DNA from: Marinobacterium stanieri
GTDB taxonomy: Bacteria; Pseudomonadota; Gammaproteobacteria; Pseudomonadales; Balneatricaceae
DNA length: 64,000 nucleotides
Reading direction: 5' to 3'
NCBI RefSeq assembly: GCF_900155945.1
Contig: NZ_FTMN01000002.1
Span: forward strand, 372,001-436,000
This document shows positions 1 through 64,000 of the stretch, piece by piece. How positions within the stretch are numbered: the stretch's first letter is position 1; every line of letters starts with the position of its first letter. The notes below the pieces were generated by a model. It was given only the letters and a program-made list of their open reading frames with translations, did no database searches and was not told the DNA's origin. The translations under genes were made by a program, and so were the position numbers.

Positions 1-212
1 CAGCCTGAACGGCTATCGCTGCAGCTGCTGTTAGATGGGCGCTTGCACACACGGCCCATTTCGCTGTAGGTGCGACGGCCCAGAGAGGATAGCTCTGAAG
101 CGGGCTTGCCGGTGCTGATGATCTTGTTGTCGATGCGGACGCTGGCAGCGGTGGCGGGCAGTGAAACGGCAGCGGCTAGAATGGCGGTTGAAACGGCGGT
201 AACGAGACGCAT
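1..212 (-). CDS. Secreted small protein, partial (3' end outside window)
   Basis: An ATG at 212-210 preceded by AGGAAAAGGA opens a frame that stays open for 70 codons to the window edge. The N-terminus is a clear Sec signal peptide (MRLVTAVSTAILAAAVSLPATA, cleavage after the Ala-rich stretch near residue 23), followed by a segment with VRIDNKIISTGKPASEL and two cysteines near the edge. The layout faintly recalls small periplasmic DUF2845-type proteins, but the match is weak. It lies downstream of the tail fibre genes, a common place for lysogenic cargo. Since no attL is seen between it and the tail genes, it is most likely phage-borne. Confidence 0.6.
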   Translation of the reverse strand, partial: MRLVTAVSTAILAAAVSLPATAASVRIDNKIISTGKPASELSSLGRRTYSEMGRVCKRPSNSSCSDSRSG

Positions 213-307
213 GGGGGTTCCTTTTCCTGAATAGTGGGGGCGGTGAACTTCCTGCGCTTTCGCGCTCACCGGCTGCAATGGTAGCAAATTGCAGACAAGA
301 AAAAAGG

Positions 308-862
308 TTACGCCGCTTGGCTGACGGTTGCCGCCCTGGCGAATTCGAGCACGCTATCTACAGCGGCATGATCCGCTGCAGCCTCAATCTGATCAGCATA
401 CGCTTGTCGTTGGCCCGCCAGTTGAGGGGCCACCTGCCGCCAGGCATTCGAGTTTTCGATCACACGTGAAACCAATTCGGGCAACGCGATGCCGCGGGCG
501 GAGCTGATGCCGGTGAGCGTTGGCGTGCTGGGTGCTGCACCTGTACTGCCGTTATTAACCCAGCTCTGATACGTGAGGGCTTCATATTCCTGGTCTTTCC
601 ATGTGTCACGCTCGAACCAGGGGTACAGGCCTGCTATGTCATCTGCCAGTGCATTGAATATGTAAACCAGCTCGCGATGGGCGTTGGCCTTGTAATCAGC
701 AAGTGCTGGCAATGTCGGTTGAACGGGTTCCGGAAGCACCTGAGCCCACGGCCCATTTGGCCAGTTTTCAGGGTGGTCACGGTGAATGATAAAGTTGGGA
801 TATGCAGACTTGATCTGTTCAAACGTCTTAACGCTTGTCCCATCGGAGTACTTAGGTTTCAT
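308..862 (-). CDS. Tail fibre assembly-like protein
   Basis: 184 residues, last clear gene of the tail operon. The N-terminal part (residues 1-50, with KPKYSDGTSVKTFEQIK and a HPENWPNGPW turn) and the Ala-rich helical C-terminus resemble small phage tail assembly or fibre chaperone proteins that follow the receptor-binding genes. Its ATG overlaps the stop of the upstream gene (ATGA at 859-862), which indicates translational coupling. The exact family is not recognised, and the call rests mainly on position. Confidence 0.5.
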   Translation of the reverse strand: MKPKYSDGTSVKTFEQIKSAYPNFIIHRDHPENWPNGPWAQVLPEPVQPTLPALADYKANAHRELVYIFNALADDIAGLYPWFERDTWKDQEYEALTYQSWVNNGSTGAAPSTPTLTGISSARGIALPELVSRVIENSNAWRQVAPQLAGQRQAYADQIEAAADHAAVDSVLEFARAATVSQAA

Positions 863-1311
863 ATGGTAAACCTGTTAACTTCGTGCTGATTATAGTTCGG
901 CAGACCTCGAACTTCGTGCGCAACCTGCCAAGAAGTTCCGTCTAATGAGTATTCCAAATCCCACGACGAGGGGCTTCCGTAGCCTTCAGCCGCCCACACT
1001 TCATATTCGGCAACTGTCACACTAAAGGGGATCGAGTATCTTAACCACGAGTAAGCAGAACCCGACATAAAATCGCCGCCTGACAACGTTTTATTGAAGG
1101 CCCGGCTTGGATACCAATTTGAGTAAACTGAAGAGGCCGAGGGTGTGCCGCTAACACTCACGTCAGCCCCTTGCGGGTCAAACAGAATTAGTTCATTGAT
1201 ACGGTCCCTTGATCTGCTACCGTCTTTGAACGAAAGCCTCCAGTGGGGGGCACTAATACCACCAGTGCCACCTTCAATAATCACTCCTGCTCTTAGTTTT
1301 GCACCCAACAT
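859..1311 (-). CDS. Discoidin-like (F5/8 type C) tail protein
   Basis: 150 residues. The segment YSNWYPSRAFNKTLSGG, followed by SWLRYSIP and WDLEYSLDGTSWQ, follows the pattern of F5/8 type C or discoidin-like jelly-roll domains (Ala-Phe-D/N start, W-[IL]-x-[IV], then SxDGxxW). Such domains bind glycans in phage tail tips. It is coupled by overlapping stop/start signals to the genes on both sides (859-862 and 1309-1313). Its place at the distal end of the tail operon fits a receptor-binding role. Domain assignment is by motif only. Confidence 0.6.
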   Translation of the reverse strand: MLGAKLRAGVIIEGGTGGISAPHWRLSFKDGSRSRDRINELILFDPQGADVSVSGTPSASSVYSNWYPSRAFNKTLSGGDFMSGSAYSWLRYSIPFSVTVAEYEVWAAEGYGSPSSWDLEYSLDGTSWQVAHEVRGLPNYNQHEVNRFTI

Positions 1312-1910
1312 CAGCTATACACCTGTGGTGAACTTATATAAATTTGCGCGCCCTTCTTCCAGACTTGAAACACTGCCTCCACCGCCGCCGACAGATCCGG
1401 AAACGCCGGTGTCTTCGCGCCTGCAGGAAACGCCAGCGTCCAGCCGCTATCCAATCCAGTCACATGCAGCGTGACATTCTGTCCGTCTTGCAGATCCGGA
1501 AACGACAGCGTGGTGTTTTCAAGCACCGTCAGATCGATATCCTGCACCGGTCCAGCAGCTGTTGTGATAGCACCACTGGATGCCGTGCCGGTTTTCTCCC
1601 GGTAACGCAGTAGCTCAGGGCCATCGAGTAGCAGCAGGCTGGAGGCGGTGAGGCGCTCATCAACGTAATCATCGATTGCCCAGCTGTTTACGGTACCGGC
1701 CTCCAATGTGAGCGTGTTACTGCTGACGCTGGTGATTGTGACGATTTCCAGCTTTGTGGGAGCTACAGATGGGTCGTTGCTGTCGGTGAGTGTGACAACC
1801 AGGTATTTACCGGTGGGCAATACAGGCGGGTTATCCACCTGCAGGGTGCCATCGCCGGCGGTTACCGGTGCCGTCAGCTGGGCGATGTAGTTATCGGTGT
1901 AGTGTCGCAT
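1311..1910 (-). CDS. Phage tail structural protein
   Basis: 199 residues, beta-rich, starting MRHYTDNYIAQL with a GGAACTGACC ribosome site just upstream. The first 85 residues look like a small beta-sandwich (LTAPVTAGDGTLQVD, a pattern common in phage tail proteins that hold short structural domains). The second half has alternating Thr/Val strands typical of phage tail tip or fibre shafts. No enzymatic motif is seen. It sits between the Cys-rich tail protein and the discoidin-like protein, so it is probably part of the tail tip or side fibre. The specific role is unknown. Confidence 0.55.
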   Translation of the reverse strand: MRHYTDNYIAQLTAPVTAGDGTLQVDNPPVLPTGKYLVVTLTDSNDPSVAPTKLEIVTITSVSSNTLTLEAGTVNSWAIDDYVDERLTASSLLLLDGPELLRYREKTGTASSGAITTAAGPVQDIDLTVLENTTLSFPDLQDGQNVTLHVTGLDSGWTLAFPAGAKTPAFPDLSAAVEAVFQVWKKGAQIYISSPQVYS

Positions 1911-1912
1911 GG

Positions 1913-2899
1913 TCAGTTCCAGGTGCCGGGGATGCTGTCGGGGGAATAAGCTTTGTTTTGAACGTTGCGGTAGTAGTAGGACTCTGAGCGGTCGTATTTG
2001 GCATCACTGCCCCAGTATTGGACGACGCTATCACTGGTGGGCAGCCGGGTGGCCGGGTCGACATCAATACGCATGTGCCCGCCACCTTTCATCGGGATGT
2101 AGGCGATACAGCGCCTGGCTTCGCCCTCTCCCTGGCACATGATCTGGTTATCTTTTGGGGCCTTGCTCGCACAATCCGGGTCTTTCGGATGGGGGACGTA
2201 TTTGCCGTTGATCAGGGCTTCTTGGCACTTACCGTCGGAGGGCCAGTCTTCTTCCCCTTCGACACAGGGCGGCTCTGTCAAAGTACAGTAGGATTCTTGT
2301 GCATTAGGCCCGGAGCAAAGCCCCCTATTACCCATGCTTGAAGGCGCTGTTGGACTGCCGCTAGATTCAACAAGGTATCGTATGTAGGTCAATGTTTCAC
2401 TTTCATACCCCCAGTCATATTTAGTGCCATACACTGGCCCCTCTTGCGTGTTGAAAACAATCACTCTATCCGGAAACGCAGCATATAACGCACGAGGTGA
2501 AGGGTACTTTCCGGTGACACCAAACGATCCAGAACCAGTCCAAAAATACCCCGCTTCCCAGCTATCATCCGGCACACACTCCGTCGCCGCTTCCCAGGGC
2601 ACGAGTTCACCATCCGGGCCTCGGTACCGGCCGTCCATGCCTTTTTCGTTTTCGCCATCATCCGGGCGTTCGCCGTCGATGGTGCCGTCGTTGCCGTCGC
2701 CGTCTTCATCTTCGTCAGGCACGTCTGATTCCGGATTGCAGCAGGCATTCTCATCCTCTTCACCGGCGAAGCAGCGGGTGGTGATTTCGGGCAGGATGCC
2801 GCGGGAGCGGAGTGCGCGCAGGTTGCTGCGCACAGCCTCGGGCGTCCAGGCCATTTTCTGCACGGCCTGGGCCAGGAGTTTGAGTGATGTGGTATCCAT
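1913..2899 (-). CDS. Cys-rich tail-operon protein of unknown function
   Basis: 328 residues. A helical N-terminus (residues 1-45) is followed by a strongly acidic low-complexity linker (residues about 55-85, many Asp/Glu/Gly) and a Cys-rich C-terminal part with about a dozen cysteines, which suggests a disulfide-stabilised or metal-binding extracellular domain. It sits between the tail hub and the distal tail genes with almost no spacing, so it is expected to be a virion tail protein. I do not recognise a family. Confidence 0.5.
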   Translation of the reverse strand: MDTTSLKLLAQAVQKMAWTPEAVRSNLRALRSRGILPEITTRCFAGEEDENACCNPESDVPDEDEDGDGNDGTIDGERPDDGENEKGMDGRYRGPDGELVPWEAATECVPDDSWEAGYFWTGSGSFGVTGKYPSPRALYAAFPDRVIVFNTQEGPVYGTKYDWGYESETLTYIRYLVESSGSPTAPSSMGNRGLCSGPNAQESYCTLTEPPCVEGEEDWPSDGKCQEALINGKYVPHPKDPDCASKAPKDNQIMCQGEGEARRCIAYIPMKGGGHMRIDVDPATRLPTSDSVVQYWGSDAKYDRSESYYYRNVQNKAYSPDSIPGTWN

Positions 2900-2900
2900 G

Positions 2901-4946
2901 TTACCAACCGTTAATCAGGGTGATGTCGGCGTTTTCCAGCGGCACTTCGAATGTGTGCGCGGCCTTGGTTTCAGCTTCGTCTATCAGCTGCTCGGGCACC
3001 TCACCGGCGCTTACATCCAGGCTGCTGTCTTCGGTGTTGTAGTTGATGGAACGTATTAGCGGGGTCGCTTGAGCTGAAAGCCCTGGCCCCCAGCCTTTCG
3101 TGTACAGGCTGCCTTCAATCATGGGCGAGGTGATGGCGGTTCTGTCTTGCGGCAGTTCCAGCGCTGGCACAGGGGGCAGATCCCAGTTGGGTGCCGGTAC
3201 CGCGCCGTTATCATCCATGTAGCTGATTGAGGTGCGCACACGGGTGTCACGGATGCCGTCACCGATGATGTAGGTGAGCCCCGTGATCTGGCCAATGGCA
3301 TTGGGCACGCGGGTGTTGATGTGTGCCACCTGTCCGATTTGTGCCGGGATTATCCGTTTACGGCACACAATATCGATGTAGTTCTGCCGGTGGCTCTGAA
3401 TGATCTCCTTCGCCCCGATTTTGACTGAGACGCCAAAGCCGGCGTTGAACAACGGACGCTTGTCGTCGGCAACGGGGATTTGGCCGCCGTCGGTTGTTGG
3501 GGCCAGGTATGTAGCGGTTGCGACGGCATCTGCCCAACGCTCGATAGTGCCGCCGGTGGGCCATTGGGTCCAACGGGCCGGGCGCTGCATGGTTTGTTCT
3601 GCGTACACCGCTTCGCGGTCTTCAAACGTCGCTGTGTCGAAGTCGCTTTCAATAGCAAACGACAGCGCGGTGCCTTTTACTTCTTTGCGGTATGCGCGCA
3701 CGGACTGGGGCGCGGTCACCGTGATTTCGTAGTGCTCGGTTACGGGCTGTGCAATGTAGCGCTCCAGGTTGGCGGTGTAGCCCATGCCGCGGTCGAGCCG
3801 TTGGCGCACCACCCCGATACTGCCGTACTTGCCGACTGGCGGGGTGTTATAGAGCTCATAGTCGATGGCAAACCAGGGCGAAAAGCCGTTTTGAATGCGG
3901 TCTACCAGGCTTTCGCGCAGGAACGAGCCTTTGCCGTCACTGAAGAAATCCTGCAGTCCCTTAACGCCCTTTACCGTTGTTGTGACGGTGCGCAGCGCGT
4001 AGTAGCGGTATTCCAGGCTGATACTGACGGTGTTTTTGATCTGATCGCGGGTTTGGAAATCGACAGTGATATCGTTGCGGTGCACATCCGCGTCGGTGAA
4101 TGTCCAGTCGACGGGCTTGCCGTCTGTGCCCCAGGAGTAGTAGTACAGATCCCCTTCACGGGTGTAACCCAGGCTGCCGGCGACGGTTTTCATCATTTCG
4201 TTGACGAATTCGTTGCCCTCGGCGCCCTCTTTCTGGGTCATCTCGGAGTAGACGGCCTGGGTCAGCTGCAGCAGCTCTTGCTGGTCTTCTTCGCCCAGCT
4301 GTTCGCCCCGCAGGTTTGAGCAGTCGAATACCACGGCGCGGGTGTTGCGATCGTAACGGGCATCGTTCACTTCACCGGTGAACAGCCGTTCGAGTTCGCT
4401 GTTCGCGTCGGTCGGGTCTGTGTAGGTATAAATCTCAACGGTTTTACCGTGAAACGCCGGAATGCTAATGGGTGCATTCACTTCAAACCGCAGGTGGAAA
4501 GCGGCGGTGCTGGGCTGGTCTTCACCGTGGTTGATGACGATTTGACTCATCAGCTTGGTCTGGCTGGTGACATCCTTTTTGCCGATGACAACACGGGCTG
4601 CCGGCACTTTGGTTGTAACCGGTGCGGTGGGGTCGAACACCTGCTGACGCAACGTAAGCAACCGGCGGGCCGGCACACGGCGCTGAACCACTTGCCGCAG
4701 GGTGAGCAGTTTGCGAGCCGGGTGGTTAACCGTTTGCACCACTTGCTGACGCAGCGTGAGCAGCTTGCGTGCCGGCGTTACGCGGAACGCGACCCACTGG
4801 CGCAGTGTAAGCAGTTTGCGTGCAGGCCGCTCAACATACACCGATTGCCGCAGGGTGAGCAGCTTGCGCGCGGGGTAGCGTGTACCGAACGACGCCGGCG
4901 CACCGCCCAGGGTGTGGCTGTTGATGGTGTATGTATTCAGTGGCAT
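2901..4946 (-). CDS. Tail hub/tip protein with N-terminal peptide repeats
   Basis: 681 residues. Residues about 115-420 (VVIGKKDVTSQ, then a hydrophobic core with FHGKTVEIYTYTD and LFTGEV) have the character of phage tail hub or baseplate proteins of the gp27/Mu gp44 type, and the position after the tape measure and a distal-tail-like gene supports this. Residues 25-103 hold five near-identical copies of PARKLLTLRQ separated by 6-8 variable residues, an unusual extension. The C-terminal third is beta-rich. It would sit at the tail tip and help deliver the tape measure and DNA. Function is assigned by position and fold-like pattern. Confidence 0.65.
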   Translation of the reverse strand: MPLNTYTINSHTLGGAPASFGTRYPARKLLTLRQSVYVERPARKLLTLRQWVAFRVTPARKLLTLRQQVVQTVNHPARKLLTLRQVVQRRVPARRLLTLRQQVFDPTAPVTTKVPAARVVIGKKDVTSQTKLMSQIVINHGEDQPSTAAFHLRFEVNAPISIPAFHGKTVEIYTYTDPTDANSELERLFTGEVNDARYDRNTRAVVFDCSNLRGEQLGEEDQQELLQLTQAVYSEMTQKEGAEGNEFVNEMMKTVAGSLGYTREGDLYYYSWGTDGKPVDWTFTDADVHRNDITVDFQTRDQIKNTVSISLEYRYYALRTVTTTVKGVKGLQDFFSDGKGSFLRESLVDRIQNGFSPWFAIDYELYNTPPVGKYGSIGVVRQRLDRGMGYTANLERYIAQPVTEHYEITVTAPQSVRAYRKEVKGTALSFAIESDFDTATFEDREAVYAEQTMQRPARWTQWPTGGTIERWADAVATATYLAPTTDGGQIPVADDKRPLFNAGFGVSVKIGAKEIIQSHRQNYIDIVCRKRIIPAQIGQVAHINTRVPNAIGQITGLTYIIGDGIRDTRVRTSISYMDDNGAVPAPNWDLPPVPALELPQDRTAITSPMIEGSLYTKGWGPGLSAQATPLIRSINYNTEDSSLDVSAGEVPEQLIDEAETKAAHTFEVPLENADITLINGW
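4638..4874 (-). repeat. Five-copy peptide-coding repeat (PARKLLTLRQ)
   Basis: Five tandem units of 16-18 codons in the tail hub gene. The core peptide P-A-R-[KR]-L-L-T-L-R-Q is kept in all copies while the linkers change. At the DNA level the cores differ at synonymous positions, so the copies are not recent duplicates and the peptide itself seems to be conserved by selection. Confidence 0.9.
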
Positions 4947-4949
4947 GGG

Positions 4950-5411
4950 TTATGGCAACGCTGCGGTTTCTGTCTCGATGGTGGATGACAGCCAGAATTC
5001 GATTTCGTCGGAGATGCTGAGCTCTGTCACGGTATTGATGGAGCGCACATGGATGGCCACGGCGTTACTCACACCGCTGCGCACCCGAGTACCCAGCGGC
5101 AACGGATCGCCTGCGTTGTTGGTCCCCAGCGCGGCTGCACTGAGGGCCAGGGTGATTTCATTAACGGAGTGCCCGGCCCCGGGTGCAACGTCCTCGGCGT
5201 AGAAGAGGATTGGGTCTACATCCGGATTGGTTTCGTTCAGCAGGGTGATGGACCCGGCATCCAGCGGATCGTCGATCTTGTTGCCCAGGTAGACGATGAA
5301 GTCTTTGGGGTTGTCGTTCAGGTTGGCGTTGTGGGCCAGGTCTTTGATGCTGGTCATTTCGGTGGTGAGCGCAGCGTCGGTATGGAGTTTGAAATTACTG
5401 TTGGTGGCCAT
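4950..5411 (-). CDS. Tail protein, distal-tail position
   Basis: 153 residues, beginning MATNSNFKLHTDAAL, mostly short beta strands with polar turns and no enzymatic motif. It lies directly after the tape measure gene (4 bp gap) and before the tail hub gene (4 bp gap). In siphophages this is the place of the distal tail or a tail tip adaptor protein. It is shorter than most Dit proteins, so only a structural tail role is claimed. Confidence 0.55.
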   Translation of the reverse strand: MATNSNFKLHTDAALTTEMTSIKDLAHNANLNDNPKDFIVYLGNKIDDPLDAGSITLLNETNPDVDPILFYAEDVAPGAGHSVNEITLALSAAALGTNNAGDPLPLGTRVRSGVSNAVAIHVRSINTVTELSISDEIEFWLSSTIETETAALP

Positions 5412-5414
5412 GCG

Positions 5415-7268
5415 TTAGGCTCCGGGGGTTGCGGCGGCGGCGCGTTGGAAAAAGCTGAGCACGTTCTGAAGCTCGGCTGAGTCGCCATTAACGGTGGCCG
5501 AGTTCGTGCCTTTGTCTGACTGCATATTGAGGGTTAGCGTGCCGAGGTCTTTGCTTTTGCCTTCGCCATCCAATAGCTTTTTCATGACGGCCTGCATGCC
5601 GGTCACGTCATACTCATCAGCACGCCCTGTACTGATGCCCCGCCCGTTCAAGCTGGAATGACCAAAGGGGTTGCGCTGGAATGACTCAAGCACTTCCTGC
5701 ATTCGGTTGGCCGCTTTTTCAGCCGCGCCCGTTGACCCTTTAGCCATGGCGTTACGGTAGCTCTGTGCGGCCCGGATGAAGTTTTTATCAAGCTTGTCGC
5801 CCTGCTTTTTGCCTTCATCCGGCGAGCCAAAGATCTTTTGCCACGCAGTGTTGCCACCCTTCTGACCGCTCAACGCTGCCGCAGCGGCTGTGAGTGCGCG
5901 GGTGTTTTCTTGAGTGGCGGTGGTGTTTTTGTCGTTGGCGCCTACAACAGGGTTTTCGCTATTGGCGATTTTTTCTTTCAGAGTGCTTATTTCTGCAAGA
6001 ATGGGGGCCACGTTTTTGCCGGGCGATTCCATCATCTGCTGCTGCAGGGCGGCTATTTCCTTGCGCCACTGGGTGATTTGCTCAGACTCGGCGCCAGCGC
6101 TTCCATCTTTATCAGAACCGCGCTCCTCAAACCCTTCAATTACTTTTGCTTTGGCTTGGTTAACATTATCAATAAGAGAGCCCATTCTTTCCGAATGCAT
6201 TTCTGCATCCTTCAGCATTTGCTCAGAAGCTTGCTTGGTATCCTCAGATACTTTGTAGAACGAGTCTCCGAGTAAATTTGCCTCTCGCTCCAGGGTATCC
6301 AGCCCAACTGTTCCAGCTAAGCTAGCCACGCCTTTGGAAACGATACCGCCGAATTTCTGACCACCGCTTACCACGGTGTAATAAAGCTCCTTTACATCGG
6401 TGATGATTTCGATGAGGGTTTTGAAGCCTTCTACCATGCTTTGAATCATGGTTAATGCACCAACTGTGACGGACTCTGCTACTTGGTCAATCCCCCCCAT
6501 TTCATCTATAAATTCCACGGTTTTACTTATTAACACTTCCATCGCCGGGACAACACCCGCAGTCACGTGCTGTTGAAGCCCCGTGAAAATGGTACCTAAC
6601 CGTGTTTTTGCATCGTTATATGCCTCAACCGCAGCAGCCTGTGGCCGCGTAATTGCCACCCCTAGATTGTCGAACTCCTTCCCAAGACTGTTCAGGTCAG
6701 CCGCAAACGTGTTTACCAGCCCTACACCTTCAGTATCGAAAATGCGCATAGCTAATTTTACACGGTCGCCTTGGCTGGAAATTCCCTTCATGGCGTCCGC
6801 AATTGCATAAAATTGCTGGTCTGGTGTCTTCTTCGCCAACTCGTCTGCATCTAGCCCTAACTCCGCCAGCGCATCTTTTGCCGCACCTGTTCCATCAGCC
6901 GCCTCGGCTACGCGCCGCGTCATGCGCTGCAATGCAGTTCCTAGTTTGTTTTGCGCAACGCCTGTCAACTCTGCTTGGTACTCCAGTTTCTGTAATGCCG
7001 CTGTACCAAGCCCAAGTTTGTCCGCCTTTTTTGCCAACTGGTCGAGCTGATCGGCCTGACGTTCGATCATCGCAATAAACCCAGCACCCGCAATAGATGC
7101 GCCAGCGAGGGCAATACCAAAGCCTTTACCCGCCGTTGAGGCGATGGATTTCATGGATTTAGCCCATTTGCGAGCATCATCCTTGGCCTTGTCCATTTCT
7201 GTCTTCAGGCGCGCGGAATTGGCACCCAAAGTGACAACAAGGTTGGCTATAACCGATTTCTTCGCCAT
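5415..7268 (-). CDS. Tail tape measure protein
   Basis: 617 residues, predominantly helical. Residues about 40-70 form a Gly/Ala-rich hydrophobic segment (GFGIALAGASIAGAGF), and a coiled-coil-like region with Gln/Lys/Asp repeats follows, as in tape measure proteins that set tail length and are ejected with the DNA. A second hydrophobic stretch lies near residues 300-330. It directly follows the frameshifted tail chaperone genes, the universal order in siphophages. The length implies a fairly short tail. Confidence 0.9.
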   Translation of the reverse strand: MAKKSVIANLVVTLGANSARLKTEMDKAKDDARKWAKSMKSIASTAGKGFGIALAGASIAGAGFIAMIERQADQLDQLAKKADKLGLGTAALQKLEYQAELTGVAQNKLGTALQRMTRRVAEAADGTGAAKDALAELGLDADELAKKTPDQQFYAIADAMKGISSQGDRVKLAMRIFDTEGVGLVNTFAADLNSLGKEFDNLGVAITRPQAAAVEAYNDAKTRLGTIFTGLQQHVTAGVVPAMEVLISKTVEFIDEMGGIDQVAESVTVGALTMIQSMVEGFKTLIEIITDVKELYYTVVSGGQKFGGIVSKGVASLAGTVGLDTLEREANLLGDSFYKVSEDTKQASEQMLKDAEMHSERMGSLIDNVNQAKAKVIEGFEERGSDKDGSAGAESEQITQWRKEIAALQQQMMESPGKNVAPILAEISTLKEKIANSENPVVGANDKNTTATQENTRALTAAAAALSGQKGGNTAWQKIFGSPDEGKKQGDKLDKNFIRAAQSYRNAMAKGSTGAAEKAANRMQEVLESFQRNPFGHSSLNGRGISTGRADEYDVTGMQAVMKKLLDGEGKSKDLGTLTLNMQSDKGTNSATVNGDSAELQNVLSFFQRAAAATPGA

Positions 7269-7272
7269 GGGA

Positions 7273-7488
7273 TTATCGCCGTCTTACGGTAGGTTCTGCG
7301 AGCTGCTGCTCCAGCCAAGCTGCTTGCTCTTCGGGGGTGCGCATGCGTTGCATGAGCGTGTCTTTGTACTCTTGGTCGCTCTGGAGTCTTGTGAACTCAA
7401 TCCATTCCAATATCTCGTCAGGCGGGTATTCCAGCTCCACCTGCCTGACGCTTTTTCCATGCCGGTCCGCCAGCTGGAACAGGAACAT
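7273..7488 (-). CDS. Tail assembly chaperone, frameshift-encoded C-terminal part
   Basis: 71 residues from the first ATG, but the frame is open upstream to the slippery site at 7509-7515. It is therefore most likely made only as the C-terminal extension of the upstream gene after a -1 shift (no stop between the slip site and this ATG; the junction reads LLIRPYRMFLFQLAD). The product would be about 195 residues, equivalent to lambda gpGT. The sequence MFLFQLADRHGKSV followed by EILEWIEF is typical of the T domain that recruits the tail tube protein. The stop is 4 bp before the tape measure start. Confidence 0.85.
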   Translation of the reverse strand: MFLFQLADRHGKSVRQVELEYPPDEILEWIEFTRLQSDQEYKDTLMQRMRTPEEQAAWLEQQLAEPTVRRR

Positions 7489-7502
7489 CCTGTACGGCCG
7501 GA

Positions 7503-7859
7503 TTAGGAGTTTTTTGCAATCTCCTCAAACTGCGAGGTCAGTACAGGGTTCAGTTCCATAGCTGCTTCCCACAAGCGAGTCAGAGGAGCCTCAGCCTTGT
7601 CATTCAAGGCTTCTATATCCTGCAGCGTAAATTTCTGTTTGCGGGTTTCGGGGTCGATAACGCTGATTGCAACAAACAAGGAGCGAAGGTTCTTGTCATC
7701 ATCTTTCGTTTCATACACGTAGGTATCGAACTGGTCGCGCTGTTTAGCATTCCAGGTAATGACGGTCAGGGTTGCACCCTTTCCCCATTCATCTACCTTC
7801 ACGGTTTTGGTTTTACGGTCATCAGCCGTCAATACTTGGTCACGGGTCAGGTCTGCCAT
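7503..7859 (-). CDS. Tail assembly chaperone (gpG-like)
   Basis: 118 residues, start MADLTRDQVLTADDRKTK. It sits between the tail tube and tape measure genes, where lambda G lies, and ends in the codons GCA AAA AAC TCC TAA, which contain a canonical A_AAA_AAC slippery heptamer. The short form would coat the tape measure during tail assembly, and a minor -1 product adds the downstream 78 residues. The size matches gpG-type proteins. Confidence 0.85.
   Translation of the reverse strand: MADLTRDQVLTADDRKTKTVKVDEWGKGATLTVITWNAKQRDQFDTYVYETKDDDKNLRSLFVAISVIDPETRKQKFTLQDIEALNDKAEAPLTRLWEAAMELNPVLTSQFEEIAKNS
7509..7515 (-). promoter_or_regulatory. Programmed -1 ribosomal frameshift site
   Basis: The minus strand reads A AAA AAC in the zero frame of the gpG-like gene, six bases before its TAA (7503-7505). 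A -1 slip continues without a stop into the 7273-7488 frame. Position and heptamer agree with the conserved G/GT frameshift of long-tailed phages. Confidence 0.88.
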
Positions 7860-7923
7860 GGGTTACCTCAGGAATATGAATGCTGCAGAATGGGATAGCT
7901 AACCGGCCGCAGGGGCCAGTGCG

Positions 7924-8373
7924 TTAAGGCCCGGTAAGAATGGTGTAGTTGTCTTCTACGGCTACGCCACCGGTGACGCGCAGGTTGATTGTGCCTTTGT
8001 AGTCCTGCTCGAGCTCACCGTTTTCGAACGGCCAGTTTTTCACCCAGCAATCAAATTTACGTGCGCGCCCTGTCGGAAACAGCCATACGATAGTGGACTT
8101 TTCCTGCGGCACGGCAAGGTAAGCAGCCTCAAGCGCAATCTGGCCTGGGTCGTCCTCAGAGTGCAGCAGGTTCAGTGTGACAGTGCCGTAGCGGCGCACT
8201 TCGCCTACCGCAACCACCTCGTCATTATCTACCAGCGTTGTTTGATCGCGCTCGTTGCGCTCGCCGTTCAGGCCGCTGATGCCGGTATGCCCCAAAATCT
8301 CGATATCGGTATCACCGGCTGCATTGCGGATGAACACACGGGTGCCGTGCGTGGGTACTGTAGGTACGCCCAT
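7924..8373 (-). CDS. Major tail tube protein
   Basis: 149 residues, beta-rich, starting MGVPTVPTHGTRVFIRN. Features such as GHTGISGLNGER near residue 30 and the C-terminal strand pairs fit a siphophage tail tube subunit, which polymerises as hexameric rings around the tape measure. The gene lies between the tail completion gene and the tail chaperone, the conserved order. The downstream space (7860-7923) holds no gene. Confidence 0.75.
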   Translation of the reverse strand: MGVPTVPTHGTRVFIRNAAGDTDIEILGHTGISGLNGERNERDQTTLVDNDEVVAVGEVRRYGTVTLNLLHSEDDPGQIALEAAYLAVPQEKSTIVWLFPTGRARKFDCWVKNWPFENGELEQDYKGTINLRVTGGVAVEDNYTILTGP

Positions 8374-8397
8374 GATGCTTTCCTCTTGGGTGTGGTG

Positions 8398-8751
8398 TTA
8401 TTCGTAGATGGAGAAGTCGATCGCGAAGCGAAAGAGCTTTTTATCGCGTTCGTGAAGGGGCAACTGCCCCAGCAAGATCTGATCAGACATGACGCCGATG
8501 ACAGCGGCCTGCAGTTCTTTTGCCTGGCGGTAGCTATTGGCCCACACGCTGATGGAGTAGCGGTTATGGCTGTGGCCGGTGTAACCCAGCAGCGTGTTCA
8601 AGGGGCGGTCGCTGACGTACATGAAAGTAACCGCCGGCAGCTCCTTGCCTTCCGGCAGGTCGCCGTTATCAACACGGTCACCCACCAGGGCAGTGATGGC
8701 CGGGGCGGTGCTCAGGCGCAGGTAAAGATCCTGCTCGCTCATACCGATCAT
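8398..8751 (-). CDS. DUF3168-type tail terminator/completion protein
   Basis: 117 residues. The start MSEQDLYLRLSTAPAI, with ALVGDRV and LPAVTFMYVSD, is the usual pattern of DUF3168 proteins (lambda gpU/HK97 gp11-like), which cap the tail at the head-proximal end. The first ATG (MIG) and the nearby MSEQ start are both possible; the stop overlaps nothing. Its position before the tube gene agrees. Confidence 0.75.
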   Translation of the reverse strand: MIGMSEQDLYLRLSTAPAITALVGDRVDNGDLPEGKELPAVTFMYVSDRPLNTLLGYTGHSHNRYSISVWANSYRQAKELQAAVIGVMSDQILLGQLPLHERDKKLFRFAIDFSIYE

Positions 8752-9206
8752 TATTTACCCCGGTTTGCTTTCTTCACGGCACGGGCAATGGCCTTTCCGA
8801 GTTCACTGCCGAATAGGTCGAGCACTCGGTCTACGTTCTGGTCCAGTGCCGGGCGCAGGAAAGGCTCGGCTTCCTGGTCACTTGTGCCATATTCCTGAGC
8901 AATTGCCTTGTGAGCGACGCCTGAAAGCTCACGCCCGCCTTCGGATTTAGCAGCTTTTTTCTTGGTTGGGCCAACATCAATATCAACCGCTCGATTGCCG
9001 CCCTTTCCTTTGCGGGAGCTGATAGCCATTGAGTCTTTCAAGTCGCCACTATCTCGATTTGCCCCAATGGTCGCCGCGATCAGAACTGGCTCCATGGCCT
9101 TACGGCCAGCCGAACGCAGGGTTTTGAAACCGGTTTCTGCGCCAAGGTCCAGCAATGCCTCTTCAAGTTCGGCCATGCCTTGGACTTCAAAGTTTTGAAT
9201 ACTCAC
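8751..9206 (-). CDS. HK97 gp10-like head-tail/tail completion protein
   Basis: About 151 residues from a GTG at 9206 (VSIQNFEVQGMAELEEAL). This start gives the N-terminus normal for the HK97 gp10 family; the longer frame to 9248 would add unrelated residues that overlap the promoter side of the divergent gene. The middle holds the conserved ...IDVGP... and ...HKAIAQEYGT... strand-helix, and the C-terminus PFLRPALDQN is characteristic. It connects head and tail. Its stop touches the next gene's start. Confidence 0.8.
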   Translation of the reverse strand: MSIQNFEVQGMAELEEALLDLGAETGFKTLRSAGRKAMEPVLIAATIGANRDSGDLKDSMAISSRKGKGGNRAVDIDVGPTKKKAAKSEGGRELSGVAHKAIAQEYGTSDQEAEPFLRPALDQNVDRVLDLFGSELGKAIARAVKKANRGK

Positions 9207-9268
9207 AGGCTTTGTCTCATCTGCTAATCTGCATGGTTTACAAAACACTGCTCATAACTGGAGAAATC

Positions 9269-9748
9269 ATGAGTACGATTAAACGGATTTGTAACCTGCT
9301 GTTTGTGATTTTCTGCGCTGTTTTAATCGTTAAGGTTTGGTTTACCCTCAACGAGCCCACGTCACTCAAAAGCACCTCATCTACCACCACTGCTGCACCT
9401 GTATTCAATCCTACCGAAGCCATGCGTGATGCAATTGACCCTGGCGACAGCTTCCGCAGGGATGGATGGCGATTCGAGTTTGGCGAATTCACCGAGCGTG
9501 ACATAGATGTGTGGGTTTACTGGCCGAGCAAACCTAAGCCAACCCTGGAGGCAGTTGAAATAATGGGAAGCGCTTTTACCCAAGATGCCATTCAGAAACT
9601 CAAAACAGCCGGTTTCGATGCTAAACAGAGAGGAACCAGCATCACCTATTTTTTCAGGCAAGATATTGATGGGAGTGAAATGTCTCTTCTGGGCTCCGCT
9701 GGCTACATGGGCTCCGTCGACAAATTCTATTTTTCTCCGCCTAAATAA
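9269..9748 (+). CDS. Membrane-anchored moron protein of unknown function
   Basis: 159 residues, the only plus-strand gene inside the late structural operon. ATG at 9269 with GGAG 6 bases upstream. The N-terminus is a single membrane anchor (residues 5-25, ICNLLFVIFCAVLIVKVWF), followed by a Ser/Thr-rich linker and a soluble domain of about 110 residues that would face the periplasm. It is divergent from the gp10-like gene and convergent with the head closure gene (6 bp gap). An inserted, opposite-strand gene of this type is typical of morons expressed from the lysogen. I do not recognise the family; an envelope or exclusion role is possible. Confidence 0.75.
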   Translation: MSTIKRICNLLFVIFCAVLIVKVWFTLNEPTSLKSTSSTTTAAPVFNPTEAMRDAIDPGDSFRRDGWRFEFGEFTERDIDVWVYWPSKPKPTLEAVEIMGSAFTQDAIQKLKTAGFDAKQRGTSITYFFRQDIDGSEMSLLGSAGYMGSVDKFYFSPPK

Positions 9749-9754
9749 CCTGCG

Positions 9755-10087
9755 TCAGGTACTGTCCTCCTCGCAGGTAATCACGAGCTCTCGGTTTCGG
9801 TTGTCCACGTTGATGGGTGGGCCGGTGATCTCAAGACGCATGTCACCGAAGCGGATACGCATTTCCGGCTTGATGTCGTCGCGGTAGCGAATGGTGACGG
9901 CCAGTGTTGCGGTGTTGGTCATGTGCTGGTTGGCCCAGCGTTCACGGCCGGTGATCGGCTTTACGTTGGCCCAGATATCAACCATGCCGGGTATGGGTGC
10001 CCAGTCTTCGGTCGGGTGGCCGTACTCATCTTTGGTGCCGACCTTCTGTTCAAAGGTGACCTGGGCATTCAGGCGTCCGGAGCGCAT
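9755..10087 (-). CDS. Head closure / head-tail adaptor protein (gp9/gp16-like)
   Basis: 110 residues. MRSGRLNAQVTFEQK, followed by D-E-Y-G-x-P, W and WANVKPITGRER, is the hallmark of the SPP1 gp16/HK97 gp9-like head-tail joining family. The stop region overlaps no gene but is convergent with the moron at 9748. Its ATG lies at 10087, at the stop of the gp6-like gene, so the two are coupled. Confidence 0.88.
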   Translation of the reverse strand: MRSGRLNAQVTFEQKVGTKDEYGHPTEDWAPIPGMVDIWANVKPITGRERWANQHMTNTATLAVTIRYRDDIKPEMRIRFGDMRLEITGPPINVDNRNRELVITCEEDST

Positions 10088-10623
10088 CAGCCAACCCTCA
10101 TAATTTTCCAGGGGTCCAGCAGCATGGAGACGCCCATGGGCAGCTCTGTGGTGCTTACTCCGATGATCACGGATTCGCGGTTTTCATAGAAATGCCCGAT
10201 TAACAGAAGCAATGCTTGGCGCACGTCGCCGGGTGTTTCAGTCATGCCTACGGTGGCGGTGATGGTGACGCTTTCAGGCTCGGCGATGGTTTCGGGCCAC
10301 TCGGTGCCCCATTGCGGCATGAGCAGCGGGTACAGCCGCCTGGTGTCGAGCCGCAGCGGTGGCGAGTTCAGTGTTTGGGTGACGCCATCCGGGTCGACGT
10401 ATTCAACGCTGTCGATGCTTTCCACCGGCGTCCATGGTAGTTCGATAGCGCCAGCGGTAGAGCCAAAGCCATCCAGTACCAAGGTTCGCGCTGCAGAATC
10501 AAAGACACGGCCGGTGCGGGATTCCGCGTGGCGGTAAGCTGAGTCGATCAGAGCTGTGATCAGTGTGTCTTCAGCACTGTGCTGCACGCGCAGGTGTGCT
10601 TTGGCTTCGGTGAGGGTGATCAT
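10087..10623 (-). CDS. Head-tail connector (HK97 gp6-like)
   Basis: 178 residues. MITLTEAKAHLRVQH and EDTLITALIDSAYRHAESRTGR are the conserved N-terminal helices of the HK97 gp6/phage QLRG connector family, which forms the ring under the portal. The C-terminal residues contain the usual ...RQALLLLIGHFYENRE... helix. Position between capsid and gp9-like genes agrees. Confidence 0.9.
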   Translation of the reverse strand: MITLTEAKAHLRVQHSAEDTLITALIDSAYRHAESRTGRVFDSAARTLVLDGFGSTAGAIELPWTPVESIDSVEYVDPDGVTQTLNSPPLRLDTRRLYPLLMPQWGTEWPETIAEPESVTITATVGMTETPGDVRQALLLLIGHFYENRESVIIGVSTTELPMGVSMLLDPWKIMRVG

Positions 10624-10626
10624 GGT

Positions 10627-10941
10627 TTACCACTTTTTGAAGGGGCAGCGGACGCGCTCGTACACCGCAGGAACACTGGTTACAGGATCGAAGCCGACGG
10701 TTGTTTTCCAGGCCAACTTGCAGCCGCAGTCTGTGCACCTGTGGTTGAAGAACCGACCACGACCCAGGTGCTCGCATGCACTTTCGAGGCGCGTTTCGCT
10801 TCCATCGGGATTCACCACGAAGCCGCAGGTTGCACGCCTCAAGGCGATGATCGCGGCTTGGTCGATGGACTCGGCCTCAATGATGGTCAGCGCCTGCTCT
10901 TCGGTGAGAGGCGCTGGGTTTGTATCAGTCGTCATTTCCAT
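10627..10941 (-). CDS. Cys-rich hypothetical protein in head operon
   Basis: 104 residues. The C-terminal half has a C-x(n)-H...H-R-C-x2-C-x-C arrangement (residues about 56-77) that could bind zinc. Genes of this kind between capsid and connectors are not universal. It overlaps the 10925-11128 gene by 17 bp at its start. No function is claimed. Confidence 0.55.
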   Translation of the reverse strand: MEMTTDTNPAPLTEEQALTIIEAESIDQAAIIALRRATCGFVVNPDGSETRLESACEHLGRGRFFNHRCTDCGCKLAWKTTVGFDPVTSVPAVYERVRCPFKKW

Positions 10942-11128
10942 CAGATTGACCGCTGGTTGCGGGCTTTTTACTGGCTTTTGCCGATACTTTTTTCACCCAT
11001 TTCTCTGAAAGGGCTACTTCGGCCAGGTCTGCTGGCAGGGGGCATTGCTCCCCTTTCACATAACAAACGACTGTCGCGCCGTCAGGTGAGCCCTTCCAGT
11101 CCTGCAGGTGTTCGTAGAGTTCTTCCAT
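10925..11128 (-). CDS. Small hypothetical head-operon protein
   Basis: 67 residues, acidic start MEELYEHLQDWKGSPD, with a Lys/Ser-rich tail. It overlaps the next gene by 17 bp and follows the capsid and decoration-like genes. It may be a small head-tail accessory protein. Too short to assign. Confidence 0.5.
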   Translation of the reverse strand: MEELYEHLQDWKGSPDGATVVCYVKGEQCPLPADLAEVALSEKWVKKVSAKASKKPATSGQSDGNDD

Positions 11129-11168
11129 ATCAAGTCAGGCGGGAGTTATTGGCCCCCGCCCTGCTCCG

Positions 11169-11546
11169 TTATGCGACCGGTGCCAGTGACGGATCGCCGA
11201 GGATGACATCAGCGCCGTAGACGCCACCGGTTGAAGCGCCAGCAACAGTTGATACTGCGCGGATATAGCGTTTGTTGCCTTTATAGCCAACGCGCTGGAT
11301 GGTGTTCGAGGCAAGCGCCGCCAACGTGCCCTGCAGGTCTACAGCCGCAACAGCAGTCCAGTTGGAGTTGTCGTCCGACTCTTCAACACTCGGAGTGTGA
11401 GTGCCGTCAGTGATGGTGCCGGGGCTGAAGACGACGCAAGCAGAGTTGAAGCCCTGCAGGTCTACGCCGGTACCTTCGGCAGTCGCGGTGATTGCAGCTG
11501 CCGCAATACACTGCACCACGCCGATCTTGGATTTGAGGTCTTTCAT
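11169..11546 (-). CDS. Putative head decoration or capsid-associated protein
   Basis: 125 residues, Ala/Thr/Gly-rich beta protein located 59 bp downstream of the major capsid gene. The sequence (GTGVDLQGFNSACVVFSPG, then ESDDNSNWTAV) resembles small virion proteins encoded next to the capsid gene in many proteobacterial siphophages. A decoration role is inferred from position and size only. Confidence 0.55.
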   Translation of the reverse strand: MKDLKSKIGVVQCIAAAAITATAEGTGVDLQGFNSACVVFSPGTITDGTHTPSVEESDDNSNWTAVAAVDLQGTLAALASNTIQRVGYKGNKRYIRAVSTVAGASTGGVYGADVILGDPSLAPVA

Positions 11547-11604
11547 ATCAGTCTCCGTGCGGGGGCATTCGACCCCCGGTTATCGGTTGAGGTGAGGCCG
11601 TGCC

Positions 11605-12819
11605 TTAGCTGGTGGCGAATTTCATCAGCTTGATGGCTTCAAAGTTCTGCACACCACCGCCCACACGCTTGGTGGTGTAGAACTTCACGTAGGGCTTGGC
11701 AGTGAACGGATCACGCAGCACCTGGACGCCGCGGCGGTCAGTGATGACATAGCCACGCTTGAAATCACCGAAGGCGATGGAGAGGCTGTTTGCTGCAATG
11801 TCCGGCATGAAGTCGTCGGTTTCAGATGTGTAGCCAAGCAATGTGCTCGGTGCACCTGCTTCCAGGCCCGGACGCCAGAGGTAGTTGCCATCTGCGTCTT
11901 TGAGCAAGCGCACCTGCATCAGTGACATGTCATTCATCAAAAAAGATGCACCCTGTCGATAGCCGCGCTTCAGGCTGTGCACCAAGGTGATCAGCTTGTC
12001 TGACGGGTTAGACGAAGCAAAAGCGCCTGCACCGCCAGAAGCGATGTAGCCCAACTTGCCCCAGGCGTAGTTGCTGTTGGCTACGGCTTCATAGCCCAGG
12101 ATGCCGCGCGGTTTGTTTACTCCGTTGCCAGTGATGAATGCACCTGCTTCCTTCTCGGAGAACTCGGTACCGACTTCATCGGCCAGCCAGCTTTCAATGT
12201 CGAACATGCCATCTTCCAGCATGGACTGAGTGGCTTTCGGCTCGGCATAGAGTTCCATGGTCGGGAATGCCAGCTCGCTGAGCGACGGTGTACCGGTCTC
12301 GCTGCGTTCTTCACGCTCACCTACCCACCCAGATGTTGCGCCGCCCTGGTTGGTCAGTTTTTTGTAAGTGGCAGATCCTACCGGGCGAACGGTTGCCAGC
12401 TGACGCATGACCCCCATGTCACCCATAACGCGTTCAATACTGGTGTCGACTTCTTCGGTGACGATGTACCCGCCGTCCGGATCGGAGTCAGTCGACAGCG
12501 CTTTCTGCTCAAGCTCACGCAGGCCGTCGTCATGCCCTTTACGCATGAAGCGATCAAATGCCGCTTTGTGCTCGGCCTTTGCCTTGGCATCGGTGCCGGT
12601 TGCACCTGGGCGACTCAGTGCGGCCAGCTCTTCTTCAAGCTCCTTTTTGTATTTGTCGAGATCTGTCAGCTTGCCGTTGAGGGTTTCGACGGTTTCAGAC
12701 AGCTTGCCCTTTTCCGACTCCAGCGCATCAATGCGCTTGTCGTTTTTGGATTTGAACTCTTCGAACTTCTGACCGAATTCTTCGGCAACCTGTTCGATGT
12801 CTTTCAGTTCAACAGCCAT
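11605..12819 (-). CDS. Major capsid protein, HK97 fold, with delta domain
   Basis: 404 residues. Residues 1-70 are a charged coiled coil (repeated Lys/Glu/Leu heptads), the scaffolding delta domain that the prohead protease removes. The mature part starts near residue 105 and contains the conserved IVTEEVDTSIERVM and the C-terminal GYVITDRRGVQVLRDPFT segment of HK97-type capsids. It lies directly after the protease gene (15 bp). The usual family length is 380-420 residues. Confidence 0.95.
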   Translation of the reverse strand: MAVELKDIEQVAEEFGQKFEEFKSKNDKRIDALESEKGKLSETVETLNGKLTDLDKYKKELEEELAALSRPGATGTDAKAKAEHKAAFDRFMRKGHDDGLRELEQKALSTDSDPDGGYIVTEEVDTSIERVMGDMGVMRQLATVRPVGSATYKKLTNQGGATSGWVGEREERSETGTPSLSELAFPTMELYAEPKATQSMLEDGMFDIESWLADEVGTEFSEKEAGAFITGNGVNKPRGILGYEAVANSNYAWGKLGYIASGGAGAFASSNPSDKLITLVHSLKRGYRQGASFLMNDMSLMQVRLLKDADGNYLWRPGLEAGAPSTLLGYTSETDDFMPDIAANSLSIAFGDFKRGYVITDRRGVQVLRDPFTAKPYVKFYTTKRVGGGVQNFEAIKLMKFATS

Positions 12820-12834
12820 GATGTTGTCCTCGCG

Positions 12835-13488
12835 TTAGATGCGGTCAATAAATGATTTAAGGGATGTCAGTGCTTTCTCTTGCTCCGCATCTCGCGGTGC
12901 GATTCCGCTGTAGCCCTTGGCCATGAAGGCCTGGGCCTGCGCTTTGCTGAACCCTACCTCTCGCAGGGTTCGCTCAACGTCAGATGGGCGGGGCGTCTCG
13001 CCTCGGTCCAATGCACTTTTGACGTTGGAGATTCGGGCTTCCTCGTTTGAGGGGAAGGTGACCAGGGATACTTCCCAGAGGTCGATGTCTTTCAGGAGCC
13101 AGGCTTCTTTTTCAGAGGCATACTCCCAGTCTTTGATCATGTAGCCGATGGACAGCCCGCCAAGGCTGCCGGCTTTCATGTGGGCATGAGCACGCTTGGC
13201 CAGCGGGTCGTCATCGATGAGCAATCGCCCTTTCACATATAGGCCGTGCTCATCTTCTTTCATCTCGGTGTAGACGCCAATTGGCTCTTGCATGTTGTGC
13301 TGCCACAGCAGCGCCGGCAGGCGCCCTTTCTCGCGCCAACTATCCAGGCTTGCCTTGAAGGCGCCGGGTACAACGATGTCGTCGTGGCTGTCTTTGTTGC
13401 CGAAGACAGAGCCATAGCCTTCAAATTCACCGTTGTCGCTGACCGCCTTGATGGTCAACGGGACGTCAAGACGCTTTGTTGTCAGCAT
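12835..13488 (-). CDS. HK97-family prohead protease (S78)
   Basis: 217 residues. EFEGYGSVFGNKDSHDDIVVPG, the LWQHN motif (His64) and GGLSIGY (Ser113) are the diagnostic motifs of this serine protease, with Glu139 in LWEVSLVTFP as the likely third catalytic residue. It cleaves the capsid delta domain and itself during maturation. The gene overlaps the portal gene by 23 bp, as in many HK97-type phages. Confidence 0.95.
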   Translation of the reverse strand: MLTTKRLDVPLTIKAVSDNGEFEGYGSVFGNKDSHDDIVVPGAFKASLDSWREKGRLPALLWQHNMQEPIGVYTEMKEDEHGLYVKGRLLIDDDPLAKRAHAHMKAGSLGGLSIGYMIKDWEYASEKEAWLLKDIDLWEVSLVTFPSNEEARISNVKSALDRGETPRPSDVERTLREVGFSKAQAQAFMAKGYSGIAPRDAEQEKALTSLKSFIDRI

Positions 13489-14683
13489 TGGTAGTCTCCG
13501 GCTTGGTGGTCATGTTGGTGGGCGTAAGGTAGATGTCACCCCCAACTCGGGGATTTAGGTCTTCCATATCGCGGCATTCATTGGGGCTGAGAATCCCCCA
13601 GTTGATGCCCTGCCCGTAGGATTCGTATCGTGTCTTCTGGTCACCGCGCAGCAAAGCGCCAGCATTGAATTTGGCGTAGTGGGTGGCGCGTTCGCCAGGC
13701 TTGATCAGGCCAATTCGGATGCGGTTCTCAATGCGAGTGAGGTACGGGACCAGCGAGTAGCTGACGAACCCCATGGATTGGTGTTCGATGTTGCTGAAGG
13801 TTGCCCGATCCAGGTTGGCGATCATGTGCGGGGGCACACGGTAGATGGCACAGATTTCGTCGCGCTGGTACTTGCGGGTTTCGAGAAACTGGCTGTCTTC
13901 CTGGTTGAGCGCGATGGGCTTCCAGTCGAGGCCCATTTCCAGAATCATCGGCTTGTGGGCGTTGGTCAGCCCCGCTTGATCCTCCTTGAATTGCTTCTGC
14001 AGGCGCTCAAAGGCTTTGTCTTCCAGCTTCTGCTCAGTCTGCAGAATGCCGCTGGTTACCGCTCCGTTCTTGAACAGGCGTGCGCCGTGCTCTTCGGTAG
14101 CCAGACCCAAGGCGATTGCCTGCCGTGCGTAGGCAACGGGATTCAGGCCGTTCAGCCCGTCGAGTGTTAGCGTGCGGACGTGCCATATCTTCTCCTGGGG
14201 CAACTCTTCTGTATGACCGTCGCGGAACGTAACTTTGTAGGTCACCGTCCAATCGTCGTTGAGCTTTGGCTTTACGGCACCGGGGTCGATGGGCAGTAGC
14301 TCTTTAACCTTGCCCATTACCTCTACTTTGTATGCGTAGAAATTCCCGCGCAGGCAGAGACAAGCAACCAGCAGCTCCCAGAATTCCTGTGCCGTCATGT
14401 AGCCGTTGGGCGCGATAGCCAGCAATTCGTACAACGGGTGATCAGTCGCCGGCTTGCGTATATCGCCAGCGTCACTCATCAGCTTGCATGGCAGCATGCC
14501 AACCGACTCAGACAGCACGCGCACACAAGCAAAGACTGTTACCAGCTGCATGGCTGACTGCGTTGTAACACTCCGGCCGGTAAAGGTATCGGCACTGACG
14601 CCCAGATAGGCAGCCAGCTTTTCGGGGGTATCGATGACGTCTGATGACGATTTACGCCCGAAAATCTTGGTGAAAAAGCCCAT
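13466..14683 (-). CDS. Portal protein, HK97 family
   Basis: 405 residues. The protein has the HK97-type portal pattern: TQSAMQLVTVFACVRVLSESV near the N-terminus, PLYELLAIAPN near residue 80 and the conserved ...EICAIYRVPPHMIANLDRATFSNIE... region near residue 270. It forms the dodecameric DNA channel. Its ATG coincides with the stop of the terminase gene (14683), so the genes are coupled. Confidence 0.95.
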   Translation of the reverse strand: MGFFTKIFGRKSSSDVIDTPEKLAAYLGVSADTFTGRSVTTQSAMQLVTVFACVRVLSESVGMLPCKLMSDAGDIRKPATDHPLYELLAIAPNGYMTAQEFWELLVACLCLRGNFYAYKVEVMGKVKELLPIDPGAVKPKLNDDWTVTYKVTFRDGHTEELPQEKIWHVRTLTLDGLNGLNPVAYARQAIALGLATEEHGARLFKNGAVTSGILQTEQKLEDKAFERLQKQFKEDQAGLTNAHKPMILEMGLDWKPIALNQEDSQFLETRKYQRDEICAIYRVPPHMIANLDRATFSNIEHQSMGFVSYSLVPYLTRIENRIRIGLIKPGERATHYAKFNAGALLRGDQKTRYESYGQGINWGILSPNECRDMEDLNPRVGGDIYLTPTNMTTKPETTNADNKAS

Positions 14684-16395
14684 TAAAGCGTCCTGATTCC
14701 GTGTTCTGCTATGTGATCGGAGAGCGATGGATCACCAGGCGCATCAGCATTCATGGCCCGGCCAAGCGCCATCAGGATGGCGATGATGCCGTCGATCTTG
14801 TTTTCGTTGCGCTCTTTGCGCGGGTAGATGTTGTCCTTGGCGTCCGACTTGGCGGTGACGTTGCTGGCCATCCAGGTGAACAGCGGATCATCTGAGTGAA
14901 TGAAGCGTTTGCCCGTGATCGCTGCTTCCATCTCCCGCATGGGCGGGCTCATGTTCTGGACGGTGTTGCGATATTCCACGATATCGGCGCCGTCTTTCAT
15001 GAGCTGGTGAGCCAGCTGGGTAGCGCGCCATGGGTCGTAGGCGATTTCGTTGATCTGGAATATCGCGGCCAGGTCTTTGATCTCTTCGCGTATCTGATCG
15101 AAGTCGATCTCTTCCCCGTCGGTGACGACCAGGTGCCCGGCGTTCTGCCAGGACTCATAGGCCGCCCGATTGTTGCCGGCCCGCTCGATTGCGCCTTCTG
15201 GCAGGTAGTTGCGGGTGAATGCCGTCCATCGGTCACGGCCAGATTCCAGCCTGTCGCGGAACAGCAGGCCAAGTGAGGCGATATCGGTTTTGCTTGCAAG
15301 ATCGACACCCAGCCAACACTCTTTCCCTTCCATCTGATCCAGCGTGAGCTCCGGATTACCGCAGGCATGCCAATCGGCCATGTTGAGCCAGGCGGTGCGG
15401 GCTGATACCCAGACGTTCAGGTGCTTGGTCAGGAATGCATTGGTTCGGCTTGGATACCGGATGGCATCGCGCTGTTGCTTGAGCAGGAACTCTTCACTGA
15501 CTGACACACCGAAGTTCGGGTTTGCCTTGATCAGTGTGTTTGGGTCTTGCCAGTCATCATCAGCATCAATGGTGTAGATGATGGCGAACAGTTCATCGTT
15601 CGGCATGACACCATCCAGCATCTGCTGGGCTTGGCGTCGCTTGTCGTAACAAGGGCCGGCCAGGTTAAAGCCAGCCGTGGTGATCAGGAACATCAGGCCC
15701 TGCTCACGGGCGCCCATGCCGGTGAGCATTGTTTCGTAGAGGTCGGGGCTGTCGTGTTCGTGGTACTCATCAACCAGCGCGCAGCTGGGCGAGCTACCAT
15801 CCCCCGGGTTGCCAATCAGCGGTTCAAATCGACTGCCATCAGCTGGAATGCTGATGTTCTTGGCCATGATCTCAACACCGGCTGCATTGGTTAGCGCCGG
15901 TGTTTTCTCAAGCATCAGCTTGGCTGGGCGGAATACCTCCCAGGCCTGTTTCTCTGTGGTCGCGCCACAGTAGACCTCAGCGCCATATTCTCCATCAGCG
16001 CAAAGCATGTAGATGCCCACGCCAGCCGCGATGACTGATTTACCGTTCTTACGCGGGATCTCACAGTAAGCCTCGGTGAAGCGGCGCAGGCCGTCTTTCT
16101 TCTTCAGCCAGCCAAACACACTGCAGAATATGAATTTCTGCCAGGGCTCCAGCTCGATCAGCTTGCGCTCTCGTGCCCACTGGCCCTTCGTGTGGGGTAG
16201 AAGCTGAACAAAGACACAGGCCTTCTCGGCTTCGTCCTTGTCGAATTTGAATGCAAACCCTCGCTTCTTCGAGAGTTTCAGATCATCCAGGTGGCGCTTA
16301 CACGCCTGCCGCACCTCCTTGCATGCAGCAATGCGGCCAGCAACGATGTCCCGCGCGTACTTGTTCGCGGCATTGACGTTCGGGTAACTGGCCAT
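14683..16395 (-). CDS. Terminase large subunit
   Basis: 570 residues, an HK97-type large terminase. Walker A is PRKNGKS at residues 114-120 and Walker B is ALVDE at 206-210, followed by the coupling motif region (LITTAGF, about 238-244). The C-terminal nuclease starts with LGVDLASKTD (Asp365). It is the ATPase motor and nuclease that packages DNA. It follows the small subunit by 9 bp. Confidence 0.95.
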   Translation of the reverse strand: MASYPNVNAANKYARDIVAGRIAACKEVRQACKRHLDDLKLSKKRGFAFKFDKDEAEKACVFVQLLPHTKGQWARERKLIELEPWQKFIFCSVFGWLKKKDGLRRFTEAYCEIPRKNGKSVIAAGVGIYMLCADGEYGAEVYCGATTEKQAWEVFRPAKLMLEKTPALTNAAGVEIMAKNISIPADGSRFEPLIGNPGDGSSPSCALVDEYHEHDSPDLYETMLTGMGAREQGLMFLITTAGFNLAGPCYDKRRQAQQMLDGVMPNDELFAIIYTIDADDDWQDPNTLIKANPNFGVSVSEEFLLKQQRDAIRYPSRTNAFLTKHLNVWVSARTAWLNMADWHACGNPELTLDQMEGKECWLGVDLASKTDIASLGLLFRDRLESGRDRWTAFTRNYLPEGAIERAGNNRAAYESWQNAGHLVVTDGEEIDFDQIREEIKDLAAIFQINEIAYDPWRATQLAHQLMKDGADIVEYRNTVQNMSPPMREMEAAITGKRFIHSDDPLFTWMASNVTAKSDAKDNIYPRKERNENKIDGIIAILMALGRAMNADAPGDPSLSDHIAEHGIRTL

Positions 16396-16404
16396 TGAGT
16401 CTCA

Positions 16405-16887
16405 TCACTTCCCGCCCCGCTTCTTGCCGAGCAATGCGGCGAATGGGTTATCGTCCTCTCCACTCCCTGGCACAGCCAGTCGAACCCGGCTTGCCGGATC
16501 CAACCCAAGCGCGGAACCAAACATGGCCATTTGCTTAAGGGACTCATTGATTACAGTTGCGGCCGGATTCTTAACCGGCCCGCCAGTTGCGCCCTCTACA
16601 ACAGGCCCCTCTTTGGCGTAGTGCTCTTCAGCATCGCGCCAGCGGCTATAGGCAGAACAGAAGGCTTCGAGGTTGTGCAGGTCTGTTGCGGTCAGGATCT
16701 TGGAACCCACTAACCAGCTGGCCAAATGATCCCAGGCTTCGGTGCCGAGTTCAGTCAGCCAAACCGGCGCTTCTGGAATTTGCTGAAGTGCTTCAGCCTG
16801 AGGTTCAGCATCGTTCAGTTTCCGCTTGCCGGCGTTACCCTGGATGACCTTAAGGCTGCTCGGCTTGGGCTTGCGTCCGCGTGTCAT
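16405..16887 (-). CDS. Terminase small subunit, P27 family
   Basis: 160 residues. MTRGRKPKPSSLKVIQGN and RKLNDAEPQ at the N-terminus, then the helical AWDHLASWLVGSKILTATD segment, are characteristic of P27-type small terminases, which recognise the packaging start. The C-terminus is basic (LLGKKRGGK). The presence of an HNH gene just upstream is usual for this class. Confidence 0.92.
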   Translation of the reverse strand: MTRGRKPKPSSLKVIQGNAGKRKLNDAEPQAEALQQIPEAPVWLTELGTEAWDHLASWLVGSKILTATDLHNLEAFCSAYSRWRDAEEHYAKEGPVVEGATGGPVKNPAATVINESLKQMAMFGSALGLDPASRVRLAVPGSGEDDNPFAALLGKKRGGK

Positions 16888-16995
16888 AGATGAGAACCAT
16901 TCGCGCCGGATTTAATTTTCAATTTCGCGGCTGTAAAAATTTGACTGGGTCATAGCGGTGTCCGGGCTTAAAGGTGTAGAGATTTGACCCCCCCC
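16888..16995. other. Candidate cos/packaging region
   Basis: A 108-bp space between the HNH gene and the small terminase, with a run of nine C residues (16988-16996, reaching into the HNH stop) and two copies of ATTTGAC (near 16949 and 16982). In HK97-type phages the cos site lies near this position. No known cos sequence is recognised. Confidence 0.3.
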
Positions 16996-17367
16996 CTACC
17001 CCTGCTGGGCTCGCTTGGCCTCGGCCTGCGTCTTCACGTCATGGCAGGCCTTGCAGATCGCCTGGAGATTGCTGTCTGCATCCGTGCCGCCTTCAGCCTT
17101 CGGGATGATGTGGTCAACCTGGGCAGCTGGCGTGACTCGGTTGTTCTTCAGACAGGGTTGGCACAGCCCTTGGTCACGTCGCAGAACGGCATCGCGCTTA
17201 CGTCGCCACGGTCGGCCGCCTCGGCCCGATCCCTTCCGCGTTGCCCAAGCCTTCCGCGTTGCCCAAGCCTTGTGCAGGTGCTCATGCTCTTCGCAGTAAC
17301 CATGGCTGGCCGTTGTCTTGTTGCCGCAGGCAGGTGCTCTGCAGGGGCGTGGCGGCTTACTCGGCAT
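16996..17367 (-). CDS. HNH endonuclease (packaging-associated)
   Basis: 123 residues from ATG at 17367 (MPSKPPRPC); upstream codons in the same frame are not needed. The core is VDHIIPKAEGGTDADSNLQAIC...H with two CxxC pairs (CQPC, CKAC), the normal phage HNH zinc-binding fold that works with terminase at the cos site. An N-terminal CxxC-like finger (PCRAPACGN) is also present. The middle contains a duplicated KAWATR peptide caused by an exact 18-bp tandem repeat. Confidence 0.9.
   Translation of the reverse strand: MPSKPPRPCRAPACGNKTTASHGYCEEHEHLHKAWATRKAWATRKGSGRGGRPWRRKRDAVLRRDQGLCQPCLKNNRVTPAAQVDHIIPKAEGGTDADSNLQAICKACHDVKTQAEAKRAQQG
17232..17267. repeat. 18-bp exact tandem duplication in the HNH gene
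   Basis: CCTTCCGCGTTGCCCAAG occurs twice in a row (17232-17249 and 17250-17267), followed by a partial third start (CCTT). In frame it duplicates six residues (KAWATR) ahead of the HNH core. Identical copies imply a recent event or an unstable locus. Confidence 0.95.
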
Positions 17368-17441
17368 TGTGGTTCCAGTGGTGGTGATGCATTGGAGTGT
17401 GAAAAATTCTCGATAACCACGTAGTTGCGCCTGCCCCGCGG

Positions 17442-17732
17442 TCATTTGGGGGTCCCAGGGGCCCCGTCGTTTACGTCCTGAGCTTCGTCGGACCAGCCTC
17501 TGACGCTGATTCGATCATCGTTGCACTGCTTTACGAACAACTCACAATGCGCGATGTAGTCCCCGTACGTGCCGTTCAGAGAAGGCGCGACAAGCGTGTC
17601 AGTCCAGGTTTGTGGCACCGGTTCCCTCAGGTACTGGGGGGTGGGTTCGAAAAATACGCACCCGCTCAGCAATATCAGCATCAATGCCAGCATTGTGACA
17701 GGCGCCAGGATCACCGAGATCACGGAGCTCAT
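17442..17732 (-). CDS. Rz1-like outer membrane spanin lipoprotein
   Basis: A frame overlapping the end of Rz in another reading frame encodes a lipoprotein: a long hydrophobic stretch ends in LILLSGC, a good lipobox, and the mature part (about 72 residues, starting CVFFEPTPQYLREPVPQ) is Pro-containing near its start, as in Rz1. The start is uncertain; ATG 17732 gives 96 residues, ATG 17762 and ATG 17693 are alternatives. It would pair with Rz to fuse the inner and outer membranes during lysis. It extends 157 bp beyond Rz, longer than lambda Rz1. Confidence 0.8.
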   Translation of the reverse strand: MSSVISVILAPVTMLALMLILLSGCVFFEPTPQYLREPVPQTWTDTLVAPSLNGTYGDYIAHCELFVKQCNDDRISVRGWSDEAQDVNDGAPGTPK

Positions 17733-17967
17733 CAGCCAATTGACCAGCCCTACGTACAGCATCAGCACGTTGTCGAGCAGTCTCAGCGAGCATTCGGTCG
17801 GTCTGTTCATGACGGGCCTGCTGTTCAAGGAGGGTCTGGTTAAGATGGATGATTGCTTGTTCGTACTGGTCCTGTTCTGCTCGGTATTCACCGATGGACA
17901 TCAGTGACCAGATCAAACCGCCGGCCAGACTGATCAGCAGAGCTGCCAGCATCAGCCAGCGGCTCAC
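17599..17967 (-). CDS. Rz-like inner membrane spanin
   Basis: 122 residues with one N-terminal membrane segment (residues 5-24, MLAALLISLAGGLIWSLM) and a periplasmic coiled coil (Gln/Glu/Ala/Arg-rich, residues 30-90). This is the standard i-spanin layout. It overlaps the endolysin stop by 4 bp (ATGA) and carries most of the Rz1 start region in another frame. The lysis cassette order is holin, endolysin, Rz, Rz1. Confidence 0.88.
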   Translation of the reverse strand: MSRWLMLAALLISLAGGLIWSLMSIGEYRAEQDQYEQAIIHLNQTLLEQQARHEQTDRMLAETARQRADAVRRAGQLADELRDLGDPGACHNAGIDADIAERVRIFRTHPPVPEGTGATNLD

Positions 17968-18428
17968 AGCCCTACCTCACAGAGTTCACGCTCTACCTGC
18001 CGGCGCCTCACAAGCCCCTCAAGCTTGCGGCCACCGGCATACACCCAGCGTGATAACTCAGCGCAGGCCCCGGCAGGGTCACCGGCGTTGAGCTTACGAA
18101 GCAGTGTTGAGCGCTTGAATGCGCCCTCACCTACGTTGAATACAAATGAAGCCAATGCAGCTCTTCGCTCAATGGGCAGCTGTACCTGGGCATGGCGATC
18201 TACAGCAGCCAAAGCTTTACCAAGGTCTGCTTTCAATAGTTCGTCGCACTGTGCGTCAGTGTGGGTCTGACCCAGTTTTGCCGATTCAGTGTGGCCATAG
18301 CAGATAGTTACCACACCCACAGGATCGACATAGGCTTCAGGTTCATTGCCTTCAAACAGCGTTACAACGGCTGTTGCCATTGAGACAGTGGCTGTCAGCG
18401 CAATTGCAGCTACTCGTTTCTTGAGCAT
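17964..18428 (-). CDS. SAR endolysin, GH24 lysozyme
   Basis: 154 residues. The catalytic pattern is exactly E26-x8-D35-x5-T41 (FEGNEP, YVDP, GVVT), the T4/P21 lysozyme triad, followed by ICYGHT. The N-terminus (MLKKRVAAIALTATVSMATAVV) has two Lys and an Arg followed by a weakly hydrophobic Ala/Thr/Ser-rich segment with no cleavage site before the active-site Glu, the signature of a signal-anchor-release endolysin that reaches the periplasm by Sec and is freed when the membrane depolarises. It cleaves the peptidoglycan glycan strand. It overlaps the holin by 19 bp. Confidence 0.93.
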   Translation of the reverse strand: MLKKRVAAIALTATVSMATAVVTLFEGNEPEAYVDPVGVVTICYGHTESAKLGQTHTDAQCDELLKADLGKALAAVDRHAQVQLPIERRAALASFVFNVGEGAFKRSTLLRKLNAGDPAGACAELSRWVYAGGRKLEGLVRRRQVERELCEVGL

Positions 18429-18646
18429 TCGCGTGCCTCCCGTCGACTCTTACGCCACTGGGCGAACTGATACCGGTAACGGGGGATCAGCAGGCCTATC
18501 TGAAGGGCCAGATAAATCAGGGTAATGATTGCCACCCAGTCACTCAGTGATAGGCCCAGCAGGTAATGGGCACTTGTCACGGCGATTGGCGGAGCGGCTT
18601 TACCAGCTTCAACGCCAATGTCATGGAGTACAGACTGGTTACTCAT
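18410..18646 (-). CDS. Holin (pinholin-type candidate)
   Basis: 78 residues from ATG 18646 (MSNQSVLHDIG). It has a strong transmembrane segment (WVAIITLIYLALQIGLLI, about 38-55) with a weaker one before it (residues 20-35, APPIAVTSAHYLLG) and a basic C-terminal tail (RWRKSRREARE type). Location directly before a SAR endolysin, size and charge pattern support a holin. The SAR partner suggests a pinholin, which only needs to depolarise the membrane; that is inference. Confidence 0.82.
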   Translation of the reverse strand: MSNQSVLHDIGVEAGKAAPPIAVTSAHYLLGLSLSDWVAIITLIYLALQIGLLIPRYRYQFAQWRKSRREARECSRNE

Positions 18647-18718
18647 GGGATGCTGCGGTCCTTTTGGGGCGCCACAGCCAGGCTGCAGCGGTGGGGAATT
18701 TCGCTGCAGAACAGGCAC

Positions 18719-18742
18719 AAAAAAGCCCCGCGATTGCGAGGC
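18719..18742 (-). terminator. Rho-independent terminator ahead of lysis genes (tR'-like)
   Basis: On the minus strand GCCTCGC-AATC-GCGGGGC is followed by six T, a strong intrinsic terminator. It lies about 30 nt after the predicted start of the late promoter (18780-18808) and before the holin, so late genes can be read only if it is overcome. This mirrors the lambda pR'-tR' arrangement. Confidence 0.85.
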
Positions 18743-18779
18743 TTGCTGTCGATTGCGGTCACTGCGACCAGCATGGCTA

Positions 18780-18808
18780 AACTGTAGCTTTGCTTTCTCG
18801 CATTTTCA
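18780..18808 (-). promoter_or_regulatory. Putative late promoter (pR'-like)
   Basis: Minus-strand -35 TTGAAA (18803-18808) and -10 TACAGT (18780-18785) are separated by 17 bp. It points toward holin and the late genes and is followed within about 30 nt by the terminator at 18719-18742. Confidence 0.65.
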
Positions 18809-18894
18809 AGAAAACCACTGTATTTTTTCACAGTATCGGTGGTTGCCTGGGTTTGATAGGATCTTGTTGCGATTTTCATACATAGGGAGCTTGG

Positions 18895-19350
18895 ATGAAA
18901 AAGTGCTACCCACCTTTATTCCCGCCTGGGTTTCATGACATAGCTATTGCTGATATACATTCGCTGTTTGTTGCCCCTTTTCGCGACAACTCTCGTCGAA
19001 CTATGCTGTCTAAGAAGCTAATGGAGTACATAGACGATCTTCAAAGTGTGCTTCAACCACATGGCGTAGCTGGCGAGTTGTGGATTGATGGTTCGTTTGG
19101 CACGGAAAAAATTCATCCAGATGATGTGGATCTAATAGTATTCATACCAGGTGCTGACTTAAACTCGCTGCCGCCACATTCACAGCAGAGACTGCAAGGT
19201 TTGCTGAATACAAGCTACGCTAAAGTAAATTACAGCTGTGATGCTTATTTTTGCGTAACTGAAGACCAACCCCAAAGGAGTTACTGGCGTGGCTGGTTCA
19301 TGTTTGACCGCGATGAGCAGCCCAAGGGAATTGCAAGGGTGACGATATGA
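18895..19350 (+). CDS. Nucleotidyltransferase-fold protein (DUF6932-like)
   Basis: 151 residues. It starts with YPPLFPPGFHDIAIADI, the LxPG[LF]H-type opening of DUF6932 proteins, and has the nucleotidyltransferase motif DGSFGTEKIHPDDVDLIVF (Gly66-Ser67, Asp77, Asp79). The fold could transfer nucleotides to RNA, tRNA or protein, as in MNT and AbiEii systems. It overlaps the next gene by 4 bp (ATGA). It is on the plus strand between the lysis and Q-like genes that run on the minus strand, so it is cargo. The pair is more A+T-rich by eye than the flanking genes. Confidence 0.8.
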   Translation: MKKCYPPLFPPGFHDIAIADIHSLFVAPFRDNSRRTMLSKKLMEYIDDLQSVLQPHGVAGELWIDGSFGTEKIHPDDVDLIVFIPGADLNSLPPHSQQRLQGLLNTSYAKVNYSCDAYFCVTEDQPQRSYWRGWFMFDRDEQPKGIARVTI

Positions 19351-20276
19351 CTAATACTACACATTCTCTCCCACTTGCGGAGAGAAAGACAGCTGTCGAG
19401 GAAATGCTAAAGTCTCTTGAAGATAAGACTGACTTTGCATCAAGCCTAATGCGCAGCTCTCTAGATAGTCATTTGTCCGATGTTCGTGAACAGCTGAATG
19501 AATCAGAGACCTCATCCGATCAGCGTGAGGTTGTCGAGATGCGCCTTTCGGGAGCTTCCGTAGATTCAGGAACAACTCCTGCGCAGCTTCTCTCCAATGT
19601 TCTTAAGCATTTCAATTCTGGCATTGCTCGAGCAGCGCATAAAATTGTCACGGGCCGTGATTCTCAAAAAACATCTAGTGCAATTCATGAACTTTTGGAC
19701 TTAAGGTTTTACCGGCTCCAGCCTGGCTCTGCCAGGGTAACCTTAACAGCCAGTTCAAATGGGGACCTAGCCGGGAATACGACTAAAGAGACGCTGGACC
19801 AAGTCTTTAATTTTTTGGAGAGTCTAGATAGTGAAGAGCGCTTCATTGATCAGGTCTCAAATATTGGCTTGAACTCACTTAATAGTTTTAATGCTCTCGC
19901 GAACGATATTGCTAAATCAAGCCTGTCCGTAAGCCTCAACTGGCCCGATGCAGAATCTGGTCGATCCCACTCTTGGCGGGCCGGTAAAGCTGAATTCGAA
20001 TTGCTTAAAGCAAGAACCAAATCAATTGATATTCGGCGCACATCTGTAGAACGTCTTGATGGCATTGTGACGCTTGTTGGTGAAAAAGGCGTTCTCAGCC
20101 TCAGGACTGATGCCGGAGAGGAGGTTCGAGCAAGGTTTTCTGAAAAGCTTCTCGATAGCGTTCAGGCATCATGTCATCTTGGCTCCAAAATCACAGCGGA
20201 CTTTGACGTTACAACTATTGGAAACACTACTGTTCAAGTTCAAAAAAAGTCCTACTTATTGAAACAAATAGTCTAA
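19347..20276 (+). CDS. Partner protein of NTase cassette, unknown function
   Basis: 309 residues, coupled to the nucleotidyltransferase by a 4-bp overlap and followed by a terminator, so the two form one unit. The first 200 residues are largely helical with Ser/Leu/Glu heptads; there is no signal peptide or membrane segment. The C-terminal 75 residues look like a small beta-barrel (GIVTLVGEKGVLSLRTDAGE, ARFSEKLL, LGSKITADFDV). I do not recognise a family. By analogy with two-gene NTase systems it could be a toxin, antitoxin or adaptor, but nothing in the sequence decides. Confidence 0.75.
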   Translation: MTNTTHSLPLAERKTAVEEMLKSLEDKTDFASSLMRSSLDSHLSDVREQLNESETSSDQREVVEMRLSGASVDSGTTPAQLLSNVLKHFNSGIARAAHKIVTGRDSQKTSSAIHELLDLRFYRLQPGSARVTLTASSNGDLAGNTTKETLDQVFNFLESLDSEERFIDQVSNIGLNSLNSFNALANDIAKSSLSVSLNWPDAESGRSHSWRAGKAEFELLKARTKSIDIRRTSVERLDGIVTLVGEKGVLSLRTDAGEEVRARFSEKLLDSVQASCHLGSKITADFDVTTIGNTTVQVQKKSYLLKQIV

Positions 20277-20284
20277 TATTTACG

Positions 20285-20307
20285 CCCCTCGAATCCGAGG
20301 GGCTTTT
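20285..20307 (+). terminator. Terminator of the NTase cassette
   Basis: CCCCTCG-AATC-CGAGGGG followed by C and four T, 8 bp after the stop of the cassette's second gene. A perfect 7-bp stem. It isolates the cassette from the convergent Q-like gene. Confidence 0.88.
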
Positions 20308-20325
20308 CTATACCGCTACTCTCTG

Positions 20326-20847
20326 TCAGCCAGCCTTTTGTAGAAGATCCTTTATCTGATCTATCTCATCCAGTTTTTTTCCCAATTCATCCCGTGCCTT
20401 TACCAATCTCAACGCATACTGTCGATCACCCAACCCCAATCGCCCACACACCACATGTGCCGGGTCCTTCTGCCAATACCGCTGCGCCAACAGCACCAGC
20501 GAATACTCAGGCTTGATCTGCCCTTTCCGGATGGTCACGCCCAGGCCTGAGCAGGTACCACAGACCGGCTCATCACCCTTCCCGCAATCCTTACACGGCT
20601 CTGGCATGCCCAGCAGCCACTGGATGATGGTCAACTCTGCGTGGCGCTTTCGTGTAGCGCCAGCGGCCTGAAGCATGAAGTCATTCGAAGTATCCATACC
20701 AGACGGCGGCGGGAGATCCCCTTTCCACACCTGTAAGCGGTGCAGATCATTTTCACCATGCCAGCCCCGTTCGTGGCGCTCCAGGTGATTGAGGTACACC
20801 GTCAGTAGGTTATCGATCCGGCTACGCATTTCCCTGGTTACTGCCAT
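20326..20847 (-). CDS. Q-like antitermination protein candidate
   Basis: 173 residues with a zinc-binding C85-x2-C88-x7-C96-x2-C99 in the middle and a helical C-terminus containing ...YSLVLLAQRYW... and a positively charged helix. Position between the replication/recombination genes and the late promoter, with the zinc finger, is that of lambdoid Q proteins, which bind near the late promoter and modify RNA polymerase to pass the downstream terminator. The N-terminal helix MRSRIDNLLTVYLNHLE is shared by several phage antiterminators by memory; a profile search was not possible. Confidence 0.6.
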   Translation of the reverse strand: MAVTREMRSRIDNLLTVYLNHLERHERGWHGENDLHRLQVWKGDLPPPSGMDTSNDFMLQAAGATRKRHAELTIIQWLLGMPEPCKDCGKGDEPVCGTCSGLGVTIRKGQIKPEYSLVLLAQRYWQKDPAHVVCGRLGLGDRQYALRLVKARDELGKKLDEIDQIKDLLQKAG

Positions 20848-20856
20848 ACATCCCCC

Positions 20857-21141
20857 TCAATCAATCTTGCTGCCGACACGTGATTCTGGCACCACCTTGG
20901 CGTACAGCCGCCTCATCTCAGAAAGATCACGCCGAGCAATTATCAACGCACTTGCCAAGCCATCAGCCAGGTCAGCGAAGTAATCCTGCTCCACCTCACT
21001 CAGACCCAACCCACCACAGTGGCCACAGATGTATTCAGAGGTTGCGCCGCGGATTACACCGGTACCGAAACAGTGGTCACAACGGGTACCCTTGGGGGCC
21101 TCGATCTGGAGCGGTCGGTTCTTCAATTTACGCTTTTGCAC
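20857..21141 (-). CDS. DnaJ-type zinc-finger phage protein
   Basis: 94 residues. The pair C21-x2-C24-FGTG and C39-x2-C42-GGLG is the DnaJ central zinc-finger pattern (CxxCxGxG twice), without a J domain. Similar small proteins lie next to Q genes in many lambdoid phages. It overlaps the resolvase gene by 14 bp. The role is unknown; an accessory for transcription or folding is possible. Confidence 0.65.
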   Translation of the reverse strand: MQKRKLKNRPLQIEAPKGTRCDHCFGTGVIRGATSEYICGHCGGLGLSEVEQDYFADLADGLASALIIARRDLSEMRRLYAKVVPESRVGSKID

Positions 21142-21604
21142 GCTGCTGCCTCCTTGTCACTGACAGCGCCAGCATGGCGGCGTCCCGGGTGTCTTCGCTG
21201 CTGCGCCCTTCCCAGCCGGTCATCTTCTTGAACAAATCAGCCTTACGCTTCGCCGCTTTAGCGGTACCACCCAGAGGCTTAACCAGGGTGTAGCTGGCGC
21301 CGATACGCTCCAGCCACATCACAATCAGTTCGGCGCTATGCTTCACCCGTCCAACCTTCTGACTGATGCAGTTCATTTGGGCCTGCTCCTTCTGGCGAGA
21401 CCCGCGCTGAATCTTCCGGCCATAGGTCGCCTTATTGGCCTGCACATCCTCAACAGCGAAGTGGGCGCCAGCCTGGTGCTGCTCAATGGTCCATTCCTGC
21501 AGGTCGAAGAAATCCATGGTTTTCAGGTCAACAAGTTTCCCGTCCTGAAAAATGCCGATCCCGCTTTTCTTGGAATCTGGATCAATACCGATAATCAAAC
21601 TCAA
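21128..21604 (-). CDS. RuvC-like Holliday junction resolvase
   Basis: 158 residues. The RNase H-fold acidic residues are visible: Asp8 in LIIGIDPDSKKSG, Glu52 in FAVEDVQ and the late acidic pair in SSEDTRDAAMLAL (Asp138, Asp141). This is the RuvC family pattern (bacterial RuvC is about 170 residues). In phages it resolves replication or recombination branches before packaging. It is coupled to its upstream gene by a 4-bp overlap. Confidence 0.85.
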   Translation of the reverse strand: MSLIIGIDPDSKKSGIGIFQDGKLVDLKTMDFFDLQEWTIEQHQAGAHFAVEDVQANKATYGRKIQRGSRQKEQAQMNCISQKVGRVKHSAELIVMWLERIGASYTLVKPLGGTAKAAKRKADLFKKMTGWEGRSSEDTRDAAMLALSVTRRQQRAKA

Positions 21605-21891
21605 AACGGAATCTCCTCATCCTTAAACGCCGCCGACGTAACCGCACGCACATGCAGAAACCGATACTTGTTGCCCGTAATCCACTGATAGCCGCAGGTA
21701 TCGTTTACCAGGCGCAGATCCAGAACGTGATACGCCAGCTGCTGCAACGGAATGTCAGAGCGGCAGCGCTGCAAACGCTCGCCGGCTGGAACCCGCATGC
21801 CGTTGAACCGGCAGTCCTGCTCCAGAGCCGCAAACTCGACCCGGGCAGCCCGCCAGCAGCTCCTCCAGATGTCTCGTGCTTCAATCTGCAT
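21601..21891 (-). CDS. Hypothetical early phage protein
   Basis: 96 residues from the inner ATG at 21891 (MQIEARDIWRSCWRAARVEF); a longer start at 21930 would overlap the upstream gene by 50 bp and is less likely. The sequence is rich in Trp, Arg and Cys. It overlaps RuvC by 4 bp. I do not recognise it. Confidence 0.55.
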   Translation of the reverse strand: MQIEARDIWRSCWRAARVEFAALEQDCRFNGMRVPAGERLQRCRSDIPLQQLAYHVLDLRLVNDTCGYQWITGNKYRFLHVRAVTSAAFKDEEIPF

Positions 21892-22075
21892 TAACGCTCT
21901 CCTTCCATTGCGCTCGCATGGCCTTCTCAACCTCAGAACGGCTAATCGGGCTCATGCGGCTTGTTTCCCACATAAACGTCTGCTTGCGGTCATGCCGGGT
22001 TGGAATCGCGCGCAGTTTCTTAACCAGCGCCACCACATCGATGCCGTGCACTACGTTTTGATCAACCACACTCAC
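21881..22075 (-). CDS. Small hypothetical early protein
   Basis: 64 residues, start MSVVDQNVVHGIDVVALVKKLRA, basic with a Glu/Lys-rich tail. It overlaps genes on both sides by about 11-14 bp, which supports real expression within the early operon. No family recognised. Confidence 0.5.
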   Translation of the reverse strand: MSVVDQNVVHGIDVVALVKKLRAIPTRHDRKQTFMWETSRMSPISRSEVEKAMRAQWKESVNAD

Positions 22076-22289
22076 CCAGATACCCCCGCACCTGTGCTGA
22101 AATATCCGTCTCCATCAGAGCGGTATCGTCATGCGACTGTGCCGCCTCCTCCAGTGTTTCAGGCGTAACACCCATCTTGAGCGCCAGCCCGATCAGTGCA
22201 TGGCTATTGGCACGGCTTCCACTCTCAAACAGCAGATTCACAACCAGGAGCCGGTCCGCCTCGGTGATCAGTCCATCAGTTAGGTTCAT
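22062..22289 (-). CDS. Small hypothetical early protein
   Basis: 75 residues, helical (LITEADRLLVVNLLFESG, then ALIGLALKMGVTPETLEEA). It overlaps both neighbours by 14 bp. The helix-turn-helix-like C-terminal half may bind nucleic acid, but this is speculative. Confidence 0.5.
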   Translation of the reverse strand: MNLTDGLITEADRLLVVNLLFESGSRANSHALIGLALKMGVTPETLEEAAQSHDDTALMETDISAQVRGYLGECG

Positions 22290-22506
22290 TGGAGGCCTCT
22301 TTATTCAGGTCGTTGATCAGTTCCCGCAGCTGGCGAGCGGCACAGTGCGGGTACCCGGTTTCAATCTTGATGACGACTTCAGAGGCGGCTTCCGAAAACG
22401 CGCGCAGGGATTCAGACGCCTTCTGGGCATTCTCGACCAGGGCGCGGTGTGCTTTTTTCAGCGCTTCGTTTTGGTCGTTGATGATGCGTTTCTGTTTTTC
22501 GCTCAT
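22276..22506 (-). CDS. Small coiled-coil hypothetical early protein
   Basis: 76 residues, one long Lys/Glu/Ala-rich helix (MSEKQKRIINDQNEALKKAH), then a short C-terminal segment with YPHCAARQLRELI. It overlaps the methylase by 4 bp and the next gene by 14 bp. No family recognised. Confidence 0.5.
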   Translation of the reverse strand: MSEKQKRIINDQNEALKKAHRALVENAQKASESLRAFSEAASEVVIKIETGYPHCAARQLRELINDLNKEASNEPN

Positions 22507-23018
22507 GCTGCTGCGCTCCCTGTGTTTCGAATGTAAACGCCGCGATCGCTCATTTTTTCCAAGGCTGATGCGCAGTCATCGCCCCATGCAAACATCACAG
22601 TGCCAGCGCCACTCCGGCTCTTTTTATGCTGATTCTCATGCCCGGGTACAAACTGAATTCGCCCCTGGATAAACAGCATTGCAGTCGCGGATCTCATTGC
22701 GGCCTGACACCAAGTAGTGTCGGTACGGCTAAACACCAGTGCTATACCGTGGCCGTGATCAATCATTCGCCCCATCCACGCCGGGGTTTCTTTGCCATAT
22801 GGAGGGTTGAGCCAGACACGGCCATGCCACTGCTTGCTAAGACCGTCATCAAAAACCGTGTACTTGGTATTAGCTGGAACAGCTGTCTCCATGTCGTGCG
22901 GGCTTGATGGATCAAGGTCAAACTGAAGGCCCAGGGCATCAAATACCCACTGCGGGGTGTACCACTCGACACTTTTAATTGGCGATCGCACTACTTCAGT
23001 CCCAAAGAAGCCGCTCAT
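22503..23018 (-). CDS. Phage N6-adenine DNA methyltransferase (Dam-like)
   Basis: 171 residues from ATG 23018, which lies 2 bp after the stop of the replication gene. VEWYTPQWVFDALG at the N-terminus and the catalytic motif NPPYG in RVWLNPPYGKETPAWMGRM identify the phage Dam-type family (DNA N-6-adenine-methyltransferase). FGTEVV precedes. It likely protects phage DNA from host restriction or marks the origin. A longer frame up to 23159 overlaps the replication gene and is rejected. Confidence 0.9.
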   Translation of the reverse strand: MSGFFGTEVVRSPIKSVEWYTPQWVFDALGLQFDLDPSSPHDMETAVPANTKYTVFDDGLSKQWHGRVWLNPPYGKETPAWMGRMIDHGHGIALVFSRTDTTWCQAAMRSATAMLFIQGRIQFVPGHENQHKKSRSGAGTVMFAWGDDCASALEKMSDRGVYIRNTGSAAA

Positions 23019-23020
23019 GC

Positions 23021-23935
23021 TCAATCCCCCCAGCTCGTATCTTCGATATCCATAACCGACGCCGACAGGTCTGCTCGCTTCTGCTGGCGCGACTGGTTGG
23101 CGGCAACGGCTGCACTGCTGGGCACACGTTGCAGCTGGCGCAGTAGCTTGTGTTCCCACTGGGCCTGATTGAACTCACGGCCGGAGGCTTCCCAGTAGCT
23201 GCGGAACTCACCCAGAATGCTCTCCTGCTGGGCAGGCTCCAGGCTGGACAGGTTCACGCCTGCAGTGCGGCAACGCTCCGAGAACAACTCAGACGGAACC
23301 CACTGCCAGTGCATGGGGAAGCGATCAGGGTTCGTGGTGGCCGGTACAACTGGCCCTGAATCCACGTGACTGAAAATCGCATCCTGGTGTGCCTGCTCGT
23401 CAGGGTCGACAGGCGGGTGATCAGCAACCGGTGCGCTGCTGCTGGATGCGCCAGCATCAACAACAGGTTCAGTGACTGGTTCCAGTGACCGGTTCTGCAA
23501 CCCGTTTTCGGGTACATTCAAAAACCCGTTTTCGGGGGCATTCAAGGTACCGCTTTTGGGAATATTCCCGTTTTCGGGTACGTTCCCGTTTTCGGGTGCA
23601 TTTGCGGGCCCGCCGGCCTCTTTCGTAATGTTCCCTTTTTTGGGGTGATTCGGTTTCTGGGGTGGCTTCGTATCCAGCATCAAGCGGAACACCCGCACGC
23701 GGCGCGTTGGGCCTTTGCGTTCACCTGTGTCGCGTATCAGCCCAAGCTCTACCAGATGGTTAATGCCGGCCTGGACCGTCTTTTTATTCAACGACGTGTC
23801 TTTGACCAGGCGATCAATACTTGGGAAGCAGCAATGCTCCTCGTCAGCACGGTCAGCCATCGACAGCAGGATCAGTTTCAATGGGGCTTTGCCGGGGTTT
23901 ACGTCCCATGCCCAGTCAGTAGCGGCTCTGCTCAC
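23021..23935 (-). CDS. Phage replication initiator with HTH and DnaT-like C-terminus
   Basis: 304 residues. Residues 1-90 form a winged helix-turn-helix (PSIDRLVKDTSLNKKTVQAGINHLVELGLI), residues 100-146 are low-complexity repeats of the type N-[AV]-P-E-N-G encoded by DNA iterons, and residues about 205-270 (FPMHWQWVPSELFSERCR ... FRSYWEASGREFNQAQWEHKLL) match the DnaT DNA-binding domain. This is the architecture of phage O-type replication proteins that load the host helicase. Gene order, antirepressor then this gene then methylase, agrees. Confidence 0.85.
   Translation of the reverse strand: MSRAATDWAWDVNPGKAPLKLILLSMADRADEEHCCFPSIDRLVKDTSLNKKTVQAGINHLVELGLIRDTGERKGPTRRVRVFRLMLDTKPPQKPNHPKKGNITKEAGGPANAPENGNVPENGNIPKSGTLNAPENGFLNVPENGLQNRSLEPVTEPVVDAGASSSSAPVADHPPVDPDEQAHQDAIFSHVDSGPVVPATTNPDRFPMHWQWVPSELFSERCRTAGVNLSSLEPAQQESILGEFRSYWEASGREFNQAQWEHKLLRQLQRVPSSAAVAANQSRQQKRADLSASVMDIEDTSWGD
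23501..23651. repeat. Iterons within the replication gene (candidate phage origin)
   Basis: Six direct copies of a 19-bp unit, consensus CCCGTTTTCGGGTRCATTC on the plus strand, begin at 23501, 23525, 23549/50 (degenerate), 23567, 23585 and 23633 (degenerate). Spacings are 24, 24, 18, 18 and 48, all multiples of six. As in lambda O, iterons inside the initiator gene are expected to bind its own N-terminal domain and form the origin. Confidence 0.8.
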
Positions 23936-24702
23936 TGCATCACCTCCGACGCATGACCGATCTTGCGGTTCCAGGTCTTCTTCATGGGGAGTTCTTCTTT
24001 CGTATACATCTGGAACAGGCGGACAGCGCCGGCACGCAACAGCACCGGGTAATGGCGCTCCTGTTCCTCTCCTGTGATGGGGTGTTTCCAGATAGTGGTG
24101 CGTTCAGCCAGGTGTTTATCACGCGCCTTACTGTTCACGCGCCAGCCGCTAAAGCCGTTACGACGCAGCCAACCAATGGATGCCAGATATTTCTGCACCT
24201 CCTGGCAGTTCACGCCGTTCAGGGTGCGGGCAAAGTCGGTAATGCGCATGCCTTCAACGAAATGCGCCTGCAGATGCTCCAGATCCTCCCGCACCTGCTT
24301 ATTCTCCAGCGCCAGCTGCTGGCCCTGCTCGATAGCGTCAGCCCAGGCACGGGCCGCGACGGCGGGGTTGCTGAAATCCGGCAACTGGTAAGAATTGCTT
24401 ACAGGTTGCGCTTCCAGCTCCTGCCAGCGGTCGATTATGGCTGCGCGCATCTGTAGGTTGTAACCGGATACCAGGATCAGCGTTTCACGCTTGGGCAACC
24501 GGAAAATCGGGTAAGACTGGCCGTTCTGCGGGTTACGGTGGGTATCCTCAAATTTGAGGACACCCCTTTCCCCATGCAACTCGGACAACATGGCACGTGC
24601 ATCACGCATCACGTTATCATGGCGCTTGCCCGTGAGCTTCGCAATTTCACGAGTGCTCATGGTCAGCGTCTGGTTGTTGTCGATCGTCATTAACTGCTGC
24701 AT
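23932..24702 (-). CDS. Rha/antirepressor family protein
   Basis: 256 residues from ATG 24702, preceded by AAGAGGG. The N-terminal part (TMSTREIAKLTGKRHDNVMRDARAML, ...RNPQNGQSYPIFRLPKRETLILVSGY) is the Rha domain. The C-terminal part (residues about 130-250, ...TDFARTLNG..., YLASIGWLRR..., ...GKVLAGAVRLF-like...) is the KilAC/ANT domain found in phage antirepressors. It would bind the repressor or DNA to favour lytic growth. It overlaps the replication gene by 4 bp. Confidence 0.88.
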   Translation of the reverse strand: MQQLMTIDNNQTLTMSTREIAKLTGKRHDNVMRDARAMLSELHGERGVLKFEDTHRNPQNGQSYPIFRLPKRETLILVSGYNLQMRAAIIDRWQELEAQPVSNSYQLPDFSNPAVAARAWADAIEQGQQLALENKQVREDLEHLQAHFVEGMRITDFARTLNGVNCQEVQKYLASIGWLRRNGFSGWRVNSKARDKHLAERTTIWKHPITGEEQERHYPVLLRAGAVRLFQMYTKEELPMKKTWNRKIGHASEVMQ

Positions 24703-25228
24703 AATGAAACCCTCTTGTAGATAACCCGATGTGGCTGGCCTGCCGTTACGCATCGGGTTTTCTTTTGCCTATTCGTAGCTGCCGCGCCCAAGTATTGGAT
24801 GACGCGAATATTCCACTGGGAGCCGTCGCACGGCATTCACAGCAACTGAAAGACGCCCTGTTCCATTGATTCATCACCGGCCACCTGAAACACATAAAAC
24901 CGGCCAAGGCGTCTATCGGTTGCCCCTCTCTGTCGCCACCGGCGAGGGATACCGGCTATGTGGGGGAACGGTAAAAACCCCGGCCTGCAGATTACTTAGG
25001 GCTCCCATCTGCCAGAGGAACAAACGCCCGATTAGAGCCTGCCGTCTCTCCGGCTGTCCGCGACCCTACTGAACCGGCGCAACCCAACTGCTGCTATATG
25101 ACCGGCTGTTCAGGAGATCGCCCAGGCAAGGAGTAGGGAAACCCGTCGATCTGCTGCTGCGGTTATTTCATGCCCGGTCACTCACAGCTGATACCGGTCG
25201 GCGCCAACCCCGCCGCTGGGTACTGCGT
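24703..25228. other. 525-bp interval without a convincing gene
   Basis: Between the antirepressor and the 200-residue gene. A 48-codon minus-strand frame (24690-24836, start MPCDGSQW) runs into the antirepressor start, and a 68-codon plus-strand frame (24866-25072, MIHHRPPETHKTGQG) is the longest in the interval. Neither has a convincing ribosome site or codon pattern. A small RNA or an Ash-like small protein cannot be excluded. Confidence 0.4.
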
Positions 25229-25831
25229 TTACTGGGAGTAAGCACGCTCCAGCGCATTGGCCGTCGACTCCATGAGCGCAGCCGGCACCGGTGCATGGTG
25301 ACGAATCAGTTCAGCACCACGGCGGTTGAATTCGATCAAGTCAGTGAGATTCACAGGGCGTGGTGACTCGGACACCAACTCACTCAGCTGAGCCAGCGCT
25401 TCATCCAGACTGGTGCGATCAGAATCAATCACGGTCAGTGGCTCGCTCTCCTGCTCCAACACCACTTCACCTGCGCCAGCGGTAATAACAGGCAGCTCCT
25501 CGAATACGGCAGCTACCTCTTCCGTGGTAGACGGGATCTCATCCGCATCAGACGCCTGATCAGCGCCAGCAGGAACGGCATCAGCCGCAACAAAAAACCC
25601 GTACTCCGCAGCCGCGCCAGCGCCTCGTTCGGTCAGGTAGTAACGGATGGTCAATCCAGAGCCATCTCTATCCACCAGGCCGTCATCATTCAGAAGCCCC
25701 TTGGCAGCAGCCTCGAATTCAGACGCCCTGCGGCAGGTAGCCGAACGAGACATCAACAAGCCCGCATCGATACCGGGTTGGGCGGCGATGAGCTTCAGCA
25801 GTTCAAGTTTTCGGTCCGCGTGTACGGTCAT
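25229..25831 (-). CDS. Putative winged-helix phage regulator
   Basis: 200 residues. Residues 5-70 (RKLELLKLIAAQPGID, ...AAAKGLLNDDGLVDRDG..., YYLTERGAG) have the pattern of a winged helix; the rest is an acidic linker (many Glu/Val/Ala) and a helical C-terminus ending in ALERAYSQ. It is the second gene of the leftward early operon, where CII-like or replication-accessory genes lie. Function unknown. Confidence 0.55.
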   Translation of the reverse strand: MTVHADRKLELLKLIAAQPGIDAGLLMSRSATCRRASEFEAAAKGLLNDDGLVDRDGSGLTIRYYLTERGAGAAAEYGFFVAADAVPAGADQASDADEIPSTTEEVAAVFEELPVITAGAGEVVLEQESEPLTVIDSDRTSLDEALAQLSELVSESPRPVNLTDLIEFNRRGAELIRHHAPVPAALMESTANALERAYSQ

Positions 25832-25910
25832 GGCTTCACCTGTATGGATTTACATGTAGTGCCTGGCATAAAAAAAACAGGCGCCAGCAGTGATACTGAA
25901 GTCATCTCAA

Positions 25911-26150
25911 TTAGCCTTCTGTGCTGCTGATGCCGACTATTGGCAACCCATCATCTGGGTTTGGGTAGATGTCAGGGCGCAGACTATGTGGTGCGACTTC
26001 CCAGCGTCGTTTCTCGCAGTACTGCAGAACGAACTCAGCTGGAACACGCCCACGTGTTCGCCAGTTATTTATTCGCTGGAGCGATACCCCAAGCGTTTTT
26101 GCCAATGGAGTTGGGCCAAATTCTTGAATATCACGCTCAAGTACATTCAT
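25911..26150 (-). CDS. Cro-like transcriptional regulator
   Basis: 79 residues, a single helix-turn-helix (EFGPTPLAKTLGVSLQRINNWRTRG), with a YdaS/Cro-like arrangement and a short C-terminal tail. It is divergent from the S24 repressor, first gene of the leftward operon. The predicted PR start falls at the ATG (26150), so the mRNA may be leaderless. By position and fold it is the Cro equivalent. Confidence 0.85.
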   Translation of the reverse strand: MNVLERDIQEFGPTPLAKTLGVSLQRINNWRTRGRVPAEFVLQYCEKRRWEVAPHSLRPDIYPNPDDGLPIVGISSTEG

Positions 26151-26156
26151 GCCTGA

Positions 26157-26185
26157 AATCTAAACATTGTGTGTAGTTTGGTCAA
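26157..26185 (-). promoter_or_regulatory. PR-like promoter of the leftward operon
   Basis: Minus-strand -35 TTGACC (26180-26185), 17-bp spacer, -10 TAGATT (26157-26162). The -35 overlaps operator copy 2 and the -10 touches copy 1, so repressor binding would block it. The start point falls at about 26150, the first base of the Cro-like ATG. Confidence 0.75.
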
Positions 26186-26232
26186 CAATACGTTTATTGA
26201 TTAGCGTCCGCAAGACGTAAACAATCTGTTTA
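26161..26232. promoter_or_regulatory. OR-like set of three repressor operators
   Basis: Three 15-bp sites share the palindrome TAAACAnnnTGTTTA: TAAACATTGTGTGTA (26161-26175), TCAACAATACGTTTA (26182-26196) and the perfect TAAACAATCTGTTTA (26218-26232). They lie between the divergent repressor and Cro-like genes and overlap both promoters. The third overlaps the -10 and ATG of the repressor gene, so it would serve autoregulation. Confidence 0.88.
26194..26223 (+). promoter_or_regulatory. PRM-like repressor promoter
   Basis: Plus-strand -35 TTATTG (26194-26199), 18-bp spacer, -10 TAAACA (26218-26223). The transcript would begin near 26231, at the ATG of the repressor (26232), giving a leaderless message as for lambda cI from PRM. 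The promoter is weak and overlaps an operator. Confidence 0.55.
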
Positions 26233-26927
26233 TGAATGAAATGATCGAAAGAGTGGATGCTGAGTTACAATCGCGACAATGGTCTCGAGCTGACTTGGCG
26301 AGAAAACTTGGCTACTCAGAGCAACGCCTTATGAACTGGTGGAAACGCGGAATTCCAGCCAGTGAACATTCTCGTGTTGCGAAAGTGCTCGACTGGACTG
26401 TCGATCATCTGCTCACAGGCAGTGCACCTACCAGCGCCAGTGGTCAAAGCAAAGAAAACCACTCCCTGTTAGAAGCCAGCATCGCATCCGATCAAATGAC
26501 GACATCAGTGCCCGTTATGGACCAGGAGTTTTCTGCCGGCCAAGGCGCTGCTGCTCAGAGCATTGAAGACTTTTTTGATGGGCATAGAGATATCAGTTTG
26601 TCCGACTTGGACGCACATGGCATTCAGCCAAGCAACGCACGCATCATCAAGATCCGTGGCGACTCGATGTGGCCTACCCTCTGGGGCGGTGATGAAGTTC
26701 TGGCAGACACCCATGTGCCCCGTCTGACCAGCAGCAAAATTTATGCGTTCGAGTTTGATGGTGAGTTGAAGGTGAAGCGTTTCACCAAGAAGATGGATGG
26801 CAGTTGGCTGATTTCAAGTGACAACAAAGACGATCCGGCCTACACCGATGAGATCGTATCGGCTCACAACGCCCAGCAACTAAGGGTTATTGCTGAGGTT
26901 AAGAAGTTAGTATCACGAAATTTATAG
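26232..26927 (+). CDS. CI-like repressor, S24 peptidase
   Basis: 231 residues. The N-terminal helix-turn-helix spans residues 15-60 (SRADLARKLGYSEQRLMNWWKRG). The C-terminal S24 domain has GDSMWPTL with nucleophile Ser145 and ELKVKRF with the general-base Lys182. The likely self-cleavage bond is Ala102-Gly103 in EFSAGQG. This is a RecA-responsive LexA/CI-type repressor, so induction by DNA damage is expected. It faces the Cro-like gene and its ATG overlaps the third operator. Confidence 0.95.
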   Translation: MNEMIERVDAELQSRQWSRADLARKLGYSEQRLMNWWKRGIPASEHSRVAKVLDWTVDHLLTGSAPTSASGQSKENHSLLEASIASDQMTTSVPVMDQEFSAGQGAAAQSIEDFFDGHRDISLSDLDAHGIQPSNARIIKIRGDSMWPTLWGGDEVLADTHVPRLTSSKIYAFEFDGELKVKRFTKKMDGSWLISSDNKDDPAYTDEIVSAHNAQQLRVIAEVKKLVSRNL

Positions 26928-27014
26928 CTTGTTTGCCGTGTGACTTAGGTAGCTAAAGCACCTTCTCTTGTCTCAATCGTGATTTCTATTTGAACATACA
27001 GCATCAAGGAACAG

Positions 27015-28133
27015 ATGAAGAAAAGAACCAGAGAGCAGCTACAGCGTGAGCTGTTGGCCGGACTTAAAAGACATAGACGTTACCTGGCCCGTAAAGAAAC
27101 TCCTTCAGTTCCAGGAAGAAGCCTCAGGAATAGTCATAATCACTCGATCTTTCATGGATACAGATCGATAGATGCCCCTGAGTTACTTTCGATTTACAAC
27201 ATATCGAAAGAAGATGGCAGCCTCTACACTCAAGCCATTGATTTTTACGACCAAATCCGGCGATATGTTGGCCAAGAGAAGTGTGTGATCAGCTTCAAAA
27301 ATACTCAAGTCATCTCTGCAGCTGCCATAGTGGTGATCTACGCGGCTATTGAAGAGTCACTTCAGAAAGGTACAGCAAGGGCCACTATCGAATGGTCCGG
27401 TTCTAACTCGGCTGTCGTAGTGAACAAGCAGCTTCGAAATATCAATATCCATCTTCTCATTCAAAGAAAGCAAATTACTTACAGCTTTAGAAACAGTCAA
27501 AGCATGCCTATCGTAAGAGGCACGTCAAACCAGTATGTTGACGACATCATCGACTACGTCCAACAATTCATCTACGAGAACGAAATGTCTCCTGAAGAGG
27601 AGTATATTTTCGCTGACGCTGTAACTGAAGCCATCAACAATGTTGGACTTCATGCCTATCCAGACACCGATGCTCAGGACAGGAACTGGTGGCTGATGTG
27701 TGACGTGAAAGATGGCCAGTTGTTTTTGGCCATTTATGATACTGGTGTGGGGATTCCTGCCACTGTGCTTGAAAAAAAGTGGTTCTGGGCTTCACTTAAG
27801 GCTTTTTACCCAGAGGAGTACAATGAGCTGATCAAGCTGATCCCCGGATTTGAGAGCTCTGGGCTTAAATTTGTAGTACCCCAGAAGCTCAAGGATGCTC
27901 AAATGATATACTTATCTATGCAGGGTGATGTTACCGGGACAAGAAGAAGTAAGCATGGGCAGGGAAGTAAAAGCATCAGAGCATTGGTAGATGACACTGA
28001 AGACGGTAAGCTCTGGATCTTCAGCCACAAAGGTCTATACACCTACCCGGCAGAAGACAATGAAACAGGATTATACAAACTACCCAAACAGCTACCCGGA
28101 ACGCTAGTGCAGTGGAACATTAAGCTATCATGA
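27015..28133 (+). CDS. GHKL/HSP90-type ATPase with STAS-like N-terminal region
   Basis: 372 residues. The Bergerat-fold motifs are visible: N box EAINNVGLHAYP (Glu205, Asn208/209), G1 box YDTGVGIP (Asp242, Gly244, Gly246), and G2 box HGQGSKSI (314-321). Residues about 86-150 (CVISFKNTQVISAAAIVVIYAAIEES) resemble a STAS-like module. The gene overlaps the DUF4325 gene by 4 bp. Histidine-kinase-like ATPases with STAS partners form partner-switching pairs (SpoIIAB/SpoIIAA type); here no histidine phospho-acceptor or sensor domain is seen. It lies downstream of the repressor, in the lysogenically expressed zone. Confidence 0.85.
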   Translation: MKKRTREQLQRELLAGLKRHRRYLARKETPSVPGRSLRNSHNHSIFHGYRSIDAPELLSIYNISKEDGSLYTQAIDFYDQIRRYVGQEKCVISFKNTQVISAAAIVVIYAAIEESLQKGTARATIEWSGSNSAVVVNKQLRNINIHLLIQRKQITYSFRNSQSMPIVRGTSNQYVDDIIDYVQQFIYENEMSPEEEYIFADAVTEAINNVGLHAYPDTDAQDRNWWLMCDVKDGQLFLAIYDTGVGIPATVLEKKWFWASLKAFYPEEYNELIKLIPGFESSGLKFVVPQKLKDAQMIYLSMQGDVTGTRRSKHGQGSKSIRALVDDTEDGKLWIFSHKGLYTYPAEDNETGLYKLPKQLPGTLVQWNIKLS

Positions 28134-28468
28134 CAACAAAAACGATTTCTGTGGTTAACGACTTCAACCCAAGGCCTTATGGTAGATACTATGAGGATGG
28201 CGAGGGTTCCGGACAGGCCTTCCGTGAGAAACTGATGGCACCAGCGCTGCGTGAGTTTGATACTGTTCACATTGACCTGAATGGTTACAATCGTTACGGA
28301 CGTTCATTTCTTGACGAAGCTTTTGGAGGGCTCATTCGCGAAGAAGGATTCACCAAATCTGAGCTTGATGAAAAATTAAGCTACGCTCACGATTTAGTCA
28401 AAAGCATAGAAGACACGATTACTGACAGAATTGAAGCCGCAGCTAGGGATTGCAGCAACGGTGACTAA
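28130..28468 (+). CDS. STAS-like DUF4325 protein
   Basis: 112 residues. The core NDFNPRPYGRYYEDGEGSGQAFRE followed by TVHIDLNGYNRYGRSFLDEAFGGL shows the pattern of the STAS-like alternating domain DUF4325 (strand ending in an Asp-rich turn, then S-F-L-D-E-A-F). It overlaps the ATPase by 4 bp and the membrane protein by 8 bp or more. DUF4325 proteins usually accompany a GHKL ATPase; the pair is expected to act together. Confidence 0.85.
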   Translation: MTTKTISVVNDFNPRPYGRYYEDGEGSGQAFREKLMAPALREFDTVHIDLNGYNRYGRSFLDEAFGGLIREEGFTKSELDEKLSYAHDLVKSIEDTITDRIEAAARDCSNGD

Positions 28469-28979
28469 CCCACTTCCTCTCTATATTGCCATCATCGGGT
28501 GGCTCATTGTTCTTCTCCTTAATAATCGAACCCTCAAACGGTCCGAAATTTCACGGATCAAAGATAGATTAATTGACAAGCTAGATTCCTGCATTTCTTG
28601 GTTAGACTCAGAAATTAACTCTGATGCATTTGAACCATCTCTTGCGGAAGTTCAGCTATCCGGAAAAGCTACTCTAATTGAACTGAAAGTACGGCAGCTC
28701 AATCATTATGTTGGCACCGAGCTGTTGCCCGTATCAGAAATTTCAAATATCAGGGCATTGGACGTTTTCCAACCAAACAAAGCAGAACTATTGGTTGAGG
28801 CTACGGAAACCATCTCGGACCTTATAGAGAAGGTTGAGATCCGATATGACGAATTTTATTTCTCCACCCCTCTACCCAAGCGGCTTTGGATGTCGCACCG
28901 TCAAACGATGATGGGAGCCTTTCTAAGCTTACTGCTTATCATTGCATTCTTAACATCAACTAGACTGATGATCGAATAG
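28461..28979 (+). CDS. Two-TM membrane protein, third gene of the GHKL/STAS cassette
   Basis: 172 residues from GTG 28461 (AGGGAT lies about 12 bp upstream); a TTG at 28431 would add 10 residues. It has an N-terminal membrane segment (about 5-22, LYIAIIGWLIVLLL), a charged cytoplasmic helical region and a C-terminal membrane segment (about 150-168, MMGAFLSLLLIIAFL). Its start lies inside the end of the DUF4325 gene, so the three genes form a translationally coupled cassette. Likely the membrane-located effector or sensor; function unknown. Confidence 0.75.
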   Translation: MTNPLPLYIAIIGWLIVLLLNNRTLKRSEISRIKDRLIDKLDSCISWLDSEINSDAFEPSLAEVQLSGKATLIELKVRQLNHYVGTELLPVSEISNIRALDVFQPNKAELLVEATETISDLIEKVEIRYDEFYFSTPLPKRLWMSHRQTMMGAFLSLLLIIAFLTSTRLMIE

Positions 28980-29147
28980 CTACTATGTGGCATATCGCGG
29001 CCGCTTGATACACCAGTTTGAGCTCGATTCAATAATAGCTTATCTTGAGTTGCTTCCTAAAACATAGCCACTAATTCTTACTCTCGTACTAATACGGTAA
29101 GCCCTCCAAATTATGAATGCACCGTTATTCCAAAGCCGCGCGCTCTC

Positions 29148-29756
29148 CTAATCCCTGTAACCCTTCAGCCCAAGCGCAATGGCATAGCAACCCGCTGTAG
29201 ACTCTGTACTCATAGCCAAGCGAGCAGCGGGCAAGCCGATGTATTTCGTCGCAAACGCTGCACCCATCGCTTCAGCTTGGGTAACAGGCCCTTCCTCTCC
29301 GTCAGAAACTATATCAACAACCACTTTTCGAGCAGCGGCTTCACAGGGCGTAAGCGCTTTATATCGGAGTAAGAAATATCCATGGGTGAAGAGCACAACT
29401 GCAAGGATAGCTGCAATGACACGCTGCCCGAAAGTCGGCACGCTATTTGACTGTGCTTCCGCCTGCTTAAAGTTTTGGGGCTGGCTTATCGAATCTTTTC
29501 CAACTGCCCGAGCGGTTTCCCTAGGTGCACCGCAGTGAGGGCAGCTTGTTGCCTTGAGACTTACCTGGTTACCACAGTCTGGACACTCGGTCAGATTATT
29601 TGGTTTCGTTGCAGGCGCTTCCTGGCCTGTGGGCTTGGCAGCAGGGTCACTACCAGCCTTAGCAGCATTACCAGACAAGTGCGAGCCACAGGCTGAGCAG
29701 TGCACTGCCAATGGCGAATTCGATGCTCCGCACTTCGGGCATTGCTTATTGCTCAT
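29148..29756 (-). CDS. Double zinc-ribbon membrane protein
   Basis: 202 residues. Two zinc ribbons, C6-x2-C9 / C20-x2-C23 and C58-x2-C61 / C72-x2-C75, are joined by a Pro/Ala/Lys linker. One membrane segment follows (residues 111-130, RVIAAILAVVLFTHGYFLL), leaving about 70 residues beyond it. It is transcribed toward the GHKL/STAS cassette and away from the second operator set. It resembles the zinc-ribbon plus TM proteins that some prophages carry as cargo. A role in exclusion or signalling is inferred from position alone. Confidence 0.7.
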   Translation of the reverse strand: MSNKQCPKCGASNSPLAVHCSACGSHLSGNAAKAGSDPAAKPTGQEAPATKPNNLTECPDCGNQVSLKATSCPHCGAPRETARAVGKDSISQPQNFKQAEAQSNSVPTFGQRVIAAILAVVLFTHGYFLLRYKALTPCEAAARKVVVDIVSDGEEGPVTQAEAMGAAFATKYIGLPAARLAMSTESTAGCYAIALGLKGYRD

Positions 29757-29837
29757 GTGACTACCTCCTTGCTGTCTTGGTTGCGCGTCTTCCTACAGCG
29801 CATTAACCATTCAAACCTATGCTCTTGTAAATTTCAC

Positions 29838-29897
29838 TGAACAAATTGTTGACCAAATATAAACATTATGTTTATTCTTAACTAAACGTTATGTTTA
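29838..29897. promoter_or_regulatory. OL-like set of three repressor operators
   Basis: TGAACAAATTGTTGA (29838-29852), TAAACATTATGTTTA (29860-29874, perfect palindrome) and TAAACGTTATGTTTA (29883-29897) match the OR consensus TAAACAnnnTGTTTA. Spacings are 22 and 23 bp. They lie upstream of the rightward early operon, 3.6 kb from OR. This is a second, OL-equivalent immunity site. Confidence 0.9.
29849..29878 (+). promoter_or_regulatory. PL-like promoter of the rightward early operon
   Basis: Plus-strand -35 TTGACC (29849-29854), the same hexamer as in PR, with an 18-bp spacer to a -10 TATTCT (29873-29878). It is covered by the operators at 29838-29852 and 29860-29874, so the repressor would shut it off. 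The start point falls near 29885. Confidence 0.65.
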
Positions 29898-29908
29898 TAG
29901 GCATCGAC

Positions 29909-30433
29909 ATGATCACAAGCACCGAACACGGATACGCACTGAACGGCTGGGAGGCAACCCCCATGCCCCTGCCCAACGGCGGCAAGTTCACCGCTGGCGA
30001 ATCACGCGCCGTCGTCTGCCGGGTCAATGGACTGAAAGCGGCTGAAGCCGCTCAAGAGCTGCACTGCAGCAGCCGTAACATCCACCAGTATTGGCAGACC
30101 CTCTACTACAAGCTCGGCTGCAACAACGCCATCGTCGCCATCAACAAGCTGGTCGAAATGGGCGCCCTGCACCGCCTCCAGGTACTCATGCTGGCGCTCA
30201 TGCTCGGCACCAGCGGTGTACTCAGCACCAGCACCGATGCCGACCTCGATATCGAAACCCGTTCAGGCCGCGCACGCGGCACCCGCATTACCCGCCGCGC
30301 ATCCGGCAAACGCGGACGTGGTGGTCGCATAGCTGGCGCCAGCGGTGCCCTGCTGGCTGATCTCGACTACTGGGCCAACGGCAACGCCGGCGACATCTAC
30401 ACCCACGCAGACGCACAGGGAGCCCTGTCATGA
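29909..30433 (+). CDS. LuxR-type helix-turn-helix early protein
   Basis: 174 residues from ATG 29909; the upstream ATG at 29891 lies within an operator and near the transcription start and is rejected. Residues about 25-80 (GESRAVVCRVNGLKAAEAAQEL, ...SSRNIHQYWQTLYYKLG) form a LuxR-type helix-turn-helix. A hydrophobic stretch (VLMLALMLGTSGVLS) and a basic Arg/Gly-rich tail follow. First gene of the rightward operon, so it is probably an early regulator; its tail is unusual for a LuxR domain protein. Confidence 0.75.
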   Translation: MITSTEHGYALNGWEATPMPLPNGGKFTAGESRAVVCRVNGLKAAEAAQELHCSSRNIHQYWQTLYYKLGCNNAIVAINKLVEMGALHRLQVLMLALMLGTSGVLSTSTDADLDIETRSGRARGTRITRRASGKRGRGGRIAGASGALLADLDYWANGNAGDIYTHADAQGALS

Positions 30434-30591
30434 CACTCGAAATGATCATAACCCTGTACGTCGGCCTGCTCTGCCTGGTGGCCTTCTTCGCCGCAGGCTG
30501 GGCCGTCGCCACTGTCGGGTACTGCTTGCACGCACTCTGGCACCGCAAGCCCGTGCGCCCCGTCTTCAAAGCAATGTTGGAGGAATGGTGA
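30430..30591 (+). CDS. Small membrane protein (53 residues)
   Basis: ATG 30430 overlaps the previous stop (TGTCATGA) and the stop at 30589-30591 overlaps the next ATG. A hydrophobic segment covers residues 5-32 (MIITLYVGLLCLVAFFAAG), then a short basic tail (LWHRKPVRPV). Location and overlapping signals support expression as part of the early operon. Function unknown. Confidence 0.65.
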   Translation: MTLEMIITLYVGLLCLVAFFAAGWAVATVGYCLHALWHRKPVRPVFKAMLEEW

Positions 30592-30830
30592 TGCGTGATT
30601 CATTCGACACCCTGAAGAACCTGATTGACCAGGCGTATAGAAGCCGCACCGGAACAGCTTCATACAAGGCACTTCTGGGCTGCGCGTCAATTGACGTCGA
30701 GTTTAACGGCGGGCTGGCCTTCATCCATCACTGCGCTCCAGGCAAGAAGCCGCAGGAAATAACAACCAGCCAAGCGATAGCGCTGATTGAAGAAACCGAC
30801 ACCCTGCTTGAAGAGAGAGCATCCAAATGA
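30591..30830 (+). CDS. Small hypothetical early protein
   Basis: 79 residues from ATG 30591 (MRDSFDTLKNLIDQAYRSR). The longer frame starting at 30345 would overlap the two preceding genes and is rejected. The protein is helical with a short strand (SIDVEFNGGLAFIHH). It overlaps the next gene by 4 bp (ATGA at 30827). Confidence 0.6.
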   Translation: MRDSFDTLKNLIDQAYRSRTGTASYKALLGCASIDVEFNGGLAFIHHCAPGKKPQEITTSQAIALIEETDTLLEERASK

Positions 30831-31066
30831 ACCGCATCCAGACCCTACCCCGCACCACAGCCGCTATCCGCTACCGCCAGCGCGAACAGCTCACCGGTGG
30901 TGTGGTGGTCCTGAACAAAGGCATCCCCACTACGTGGCTGCCAAGCATGCCGCCGGCAAAAGACTGGCAGGAAGGCATTGAAGCTGTCGATGCAGACGGC
31001 AACGAATGGTCCGCCCAAGGCGGCAACGAAGACGGCGCAGAGTTCTGGCGCCAGCTCAACGGATAA
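30827..31066 (+). CDS. Small hypothetical early protein
   Basis: 79 residues, basic start MNRIQTLPRTTAAIRYRQRE and an acidic Trp-containing C-terminus. It overlaps its upstream gene by 4 bp. No family recognised. Confidence 0.6.
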   Translation: MNRIQTLPRTTAAIRYRQREQLTGGVVVLNKGIPTTWLPSMPPAKDWQEGIEAVDADGNEWSAQGGNEDGAEFWRQLNG

Positions 31067-31076
31067 GGAGAGCAGC

Positions 31077-31355
31077 ATGCAGTGCGAATGCCAAAGCCGA
31101 TTAAACGAGAAGATTTTGCAGGCCGTGAAAGCCAATTTGCCCAAAGGCTCACTGGAGCCAAAAGCCGAACTGGTTAACTACGCCTTCATCATGAACGGCA
31201 ACTCAATGGATACGCGAGTGTTTCTTGAATTCAGCGGTGAAGTCATGGTGCCCAAGCGTGGTGGCGGGCTCAAGAAGCAGAAGATCAAACAGAAGATAAC
31301 CACTGCATATTGCCCCTTCTGTGGCACACCTGCTGAAAATAAGGACAAGGAGTGA
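31077..31355 (+). CDS. Small zinc-binding-type early protein
   Basis: 92 residues from ATG 31077, with AAGGAGA just upstream. Cysteine pairs at the start (MQCECQS) and end (CPFCGTP) could form a zinc ribbon, and a Lys-rich stretch (GGGLKKQKIKQK) lies between. This ATG is chosen over a longer frame starting at 30978 because that overlaps the gene before it. Confidence 0.6.
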   Translation: MQCECQSRLNEKILQAVKANLPKGSLEPKAELVNYAFIMNGNSMDTRVFLEFSGEVMVPKRGGGLKKQKIKQKITTAYCPFCGTPAENKDKE

Positions 31356-31357
31356 TC

Positions 31358-32608
31358 ATGTTCAACCCCAAAAACGCAATCGCCTACCTGGTCAATGACC
31401 TGCCAGACGCCGAAACCCTGCAGTCGGCACTGGCTGAACACCCTTTCCGTCCACGCGGCAGCCAGGAACTCAGCAGCATGGGCTGGGCCACTCCCTGCAA
31501 AGACGCCACTGACGGCCTGGTATTCGACGCCCATGGCTGGCTGCTGATCGGCCTCAAGTACGAAGAAGCCGACCTGAAAGCCGCGGTCGTGCGTGAACAG
31601 CTGGCCAACAGAGTGGACGACATTGAGCAGGAAGAGTCCCGCAAGGTGTACCGCAAAGAAAAGCTGCAGCTGAAAGATGAAGTGGTACTGGACCTGCTGC
31701 CCCGGGCATTCAACACCCACCGCATGACCTACGCCCTGCTGAACCCAGAAAAGCCGTACCTGTTTATTGAAGCCACCAGCCACAAGCGTGCCGAAGAGCT
31801 GCTGAACGCCCTGCGCGAAGCCCTGGGAAGCCTCAAGGTTGCCCTGCCCCTGACATCGCTATCAGCAGACAAAGTCATGACAGGCTGGCTCACCGGCGAA
31901 CAGATGCCGAACGAATGGGCGCTGGGTGACGAATGCGAACTGCGCGACCCGATGGCCGAAGGCGGCAAGATCGCAGCCAGGGGCCAGGAGCTTATGAGCA
32001 AGGAGATCACCGCGCACATCGAAGGCGGCTACCTGGTGAAGCGCTTGGCGCTGGAGTATGGCCAGGTCATCGAATTCGTATTGCACGAAGACCTCAGCAT
32101 CCACCGCATCCGCCTGACTGAAGAGTTTCGCGACCAGATAGATGCAGACACCCCTGATGATGTTATCGCCGCTCTGGATGCCGCCGTGTGGCGCTGGGGC
32201 ACCGATCTGACCCGTCTGATGAACAGCCTGGTGGATGCGATGGGAGGCATTCCCGATCAGGATTCCTTCCAGCTGGTACAGGAGCAAGACGACATACCGG
32301 CCGGCCCCCTCACCCTGAGCGCCAGCGTAGGCAAGGCCAGTGAAAAAGCGGTGATGATCACCAGCAAGCTCTACCAGATGCGCCAGCAGCAGATTTTCCT
32401 TGGCGGTGAAGAACGCTTCAAACAAAGCGTTGAGCATTACCGCCCCATGTTCGAGCAGGTCATGGCCGATCAGAAGTGTGACCCGATCAAGGCGCTGATC
32501 ACCCTGCTCGATAACGCCAAAGGCCACCAGAACGAAGGCATGCTCATGCACGTGTTGAGCGCAGTTGCCTGCGAGCTGGCAGAACCTTCACTGGGAGAAG
32601 CAGCATGA
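31358..32608 (+). CDS. rdgC: RdgC-like recombination-associated protein with C-terminal extension
   Basis: 416 residues from ATG 31358, with AAGGAG 5 bp upstream. MFNPKNAIAYLV at the start and the body (LPRAFNTHRMTYALLN, ...KVMTGWLTGEQMPNEWALGDECELRD, ...IHRIRLTEEFRDQI) match RdgC, a DNA-binding ring protein that modulates RecA and gene conversion. Host RdgC is about 300 residues; here about 115 extra residues (from about residue 300) form a mainly helical tail. It is coupled to the next gene by 4 bp. Phage-borne RdgC may inhibit RecA loading or replace a recombination gene, which this phage otherwise lacks. Confidence 0.9.
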   Translation: MFNPKNAIAYLVNDLPDAETLQSALAEHPFRPRGSQELSSMGWATPCKDATDGLVFDAHGWLLIGLKYEEADLKAAVVREQLANRVDDIEQEESRKVYRKEKLQLKDEVVLDLLPRAFNTHRMTYALLNPEKPYLFIEATSHKRAEELLNALREALGSLKVALPLTSLSADKVMTGWLTGEQMPNEWALGDECELRDPMAEGGKIAARGQELMSKEITAHIEGGYLVKRLALEYGQVIEFVLHEDLSIHRIRLTEEFRDQIDADTPDDVIAALDAAVWRWGTDLTRLMNSLVDAMGGIPDQDSFQLVQEQDDIPAGPLTLSASVGKASEKAVMITSKLYQMRQQQIFLGGEERFKQSVEHYRPMFEQVMADQKCDPIKALITLLDNAKGHQNEGMLMHVLSAVACELAEPSLGEAA

Positions 32609-33105
32609 ACCCGATGAACCAATACCCGCCACGCCCTACAATGACGGATGAAATCCTAGAGCCGGTTGTAGTGGCCTTTATCGCTACCAATCCAGAGTTT
32701 GCTAAGCGTTGTGGCCCAGATAGCGTTCAAGACATTGTGGATGCTTACTCACTCAGTGCTGACGGCTTCGAGCTTTGCAAATACCTTGAGCGCGATCATG
32801 GCTGGGACACATCCCGCGAAGACATGGACACGCTTGATGAACTGGGCTCAGACGTGCGTGCCAGGCTCAAGCAGCTTGAGCAGGAGTGGATGACACACAA
32901 CAACATCAAGCCGCCCTACCCAATCGGCACAAAGGTGAAATGTAACAGCCGCCGTGACATTGGCTTCATCGACAGCATCTGTGAATACCATCCTGGTCGT
33001 TTCCTGGTAAGGCCAGAAGCACCAAGCGACGTCGACAGGAAGCACAGCATGCGCTGGGTCTGCAAATTCGAGGAAGTCGAACCTGTCAGCGAGGCCTCAG
33101 CATGA
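32605..33105 (+). CDS. Hypothetical early protein
   Basis: 166 residues. The N-terminal two-thirds is helical; the C-terminus has a KVKCNSRRDIGFIDSICEYHPGRF segment resembling a small SH3-like or tail domain. It overlaps RdgC and the following gene by 4 bp each. No function assigned. Confidence 0.6.
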   Translation: MNPMNQYPPRPTMTDEILEPVVVAFIATNPEFAKRCGPDSVQDIVDAYSLSADGFELCKYLERDHGWDTSREDMDTLDELGSDVRARLKQLEQEWMTHNNIKPPYPIGTKVKCNSRRDIGFIDSICEYHPGRFLVRPEAPSDVDRKHSMRWVCKFEEVEPVSEASA

Positions 33106-33284
33106 ACCTCTACTCCATCATCCTGCGCTTCCGCGCCGACCCAAGCCCGACCAGCCCCGCCACCGGCATGCGTCGGGTAACCGTCCGCGCCAGCAGCGTC
33201 AGCAATGCAATCAAGCAGGCAATGGCCGGCTATACCGGCCCCTGGTTTGTCCGTGGAACCGTCGTGAGAGGTAAGCAGGGATGA
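33102..33284 (+). CDS. Small early protein
   Basis: 60 residues, basic (MNLYSIILRFRADPSPTSP, then RRVTVRASSVSNAIKQAM). The strand-helix pattern is common for phage small proteins that bind nucleic acid. It overlaps both neighbours by 4 bp. Confidence 0.6.
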   Translation: MNLYSIILRFRADPSPTSPATGMRRVTVRASSVSNAIKQAMAGYTGPWFVRGTVVRGKQG

Positions 33285-33544
33285 ACAAGCAACTGCGCCA
33301 GCGCCTGGAGAAAACTATCCAGATCGCCCAGAGCATGCTCAAGGAAGAAGAATTCCACGTCTCCAACTCCGAGATCGACTGCGTTCCAGTACCCGTGACA
33401 ACCAAAACGGCGGCCAAAACAAAGCGCTGGGTACTGAAGCGTGGTGCCAAGCGTGTGGGCACCTGGACATTCCAGATCGCAACCGGCGGCAAAGCCCACG
33501 GTGATCTGTATCTCGAAACCAGCTTCAAACGGGAGGCAGTATGA
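33281..33544 (+). CDS. Small basic early protein
   Basis: 87 residues, MNKQLRQRLEKTIQIAQSM start, a strongly basic middle (RWVLKRGAKRVG) and no membrane segment. It overlaps both neighbours by 4 bp. Function unknown. Confidence 0.6.
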   Translation: MNKQLRQRLEKTIQIAQSMLKEEEFHVSNSEIDCVPVPVTTKTAAKTKRWVLKRGAKRVGTWTFQIATGGKAHGDLYLETSFKREAV

Positions 33545-34470
33545 CTGCTCAAGCCCAACACCGCGATCCCAGAAACGCCGATCTGGCCACTGCGCTGGAA
33601 CAGTTCGAAATCGACAACCTGAAAGAGCAGCTGCGCCAGCAGCGCATTACTCATACCGAAGAGCTCAGCGCCGCCAAGCGCGAAGCAGAGCAGGATCCAC
33701 TGGAACGCATGATCGATCGCTGGAACGGGTACCCCGGAGCAATCGAGCGCGCCAGAAGTGCCGAGGCCGAACTGGCCAAGGCTCGCGCCGAACACGCCAG
33801 CGTCACGGACACCCTGAATGTCGTGGCCGACAACTGCGCCAAGTACGAACAGCTGGCCGACCAGTACAAAGACCAGTGCGAAAAAATGCTGGCCAAGAAC
33901 AACGGCAACGTCGAACGGGCCAATGATGCGATTAGCCGTCTGCAGCAGCAGGTACGTGAACTGAACAACCAGCTGCGCATCTACCGCGAAATGAACCCCG
34001 ACAAGCTAAAGAAGCAGGTCAAAAGGCTACAGGACAAGAACAAGGAACTGACCGCCCGCAACGAAACCGCCGTCAAGAACGCCGAGCAGGCCAAGAAAGA
34101 AAAGGCTCAGCTTGCCCGGGAGCTGCAGGCTACCCGGCAGATGAATCGAGACCTCAAAGACTCCCTGGACGACATGGAAAAGATCGCCGAGGGCACCCTC
34201 GATGCCAACGAATGCCGCTACGCCTACCAGGACGAAACCTGGGGTATCACTGGTCACGACCGCAACACGCAGGATCTGATCTTCATCGAACACCTGCCCA
34301 CTGGTCAGCGCCGGGTACTCAGCCGCACCACCGGCGATGTAATGCGCACCGAGCCGATCCCATCATCGATTAAAGCCCTGGCAAAACAGTGGGTGGAGAA
34401 ATACGCCCAGCTTCATGACGCCATCGACAGCCTGTGTGAACCTGCACCCAGCCAACAAGAGGACTCCTGA
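33541..34470 (+). CDS. Coiled-coil early protein
   Basis: 309 residues. Residues about 20-215 are a long charged coiled coil (Glu/Lys/Gln/Ala heptads); residues about 225-275 (RYAYQDETWGITGHDRN, IFIEHLPTGQRRVLSR) form a small beta domain, and the tail is helical. This is an unusual size for the early operon of a lambda-like phage. It might be a structural partner for RdgC or the replication genes. No family recognised. Confidence 0.6.
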   Translation: MTAQAQHRDPRNADLATALEQFEIDNLKEQLRQQRITHTEELSAAKREAEQDPLERMIDRWNGYPGAIERARSAEAELAKARAEHASVTDTLNVVADNCAKYEQLADQYKDQCEKMLAKNNGNVERANDAISRLQQQVRELNNQLRIYREMNPDKLKKQVKRLQDKNKELTARNETAVKNAEQAKKEKAQLARELQATRQMNRDLKDSLDDMEKIAEGTLDANECRYAYQDETWGITGHDRNTQDLIFIEHLPTGQRRVLSRTTGDVMRTEPIPSSIKALAKQWVEKYAQLHDAIDSLCEPAPSQQEDS

Positions 34471-34667
34471 TGGAACAGCGCGAATTCCACCCTGCCACAG
34501 ATCTACCAGAGCGAGGCCAGCACCTGCTGATTGAACTGGCAGATGGAAGCGTGATCGATGGCATTCGCCCTCTGGTGGACGCCTCGCACCGAACCAACCC
34601 GGACTGGCGAGACATGAAGGGCAACCGACTGGACGCAAAGGAGATCACCCGATGGGCAATCAAGTAA
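34470..34667 (+). CDS. Small hypothetical early protein
   Basis: 65 residues (MEQREFHPATDLPERGQHLL), with ATG at the stop of the coiled-coil gene and a 16-bp overlap with the next gene. It is mostly beta with a Trp-containing C-terminus. Unknown. Confidence 0.55.
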   Translation: MEQREFHPATDLPERGQHLLIELADGSVIDGIRPLVDASHRTNPDWRDMKGNRLDAKEITRWAIK

Positions 34668-35203
34668 GCCGCATGGACATTATTGGCCAGAACGGTAATG
34701 ACGGACTGGCGTACTTGGAAGACGTAGGTGACGAACAGCAGCATGTTGGCAGCAGTCAGACTGAGATCGAGGCGATTCCGGCAATCATGACAGGCGTACC
34801 GCCAAAGGGTGCAACGCATTGGTATGCCGGTTCAAACCTGATGCCTCAAGGTTGGTACAAGTTGGACGGTACCGGCTGGTGGTTCCACGGCCGTTACAGT
34901 GACCACTGGGCGCGGGCCGAAACCGTGCCAAAGGGTGAAAAAATGGAGCGCTTGGTGCCTGACCATATCGGTGACACCACCGAAGAGGTCAAACCGGTAC
35001 GGGCGCTCGACACACAAGAGGGCGGCAACCATTACAAGTCCCTGAAGATCCAGCCGGTCGAGTACATCCACGCCAACGGTATCGGTTACTTCGAGGGCTG
35101 CGTGATCAAGTACGTCACCCGCTGGCGATCCAAAAACGGCATCGAAGATCTGCGCAAAGCCCAGCACTTCATCCACCTACTTATCGAATTGGAGTCTCAG
35201 TAG
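34652..35203 (+). CDS. DUF3310 (SaV-like) phage protein
   Basis: 183 residues. The C-terminal 65 residues (GGNHYKSLKIQPVEYIHANG, ...VIKYVTRWRSKNGIEDLRKA) are the DUF3310 domain, common in phage genomes and called a putative nucleotide kinase-like or SaV protein. The N-terminal 110 residues are unrelated and include W-rich segments. The stop abuts the GTG start of the next gene. Confidence 0.8.
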   Translation: MGNQVSRMDIIGQNGNDGLAYLEDVGDEQQHVGSSQTEIEAIPAIMTGVPPKGATHWYAGSNLMPQGWYKLDGTGWWFHGRYSDHWARAETVPKGEKMERLVPDHIGDTTEEVKPVRALDTQEGGNHYKSLKIQPVEYIHANGIGYFEGCVIKYVTRWRSKNGIEDLRKAQHFIHLLIELESQ

Positions 35204-35457
35204 TGAAAAACAAACTATCAGACCTGAATGACCACCTGTTTGCCCAACTTGAGCGCCTGGGTGATGAAAGCCTGAAAGGTGATGCACTGGCCAACGAAGT
35301 AGACCGGTCACGCGCAGTCACCAGTGTTGCAAAAGAGATCATCAGCAACGCGTCACTTCAGCTCGATGCCGTCAAGCTGAAGGCAGAGTACATGGGGCTC
35401 AAGCAGGATGACGTTCCTCTCCTGCTCAATGGAAAAGGTGACGGCGATGGTGCGTAA
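35203..35457 (+). CDS. Small conserved phage protein
   Basis: 84 residues, GTG start right at the DUF3310 stop. The sequence SDLNDHLFAQLERLGDESL, then ...EVDRSRAVTSVAKEIISNA..., is a helical pattern seen in small early proteins of lambdoid and Mu-like phages. It overlaps the HNH gene start. Confidence 0.6.
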   Translation: MKNKLSDLNDHLFAQLERLGDESLKGDALANEVDRSRAVTSVAKEIISNASLQLDAVKLKAEYMGLKQDDVPLLLNGKGDGDGA

Positions 35458-36487
35458 ACAATACACCCAGGAACAGCTCGACTTTCTGCAAGCAGGATTC
35501 CGCAAATGGGGATACGACCAGCTGACTGCAGAGTTCAACCAACAGTTCGGTACCGACAAAACCATTAGCCAAATCCGCTCAACAGTGAAAAACAAGGGTT
35601 ACAAATGCGGCCGTGGTACTGGTGATCTGAAGCGCGGCCGATCTGAACTGTTTACTCAGCAGCAGATTGATTGGCTGCGTGAAAATTACCCACGTATGGA
35701 CCGCACAGAGATCACCGACACCTTTAATAGCACCTTTGGAACCAGCCTATCCAAAAGCCAGATCGTTGCGTTCTTGAAGCGAAACAAGATCAAAAGTGGC
35801 CGCACTGGCCACTGGGGAACAAAGCCGGGCTGGAACGCTGGCACAGCAGGTAAAGGGATCTGCAAACCGAATAAGGGCAGCTTCAAGCCAGGCCTGGTGC
35901 CGCCCAACATAACGCCCATGTATACCGAGCGCACAAACAAGTCCGGATACATCGAAATTAAGGTGCCGATCGCCAACCCATATAACAAACAGAAAACGCG
36001 CTATATGCCAAAACACCGTTGGTTATGGATGCAAAAGCATGGAGACATACCACGCACCCATGCAGTCATTTTCAAAGATGGCGATCGAACCAACTTTGAT
36101 GATGACAACCTTGCGCTGGTAACCAGGCGACAGCTGTCCATGTTGAACATTCGTAACTACTTCGAAGCACCGGCAGAACTCAAAGAATCAATCTGGCACC
36201 TGGTAATGCTTGAGAGCGCCGTTATAGGAAGCGAGTTAGCCGATAGTGACAAGTCGCATCAGCAACTCGTTCAGGAAGCCATAAAGCAACCCCGCACAAC
36301 CCGGGAGATTTCCGATATCACGGGCGTGCATCAAACGCAGGTGGCCACCCTGCTCTGCCTGCTACAAAAACGTGAACGGGCCAAGGTCATCGGCAGCCGT
36401 CAGGGCGTAAGTGGGCGTCATCTGAAGATCTGGATTGCTTCCAATAGCCACCTAGTAGGCGCAAAAGGACATGAGGAACTGCACTGA
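35447..36487 (+). CDS. HNH endonuclease with N-terminal HTH repeats
   Basis: 346 residues from ATG 35447. Two N-terminal DNA-binding repeats (YTQEQLDFLQAGFRKWGYDQL, then LFTQQQIDWLRENYPRMDRTE) with Myb-like spacing are followed by the HNH_3-type core (KHRWLWMQKHGDIPRTHAVIF, DGDRTNFDDDNLALV). A C-terminal winged helix (residues about 285-335, ...TTREISDITGVHQTQVATLL) may add DNA binding. Free-standing HNH proteins of this kind are homing-type endonucleases in phages. Its stop abuts the next gene's start. Confidence 0.85.
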   Translation: MVRKQYTQEQLDFLQAGFRKWGYDQLTAEFNQQFGTDKTISQIRSTVKNKGYKCGRGTGDLKRGRSELFTQQQIDWLRENYPRMDRTEITDTFNSTFGTSLSKSQIVAFLKRNKIKSGRTGHWGTKPGWNAGTAGKGICKPNKGSFKPGLVPPNITPMYTERTNKSGYIEIKVPIANPYNKQKTRYMPKHRWLWMQKHGDIPRTHAVIFKDGDRTNFDDDNLALVTRRQLSMLNIRNYFEAPAELKESIWHLVMLESAVIGSELADSDKSHQQLVQEAIKQPRTTREISDITGVHQTQVATLLCLLQKRERAKVIGSRQGVSGRHLKIWIASNSHLVGAKGHEELH

Positions 36488-36747
36488 TGCTGAAACAAAA
36501 ACGCAAAGCCCTGCAGGCCTACGCCCCAGAACCCCAGCAACTGGAGCGCCAGCAGAACCACTCAGTCATTGCCCAGTGCCTGGCCTTCATCGCCGGCCAC
36601 AAACCGAACGGCATCAGCTTCCAAGTAGACGAAGCCGGAGTCAGCGCCAGCATGGGTACCGAGCGCTTCACCCTACACCCCAACCGCTTCGAGCTGCAGT
36701 CAGACATCGAAGCCCTATGCCGCATGGCAGACCGGAGGATTCGATGA
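36487..36747 (+). CDS. Hypothetical early protein
   Basis: 86 residues (MLKQKRKALQAYAPEPQQLE), ending with a mixed helix-strand region (GISFQVDEAGVSASMG). Its start overlaps the HNH stop and its stop the next start. No family recognised. Confidence 0.55.
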   Translation: MLKQKRKALQAYAPEPQQLERQQNHSVIAQCLAFIAGHKPNGISFQVDEAGVSASMGTERFTLHPNRFELQSDIEALCRMADRRIR

Positions 36748-37406
36748 CGACTGATAACCGACAGGCAATCATCCACTTGGCGCACGACGCCCTGGCATTC
36801 GCTGACCAGATCAGTACCGACTGGCCTGCAGAAAAGCAGCTGACCCATCTGCGTGAGCAGATAGCTCTGGCCCGTAAGCACCTGGAGTCAGAGCCTGATG
36901 ATGCCATCAAGCAGGTTCAGGCAGATGCTGTAATGCATTTCATGGCCACACCGGTCGGCGCTTATGAAGCCGGCTTCGTGGATACGCCCCTCTGCACCAT
37001 CGCAGAGCTGTACCAGGTTGCCCGCAATCATGTGAAAGACAACTACGGCGTTGAAACCAGGTCGCTGGCTGAAGAGATGGGCGAGAACTTTGCGCGGGAG
37101 TGCATGGGGCGACCGGCTGTGAATGATGTCATTAATGAGCGTCTGCGACAGGTAAACGCTGAAGGCTGGACACCGGAGCATGATGATCAGTACGGAATGG
37201 GTGATATGGCTGAAGCTGCCGCTTGCTACGCAGTATCAACAAGCTTGAGTGATAGGCCCTGGGAGACGTATTGGCCGTGGGCGGATGAGTGGTGGAAACC
37301 CACAACTCCACGCCGCAACTTGGTCAAAGCCGGCGCTCTGATACTGGCAGAGATTGAGCGTCTTGATCGTGTAGAGCAAAAGGAAGGTGAGCAGCATGAA
37401 GCGTAA
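36744..37406 (+). CDS. Conserved phage protein (ead/Ea22-like position)
   Basis: 220 residues from ATG 36744; the longer reading frame from 36471 overlaps the previous gene entirely and is rejected. The C-terminal 95 residues (NDVINERLRQVNAEGWTPEHDD, GDMAEAAACYAV, LVKAGALILAEIERLDR) match a domain found in many phage early proteins. The N-terminal half is helical. Function unknown. Confidence 0.7.
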   Translation: MTTDNRQAIIHLAHDALAFADQISTDWPAEKQLTHLREQIALARKHLESEPDDAIKQVQADAVMHFMATPVGAYEAGFVDTPLCTIAELYQVARNHVKDNYGVETRSLAEEMGENFARECMGRPAVNDVINERLRQVNAEGWTPEHDDQYGMGDMAEAAACYAVSTSLSDRPWETYWPWADEWWKPTTPRRNLVKAGALILAEIERLDRVEQKEGEQHEA

Positions 37407-38061
37407 CGTATTCCAAGACGGAAACGGCTCAGGACTGGTGATGATTGAAGGCCTGGGCGAGTACGTGCCGGTGGCTCAGCTGGCTGAGCTTGAGCAGCGC
37501 ATTGCTGACCAGAAACGTCTTACCAAAGAGCTGGACATTGCCATGAACGGGGAGGATGCGGCAGAGCAAGCAAGCCTGTGTGACTTGGTAGCCCAGGCAA
37601 AAAACTCTGAAAGCCGCACTCACATAATCTCACCACAGGTGTTTGAGGATGCGCTGAAAGAGCGCGATCAGTTGATGTTGGCGCTTAGCGAGAGGCTGCC
37701 TCACCCGGATGATATGGCTGTTGAAATGTTTGCCATGGCCATGCGCGAAAAGATGGCTCAGAAGCGTGAAGAGGGTCGATTCGGCTGGTCTGATACCTCA
37801 ATCTGCACACATGAATTATTGAATAAGTTGCTGTGCGGCCACGTCGATAAAGGCGATCCGGTTGATGTTGGAAATTTCGCAATGATGCTGTGGCATCGAC
37901 ATGAGAGAACAAGCCTCGCCGCCCACGATGCCGAGGTGATTGAGTACTTCAAGAATGAGCTGGTGAAGTCGGTAAAGCCGATCTTCAGGCCACACATTGA
38001 AGGTGTCTGTGCTGTGGTTCAGCAGCAGATCACCCAGCAGGCCAAGGAGGTGCAGTCGTGA
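37396..38061 (+). CDS. Conserved helical early protein
   Basis: 221 residues from ATG 37396 (KEGEQHEA ends the gene before it). GTG 37387 is an alternative start. The protein is helical with no membrane segment; the N-terminal part includes a VPVAQLAELEQRI coiled coil. Such genes occur next to phage MazG-like genes. Overlaps the next start by 4 bp. Confidence 0.6.
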   Translation: MKRNVFQDGNGSGLVMIEGLGEYVPVAQLAELEQRIADQKRLTKELDIAMNGEDAAEQASLCDLVAQAKNSESRTHIISPQVFEDALKERDQLMLALSERLPHPDDMAVEMFAMAMREKMAQKREEGRFGWSDTSICTHELLNKLLCGHVDKGDPVDVGNFAMMLWHRHERTSLAAHDAEVIEYFKNELVKSVKPIFRPHIEGVCAVVQQQITQQAKEVQS

Positions 38062-38417
38062 CCAACTTCACTCCTACTCAGCTCATAGCTATTGATCAGA
38101 CTGTTTCGGCGTGGGGTTTGGATAAGTCCATTCAGCGTGCCGGTGAAGAGCTCCTTGAACTGGGCCTGGCTCTACAGCACTTCAATCGAAACAAAGTTGG
38201 CAAGGAAGTTGTGCTGAACGAAATGGCTGACGTACGCATTGTCCTCCAGCACCTCGAATTCATATTCGGGAATTATCAGACTCAGCTGGATGCCAAGGTG
38301 CTTAAGGGCTGCAGCCAACAGCAAGAGAGCGATAGCTGCGAATTGGAGTGCGGCGCACACGGTACATTCTGCCGATGCAAAGCGGAAGCAGATCTGGCCG
38401 AGGAGGCGCAGTCGTGA
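38058..38417 (+). CDS. MazG-like NTP pyrophosphatase-type protein
   Basis: 119 residues, GTG start at 38058. RAGEELLELGLALQHFNR and VVLNEMADVRIVLQHLEF give the EExxEL and ExxDV patterns of the all-alpha MazG-like NTP pyrophosphatase fold. A short Cys-rich C-terminus (CSQQQESDSCELEC) is added. It could hydrolyse nucleotides to modulate host physiology during infection. Confidence 0.78.
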   Translation: MTNFTPTQLIAIDQTVSAWGLDKSIQRAGEELLELGLALQHFNRNKVGKEVVLNEMADVRIVLQHLEFIFGNYQTQLDAKVLKGCSQQQESDSCELECGAHGTFCRCKAEADLAEEAQS

Positions 38418-38569
38418 AGTGGTCATACCCTGCGGCAATTGCCGGAATAGCTTTTTTTGCTGGATGGCTTGGGGCGGAGGGCTCTACAGCAGAGATGACC
38501 ATTCACCTGGTGACGGTCGTTATCCTTTCAGTAGTCGGTATGAAAACAATCATGAGGAGCAGCCAATGA
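38414..38569 (+). CDS. Small membrane protein (51 residues)
   Basis: GTG 38414 overlaps the MazG-like stop; the stop overlaps the next ATG (CAATGA). Two hydrophobic stretches (residues 5-20, AAIAGIAFFAGWLG, and 29-44, TIHLVTVVILSVVGM) suggest two membrane segments. Unknown function. Confidence 0.6.
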   Translation: MKWSYPAAIAGIAFFAGWLGAEGSTAEMTIHLVTVVILSVVGMKTIMRSSQ

Positions 38570-38748
38570 AGAAGTCCAAGCTCGCCCTCGCCGTAGCCGG
38601 GGCAATGACTGCCGGCTTCAGAGCTCCAGTTACAGCCCAGGCTGATGCCGCACTCTACGGCAGCTTGCGGCCAAAGCTGCGCCCTGCCCAGCCTCAATAC
38701 TGGGATTGGCGCCAAGTATCAAAAGACATGAATCGGAGGAAGCAATGA
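38566..38748 (+). CDS. Secreted peptide resembling a porin N-terminus
   Basis: 60 residues, ATG 38566. It begins with a signal peptide (MKKSKLALAVAGAMTAGFRAP, cleavage after AQA) and then ADAALYGSLRPKLRP, which looks like the first beta strand of a Gram-negative general porin (ATLYGSLR-type). The frame ends after about 35 further residues with no barrel. Either a captured and truncated porin start or a small secreted phage peptide that mimics it. It is coupled to its neighbours by ATGA overlaps, so it is likely translated. Confidence 0.65.
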   Translation: MKKSKLALAVAGAMTAGFRAPVTAQADAALYGSLRPKLRPAQPQYWDWRQVSKDMNRRKQ

Positions 38749-38960
38749 GCGCAGCACTACAAATCACACACGCCGCACCCGTGGGCCGCTGGGTTCGCGC
38801 CTCCCTGCTGCCCAGCACCTGGGGGATCACCACAGAGGCCGCACGCAAGTACCGCGAGCGCGGCATCTGGCTGGAAGGCAAACACTGGCGTAAAGACCCC
38901 ACAGGGCGCGTTGTCTATAATTCAGCCGAAATCGATCAATGGTTTGAGACAGGACTGTGA
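38745..38960 (+). CDS. xis: Excisionase
   Basis: 71 residues from ATG 38745. The sequence (APVGRWVRASLLPSTWGITTEAARKYRERGIWLEGKHW) is the excisionase pattern of the DUF1233/Xis family, a small winged-helix DNA-bending protein that directs the integrase to excision. Its stop overlaps the GTG of the integrase, the usual xis-int coupling. Confidence 0.85.
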   Translation: MSAALQITHAAPVGRWVRASLLPSTWGITTEAARKYRERGIWLEGKHWRKDPTGRVVYNSAEIDQWFETGL

Positions 38961-40240
38961 GTAAATTACCCAAAGGAGTCGACCAGCTGCCCCGTGGTGT
39001 AGAGATCCACGGCAACCAGCTGCGCATATCATTCATGTTCAAGGGCAAGCGCTGTCGAGAGCCCATCGACGGCGTTGCCAAAATCAACAAATCATCCATC
39101 GCCTACGCCGAAAACAAGCGCAAGGTCATCCTGACCGAGATAAAAGAAAACCGGTTCGACTACGCCGCCCACTTCCCGGCGTCAGCAAAGGCCGCGCAAT
39201 TCTCTGGATACGGCGGCCAGGTGATCGGCCGCACCGTATTCCAAGGGGTGGAACAGTGGCTCAAGGTACAGGAGGTACGGAAGGCGGCCAGCACATACCG
39301 CAACTACCGGCACAAAGCCCGGCACGTGCTCGACCACTGGGGCAAACGTCGCATCGCCGACATACCCAAATCAGAGATTGAGATGTTCCAGTCCCAGCTG
39401 CTGGCCAACGGCCTCGCCCCCAAAACCGTGAACGACATCTTCACCGTTGTCCGAGGCGTCTGGGGGAATGCGTACAACGACGGCGCTATCCAGTCCAATC
39501 CACTGGACCGAATCGAAAACATAGAGCGGGACTCAGATCAGAACACCGCCGACCCATTCACCCGGGAAGAACTTGAGCGAATCGCCAGCATCAAAACGAA
39601 CAGACCGCAGGACGTAAACATGGTCATGTTCGCCTGCTGGAGCGGCCTGTCACTGTCAGAGCTGATTGCGCTGTCATGGGAGGATATCGATACCGAGCAG
39701 TGGACCCTGAAAGTCATCCGCGCAAAAGTCGGCCCTCAGTACAAAGTACCGAAAGAACGCTCCCGTGTGCGCACGGTCGAGCTGATAGCGCCAGCCATTC
39801 ACTGGCTCAAACAACAGATGCGCTACACAAAGCTGCTGGAACCGGTCGACATCACCGTGATCGAGCGTAACAACGTGACCAGCCGAGAAGAATCCGTGCG
39901 GTTCGTGTTCCGCAACGGCAAAAACCAGATCCCCTGGCACGACCCGTCAATCAGACGCTGGTACAACGACATCCTGACAAAAGCCAAAGTCAGGCACCGT
40001 GGCCCGAACCAATGCCGGCACACATTCGCCAGTCAGGCCCTGTCAGCATACGTGCCCCTGGAATGGGTCGCGCGCCAGCTCGGCCACACCGACAACACAA
40101 TGATCAAGAAGCACTACGGCAAATGGATACCCAACGACACCAAATCAATGGCAGGCATGGTTTCGCAAATGATGGGGTTTGAAGCGGACTCGGGCGGACT
40201 GGAAGGCGGCAATTCTGCCCCAAAAATGTCCCAAGCGTGA
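38957..40240 (+). CDS. int: Tyrosine recombinase integrase
   Basis: 427 residues, GTG start. N-terminal arm-binding domain (residues 1-80, LPKGVDQLPRGVEIHG... IRISFMFKGKRCREPIDG), core-binding domain about 85-185, catalytic domain 195-400 with RHTFAS (Arg354), LGHTD (His377) and the nucleophile Tyr387 in KKHYGKW. The box I Arg position reads GLSLSEL (Ser232) and the box II His position is Asn351 in GPNQCRH; the second change is seen in related phage integrases. It ends 42 bp before the tRNA-Ser 3' end. Confidence 0.95.
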   Translation: MSKLPKGVDQLPRGVEIHGNQLRISFMFKGKRCREPIDGVAKINKSSIAYAENKRKVILTEIKENRFDYAAHFPASAKAAQFSGYGGQVIGRTVFQGVEQWLKVQEVRKAASTYRNYRHKARHVLDHWGKRRIADIPKSEIEMFQSQLLANGLAPKTVNDIFTVVRGVWGNAYNDGAIQSNPLDRIENIERDSDQNTADPFTREELERIASIKTNRPQDVNMVMFACWSGLSLSELIALSWEDIDTEQWTLKVIRAKVGPQYKVPKERSRVRTVELIAPAIHWLKQQMRYTKLLEPVDITVIERNNVTSREESVRFVFRNGKNQIPWHDPSIRRWYNDILTKAKVRHRGPNQCRHTFASQALSAYVPLEWVARQLGHTDNTMIKKHYGKWIPNDTKSMAGMVSQMMGFEADSGGLEGGNSAPKMSQA

Positions 40241-40281
40241 TTTAAAAGCTGAATGAATCGAGAAGAATCAAGAAGATAGGA

Positions 40282-40330
40282 TGGCGGTGAGGGAGGGATT
40301 CGAACCCTCGATACGTTTCCGTATACACAC
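40282..40330. other. Prophage-host junction, attR (approximate)
   Basis: The 3' half of tRNA-Ser adjoins the int gene; tyrosine integrases usually use this part of tRNA genes as core. The core length cannot be measured because attL is outside the window. Confidence 0.7.
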
Positions 40331-40369
40331 TTTCCAGGCGTGCTCCTTCGGCCACTCGGACACCTCACC
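40282..40369 (-). tRNA. tRNA-Ser(GGA)
   Basis: Minus-strand 88-nt cloverleaf: acceptor GGTGAGG / CCTCACC, anticodon loop CTGGAAA (anticodon GGA), a long variable arm, T arm with GGTTCGAATCC, and encoded CCA (40282-40284). The 3' end faces the integrase, so this is the attachment gene; the phage brings an identical 3' end so that the tRNA stays functional. Confidence 0.97.
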
Positions 40370-40429
40370 GCATTTCAATTGTGTGGCTGGCAGCGCGTTG
40401 CTGTTGTCGCCTCATCAATTGAGGTGCGT

Positions 40430-40457
40430 ATTATAGATGCTTGTTTTCAAAGCACAA
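40430..40457 (-). promoter_or_regulatory. tRNA-Ser promoter
   Basis: Minus-strand -10 TATAAT (40430-40435), 16-bp spacer, -35 TTGTGC (40452-40457), followed by a GC-rich start region (ACGCACC), the discriminator type of stringently controlled stable RNA promoters. Confidence 0.8.
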
Positions 40458-40567
40458 CCCCCTCGTGTGAATTTTTTTTCATTATTCCTGAACGCGACGG
40501 GAGCGCCTGGTCAGAGTATGATGCGCACTGTTCTTAAAACCTGAATCTGCAAGGAGTTCGGTAATCG

Positions 40568-41542
40568 ATGTTGATGGCAATTTTGGCCGTTGTGGGAGGG
40601 CTGGCTCTGCTGGTCTGGAGTGCTGACCGCTTTATAGATGGGGCCGCAGCAACCGCCCGTTATGCCGGCATGCCACCTTTACTCATCGGCATGGTTATTA
40701 TCGGCTTCGGCACCTCTGCACCCGAAATGGTGGTGTCGGCTTTTGCGTCTATCCAGGGCAACCCGAACCTGGCGCTGGGTAATGGCTATGGTTCAAATAT
40801 TGCCAACATAGCCCTGATACTGGGTATTACCGCCCTGCTCAGCCCGATCGCTGTCCATTCGCAGATCCTGCGCAAGGAGCTGCCGGTATTGATGGCCTTC
40901 ACGCTGCTGGCCGGGTACCAGCTGCTGGATGGTCGCATCACCCGGATGGAAGCCGTAGTCCTGCTGGGTGTTTTCTTCCTGATGATGGGCTGGTCGATCA
41001 TGCAAGGCATGCGTCAGCGCGGTGATGCACTGGGCAGCGATGTTGAGCATGACATGGAAGGCGAAACACAGATGACATTGCGCCAGGGTATTCTTTGGCT
41101 GGTTGTTGGCCTGGTTCTGCTGGTTGTGAGTTCTCGTGTACTGGTCTGGGGTGCCGTCGATATCGCCAGCGCCATGGGCGTCAGCGATCTGGTCATCGGC
41201 CTGACCGTGGTGGCAATCGGCACATCGCTGCCTGAACTGGCGTCTTCGATCATCGCCGTGCGCAAGAACGAGCATGACCTGGCACTGGGCAACGTGATCG
41301 GCTCCAACATGTTCAACACCCTGGCCGTGGTCGGTATTGCCGGCAGCATCCAGCCCATGAGTGTAAGCCCGGAGGCGCTGTACCGTGACTGGGTGATCAT
41401 GGCCGCTCTGACCGCGTCCCTGTTTGTTCTGGGCTACGGTTTCCGTGGCCAGGGCCGCATCAACCGCCTTGAAGGCGGACTGCTGCTGTCCGTGTTCATC
41501 GGTTATACCGGCTACCTGGTCTATGGTGTACTTAACGCCTGA
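40568..41542 (+). CDS. Calcium/sodium antiporter, CaCA family (YrbG-like)
   Basis: 324 residues, about 10 membrane segments. Two inverted alpha repeats are visible: GFGTSAPEMVVS with GNGYGSNIANI (residues about 45-85) and AIGTSLPELASSI with GNVIGSNMFNTL (about 215-255). These are the cation-binding signatures of K+-independent Na/Ca exchangers. The acidic middle loop (LGSDVEHDMEGET) is the regulatory loop. It exports Ca2+ for Na+ at the inner membrane. It precedes the CorA-like gene by 14 bp and probably forms an operon with it. Confidence 0.93.
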   Translation: MLMAILAVVGGLALLVWSADRFIDGAAATARYAGMPPLLIGMVIIGFGTSAPEMVVSAFASIQGNPNLALGNGYGSNIANIALILGITALLSPIAVHSQILRKELPVLMAFTLLAGYQLLDGRITRMEAVVLLGVFFLMMGWSIMQGMRQRGDALGSDVEHDMEGETQMTLRQGILWLVVGLVLLVVSSRVLVWGAVDIASAMGVSDLVIGLTVVAIGTSLPELASSIIAVRKNEHDLALGNVIGSNMFNTLAVVGIAGSIQPMSVSPEALYRDWVIMAALTASLFVLGYGFRGQGRINRLEGGLLLSVFIGYTGYLVYGVLNA

Positions 41543-41556
41543 TACGGAGAAAAAGG

Positions 41557-42510
41557 ATGATTCGAACCTTCGCATTGAGCGCGGGCAAACTGCGTGAGCA
41601 GGAACTGGCACAGCCGCTGAGCGGTGCTGATCTGCAGGCAGCCAGCTGGCTGGACCTGCAGGAAGCGGACGATAGCGAGCGCAGCCTGGTTGAGCAGCAC
41701 TTTCCGGAGAGCCTGCCCGATGCCCGTAATGTTGAAGAGATCGAATCCAGTTCGCGCTATTTCGTCGACGGCGACGACCTGCACGTACACTCCCTGTTCC
41801 TGTATCAATCCGAGGGCCGCTTTCGCAACGCGACGGTGGCCTTCACACTGCAGCCAGACCGCCTGATCAGTATCCATGATGTAGATCTGCCGGACTTCCG
41901 CCTGACCCGTCTTCGGGCTCGTCGTGGCTGGATAGAAGCCGACAGACCGCTGCGCATCATGACGGCCCTGTTCGAGCAGAAAATTGATAACCTGGCAGAC
42001 CAGCTGGAAGACCTGCACCGGGATCTTGAAGGCGTCAGCATTGAAGTGCTGGAAAAGCGTGAATCAGACCTGGGCGAGCAGCTGGACCGCCTGGCCAAGC
42101 TGGAAGACAGCAACGGCCAGATCCGTCTTTGTCTGATGGATACCCAGCGCTCGGTGTCTTTCCTGCTGCGCCATATCCGTCAGCAGAAGCTGGAAGTGAA
42201 GATCTGCCGCGAAATGCTGCGTGACCTGGACACCCTGATGGCGCACGCTACCTTCGTGTTCGAGAAGATCAACTTCCTGCTGAACGCGGCTCAGGGCTTC
42301 ATCAATATCCGCCAGAACCAGATCATCAAGATCTTCTCCATCGCTGCCGTGGTGTTCCTGCCGCCGACGCTGGTGGGCACCGTTTACGGCATGAACTTCC
42401 ACAGCATGCCGGAGCTGGATTGGATATTCGGCTATCCGATGGCGCTGGGGCTGATGGTGGTATCAGCCATCTCGCCCTACCTCTTTTTCAAACACAAGGG
42501 CTGGCTCTGA
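41557..42510 (+). CDS. CorA/ZntB-family divalent cation transporter
   Basis: 317 residues, CorA type: a long N-terminal cytoplasmic domain with a heptad-rich helix (about 130-240) and two C-terminal membrane segments enclosing the signature YGMNF (residues about 276-280). It ends with KHKGWL, the usual basic tail. It transports Mg2+, Co2+ or Zn2+; the substrate is not decided by sequence. Convergent with the c-di-GMP gene, whose coding region it overlaps by 48 bp at the 3' ends. Confidence 0.92.
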   Translation: MIRTFALSAGKLREQELAQPLSGADLQAASWLDLQEADDSERSLVEQHFPESLPDARNVEEIESSSRYFVDGDDLHVHSLFLYQSEGRFRNATVAFTLQPDRLISIHDVDLPDFRLTRLRARRGWIEADRPLRIMTALFEQKIDNLADQLEDLHRDLEGVSIEVLEKRESDLGEQLDRLAKLEDSNGQIRLCLMDTQRSVSFLLRHIRQQKLEVKICREMLRDLDTLMAHATFVFEKINFLLNAAQGFINIRQNQIIKIFSIAAVVFLPPTLVGTVYGMNFHSMPELDWIFGYPMALGLMVVSAISPYLFFKHKGWL

Positions 42511-45366
42511 CGGCTCGCGCATCCGCTTCTCGAATTCAGGCACCGGCAGCGGCCGGTCAAAGAAATAACCCTGCGCCTGGTGACAGCCAGCCGCATGCAG
42601 GAAGTCGACGTGGGCACGTGTTTCCACCCCTTCTGCCACTGTTTCCAGATTCAGGTGGCGGGCGATATCGATAATGGATGAGGTGATCGCACTGTCATCC
42701 TTGTCTTCGGGTATACCCATGATGAAGGTGCGATCGATCTTGAGCTTATCCAGCGCAAAGCGCTTGAGATAGGCCAGGCTGGCATAGCCGGTACCGAAAT
42801 CATCCAGCGCGATCCGCGTACCCAATGCCCTGAGCTGCTCCAGCAGCAGAGCTGATCCCTGTACATCCGACATCAGCAGGCTTTCGGTGACTTCCAGCAC
42901 CAACAAGTGCGGTTCCAGACCACTACTGGCCAGCGCCTTACGCACATCATCCACCAGCTCGGGGCGGAACTGAACCGCCGAGACATTCACCGCCACAGAC
43001 AGAGGCTTGCTGCTCATAGTCTGCCAGCGCTTGGCCTGATGGCAGGCTTCACGCAACACCCAGCCACCAATGGGCACAATCAGGCCCGTTTCTTCAGCCA
43101 GAGGGATAAAGCGATCCGGCATCACCAGACCGGAGGCGCTGTTCCAGCGCAGCAGGGCTTCACAGCCGATCACGCTTTGTGTGGCAAAACAGAATTGGGG
43201 CTGATAATAGAGCTCGAATTCATTCTGCTGCAGCGCATGGCGCAGGTTGTTCTCCATGGCCAGGCGTTCCGAGACCTGCTGGTTCATCACCGGCGCGAAG
43301 AAGCGGCAGGTGTTCCGGCCTTCGCCCTTGGCGTGATAGAGCGCGGTGTCGGCACTTTTCAGCATGCTGTCAAAGTCATCACCGTCATAGGGATAGAGGG
43401 CCACACCGATACTGGCCGTTACCACCAGATTGTGATCATGAATATGAACCGGCTCACTGACCAGATGCAGGTACTCCTCCACCCGTTTCTCAAGCTCATG
43501 CAGGGATTTCACTTTGGGCAGCAATATGCCGAATTCGTCTCCGCCAAGGCGGCTCAGGGTCTCGTTTTCCTGTGCCTGATCCGTCAGTCGGCGCGCCAGC
43601 TGCTTGAGCAGGTTGTCACCGGCACCGTGGCCCAGGGAATCGTTGATATGTTTGAAGCGGTCCAGCCCCACCACCAACAGTGCTACCTGCTCACCGCTGG
43701 CCCGGGCCTTGGCCAAGGCCTGAATGGTGCGATCACGTAACAGACGACGGTTGGGCAAATCAGTCAGGGTATCGAAGTCCGACAGGTACTTGAGCTGGTC
43801 TTCCGTCGCCTTACGCTCGGACACATCATTGAGCATGGCCACATAGTTCTGAGGCTGACCCTGCTCATCTTCCACCACGGTAATCGACAGCCATTGCGGG
43901 TACACCTCGCCGTTGCGACGGCGGTTCCAGACCTCGCCCTCCCAACGCTTTTCGCTACGCAACTGGCTCCACATTTTTTCGAAGAAGAGAGTACTGTGTC
44001 GGCCGGAGGAAAATAGCGCAGGCGTTTTGCCTACCACTTCCTCTTCGCTGTAACCAGTAATGCTGCAGAAGGCCGGGTTCACGGCCATGATGTGATTGCT
44101 TGCATCCGAAATCATGGCCCCTTCACTGGCAGACTCAAACACCGTTGCAGCCAGCTGCAGTTCACGAGAACGGGTTTCCAATTCATCCTTCTGCTTATCG
44201 ATCGCACTCTGGTAGCGACGCACCAGGTCTCTCAGCCAATGTGACAGCAGCAACGCCACGGACAGGGCCACCATAAGCGCCACCATCATTACCACCAGCA
44301 TGTACCTCACATCCTGGGTGGTTTGCTCTTCCAGAGCCTGCTCCTGTCGGGCAATGGCGGCCTGCAAACTGTCCTGAAAACTGGTGGCGACCAATACCCA
44401 GTTCCACTCGGGCACCAGCTGCACCAGTGCCTGCTTGGCATGCAAACCGGTATCATCAGATCGATACCAGTCATACTGCATGAAACGCCCCTCAGGCGTT
44501 GCACCCTGTAACAGGGTTTGCACTATGTCGCGGTGCTCAGGCGACAGCTCGGATAATGCTAGCCCTTCAGACTCGGGCTGGCTGGGTGAGAGCAACACCC
44601 GGCCATCGGTATGCAAGACGGCGATATAGCCATCATCACCAAATGTCAGTGCTTCCAGACGAGCCAGAGCCTCCTGTTTAAGATCATTTTCAACCTGATA
44701 CAGGTAATCGCCGGTACCGATAATCCAGTCCAGCGGCTCGAAATATTCGACGTAAGCAATCTTTTCCTTCATTTGATCCGGATAATCCGGCGCAAACCAG
44801 CGATAACGTGAATATCCCCCGCCTTCCGGCCTGTTCACCGCATCGATCAAACCGCGCATGATGTAGTGGCCGGTATCATCCTGATTATCCATCAGCGACT
44901 GACCTTCAATACCCGGACTGGTCGGCAGCAGCACACATTCGCCAGCCAGAGTATCAATGAAGATATAACCACGACCGCCGAAGAAACGCAGATCGCGCAT
45001 AGCTTCGCGAATCAATACACCGATGCTGTCGAGGTCTGTATTACCACTACGGATCTGCTGGCTGTATATGCTTTGCGCCAGCGTCATGACTTCGCGGGTA
45101 ACGGTTTGGATACGCTGTTTAAGAACCGTTTCGGTACGTTCGCGGGAAAAGGTGATGTAGCCCAGGATGCTGTCGATTTGCTGACGCAGTTGCTCTCGGC
45201 TGGCCAGCTCCATTTCAGAGCGCTGAAGTTCCAGACGGTTTTGACCGGTTTGATAGGCGTTGTTGGTAAAAAAGGCCGTAATCAGCAGTACCAACAGGCA
45301 CACACTGCCCACCAGGGCACTGGTCTGATAACGGGGGAGCGTTTTGGCATTGATCTTCAGAGGCAT
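42463..45366 (-). CDS. Cache-PAS-GGDEF-EAL protein (c-di-GMP enzyme)
   Basis: 967 residues. TM segments near residues 15-35 and 365-385 enclose a periplasmic cache region (YIFIDTLAGECVLLPT and a second copy-like part). Then PAS (about 410-520), GGDEF (RLGGDEFG, about 625) and EAL (GCEALLRW, about 735; ESLLMS, LDDFGTGYASL, QGYFFDRPL intact). The I-site region before GGDEF reads QENE, not RxxD. It likely acts as sensor-regulated phosphodiesterase and perhaps cyclase. Its 3' end overlaps the CorA gene. Confidence 0.93.
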   Translation of the reverse strand: MPLKINAKTLPRYQTSALVGSVCLLVLLITAFFTNNAYQTGQNRLELQRSEMELASREQLRQQIDSILGYITFSRERTETVLKQRIQTVTREVMTLAQSIYSQQIRSGNTDLDSIGVLIREAMRDLRFFGGRGYIFIDTLAGECVLLPTSPGIEGQSLMDNQDDTGHYIMRGLIDAVNRPEGGGYSRYRWFAPDYPDQMKEKIAYVEYFEPLDWIIGTGDYLYQVENDLKQEALARLEALTFGDDGYIAVLHTDGRVLLSPSQPESEGLALSELSPEHRDIVQTLLQGATPEGRFMQYDWYRSDDTGLHAKQALVQLVPEWNWVLVATSFQDSLQAAIARQEQALEEQTTQDVRYMLVVMMVALMVALSVALLLSHWLRDLVRRYQSAIDKQKDELETRSRELQLAATVFESASEGAMISDASNHIMAVNPAFCSITGYSEEEVVGKTPALFSSGRHSTLFFEKMWSQLRSEKRWEGEVWNRRRNGEVYPQWLSITVVEDEQGQPQNYVAMLNDVSERKATEDQLKYLSDFDTLTDLPNRRLLRDRTIQALAKARASGEQVALLVVGLDRFKHINDSLGHGAGDNLLKQLARRLTDQAQENETLSRLGGDEFGILLPKVKSLHELEKRVEEYLHLVSEPVHIHDHNLVVTASIGVALYPYDGDDFDSMLKSADTALYHAKGEGRNTCRFFAPVMNQQVSERLAMENNLRHALQQNEFELYYQPQFCFATQSVIGCEALLRWNSASGLVMPDRFIPLAEETGLIVPIGGWVLREACHQAKRWQTMSSKPLSVAVNVSAVQFRPELVDDVRKALASSGLEPHLLVLEVTESLLMSDVQGSALLLEQLRALGTRIALDDFGTGYASLAYLKRFALDKLKIDRTFIMGIPEDKDDSAITSSIIDIARHLNLETVAEGVETRAHVDFLHAAGCHQAQGYFFDRPLPVPEFEKRMREPSEPALVFEKEVGRDG

Positions 45367-45497
45367 CTGATCCGGGGCCCGACTGCTGACTGGGTGTCTC
45401 CTGGCAGGCCTCGCTCCCTGAGGCCGAACTGAGAACTATTTTCTTTACTGATGCTTCTTATAACACCCCCCAGTCAAGCGGACAATCAAATTTACCG

Positions 45498-45965
45498 CTA
45501 CAGGGGCAAAGCATGGCTATTCTTGATTTGACGCAAGCCAAAATTGGAGTGAACCTGCGCTATCCCCTTAAGAGTAAAGATCTTTTCGTTGAGGAAGCGG
45601 TCATAGGAACCCATGTCGGGTACCACCACACGCAGGACAAAATCTGCATTCCCGGTCACCGCATAGCACTGCAGCACCTCGGGATAGTTCAGCACCTCCT
45701 GCTCGAACTCTTCGGTGCTGTCGATGTTATGGCGCTGCAGGGATACCAGCACAAAGACACTCAACCCCTGGCCCAGGGTTTCCGGATCCAGCAGCGCTGC
45801 GTAACCGGCAATGGCCCCCTTCTCCTCAAGCGCCCTTACCCGACGCCAGCACGCGGCCGGTGACAGCCCTACCTGTTCGGCGAGCTGCTGGTTGCTGATA
45901 CGGCCATCCTGTTGCAGCACCTGCAGAATCTTGCGATCAAAATTATCCAAGGAAACCTGTTTCAT
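45498..45965 (-). CDS. Lrp/AsnC-family transcriptional regulator
   Basis: 155 residues. N-terminal HTH (LDNFDRKILQVLQQDGRISNQQ, LSPAACWRRVRALEEKG) and C-terminal RAM domain (residues 70-150, VFVLVSLQ, YPEVLQCYAVTGNADFVLRV). It is divergent from the indolepyruvate oxidoreductase gene, and AT-rich palindromes fill the intergenic space. It probably senses an aromatic amino acid and controls the catabolic genes next to it. Confidence 0.92.
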   Translation of the reverse strand: MKQVSLDNFDRKILQVLQQDGRISNQQLAEQVGLSPAACWRRVRALEEKGAIAGYAALLDPETLGQGLSVFVLVSLQRHNIDSTEEFEQEVLNYPEVLQCYAVTGNADFVLRVVVPDMGSYDRFLNEKIFTLKGIAQVHSNFGLRQIKNSHALPL

Positions 45966-45979
45966 TTAGTAACACCCGA

Positions 45980-46030
45980 GAATTTTCGAATATTCTTTCT
46001 TATTTTCATGTGAATTGAAATATTCATCGG
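45980..46030. promoter_or_regulatory. Candidate Lrp-type operator region
   Basis: The 209-bp space between the regulator and the oxidoreductase gene is A/T-rich near the regulator and holds GAATATTC (45988-45995) and TGAAATATTCA (46016-46026), 28 bp apart. Paired AT-rich palindromes are usual for Lrp-family sites. Confidence 0.5.
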
Positions 46031-46174
46031 AAATTAACCTGATTCACGCCCCAAATAGCAAACACCTTTACGCCGCTTCTCCCTACAATTTCTCACCATA
46101 AATGCACGGTTTTCTGCACAGCCATCGGCAGCCAACCGGCGATAACGACAAGATCCAACAAGAGGAGTCCGGGT

Positions 46175-49100
46175 ATGACTGTCAATGCCAATACCCCCGC
46201 ACTCGACGACTATCGTCTCGAGGATCGTTACCTGCGCGATACGGGTCGCGTATTTCTGACCGGCACCCAGGCGCTGGTCCGCATCCCGCTCATGCAGGCA
46301 CGCCTCGACCAGCAGAACGGTCTTAATACTGCTGGCATGATCAGCGGCTACCGTGGTTCCCCGCTGGGTGCTTACGACCAGGCCCTGTGGCAGGCGAAGA
46401 AACTGCTGGATGACAGCAAAGTCGACTTCGTTCCGGCCGTCAACGAAGACCTGGCCGCCACCATCATTCTGGGCAGCCAGCAGGTTGAGACCGACGATGA
46501 CAAGCAGGTCGAAGGTGTCTTCGGTCTCTGGTACGGCAAGGGCCCGGGTGTCGATCGTGCCGGCGATGCGCTCAAGCACGGCACCACCTATGGCAGCTCA
46601 CCGCACGGCGGTGTACTGGTTGTGGCCGGTGACGACCACGGCTGCGTCTCCTCTTCCATGCCGCACCAGTCAGATGTGGCTTTCATGTCCTGGTTCATGC
46701 CGACCATCAACCCGGCCAACCTGTCCGAGTATATGGACTTTGGTCTCTGGGGTTATGCCCTGTCCCGCTTCAGCGGCTGCTGGGTCGGCTTCAAGGCGAT
46801 TTCCGAAACTGTCGAAAGTGCCGCTTCCGTTGAGCTGAAGCCGCTGCCGACGTTCGTGACACCCACCGATTTCACCCCGCCGGCTGACGGTCTGCACTAC
46901 CGTTGGCCGGATCTGCCTGGCCCACAGCTGGAAACCCGTATCGAGCACAAACTCGCTGCGGTGCAGGCCTTTGCCCGTGCCAACCCTATCGACCGACGCA
47001 TCTTTGACAATAAAGAAGCCCGTTTCGGTATCGTCAGCACCGGCAAGGGACATCTGGACCTTCTGGAAGCCCTGCAGCTGCTGGGCATTGATGAAGCCCG
47101 TGCTCAGGAACTGGGCATCGACATCTATAAAGTCGGCATGGTCTGGCCGCTGGAGCGCCAGGGCATCATGGACTTTGTCCGCGGCAAGGATGAGATCCTC
47201 GTTATCGAAGAGAAGCGTGGCATCATCGAGAGCCAGATCAAGGAGTACATGTCTGAACCGGATCGCCCTGGCGAAGTGCTGATTACCGGTAAACAGGACC
47301 AGAACGGCGACCCGCTGATTCCGTATGTTGGCGAGCTGAGCCCGAAACTGCTGGCCGGCTACCTGGCCGCCCGTCTGGACCGCTTCTTCGGGGTGAAATT
47401 TACTGATCAAATGGATGCAGTGAACTGCAGCCTGGGCATTACCGACCCGGGCGGCGTTCGCCGCATGCCGTACTTCTGTTCCGGCTGCCCGCACAACTCA
47501 TCCACCAAGGTACCCAAGGGCAGCAAGGCGCTGGCCGGTATCGGCTGTCACTTCATGGCATCCTGGATGGGCCGTGACACTGAATCCCTGATTCAGATGG
47601 GCGGTGAAGGTGTTAACTGGATCGGCAAAAGCCGCTACACGGGCAACCCGCACGTATTCCAGAATCTGGGGGAAGGCACCTACTTCCACTCCGGTTACAT
47701 GGCGATCCGTCAGGCCGTGGCTGCCGGTATCAACATCACCTACAAGATCCTGTTCAACGATGCGGTTGCCATGACCGGCGGCCAGCCGGTGGACGGTGTG
47801 ATCACGGTGGATGCCATCGCCAAGCAGGTCTCTGCTGAAGGCGTGAAACGCGTGGTTGTTTTGAGTGACGAGCCCGAGAAATACAAGGGCAAAGAATCTC
47901 TGTTCCCGGCCGGCGTTACTTTCCACGACCGTTCCGAGCTGGACAATGTTCAGCGCGAGCTGCGTGACATCGAAGGCTGTACCGTACTGATCTACGACCA
48001 GACCTGCGCTGCCGAAAAACGTCGTCGCCGCAAGCGCGGCCAGTTCCCGGATCCGGCCAAGCGTGCGTTTATCAACCACCACGTATGTGAAGGCTGTGGC
48101 GACTGTTCGACTCAGTCCAACTGCCTGTCCGTGGTTCCGCGTGACACGGCTCTGGGCCGCAAGCGCAAGATCGACCAGTCCTCCTGTAACAAGGACTTCT
48201 CCTGCGTCAACGGCTTCTGCCCGAGCTTCGTCACTATCGAAGGCGGTCAGCTGCGCAAGTCCAAGGGTCTCGACCTGGGCGCCGAGCTGGAAAAACGCCT
48301 GAGCGGCACGCCGATGCCGACAATTCCGGCACTGAACGACAGCTACGACCTGCTGGTCGGCGGCGTCGGTGGTACCGGTGTTGTTACCGTGGGCCAGCTG
48401 ATCACCATGGCGGCTCACCTGGAATCCAAGGGCGCATCCGTACTGGACTTCATGGGCTTCGCCCAGAAAGGCGGTACCGTATTGAGCTACGTGCGTCTGG
48501 CCAACTCCCCGGCCAACCTGCACCAGGTTCGCATTGAGAACGGCCAGGCCGACGCCATGGTCGCCTGTGACATGGTTGTTGCCACCTCACAGAAAGCGCT
48601 GAACGTACTGCGCCCGAACCACTCGCGCATCGTCGCCAACGAAGCGGAACTGGCAACGGCTGACTACGTCATGTTCCGCGATGCCGACATGCAGGCCGAA
48701 AAGCGCCTGAAGCTGCTGAAAGATGCCGTGGGCGAGAGCCATTTCGACCAGCTGGACGCCAACCTGGTGGCCGAGAAACTGCTGGGCGATACCGTGTTCT
48801 CCAACGTCATGATGCTGGGCTTCGCCTGGCAGAGTGGCCTGGTGCCAGTATCCATGGAAGCCCTGATGCGCGCCATCGAGCTGAACGGCGTTGCCATCGA
48901 TCGCAACAAGCAGGCCTTCGGTTGGGGCCGCCTGGCTGCTACCGACCGTGACTACGTCATGTCCCTGCTGAGCCCAGAAGCACGTGAAAAACCGATCACT
49001 CCGGAAAAAGAAACTCTGGAGCAGCTGGTCGAGCGCCGCATGAAGCACCTGACCGAGTATCAGGATGCGGCCTGGGCCAACGAATACAAACAGCTGGTCG

Positions 49101-49696
49101 AACAGACCCGCACTGCCGAACTGTCTTTGGGCAAGGACGATCTCAGCCTGACGCGCACCGTCGCACAGCAGCTGTTCCGTCTGATGTCCTATAAAGATGA
49201 GTATGAGGTGGCGCGTCTGTTCACCCAAACCGACTTCCTGAAAGAGGTCGAGCAGACCTTCGAAGGTGACTACCGCATCAACTTCAACCTGGCACCGCCA
49301 GTTCTTGGCGGAAAGAAGGATGCAAAAGGTCGCCCGATGAAGCGTCAGTTCGGCCCCTGGATGTTGAAGGCCTTGAAAGTTCTGGCACCTTTGAAGGGGC
49401 TCCGAAACTCTCCGTTCGACCCCTTCCGTTTTTCCGCCGATCGCAAGCTGGATCGTGCTCTGCTGGCGGAATACCGTGAGTTGCTGAACCGACTGGCCAA
49501 AGAACTGAACGCCAACAACTATGAGTTCGCACTGGAACTGGCAGAACTGCCGTCCGATATCCGCGGCTACGGCCCGGTACGCGAACAGGCGGCTGAAGCC
49601 GCAGCCGAGAAGCGCAAGCACCTGGTCAAGGCATTCGAGACCGGTCAGGCCACGCTGATTATGGTCGCCCAGGCTGAGGAGAAGGCTCATGTTTGA
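46175..49696 (+). CDS. Indolepyruvate ferredoxin oxidoreductase, fused alpha/beta
   Basis: 1173 residues, ATG 46175 with AAGAGGAG. N-terminal TPP-type region (GMISGYRGSPLGAYDQ, LIQMGGEGVNWIG), central ferredoxin-like clusters (C638-x2-C641-x2-C644, then CNKDFSCVNGFCPS), and a C-terminal gamma/beta region (GVGGTGVVTVGQLI). It oxidises arylpyruvates (indole-, phenyl-, hydroxyphenylpyruvate) to the aryl-acetyl-CoA with ferredoxin. Overlaps the aminotransferase by 8 bp, so the two are coupled. Confidence 0.95.
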   Translation: MTVNANTPALDDYRLEDRYLRDTGRVFLTGTQALVRIPLMQARLDQQNGLNTAGMISGYRGSPLGAYDQALWQAKKLLDDSKVDFVPAVNEDLAATIILGSQQVETDDDKQVEGVFGLWYGKGPGVDRAGDALKHGTTYGSSPHGGVLVVAGDDHGCVSSSMPHQSDVAFMSWFMPTINPANLSEYMDFGLWGYALSRFSGCWVGFKAISETVESAASVELKPLPTFVTPTDFTPPADGLHYRWPDLPGPQLETRIEHKLAAVQAFARANPIDRRIFDNKEARFGIVSTGKGHLDLLEALQLLGIDEARAQELGIDIYKVGMVWPLERQGIMDFVRGKDEILVIEEKRGIIESQIKEYMSEPDRPGEVLITGKQDQNGDPLIPYVGELSPKLLAGYLAARLDRFFGVKFTDQMDAVNCSLGITDPGGVRRMPYFCSGCPHNSSTKVPKGSKALAGIGCHFMASWMGRDTESLIQMGGEGVNWIGKSRYTGNPHVFQNLGEGTYFHSGYMAIRQAVAAGINITYKILFNDAVAMTGGQPVDGVITVDAIAKQVSAEGVKRVVVLSDEPEKYKGKESLFPAGVTFHDRSELDNVQRELRDIEGCTVLIYDQTCAAEKRRRRKRGQFPDPAKRAFINHHVCEGCGDCSTQSNCLSVVPRDTALGRKRKIDQSSCNKDFSCVNGFCPSFVTIEGGQLRKSKGLDLGAELEKRLSGTPMPTIPALNDSYDLLVGGVGGTGVVTVGQLITMAAHLESKGASVLDFMGFAQKGGTVLSYVRLANSPANLHQVRIENGQADAMVACDMVVATSQKALNVLRPNHSRIVANEAELATADYVMFRDADMQAEKRLKLLKDAVGESHFDQLDANLVAEKLLGDTVFSNVMMLGFAWQSGLVPVSMEALMRAIELNGVAIDRNKQAFGWGRLAATDRDYVMSLLSPEAREKPITPEKETLEQLVERRMKHLTEYQDAAWANEYKQLVEQTRTAELSLGKDDLSLTRTVAQQLFRLMSYKDEYEVARLFTQTDFLKEVEQTFEGDYRINFNLAPPVLGGKKDAKGRPMKRQFGPWMLKALKVLAPLKGLRNSPFDPFRFSADRKLDRALLAEYRELLNRLAKELNANNYEFALELAELPSDIRGYGPVREQAAEAAAEKRKHLVKAFETGQATLIMVAQAEEKAHV

Positions 49697-50882
49697 ACAA
49701 CTGAAAACCCTGCCCCAGGATCCGATCCTGGGCCTGATGAAAACCTTTCGTGAAGACACTCGCAGCAACAAGGTTGACCTGGGTGTGGGTGTTTACCGTG
49801 ACGAAGCGGGCAACACCCCCATCATGGCAGCGGTCCAGCAGGCGCAGCAGCGCTTGCTGGAGACCGAAACCACCAAGGCCTACATCGGCCCGGCCGGTGC
49901 TGAAGGCTTTAACCAGCTGATCGGCCAGCTCCTGCTGGGCGGTAACCACCCGGCATTGAAAGATGGCCGCGTAAACGTGGTCCAGACGCCGGGTGGCTGT
50001 GGCGCCCTGCGCATGGCCGCCGAGTTCCTGAAACTCTGCAAGCCCGACACCACCGTATGGGTGAGCACGCCAACCTGGGCCAACCACATTCCGCTGCTGG
50101 GCGGTGCGAACCTCAACATTCGCGAATACCCCTACCTGGACAAGGCCACCCTGAGTGTTGAGTTCGACGCCATGATGGCCTGTCTGGAGCAGGCAGAAGC
50201 CGGTGATGTGGTACTCCTGCACGGCTGCTGTCATAATCCGTCCGGCGCAGATCTGGACGCCGATCAGTGGGCCGCTATCACGGACCTGGTCGAGCGCAAG
50301 GGACTGCTGCCGTTTATCGATATTGCCTATCAGGGTCTGGGTGAAAACCTGGATCAGGATGCGCAGGGTGTTCGCCTGATGGCGGAGCGTCTGCCGGAAG
50401 TGATTGTCGCTTCCTCCTGCTCCAAGAACTTTGGCCTGTACCGGGAACGTACCGGTGCCCTGATGCTGATTTCGGCCAACGCCCAACAGGGCCAGGCCGC
50501 CACCAGCCAGCTGTTGAGTGCGATCCGGTCGCACTATTCCATGCCTCCCTCGCATGGGGCAGCGGTGGTCGAGATGATCCTCGACACACCTGAGCTGATG
50601 CAGGCGTGGCAGAGCGAACTCGAAGCGATGTGTGTGCGCATCCTCGATTTGCGTGCCGCCCTCAGCCAGGCACTGGCCCCGGCCGGTGACTTCAGCTTTA
50701 TCGAACGGCAGCGCGGGATGTTCTCTTTCCTGGGTATTACCCCGCAACAGGTTCAGATTCTGCGCGAAGAGTTTGGCATCTACATGCTGGACTCCAGTCG
50801 GATCAACATCGCCGGTCTGTCCGCAGACACCTTGCCACTGGTCAGTGAGGCCATGCGTGAGGTGCTTGGACGCACTGAATAA
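49689..50882 (+). CDS. Aromatic/aspartate-type aminotransferase (class I)
   Basis: 397 residues. SSCSKNFGLYRERTG has the PLP Lys (K246), and the N-terminus (DLGVGVYRDEAGN) and HGCCHNPSGAD are the class-I fold signatures. The length matches TyrB/AspC. The linkage to the oxidoreductase indicates aromatic amino acids as donors, giving the 2-oxo acids oxidised next. Followed by a terminator-like hairpin at 50901-50933. Confidence 0.93.
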   Translation: MFEQLKTLPQDPILGLMKTFREDTRSNKVDLGVGVYRDEAGNTPIMAAVQQAQQRLLETETTKAYIGPAGAEGFNQLIGQLLLGGNHPALKDGRVNVVQTPGGCGALRMAAEFLKLCKPDTTVWVSTPTWANHIPLLGGANLNIREYPYLDKATLSVEFDAMMACLEQAEAGDVVLLHGCCHNPSGADLDADQWAAITDLVERKGLLPFIDIAYQGLGENLDQDAQGVRLMAERLPEVIVASSCSKNFGLYRERTGALMLISANAQQGQAATSQLLSAIRSHYSMPPSHGAAVVEMILDTPELMQAWQSELEAMCVRILDLRAALSQALAPAGDFSFIERQRGMFSFLGITPQQVQILREEFGIYMLDSSRINIAGLSADTLPLVSEAMREVLGRTE

Positions 50883-50900
50883 GCTGAGTAGCCAGAACAC

Positions 50901-50933
50901 GGCCTCTGCCGCCTCCGGGTGACAGGGGCCTTT
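50901..50933 (+). terminator. Terminator after the aminotransferase gene
   Basis: GGCCTCTG pairs with CAGGGGCC over a 14-nt loop, followed by TTT. The T tract is short, so strength is uncertain. It would separate the oxidoreductase-aminotransferase pair from the transporter gene. Confidence 0.55.
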
Positions 50934-50987
50934 CAGTACAGTGCCGGCACTGTCCGATAACAATAACGATACCGGAGAACTCTTAAA

Positions 50988-52373
50988 ATGAGTCAGACCA
51001 CAACAAAAGCACACCAGCAGGCTGGAAACCTCTGGTCTTCACGCATGGCCTTTATTCTCGCGGCAGTGGGTTCTGCCGTAGGCCTGGGCAACATCTGGAA
51101 GTTTCCATATATCACCGGTGAAAACGGCGGCGGCGCATTCGTGCTCGTCTACCTCGCCTGTATCGCCATTGTGGGTATTCCCGTTCTGATCGCCGAGGTC
51201 ATGATCGGCCGTCGCGGAGGCCAGAGCCCCGTGGCCAGCATGCACTCCCTGACCCAAACCGAAGGCACCCGCAAGGGCTGGCGCCTGATCGGCTGGAACG
51301 GCATGATCGCCTCCTTCCTGGTTCTTTCCTTCTATTCCGTCATTGGCGGCTGGGCCCTTTCCTACGTGGGCAAGGCGGCTTCCGGCATGTTCATCGGTGC
51401 TGATGCCGATGCCATCGGTGGTGCCTTTGGCGGCATGCTGGCCAGCACCGGCGACCTTCTGCTGTGGCACAGTGTGTTCATGGCGATCGTTATTCTGATC
51501 GTCGGCCGTGGTATCCGCTCCGGCATGGAGAAAGCGATCAACACCCTGATGCCGCTTCTGTTCGTGCTGCTGTTCATCATGGTCGGTTACGCCATGACCA
51601 CCGGTCACTTCGGTGAAGCCGTCAGCTTCATGTTCTCGCCTGACTTCAGCAAGCTCACCACAGAAGGTGTACTGACCGCTCTGGGCCACGCGGCCTTCAC
51701 ACTGAGTATCGGTATCGGCGTAATGATGGCGTACGGTTCCTACCTGCCGCAGAAGGTCAACATCGCACGCACCGCCATGTCCATCGCACTGATGGATACC
51801 GGTGTCGCCCTGCTGGCAGGCCTGGCTATCTTCCCACTGGTATTCGCCAACGGTCTGGAGCCGGGCGCGGGTCCTGGTCTGATCTTTGTCACCCTGCCGC
51901 TGGCTTTCGGCCAGATGACCGGTGGTCTGATCTTCGGCACCCTGTTCTTCGCGCTGCTGCTGGTCGCCGCCATCACCTCTGCCATCTCCATGCTGGAGCC
52001 GGTGGTTGAATGGCTGGAAGAACACAAGGGCATCAGCCGCGCCAAGAGCGCATTGGTCGGCGGTCTGGCCATCTGGCTGGTCGGTATCGGCACCGTGCTG
52101 TCGTTCAACGCCTGGGCTGACTTTCACCCGCTGGGCGGCATTGCCTTCTTTGAAGGTAAAACCGTGTTCGACCTGCTCGACTTCCTGGTATCCAACCTGA
52201 TGATGCCGCTGGGCGGTCTGGCGATCGCACTGTTCGCCGGCTGGGCCATGAAGCGTCAGGGCCTGGACGACGAGATCGGTCTCAAAGGCGGTATGTACAG
52301 CGCCTTCATGTTTGTACTGCGCTACCTGACTCCGGCGGGCATCGCCGTAGTCTTCCTGTACAACCTGCTGTAA
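50988..52373 (+). CDS. NSS-family sodium-dependent amino acid transporter
   Basis: 461 residues, about 12 membrane segments. The N-terminal signature SSRMAFILAAVGSAVGLGNIW and WKFPYITGENGGGAF are the TM1 unwound region of LeuT/TnaT-type transporters. It imports amino acids with Na+. Its position beside the aromatic aminotransferase and oxidoreductase suggests an aromatic substrate. No regulator of its own is visible. Confidence 0.9.
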   Translation: MSQTTTKAHQQAGNLWSSRMAFILAAVGSAVGLGNIWKFPYITGENGGGAFVLVYLACIAIVGIPVLIAEVMIGRRGGQSPVASMHSLTQTEGTRKGWRLIGWNGMIASFLVLSFYSVIGGWALSYVGKAASGMFIGADADAIGGAFGGMLASTGDLLLWHSVFMAIVILIVGRGIRSGMEKAINTLMPLLFVLLFIMVGYAMTTGHFGEAVSFMFSPDFSKLTTEGVLTALGHAAFTLSIGIGVMMAYGSYLPQKVNIARTAMSIALMDTGVALLAGLAIFPLVFANGLEPGAGPGLIFVTLPLAFGQMTGGLIFGTLFFALLLVAAITSAISMLEPVVEWLEEHKGISRAKSALVGGLAIWLVGIGTVLSFNAWADFHPLGGIAFFEGKTVFDLLDFLVSNLMMPLGGLAIALFAGWAMKRQGLDDEIGLKGGMYSAFMFVLRYLTPAGIAVVFLYNLL

Positions 52374-52380
52374 TACCTGC

Positions 52381-52405
52381 GCCGGGCGGCGCCTCGTCGC
52401 CCGGC
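52381..52405 (+). terminator. GC-rich hairpin after the NSS gene
   Basis: GCCGGGCG...CGCCCGGC with a 9-nt loop, 8 bp after the stop. There is no T run, so it may be a terminator of another kind or an mRNA-stabilising hairpin. Confidence 0.4.
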
Positions 52406-52602
52406 CGCTCCCCTCACCCAGCACCCGCCCCTCTCCTTTGCACCCTTGGCTGTAAATCTGCTTGAATGCAGATAACGGCTCGTCCATTATTGGCGCCGCC
52501 AACGGGACCTGCCACTGATCTCTGCTGACCTGTCCCGACGCCCCGCTGATACTGCCGATTATTCTGATCAGGTTTACGACCTGAGTGTGCCGGAGTCCAA
52601 GC

Positions 52603-53565
52603 ATGGCCACGGATACAAGTTGCCAGACCGAGCATGTGGGATTTTTCCTGATCCCCGAATTTTCCATGATCTCCTTCGCAGCGGTGGTCGACCCCTTGCG
52701 CATGGCCAACCGCCTCAGCGGCAAACCGCTGTACCGCTGGCACTTTTATGGCCTGCACGATGAGCCCGTCACCTGCAGTAACGGCATTCCCATCAGCCCC
52801 AGTCGTTCAATGAACGATGTCAGCGACCTGAACCGCCTGTTCGTGGTGGCCGGCATCAATGCCCACCTGGTCGATGAGAAGCCGGTGTTCAAATGGCTGC
52901 GCCAGCTGTCACGCAATAAAGTCGCACTGGGCGGCACCTCAACCGGCAGCCTGCTGTTGGCACGGGCCGGTTTGCTCAAGGGCCATACCTGCACGATTCA
53001 CTGGGAAAACCGTGAAAGCATGCAGGAAGAGTTTCCGGGGCTAAACGTATCCGGTGAGCTGTACGAAATTGATGGCCGTATCTCGACCTGTTCCGGCGGC
53101 TTGGCCGGGCTGGACATGATTCTGCAGATCATCGCCCTGCAGCACGGTGAAGCCCTGGCCAACGATGTGGCCGAGCAGTGCATTCATCCGCATATTCGCC
53201 CGGCTCACGACAAGCAGCGCATGAAGTTCCAGCTGCGCTATCACGCCAACCACCCCCGGCTGGTACAGGCACTGGAATTGATGCGGGAAAACCTCGAAGA
53301 GGTGCTCACCTGTGAGGAGATCGGTCAGCTGGTGGGTATTTCCACCCGGCAGCTGGAGCGGCTGTTTCACCAAAACCTGTCCATGTCGCCGGCGCAATAC
53401 TATATGGAACTGCGTCTGGAACGGGCCCGCCACCTGCTTCAGCAAAGTAGTCTAACCATCCTGCAGATCGCCACCGCCTGCGGCTTCAGCTCAACGTCCT
53501 ACTTCTCGCGCTGCTACCGGAAGAAGTATCAACGCTCGCCCCGGGAAGAACGGGCACGGCCCTGA
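52603..53565 (+). CDS. GlxA-type AraC-family regulator (GbdR-like)
   Basis: 320 residues from ATG 52603; a GTG at 52585 would add six. DJ-1/PfpI-like N-terminal domain (residues 10-170, VGFFLIPEFSMISFAA, VVAGINAHL, GGTSTGS) and C-terminal AraC HTH (residues about 215-310, ISTRQLERLFHQNL, CGFSSTSYFSRCYRK). The architecture fits GbdR/CdhR-type regulators of betaine catabolism in pseudomonads and relatives. Its neighbour is a betaine/choline ABC transporter, which supports that assignment. Confidence 0.9.
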   Translation: MATDTSCQTEHVGFFLIPEFSMISFAAVVDPLRMANRLSGKPLYRWHFYGLHDEPVTCSNGIPISPSRSMNDVSDLNRLFVVAGINAHLVDEKPVFKWLRQLSRNKVALGGTSTGSLLLARAGLLKGHTCTIHWENRESMQEEFPGLNVSGELYEIDGRISTCSGGLAGLDMILQIIALQHGEALANDVAEQCIHPHIRPAHDKQRMKFQLRYHANHPRLVQALELMRENLEEVLTCEEIGQLVGISTRQLERLFHQNLSMSPAQYYMELRLERARHLLQQSSLTILQIATACGFSSTSYFSRCYRKKYQRSPREERARP

Positions 53566-53756
53566 GCCAGGCGCAGCTTGTCTACACTGCAAACAGGCAG
53601 GCGTGTAAACGGAAGCCCCCAGCAAGTCGCAATTGAACCCTCGAATGTCGGATATGTATCCTTTCGCCGCCCGCGTCTGGATTATTGTGGCTGCATGCTA
53701 ACGGCCAGCTGGCTGAGCAACGATAACAATAATGACTATAAGCAAGAGGAAAGACG

Positions 53757-54407
53757 TTGGAAATTCTCGACTTTCTTACCGGTAACCTCGATCTGATTCT
53801 AAAGCTGACGATCGAGCACATCTCGCTGGTGGCCGTCGCCGTGGGCCTCGCTACCATCACGGGTGTGCCCATCGGTATCGCCATTACGCAAAATGAGCGT
53901 GTCGCACGTGTGGTGCTTTACCTCGCCTCTATCATTATCACCATTCCCTCCATCGCCCTGTTCGGCATCATGATTCCGCTGCTGTCCACTATTGGCCACG
54001 GCATCGGCTATTTGCCGGCGGTGATTGCGGTACTGCTCTACTCCCAGTTGCCGATCATCCGCAACACCTATACCGCCATCAATAACGTCAACCCGGCGCT
54101 GCGCGAAGCGGCACGTGGTATCGGCATGAACCCTGTGCAACGCCTGCGCATGGTGGAAATACCGCTGGCCATTCCGGTGATCATGGCAGGTGTACGCACC
54201 GCTGTGGTGATGAACATTGGCGTGATGGCCATCGCCGCCTACATCGGTGCTGGTGGACTGGGTGTACTGATCAGCCGAGGCATTACCCAGAGTGATCCGC
54301 GCCAGCTGGTAGCCGGTGCCATCGCCGTCAGCATCCTGGCCGTGATTGCAGACTACGCCCTGCTCTGGATTCAAAAACGCCTGACGCCCAAGGGTATTTC
54401 AGCCTAA
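53757..54407 (+). CDS. Betaine/choline ABC transporter permease (OpuCB-like)
   Basis: 216 residues, TTG start (53757) preceded by AGAGGAAAG. About 5-6 membrane segments and the EAA-type loop (EAARGIGMNPVQRLRMVEIPLAIPV) of OpuC/OsmW permeases. It is the first of four genes of a transporter; the ATPase follows by 32 bp. Confidence 0.9.
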   Translation: MEILDFLTGNLDLILKLTIEHISLVAVAVGLATITGVPIGIAITQNERVARVVLYLASIIITIPSIALFGIMIPLLSTIGHGIGYLPAVIAVLLYSQLPIIRNTYTAINNVNPALREAARGIGMNPVQRLRMVEIPLAIPVIMAGVRTAVVMNIGVMAIAAYIGAGGLGVLISRGITQSDPRQLVAGAIAVSILAVIADYALLWIQKRLTPKGISA

Positions 54408-54439
54408 CTCTCTTCAGCGCCGCTTAACGGGACAAGACA

Positions 54440-55600
54440 ATGATAAGAATCGACAATCTGACCAAAATCTTCGAAACACCCAATGGCCCGGTGACTGCTG
54501 CCGACCATATCAATATGGAAGTGCCCGAGGGTGAGATCTGTGTGCTGCTGGGACCGTCCGGCTGTGGCAAAACCACCACGCTGAAGATGATCAACCGGAT
54601 CATTCCCTCCACCTCCGGCAAAATTTTCATCAACGGCGAAGACACCACCGGCATGAACACGGTGGAGCTGCGTCGCAACATCGGCTATGTAATTCAGCAG
54701 ATCGGTCTGTTCCCCAACATGACCATCGAAGAAAACATCGCCATCGTACCCAAACTGCTGGGCTGGGACGCCAACCGCTACAAGGCTAGAGCCAAGGAGC
54801 TGCTTGAGCTGGTCGCGCTGGATCCGTCCATCTTCCTCAAACGCTATCCGCGCGAGCTGTCCGGTGGCCAGCAGCAGCGCATAGGTGTCGCCCGTGCGCT
54901 GGCAGCCGATCCGCCCGTGATGCTGATGGATGAGCCCTTTGGCGCCATCGACCCGATCAACCGCGAAGTGATCCAGGATGAGTTCCTGAAAATGCAGCAG
55001 GAGCTGCGCAAGACCATCATGTTTGTCAGCCATGACATTGATGAAGCAGTGAAGATGGCCGATCGCATCGCCATTTTCCGCGGTGGCCGTCTGGTTCAGT
55101 ACGATACGCCGGACGATCTGCTGGCCCACCCGGTCGATGACTTTGTCGAGAGCTTTGTCGGTGATGACCGCGCTCTGAAACGTCTGCGCCTGGTCCAGGT
55201 CAGCCAGGTGATGGAACCGGTTACCACGGTCAGCCCCGGTGACAGCCTCAAGGTTGCCCTGGAGCGTATCGAGCAGCAGGGCTACAGCCACGCCATCCTG
55301 ATGGTCAACGAGCGCAACCAGCCGATCGGCTATGTATCGCGCAGTGTGGCACAGACCACCAACGGCCTCTGCGGTGAGCACTACTTCGGCCTCAAGGCGG
55401 ATACCCGGCCCGAAGATGATCTGCGCAAGGTCGCCTCATTGATGTTCAACCATGACACCACCTGGCTGCCCTGTACCGATGAGCACGGCGTACTGGTTGG
55501 ACAGGTCACCCAGCGGGGTATTACCCACTATCTGGGTGCTACCTACCACCGTGATGCACCGGTCAGCCTGGCGCAGACACTGCAGCAGATCAGCGCCTGA
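54440..55600 (+). CDS. Betaine/choline ABC transporter ATPase with CBS domains (OpuCA-like)
   Basis: 386 residues. Walker A GPSGCGKT (residues 38-45), signature LSGGQQQR, Walker B LMLMDEP, H-loop SHDID. The C-terminal part from about residue 255 holds two CBS motifs (QVMEPVTTVSPGDSL, and the stretch near TWLPCTDEHGVLVGQV), which sense ionic strength in OpuA. It energises import of a compatible solute or catabolite. Confidence 0.93.
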   Translation: MIRIDNLTKIFETPNGPVTAADHINMEVPEGEICVLLGPSGCGKTTTLKMINRIIPSTSGKIFINGEDTTGMNTVELRRNIGYVIQQIGLFPNMTIEENIAIVPKLLGWDANRYKARAKELLELVALDPSIFLKRYPRELSGGQQQRIGVARALAADPPVMLMDEPFGAIDPINREVIQDEFLKMQQELRKTIMFVSHDIDEAVKMADRIAIFRGGRLVQYDTPDDLLAHPVDDFVESFVGDDRALKRLRLVQVSQVMEPVTTVSPGDSLKVALERIEQQGYSHAILMVNERNQPIGYVSRSVAQTTNGLCGEHYFGLKADTRPEDDLRKVASLMFNHDTTWLPCTDEHGVLVGQVTQRGITHYLGATYHRDAPVSLAQTLQQISA

Positions 55601-55610
55601 GGGGGATGTC

Positions 55611-56342
55611 ATGAAAAAACCCGCATTCACCCGCTTTGCCTACGGCCTGGCACTGGTGCTGATGTTTGCACTGGGTTCGCTGGCCGAGCAGGCCGGCATT
55701 CTGGAAGAGCTGTTCAGCTACCGTGAGGATGTAGTTTATCTGGTCGGCCAGCACATTGAGCTGGTACTGATTTCAGGCAGCCTCGCAATCCTCATCGGCG
55801 TGCCTCTGGGCACAGTGTTGAGCCGGCCTCGCTTTGCCAAAATGGCGGAAACGGCCATGCAGACGCTGAATATCGGTACCACCATACCGACGTTGGCGAT
55901 TCTGGCGCTGTCCATGAGCCTGCTCGGTATCGGCATGCTGCCAGCCGTGTTCGGTCTCTGCATCGCCTCTCTGCTGCCGATTGTCCGCAACACCTACACC
56001 GGTTTGCTGGAAGTGCCGGACCATTTGAAAGAAGCCGCATCCGGTATCGGCATGACCCCCATGCAGATGCTGATCCGCGTCGAGCTGCCTAACGCCCTGT
56101 TCGTCATCTTTGCCGGTATCCGTACCGCACTGGCGATCAACGTAGGCACTGTGCCCCTGGCCTTTCTGATTGGCGGCGGCGGCCTGGGCGAGCTGATTTT
56201 TACTGGTATCGATCTTGATGAACCCTTCATGATGCTGGCGGGGGCGATTCCGACTGCAATTCTCGCAATTCTGGTCGACATCGCTATCGCTATCCTGGCT
56301 TTCATGATTGTGCCCAAAGGCGTTAACCCCCTGCGTGCCTGA
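55611..56342 (+). CDS. Betaine/choline ABC transporter permease (OpuCD-like)
   Basis: 243 residues from ATG 55611; GGGGGATG precedes. A longer frame starting at 55452 overlaps the ATPase and is rejected. Six membrane segments, with the EAA loop EAASGIGMTPMQMLIRVELPNAL. Similar to the first permease in the conserved core; the two form a heterodimer with the ATPase. Confidence 0.9.
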   Translation: MKKPAFTRFAYGLALVLMFALGSLAEQAGILEELFSYREDVVYLVGQHIELVLISGSLAILIGVPLGTVLSRPRFAKMAETAMQTLNIGTTIPTLAILALSMSLLGIGMLPAVFGLCIASLLPIVRNTYTGLLEVPDHLKEAASGIGMTPMQMLIRVELPNALFVIFAGIRTALAINVGTVPLAFLIGGGGLGELIFTGIDLDEPFMMLAGAIPTAILAILVDIAIAILAFMIVPKGVNPLRA

Positions 56343-56385
56343 TCGGCCTCAGAGCGGGATAAATATAAAAACGAGGAAATAGAAA

Positions 56386-57273
56386 ATGCGCAAACTGTTC
56401 AAACAACTGGGTACCACTCTGATGGCAGCAACACTGGCGACGGCCATTCAGGCAGAACCGCTGGTCATCGGTGGCAAGAACTTCACCGAGCAGCAACTGC
56501 TGACTGAAATGACCGCCCAGTATCTGGATAAACAGGGCTACGACATTGAACGCCGTGCCGGCATGGGCAGCGCAGTCCTGCGCAAGGCGCAGGAAAATGC
56601 CCAGATCGACCTGTACTGGGAGTACACCGGCACCTCACTGCTGGTATACAACAAGGTGAAGGAGCAGATTGCTGATCCGCAGAAGGTCTATGAGAAGGTA
56701 CGTGAACTGGATGCCAAGAAAGGGCTGACCTGGCTGAACCCGTCCAGCGCCAACAACACCTATGCGCTGGCCATGCGCAACGAAGATGCTGACGCCAAGG
56801 GCATCAATACGCTGAGTGATCTGGCCAAGGCGCTCAATGACGGCCAGGAGCTGACGCTTGCTACCAATGCTGAATGGTACTCCCGCAAGGATGGCTACAA
56901 GGAGCTGAAAAAGGCCTACGACTTCGATATTCCGCGCAGCGATATCAAACGCATGGACTCAGGCCTGACGTACGTGGCCCTGAAAGAAGGCCAGGTCGAT
57001 ATTGCACTGGTATTTGCCACTGACGGCCGCATTCCGGCCTTCAACTTCCGCGTGCTTGAAGACGACAAGGGCTTCTTCCCCAACTACGCCATCACCCCTG
57101 TGGTGCGTGATGAGGTGCTGAAGGCCAACCCGAACCTGAGTGAGCAGCTGAACAACCTCTCAGCACAGCTGGACAACGACACCATGTCGGCATTGAACGC
57201 CAAGGTGGATGTGGACCGCATGTCCATCGAAGATGTTGCAGCCGAATTCCTGACCGCCAAGGGCCTGCTCTAA
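56386..57273 (+). CDS. Betaine/choline substrate-binding protein (OpuCC/OsmF-like)
   Basis: 295 residues, signal peptide in residues 1-23 (AATLATAIQA then EPLVIGGKN). The OpuAC fold pattern is clear (IGGKNFTEQQLLTEMTAQYL, GSAVLRKAQENAQIDLYWEYTGT). It binds a quaternary amine in the periplasm and hands it to the OpuC permeases. Ends with a strong terminator. Confidence 0.92.
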   Translation: MRKLFKQLGTTLMAATLATAIQAEPLVIGGKNFTEQQLLTEMTAQYLDKQGYDIERRAGMGSAVLRKAQENAQIDLYWEYTGTSLLVYNKVKEQIADPQKVYEKVRELDAKKGLTWLNPSSANNTYALAMRNEDADAKGINTLSDLAKALNDGQELTLATNAEWYSRKDGYKELKKAYDFDIPRSDIKRMDSGLTYVALKEGQVDIALVFATDGRIPAFNFRVLEDDKGFFPNYAITPVVRDEVLKANPNLSEQLNNLSAQLDNDTMSALNAKVDVDRMSIEDVAAEFLTAKGLL

Positions 57274-57284
57274 AACCGCCAGCC

Positions 57285-57307
57285 GGGCCGGCGCTACCGG
57301 CCCTTTT
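57285..57307 (+). terminator. Terminator of the betaine transporter operon
   Basis: GGGCCGG-CGCTA-CCGGCCC followed by TTTT, 12 bp after the stop of the binding protein. It separates the transporter from the hydrolase gene. Confidence 0.85.
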
Positions 57308-57320
57308 CTGGAGCCATAAA

Positions 57321-58157
57321 ATGAATACTTCTCCGCTTCTGGTTGGGGTCGTACAGCTCAACTCCGAACTGCTTGCCCTTGAATCCAACCTCAGCACCCA
57401 CGCCGACTGGATTCGCACTGCGCAATCTGAATCCCTTGAACTCCTGCTGTTTCCGGAACTGTCATTAACCGGCTATCAACTGGGCCGGCGCACACCCGAG
57501 GCCGCCATGCGTGCCGACGACGAGCGTTTGAAGTCACTGGCCCGTATCGCGCCGAACATGACCGTTGTAGTGGGCTTTGTGGAGCAGGCCAGCCCCGGCG
57601 AATACTATAACGCCGTCGCCTACCTCAGGCAGGGTGAAATCGCTGCCGTCTACCGCAAGATCAATCTGCCCACCTATGGCGGCCTGGAAGAAGGCAAGTG
57701 GTACCACCCGGGTGAAGAGCTGGTTCAGGTGGAATGCAAACCAAACTGGACTGCCAACACGCTCATCTGTGCTGACCTCTGGAACCCGGCGCTGGTCCAT
57801 TGCGCCATGTTGCGTCGTCCCGAACTATTGCTGGCCCCCGTCAATTCAGCTTCAGCCATTGTCAGCGATGAGTTCTCCAACGAAAACAACTGGCAGACCA
57901 ACGTCAGCTTCTACGCCATGCTATACGGCGTGCCTGTACTCATGGCTAACCGCTATGGCGCCGAGGGCGATGCCTGGTTCTGGGGCGGCAGCCGCATACT
58001 GGGCCCCCGAGGTGAAGTACTGGCACAGGCGGAAGACCGTGAATGCCTGATCAGTGCCGAGCTGGATCTAAACAGCATCGCCGCTGCGCGCTTCGATCAT
58101 CCGGCCATACGCGATGCCAACACCCTATTGATCCAACGCCTGCTCAACCAATCATAA
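57321..58157 (+). CDS. Carbon-nitrogen hydrolase (nitrilase family)
   Basis: 278 residues. The catalytic triad is visible: Glu46 in FPELSLTGYQ, Lys113 in YRKINLPTYG, Cys150 in TLICADLWNP. Family members cleave amides, nitriles or carbamoyl groups. Between the betaine transporter and a PrpD-like gene, so it may belong to breakdown of an imported compound; the substrate is unknown. Confidence 0.9.
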   Translation: MNTSPLLVGVVQLNSELLALESNLSTHADWIRTAQSESLELLLFPELSLTGYQLGRRTPEAAMRADDERLKSLARIAPNMTVVVGFVEQASPGEYYNAVAYLRQGEIAAVYRKINLPTYGGLEEGKWYHPGEELVQVECKPNWTANTLICADLWNPALVHCAMLRRPELLLAPVNSASAIVSDEFSNENNWQTNVSFYAMLYGVPVLMANRYGAEGDAWFWGGSRILGPRGEVLAQAEDRECLISAELDLNSIAAARFDHPAIRDANTLLIQRLLNQS

Positions 58158-58215
58158 AAACAACCAGGTTTGAGGTGGGCACCCGCCCGCCTCACTGCAC
58201 AAAAAGGCCCAAGCC

Positions 58216-59547
58216 GTGCACTCTCTCAACAGTTTCATCCATGACCTCACACCCGAGGATTTACCCGACAACGTGATTGAACAGGCCCAGCGTTGCCTGC
58301 TGGACCTTCTGGGCGTCGCCGCTGCCGGCCACCGCACCCGCCTGAGCAGTATTATGCAGCGCTTTGTAACCGCCCAATATCCGGGTGATATCCCGCTCCT
58401 GTTCAGCGATCAAACCGCCAGCCTCTGTGGCAGCGCACTATTTGGCGCCCTGCTGATAGACAGTCTGGACGCCCATGACGGCCAGGTACTTACCAAGGGC
58501 CATGTCGGTGTCGCCATCCTGCCGGCATTGCTGGCACAAGCCCACGAGCAACCGCTTGACGGCAAGGGCTTTCTAACGGCCCTGGTCATCGGCTATGAAA
58601 TCGCTACCCGTGCCGGAATTGCCCTGCACCGCACCGCAAGTGACTATCACACCTCCGGTGCCTGGAACGGCATCGGTGTCGCCGCCATGCTCTCACGCCT
58701 GCGCAAGCTAAGCCCTGAGCAAACAGCTGAGGCACTTGGGACCGCTGAGTTCTATGGCCCTAGAAGCCAGATGATGCGCTGCATAGATCACCCCACCATG
58801 GTGAAAGACGGCTCGGGCTGGGGTGCACTCGCCGGTGTCAGTGCCGTGCTCTTGGCCGAGTCAGGCTTTACCGGAGCCCCGGCAATTACACTGCAAGGCC
58901 CGGAAGTCGCCGATATCTGGCAAGACCTGGGACAGCGCTGGTACATCCTCGAGCAATACTTCAAAGCCTATCCTGTGTGCCGCTGGGCCCAACCCGCTGT
59001 GGAAGCCGTGCGTACCCTGCGCCAGCATCCGGGCTTTGCGCCTGAGCAAATCGAAGCGATCCATATTTACAGCTTCCACGAAGCTACTCGATTACACAAA
59101 GTACTGCCCGAGACCACCGAAGAAGCCCAATACAGCCTGCCATTCTCGGTCGCCTCTGCCCTGATCGATGATGCCGTGTTACCTGAAGCCGTGGCTGAAA
59201 CGCCGCAGGGGTTGCAGCACCCTCTGCGACGACAGCTAAGCCAGCGGGTACACATGCATGAAACCGAAGCCTACAACGCCCGCTTCCCGGCCGAACGCTG
59301 GGCCCATGCCCACCTTATTATGAAAGATGGTCGCCAGTGGACATCGGAGCCCTGTATCGCCCGAGGCAATCCTGAGAACCCGCTGATCACTGGAGAGTTG
59401 TTGGCCAAGTTCAATTTGCTAACGGATGGCTTGATGACGACAGCAAATCAACGGCATGTTTCTGAAGCCTGCCTTGCAAGCTGGGGACTGGACCGTTTAG
59501 ACGTTGAGGCATTACTCAAACGTCTCTCTGGCCGCCTTGCTGTCTGA
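58216..59547 (+). CDS. MmgE/PrpD family protein
   Basis: 443 residues. The N-terminus (HSLNSFIHDLTPEDLPDNV) and conserved cores (GYEIATRAGIALHR, YHTSGAWNGIGVAAML) match MmgE/PrpD, the 2-methylcitrate dehydratase family, which also includes aconitate-decarboxylase-like and other enzymes. The substrate is not obvious. It follows the hydrolase by 58 bp and ends at a bidirectional terminator. Confidence 0.88.
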   Translation: MHSLNSFIHDLTPEDLPDNVIEQAQRCLLDLLGVAAAGHRTRLSSIMQRFVTAQYPGDIPLLFSDQTASLCGSALFGALLIDSLDAHDGQVLTKGHVGVAILPALLAQAHEQPLDGKGFLTALVIGYEIATRAGIALHRTASDYHTSGAWNGIGVAAMLSRLRKLSPEQTAEALGTAEFYGPRSQMMRCIDHPTMVKDGSGWGALAGVSAVLLAESGFTGAPAITLQGPEVADIWQDLGQRWYILEQYFKAYPVCRWAQPAVEAVRTLRQHPGFAPEQIEAIHIYSFHEATRLHKVLPETTEEAQYSLPFSVASALIDDAVLPEAVAETPQGLQHPLRRQLSQRVHMHETEAYNARFPAERWAHAHLIMKDGRQWTSEPCIARGNPENPLITGELLAKFNLLTDGLMTTANQRHVSEACLASWGLDRLDVEALLKRLSGRLAV

Positions 59548-59567
59548 GAAGTTCACATACTGGAATC

Positions 59568-59593
59568 AAAAAACCGGCCGCGGCCGGTTTTTT
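59568..59593. terminator. Bidirectional terminator
   Basis: AAAAAACCGGCCG is followed at once by its exact inverse, making a perfect 26-bp palindrome with A and T tracts at each end. It ends both the PrpD-like gene (+) and the amidohydrolase gene (-). Confidence 0.92.
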
Positions 59594-59620
59594 CGATAGT
59601 ATCAATCTTTTCAGGCTGTC

Positions 59621-60502
59621 TTAAAAACCGTAAAGGGCGGCGGGGTTATCAACCAGAATACGATTGCGCACTGCCTCATCCGGCACCCAACGGGCCAGCA
59701 GATCCAGCAGGTCGCCATCATTGGGCATGGGAATCGAGAAATGCGGATGCGGCCAGTCCGAGCCCCATACACAGCGGTTGGGATTGGCTTCCACCAGCGC
59801 CTGGGCAAAGAGATCCACGTCTGTATAGGGAGGTTGCTGTTCGGCAGTGATCCGGTACGCGCCTGATAGTTTCACCCAAACCTGTTCGTCTCTAAGCAGG
59901 TTTAGCAATGCCTGAAAGCCCGGATGCTCCAGCCCCTTGCGGCAATCCATATGACCCATATGGTCTACGACAACGGGCACCGGCAAAGCGCGAATGCGGC
60001 TTTCCAGGTCCTCAAATTCTGACACATCGATCAGAAACTGCAGGTGCCAGTTGCGGGTAGCCAGACGCTGGGCCAATACTTCCACATCACGCCATTGAAT
60101 ACCGCCCTTGAACAGCAAATTCATACGTACACCACAGTGACCACCGGCTTCCAGCTGGTCAAGCTCGGTTTCTCTGGCATCCGCATCCACCACAGCCACG
60201 CCCTTGTATGCGAGCCCCTGGCCACGCAGATAGGCCAAAGCATCCATCTGCAGGCGGTTATCGGTGCCATAGACACTGGGCTGCACCAGCACACCGCGGG
60301 CAATACCCAGGCGTTCATGCAGATGGCGATAGGCCCCTACCGGTGCATCGGGCGGTGTGTAGGTACGATTGGGAGTGTAGGGATAAATGCGCTCAGTGCC
60401 GAAGACGTGGGCATGGGTGTCACAGGCACCCGGCGGAATTGTGAAAGCGGGTGCACGGGGAAAGGGATCGGCGGCGTCACAAACAGGAATAGATTCGCTC
60501 AT
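59621..60502 (-). CDS. Amidohydrolase-2 family (TIM-barrel) hydrolase
   Basis: 293 residues. GACDTHAHVFG (the H-x-H at the start), the His in VVDHMGHMD and VWGSDWPHPHF fit the amidohydrolase-2 family, of which LigI/2-pyrone-4,6-dicarboxylate lactonase is the closest in motif order. It may hydrolyse a lactone or a C-C bond in aromatic breakdown. An independent gene between two terminators. Confidence 0.85.
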   Translation of the reverse strand: MSESIPVCDAADPFPRAPAFTIPPGACDTHAHVFGTERIYPYTPNRTYTPPDAPVGAYRHLHERLGIARGVLVQPSVYGTDNRLQMDALAYLRGQGLAYKGVAVVDADARETELDQLEAGGHCGVRMNLLFKGGIQWRDVEVLAQRLATRNWHLQFLIDVSEFEDLESRIRALPVPVVVDHMGHMDCRKGLEHPGFQALLNLLRDEQVWVKLSGAYRITAEQQPPYTDVDLFAQALVEANPNRCVWGSDWPHPHFSIPMPNDGDLLDLLARWVPDEAVRNRILVDNPAALYGF

Positions 60503-60532
60503 TTAACACCTCTCATCACAGAGCCTTGAACG

Positions 60533-60566
60533 AAAAACCGATGCCGGTAGTGCAGGCCGGCATCGG
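60533..60566 (-). terminator. Terminator of the alpha/beta-hydrolase gene
   Basis: Minus-strand CCGATGCCGG / CCGGCATCGG stem (plus 60538-60547 and 60557-60566) followed by TTTTT. It lies between the two minus-strand genes and suggests they are transcribed separately. Confidence 0.85.
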
Positions 60567-60588
60567 TAAAAGGAGAACTCAGAACCGG

Positions 60589-61479
60589 TTAAACGTTGGC
60601 CTGAATCCACTGGGCAATGTGGCTGGAGAACTCGATGAACAGCGGGTTGTCATCCAGCATCCACTCAGTGTGACCACCACCGGCGAGCAGGAACAGCTCT
60701 TTCGGGCCCGGGTAGGCTGCGTACAGCGCCTTGGGCTCGGTTACCGGGTGAAGATCATTGTCGGCACCATGTGCGATCAGCATCGGAATGTTGGAGAAAC
60801 GTTCATCCAGGTGCGCTTCCGGCTTGAAGCTGATCAGAGAGTCAGCGAGATCCAGTGTCGAGGTCACACCATAGCCCGGTGCCTTGACCAGCTCGGTGAA
60901 CACGTATTCTCGGCTGACCGGGTCCAGCGGGTAGATATCGAAGGGATCAATACCCTCAGGAGCGCCGCCATTGGCAAGACGGGTGCGTTCCTTGGCCATG
61001 AACTGCTTGAACTCTTTCCAGCCATGTTCGCCGCGCAGTGCTTTCTGCACGCGCACCGCATCGAAGAAACCGTTCATGGCGATCAGGCCATCAATCTGAT
61101 CTTCACAGATCCGGAAAGCATCAATGATCAGGCCGCCAGCCATCCCCCAGCCTGCCAAAACGACTTTACGGCCCTCTTCGTCGGCACGCTGGCGAACAAT
61201 GGCAACGGCACTGGCAATATCGCGTACCTGCTCTTCCAGAATGACACGCTCACGTTCGCCCTGGGACTCGCCAAAACCACGGTAGTCAAAACCAAAGACG
61301 GTGAAACCCTTGGGCGTCAGGGCTCGCGCATAACGCTCAGGGTGGATGTTTTTCTGGCCGGTGAAACCGGAGCAGACGATGACAATCGGCAGGCTCGGGT
61401 TGGAATTCTGTTCGTCGGTGAAGAAAGCGCCATCCAGGGTCAGGCCATCACTTTTGAATGCAACTTTTTGTTCGATCAT
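60589..61479 (-). CDS. Alpha/beta-hydrolase fold protein lacking the nucleophile Ser
   Basis: 296 residues. The oxyanion and fold signatures are present (VIVCSGFTG, FDYRGFGESQGER) and the acid/base pair looks intact (LIAHGADND and GGGHTEW). But the nucleophile elbow reads AGWGMAGG at residues 109-116, with Gly112 where Ser (G-x-S-x-G) is expected. Codons confirm it. Either a catalytically inactive relative or one using another residue. Its neighbour is the amidohydrolase. Confidence 0.8.
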   Translation of the reverse strand: MIEQKVAFKSDGLTLDGAFFTDEQNSNPSLPIVIVCSGFTGQKNIHPERYARALTPKGFTVFGFDYRGFGESQGERERVILEEQVRDIASAVAIVRQRADEEGRKVVLAGWGMAGGLIIDAFRICEDQIDGLIAMNGFFDAVRVQKALRGEHGWKEFKQFMAKERTRLANGGAPEGIDPFDIYPLDPVSREYVFTELVKAPGYGVTSTLDLADSLISFKPEAHLDERFSNIPMLIAHGADNDLHPVTEPKALYAAYPGPKELFLLAGGGHTEWMLDDNPLFIEFSSHIAQWIQANV

Positions 61480-61690
61480 TGTTTGTGTACTCTTATTCGA
61501 AGCTCAGGTTGTTGTTCAACGGTTGCAATAATGGCGTAAAGACCTGTGGCAGAATGTTCAATTTACGACGTTATCAGGCACATTCACGACTTCATTTTTC
61601 GAGCAATTTGTTTCATTCCGGGAACCCTCCCCTGTCCTTTCTGCCCAGTCTCGCTAGAATGTAATTCTCATTCTCTTTTATCGAGCCCTC

Positions 61691-63091
61691 ATGACTGCAG
61701 CAGCTGAAAACCCCTATGCTTCTCCCTCAGTACGCTGGCTCACCCTGCTGAGTATCTGCGTCGCCACCTTCCTCATGCCCATGAGCATGTCGGCCGTGAA
61801 CGTTGCCCTGCCGGCCATTGCCGAAGACCTGAACGCTGATGCCGTGTTGGTGAGCTGGATTCCGACCATGAACCTGCTGGGCGCAATTGCCCTCCAGCTT
61901 CCGGCAGGCCGGATCGCCGATATGATCGGGCGCAAGAAGGTGTTTCTGTCCGGCCTGCTGCTGTTCACGCTCAGTTCGCTGGCCATTGCCATGGTGGAAC
62001 ATATTGGCTGGCTGCTGTTGATGCGTCTGCTTCAGGGGATCGCCGGCGCGATGATCTTTGGCACCGGCATGGCGATCGTATCTCAGGTGTTTGCTGAACA
62101 TGGCCGCGGCATGGCGCTGGGGCTAACGTCGACGTCAGTTTATCTGGGCCTTACCTGCGGCCCGCCCATCGGTGGCTGGCTCACGGAGTGGTGGGACTGG
62201 CACGCAGTGTTTCTGGCGCCTCTGCCGCTGGCCATCGTCTGTGCCCTGCTGGTGTGGATCAACGTACGCGAGACCGAGCGTCAGAAAGATGAACGGCTGG
62301 ACTGGATTGGCAGCCTGCTGTTTATCGCTGCCTCCAGCCTCTTTTTTGTTGGCCTGTCAGAGCTGCCGGACTGGAAAGGCGGGCTGCTGGGCGTCATCGG
62401 GCTGGCGTTGCTGGGCCTGTTCATCTACCAGCAGGAGCACTCTCCCTATCCGCTGATCCGGCTGCGTCGGATGGTAAAGAACCTGGTGTTCTTCCGTTCC
62501 ATTCAAGCCAGTTTCCTGATGTATGCCGCCAACTATCCGCTGCAGTTTCTGCTCAGCCTCTATCTGCAATATATCCGTGAACTGTCTCCGGCCGAGGCGG
62601 GACAGCTGATGCTGCTGCAGGCGATGATGATGGCGCTGCTGGCACCTGTCGCAGGCCGTCTGTCCGACCGCATGGAACCGCGTATACCGGCGACTCTGGG
62701 CTGTATCCTGTTCGGTACCGGCTTTATGATTCTGGCGCTGCTGGATCAGGACAGTGGCCTTGGCCAGGTGATGTTGGCACTGCTGGTCATGGGCACCGGC
62801 TTCGGGCTGTTCTCTTCGCCCAACAACAATGGCGCCTTGAGTGTGGTGCCGACCGAGCGCCTGAGCATCGCCTCTTCCCTGCTCAACATCTCCCGTACGC
62901 TGGGCAACATGCTGGGCATGGCAGTGGTGGTCTTCCTGTTCAACATGTTTATCGGCAATGCCCAGCTGACATCCGATCAGTTCCCGGCCTTGATGAATCT
63001 GCTGGAATTCGCGTTCTGGATCTGCTGCGGCTACTGCCTGCTGGCCGCCTGGCGCTCCTGGTCGCGAGGCACCGTGCATCAGCAAGGCTGA
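61691..63091 (+). CDS. MFS transporter, DHA2 (14-TM) type
   Basis: 466 residues with about 14 hydrophobic segments. GRIADMIGRKKVFLSG (motif A) near residue 75 and LQGIAGAMIFGTGMAI near residue 120 are the DHA2 signatures of EmrB/QacA exporters. It would export drugs or metabolites by proton antiport. Its promoter region lies in 61480-61690, divergent from the alpha/beta-hydrolase. Confidence 0.9.
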   Translation: MTAAAENPYASPSVRWLTLLSICVATFLMPMSMSAVNVALPAIAEDLNADAVLVSWIPTMNLLGAIALQLPAGRIADMIGRKKVFLSGLLLFTLSSLAIAMVEHIGWLLLMRLLQGIAGAMIFGTGMAIVSQVFAEHGRGMALGLTSTSVYLGLTCGPPIGGWLTEWWDWHAVFLAPLPLAIVCALLVWINVRETERQKDERLDWIGSLLFIAASSLFFVGLSELPDWKGGLLGVIGLALLGLFIYQQEHSPYPLIRLRRMVKNLVFFRSIQASFLMYAANYPLQFLLSLYLQYIRELSPAEAGQLMLLQAMMMALLAPVAGRLSDRMEPRIPATLGCILFGTGFMILALLDQDSGLGQVMLALLVMGTGFGLFSSPNNNGALSVVPTERLSIASSLLNISRTLGNMLGMAVVVFLFNMFIGNAQLTSDQFPALMNLLEFAFWICCGYCLLAAWRSWSRGTVHQQG

Positions 63092-63102
63092 TTTTCAGGC
63101 AT

Positions 63103-63129
63103 AAAAAAGCCGGGGTACAAGACCCCGGC
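63103..63129 (-). terminator. Terminator of the aldehyde dehydrogenase gene
   Basis: Minus strand GCCGGGGT-CTTGT-ACCCCGGC followed by TTTTTT. Perfect 8-bp stem, just beyond the stop (63176) of the aldehyde dehydrogenase gene. Confidence 0.88.
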
Positions 63130-63175
63130 AAGCACTTCGTAGCAACAATCACAGAAGTGAGATGATGAAAAAGCC

Positions 63176-64000
63176 TTAGCCGCGGCTGATGCTCAACAGC
63201 TGTGGCTGGGTGTACTCGAGCAAGCCTTCCTCGCCAAACTCGATACCCACGCCGGACATCTTGCTGCCACCGAAGGGGCAGTGGGGCAAGACTTCAGCGT
63301 GGTTGTTGATCCAGGCAGTGCCTGACTCAAGGCGTGTCGCAACTGCACGCGCCTGTTCAATGTCATCGCCCCAGACGGAACCGCCCAGGCCGTTGACGTT
63401 ATCGTTGGCCATGGCCAGTGCTTCTTCCACGGTGCTGTAAGCAATGATCGGCAGGGCAGGACCAAACTGCTCTTCGTCGACCAGGCGCACGCCATTGCTG
63501 ACGCCAGCCACAATTGTCGGCGGGTAGAAGAAACCGTTACCCTGCTGAGCTTCGCCACCGCAGAGAACACGACCACCCTGTGCACGGGCGTCGTCAACCA
63601 GCTCGGCAACCAGATCCAGCTGGGCCTTGTTCTGAACCGGACCGAAGGTAACACCCTCTTCCAGACCGGAACCGACCACCTGCTCTGAAGCCAGTTCAAC
63701 CAGCTTGGCGCACATTTCGTCGTACTGATCTTCGTGTACGTACAGACGCTTGAGCGCGGCACAGGTCTGACCCATATTCAGGAACGCCGTCTGGAAGATG
63801 CCTTGGGCAATCTTGTCCAGATCGGTACCCGGCAGCACGATAGAGGCATCGTTACCACCCAGCTCCAGGGTCAGGCGCTTCAGGTTGTCGGCAGACTTGC
63901 GCATGATGTCCTGACCGGTCGGAGTAGAACCGGTGAAGACGATCTTGTTGATGTCCTGGTGAGATGTCATGGCACGACCGATGCCGCCTTCACCTGTGAC
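63176..64000 (-). CDS. Aldehyde dehydrogenase, partial (C-terminal part)
   Basis: At least 275 residues up to the window edge, upstream open; the start is outside. LTLELGGNDASIVL holds the general-base Glu, and GQTCAALKRL holds the catalytic Cys of NAD(P)+-dependent aldehyde dehydrogenases. The C-terminus PFGGSKMSGVGIEFGEEGLLEY is typical of the class. The substrate is not defined. Confidence 0.92.
   Translation of the reverse strand, partial: VTGEGGIGRAMTSHQDINKIVFTGSTPTGQDIMRKSADNLKRLTLELGGNDASIVLPGTDLDKIAQGIFQTAFLNMGQTCAALKRLYVHEDQYDEMCAKLVELASEQVVGSGLEEGVTFGPVQNKAQLDLVAELVDDARAQGGRVLCGGEAQQGNGFFYPPTIVAGVSNGVRLVDEEQFGPALPIIAYSTVEEALAMANDNVNGLGGSVWGDDIEQARAVATRLESGTAWINNHAEVLPHCPFGGSKMSGVGIEFGEEGLLEYTQPQLLSISRG

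Follow-up and report, generated by a model that had tools for sequence, protein, structure and literature searches.

A prophage gene pair of the phage-defence candidate PDC-M63 as a putative cargo module in Marinobacterium stanieri

An obvious question raised by a two-gene unit that lies against the direction of the surrounding late genes of a prophage is what such a unit does and for whom, i.e. whether it serves the phage or the lysogenic cell that carries it. In the stretch of Marinobacterium stanieri DNA analysed here (64,000 nucleotides in its full length, in the following referred to as the window), a preliminary description based on the sequence alone had noticed a unit of this kind and had proposed a new toxin-antitoxin or abortive-infection pair, consisting of a nucleotidyltransferase and a partner of unfamiliar fold. 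The cassette has the following parts:

18895-19350, plus strand: gene A, DUF6932 / PDC-M63A nucleotidyltransferase, 151 aa (Pfam, PADLOC, alignment, AF2)
19347-20276, plus strand: gene B, PDC-M63B, 309 aa (PADLOC, AF2, VIA-align)
19347-19350, plus strand: ATGA start/stop overlap of A and B (sequence)
20284-20303, plus strand: intrinsic-terminator-like hairpin closing the cassette (scan)

Both reading frames are present and joined by ATGA as originally described, and both run on the plus strand, opposite to the minus-strand phage genes that adjoin them on either side. The A+T-rich look of the cassette is borne out by a GC content of 0.454-0.457 in sliding windows within 18850-20249. On one side (sliding windows of 15000-18499) the values are 0.557-0.593, on the other (starting at 20600) 0.534-0.597, i.e. 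45-46% in the cassette versus about 53-60% around it. The claim that the cassette has a strong terminator of its own stands in so far as a good candidate hairpin is present (20284-20303, with a stem of 8 pairs followed by TTTTCT), but the terminator scan taken by itself is weak evidence, since it returns 5 such sites in 2.5 kb versus a shuffle mean of 2.3 (sd 1.6). Upstream of A, no sigma-70 promoter that could serve the pair is listed in the promoter scan, which overall shows no excess of sites (3 versus 2.5 in shuffles). That the arrangement of A and B is more than chance follows from the pairing of both homologues in the same order elsewhere.

Gene A matches the Pfam family PF22014 (DUF6932) at E 1.9e-30, with 106.6 bits versus a curated cut-off of 27, which confirms its earlier assignment as a DUF6932 nucleotidyltransferase, and the GS...DVD motif is found as described (G66-S67 and D77-V78-D79). 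G66, S67, D77 and D79 are present in all 33 aligned members of the A family and K144-G145 near the C-terminus is invariant too, with D116, the third acidic residue, occurring in 28 of these 33 proteins and being absent in five. With a limit of E 10, the Pfam listing for A contains DUF6932 only, with no MNT and no AbiEii-type family beside it. In VIA comparisons, the AF2 model of A (pLDDT 97) aligns with AadA (Z 7.0, rmsd 3.4, 105 residues aligned), 2rff (Z 6.6, rmsd 4.4, 99 aligned) and the MNT antitoxin 8xeh (Z 5.2, rmsd 4.0, 98 aligned), and there are weak rows for CdnC and CdnB (Z 4.9 and 4.6). With Foldseek, no match of this model reached E 0.001; the top four entries are nucleotidyltransferases or a hypothetical protein (E 0.015-0.066), with 7ae9_G at rank 3 (E 0.061), and a profile of A run against solved structures reached E 0.12 at best, with 6e0k only at E 0.45. 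By sequence and model, A has a Pol beta-like nucleotidyltransferase fold, its closest solved folds being nucleotidyltransferases at modest values; the assignment rests on the motif and the Pfam match.

For gene B, neither Pfam nor NCBIfam gave a family above cut-off. According to its AF2 model (pLDDT 88.1, pTM 0.76), an N-terminal helical hairpin (residues 10-57) leads into an alpha/beta domain (60-226), and the residues from about 231 to 309 form an OB fold at the C-terminus. The C-terminal barrel aligns with the single-strand-binding protein Rim1 SSB (6cqm; VIA-align Z 10.8, rmsd 2.4, 79 aligned) and with PriB (1txy; Z 9.7, rmsd 2.0, 69 aligned), and Foldseek relates it to IF1 (best E 1.2e-3). 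The modelled domain resembles the OB folds of SSB, PriB and IF1, and binding of nucleic acid by B is probable. The best viral structural match of B is a DUF6575 protein (A0A8S5QA00, Foldseek E 8.3e-14), yet the superposition is poor (TM 0.41, rmsd 17.4) and none of 33 members of the B family matches the DUF6575 profile at E 0.1; DUF6575 is among the newly reported defence domains in the excerpted text of PMC9519451. A B profile run against solved structures reached E 0.7 at best. A HEPN identity of B was considered and discarded, as the model is not all-helical, but has strands spread across residues 60-308 and an OB-like C-terminus, and no HEPN profile is listed for it in Pfam at E up to 10; nor did the Pfam and PADLOC profiles give an AbiEi-type match or Pfam a nuclease match above cut-off. 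The predicted fold and the lack of such Pfam matches support the earlier statement that the partner is not recognisable as HEPN or AbiEi. HEPN, winged-helix and Rex-like folds are also absent among the structure matches listed for B, which the OB domain fills, so that the central domain (60-226) is barely probed by them.

The profiles that both genes do match, over nearly their full length, are PDC-M63A (E 2.1e-50) and PDC-M63B (E 3.6e-75) of PADLOC, and the two genes are adjacent, co-directional and in the same order. Judged by sequence, the pair is a member of PDC-M63 (A+B), a phage-defence candidate already listed in PADLOC-DB v2, and nothing separates it from PDC-M63 as a family, although the phage site of the window copy differs from that of the cI-linked members described below. 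The corresponding PHROGs, 9194 and 6603, are both function-unknown entries. The attribute 'new' finds no support, since both genes match PDC-M63 and a deletion of PDC-M63AB has already been tested: in the excerpted text of PMC12409345, a prophage-borne PDC-M63AB was deleted in E. coli NILS69, among other systems, with no evidence of defence against 10 phages. This negative result, which is the one published test of PDC-M63 by name that we found, is the main evidence against a defence function, and it is limited by the phage panel, as its authors say that their collection holds virulent dsDNA phages only. Our literature search found no paper that mentions DUF6932 and nothing on a nucleotidyltransferase downstream of cI, and DUF6932 is absent from the newly validated DUFs in the covered text of PMC13092281.

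How strictly are the two genes linked? Searching IMG/VR with an A profile built from 7 A proteins gave 53 loci on viral contigs, and in all 53, many of them near-identical, A is followed by B on the same strand. The loci with both genes form 34 clusters at 90% identity of B, and the 4-base overlap of A and B is seen in 23 of these (22 with ATG and one with TTG, the starts being chosen by script). Apart from the viral contig L004, which carries an identical pair, the other 32 representatives in the alignment share 15-29% identity with B of the window. The distances of A and of B co-vary with r 0.926 for 33 pairs (Mantel test; none of 2000 permutations as high, maximum 0.421), a value that is inflated by shared ancestry. 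Estimates of dN/dS compare moderately diverged copies and are rough, as dS is 0.9-2.9 in the measured pairs. Of 7 pairs, five could be measured for A, with values of 0.08-0.12, and two for B, with a value of 0.03, the other two and five, respectively, being saturated at synonymous sites; where measurable, both genes look to be under purifying selection. The pair is rare: B occurs in 2 of 96 relatives, own genome included, in a class-wide search (PDLC04751) in 1 of 369 genomes, again the own one, as well as in 6 of 50,697 phage records and 3 of 72,556 plasmid records, and megablast finds the pair of the mEpX1 type in 18 of 5,426 E. coli genomes. Against genome contigs, B alone was found in 0 of 59 candidate stretches and the A1 profile gave 3 loci out of 30 stretches. 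Enterobacter asburiae has, in a plasmid region of phage-like character, a decayed A-B copy with disrupted reading frames (L010:5395-6838).

At a larger phylogenetic distance, it is the partner of DUF6932 that varies. Across the phylum, DUF6932 occurs in 17 of 398 genomes at 18 loci, of which 4 have B by profile; at 12 of the 14 others there is a full-length partner. In 9 of these 14, the partner has 302-334 aa, and the nine proteins taken together as an alignment are remotely homologous to B (hhalign 98.8%, E 6e-17); one further locus has a truncated B-like start and one is ambiguous. The partner is of the HTH_3 + Peptidase_M78 (IrrE) type in 3 of the 14 (L097 and L102 were scanned, and L101 is 72% identical to L097):

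L097:1917-3374: DUF6932 gene followed by an Xre-HTH + IrrE-type protein
L101:578-2038: DUF6932 gene followed by an Xre-HTH + IrrE-type protein
L102:1932-3197: DUF6932 gene followed by an Xre-HTH + IrrE-type protein

The L102 partner matches the PD-lambda-2_B profile at 1e-75, that of L097 only at 2e-7. According to the accessible text of PMC9519451, experiments have established PD-lambda-2 as a TA-like system that acts by abortive infection, in which an upstream HigB-like gene is paired with an Xre-peptidase that is toxic alone and is rescued by the upstream gene.

The pair comes directly after the cI repressor gene, on the same strand, in the coliphages mEpX1 (PV340543, with MG1655 given as host in the record) and PhiR30_1, in Erwinia phage vB_EhrS_59 and in a Klebsiella prophage. 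In lambda, the place next to cI is that of rexAB. The nearest upstream gene is CI-like in 15 of the 32 clusters with upstream sequence, a count in which five of the 15 clusters had themselves served to train the CI profile and four others match it weakly (E 2e-7 to 8e-7). Among 28 upstream proteins chosen for a Pfam scan, 13 had HTH_3 and 10 had Peptidase_S24. The neighbourhoods reveal a strict linkage of A and B and frequently a cI-side place, but this place is not shared by the window copy, as the cI gene of the window (Pfam S24) is located at 26232-26927 and the pair is not beside it.

The site that the pair does occupy in the window is delimited by these genes:

17964-18428, minus strand: endolysin (PHROG 7, E 6.4e-60)
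18410-18718, minus strand: holin, first gene of the lysis block (PHROG 920, E 4.9e-15; Pfam PF10746, E 5.2e-8)
20326-20847, minus strand: 173-aa phage gene, late-regulator candidate at the opposite edge of the cargo site, whose relatives mark such sites, whether empty or filled

Of the originally proposed position between Q-like and lysis genes, the lysis side is secured by the holin and endolysin matches, but the Q-like side is plausible rather than proven, because the 173-aa gene has no significant family match and no Pfam match and the 94-aa gene beside it matches antiterminator Q weakly (E 2.2e-4). Down to E 7e-4, the 173-aa gene has relatives in 17 of the 116 genomes from the bacterial family, and these relatives mark the same site elsewhere; there are 24 related loci, merged by eye to 20 sites, with calls of empty or filled covering all but L135, L136, L137, L139, L141, L143 and L144. 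At two such sites (L120/L134/L151/L152 and L121/L132/L153), the relative of the 173-aa gene is directly followed by late promoter, terminator and endolysin, and the L147 site also looks empty. In a genome of the same genus (L122/L133/L148), the site is filled by an opposite-strand gene with matches to DUF2971 (5.6e-7) and PDC-S31 (3.2e-42):

L122:2047-2952, plus strand: DUF2971 / PDC-S31 defence-candidate gene (scanned from 2095)

Other relatives have other ORFs of 144-234 aa at this site, on either strand and several of them membrane-like by eye; the 8 that were scanned gave no PADLOC match. The window pair is one of several exchangeable cargoes, of which, among those seen, only two are defence candidates. 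Next to the closest relative of the 173-aa gene (L118:4620-5090, minus strand, 83% identity) comes a different ORF on the opposite strand, which is membrane-like and is cut by the contig end.

The region between gene A and the lysis block also holds regulatory elements:

18723-18744, minus strand: terminator between late promoter and holin, tR'-like (scan, relatives)
18781-18809, minus strand: candidate late promoter TTGAAA-17-TACAGT, with the same arrangement aligned in related prophages
18816-18835, no strand: LexA-box-like palindrome CACTGTATTTTTTCACAGTA, upstream of A and adjoining the minus-strand late promoter

The palindrome CACTGTATTTTTTCACAGTA scores 15 of 20 against the E. coli LexA consensus, and in the host two sites before lexA score 16 and 15 and one before recA scores 16. 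No LexA-like site scoring at least 15 appeared in 60 first-order Markov copies of the window, this cut having been chosen after the window site was seen, and the bare CTGT-N8-ACAG occurs once in the window versus 1.19 expected by chance. A LexA-box-like site adjoins the -35 of the predicted late promoter, 88-120 bases before the tR'-like terminator, in 8 of the 20 related sites, with and without cargo (window 18723-18835, L132, L133, L134, L137, L142, L147 and L150), and four of these eight have two overlapping boxes. When ten regions picked for having a site were aligned, 8 shared a -35-like TTGA or similar by the box and a terminator after it, with L146 and L149 fitting less well. Since relatives without the pair also have the box at the late promoter, it most likely belongs to this phage promoter, and the sequence suggests that the late genes are under direct SOS control. 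The idea of the box as a shared feature of the pair was abandoned, as an upstream box was left in 1 of 34 clusters, the window's own; among the five members looked at in the cluster of the mEpX1 type, it is found in L010, where it lies past the start of gene A, in L040 and in L069, and not in L005 and L032.

What, then, could the pair be doing in the prophage? With moderate confidence, we read it as prophage cargo in the sense of lysogenic conversion, i.e. as a TA-like or abortive-infection module of PDC-M63 in which A would be the effector and B its sensor and inhibitor. As far as sequence can tell, the metal-binding acidic residues of A are intact, B is its regular partner and the cassette sits at a replaceable site for variable cargo. 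The assignment of the roles follows from A being constant in the family, with its partner being exchanged (B, remote B and Xre-IrrE types). In the lysogen, A and B would form a complex in which B keeps A quiet; when another phage superinfects, the OB domain of B might sense a nucleic acid that this phage makes, or B might be displaced by it, and the freed A would nucleotidylate a tRNA or protein target of host or phage, such that growth or phage production would be halted and the lysogenic population protected. The function of the pair would hence be exclusion or abortive infection. This part of the preliminary description is favoured by strict linkage, the overlap, the prophage cargo sites and the status of the family as a listed candidate, but the function itself stays at candidate level. 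Counted against such a function are the rarity of the pair, the loss of D116 in five A proteins, the absence of DUF6932 from the newly validated DUFs mentioned above and the negative NILS69 deletion (accessible text of PMC12409345).

A serious rival, even if we regard it as rather unlikely, is that the roles are reversed, with B acting on RNA or DNA through its OB and alpha/beta domains to arrest growth and A being an antitoxin that nucleotidylates and thereby silences B. In HEPN-MNT modules, the nucleotidyltransferase is the antitoxin, and the modelled fold of A lies near MNT antitoxins (Foldseek 7ae9_G, E 0.061; VIA 8xeh, Z 5.2). Moreover, A is small and encoded first, which is common for antitoxins. 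By analogy, the role order in HEPN-MNT and in PD-lambda-2, where the upstream gene rescues from the downstream Xre-peptidase (excerpt of PMC9519451), argues against A as the effector. The exchange of partners around a constant A, however, suggests that A is the conserved business end, and B shows neither an all-helical, HEPN-like model nor a Pfam nuclease match above cut-off.

The role of a prophage-stability or addiction module without anti-phage function would fit a two-gene overlapped operon in prophages as well as the negative defence test in NILS69 (PMC12409345, in its accessible part). We consider it improbable, as an integrated prophage should need addiction less than a plasmid does and as another defence candidate, PDC-S31, resides at the same site in a relative. 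In addition, the cI-linked place of other family members is the classical place of exclusion genes. Least of all do we expect the pair, or the partner gene in particular, to assist the phage itself in late regulation or lysis, which its location, flanked by the Q-like region and the lysis genes and close to a late promoter that carries a LexA-box-like site, might suggest: it has the opposite strand, a terminator candidate of its own and a lower GC content, two related sites without it keep late regulator, promoter, terminator and endolysin, and other phages carry homologous pairs beside cI.

If the effector reading is carried further, DUF6932 may be the constant effector of a broad class of partner-swapping two-gene immunity modules, with either the OB-fold nucleic-acid sensor B, which has remote homologues across the phylum, or Xre-IrrE proteins of the PD-lambda-2 kind as partners; in the present phage group, with the modules placed at a cargo site by a LexA-box late promoter, expression of cargo in the lysogen and LexA-controlled lytic exit would share one intergenic region. 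We advance this extension with somewhat less than even confidence. What is new here is the linkage in 53 of 53 loci, the co-variation of A and B and their apparent purifying selection where measurable, the cI-side place, the sites that are empty or filled by other cargo, the predicted fold of B and the partner types at distant DUF6932 loci. Through the linkage, the cI-side relatives, the sites without cargo and the partner type that also occurs in the validated PD-lambda-2, a domain of unknown function becomes a testable hypothesis, that of a nucleotidyltransferase effector with exchangeable sensors. The findings also suggest temperate phages and the lysogen as the setting for tests, rather than virulent phages only.

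Several known systems invite comparison. HEPN-MNT also is a two-gene unit with a small stand-alone nucleotidyltransferase that has GS...DxD, but B is predicted to consist of hairpin, alpha/beta and OB parts, whereas HEPN is all-helical; MNT antitoxins are among the fold matches of A at Z 5.2 and below, and no MNT Pfam profile is listed. AbiE (AbiEi/AbiEii), with which the idea of phage exclusion is associated, likewise is a two-gene unit with a nucleotidyltransferase, but A matches DUF6932 only and not an AbiEii-type profile, and B has no AbiEi-type match. The CD-NTases of CBASS, which have a C-terminal helical domain, appear for A (151 aa) as the weak CdnC and CdnB rows and, by profile, as 6e0k at E 0.45. 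PD-lambda-2 has as its Xre-IrrE component the partner type of the distant DUF6932 gene in L102; it differs in that its first gene is HigB-like and that it comprises three genes (PMC9519451, excerpted text), and A and B match none of its PADLOC profiles at E up to 10. RexAB of lambda and the RexAB-type pair of Pseudomonas putida resemble the PDC-M63 relatives in being units of two genes beside cI in lambdoid prophages. While RexB is a membrane protein, RexA is described as DNA-binding in the available text of PMC12894663, as B may be. For A and B, no Rex match is listed in Pfam, PADLOC or PHROGs, and the window copy differs from RexAB in not being downstream of cI. Right after the window's cI, i.e. 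in the rex place, there is a plus-strand gene of 372 aa (27015-28133) with a HATPase match below cut-off and no PADLOC match, which is likely another cargo gene.
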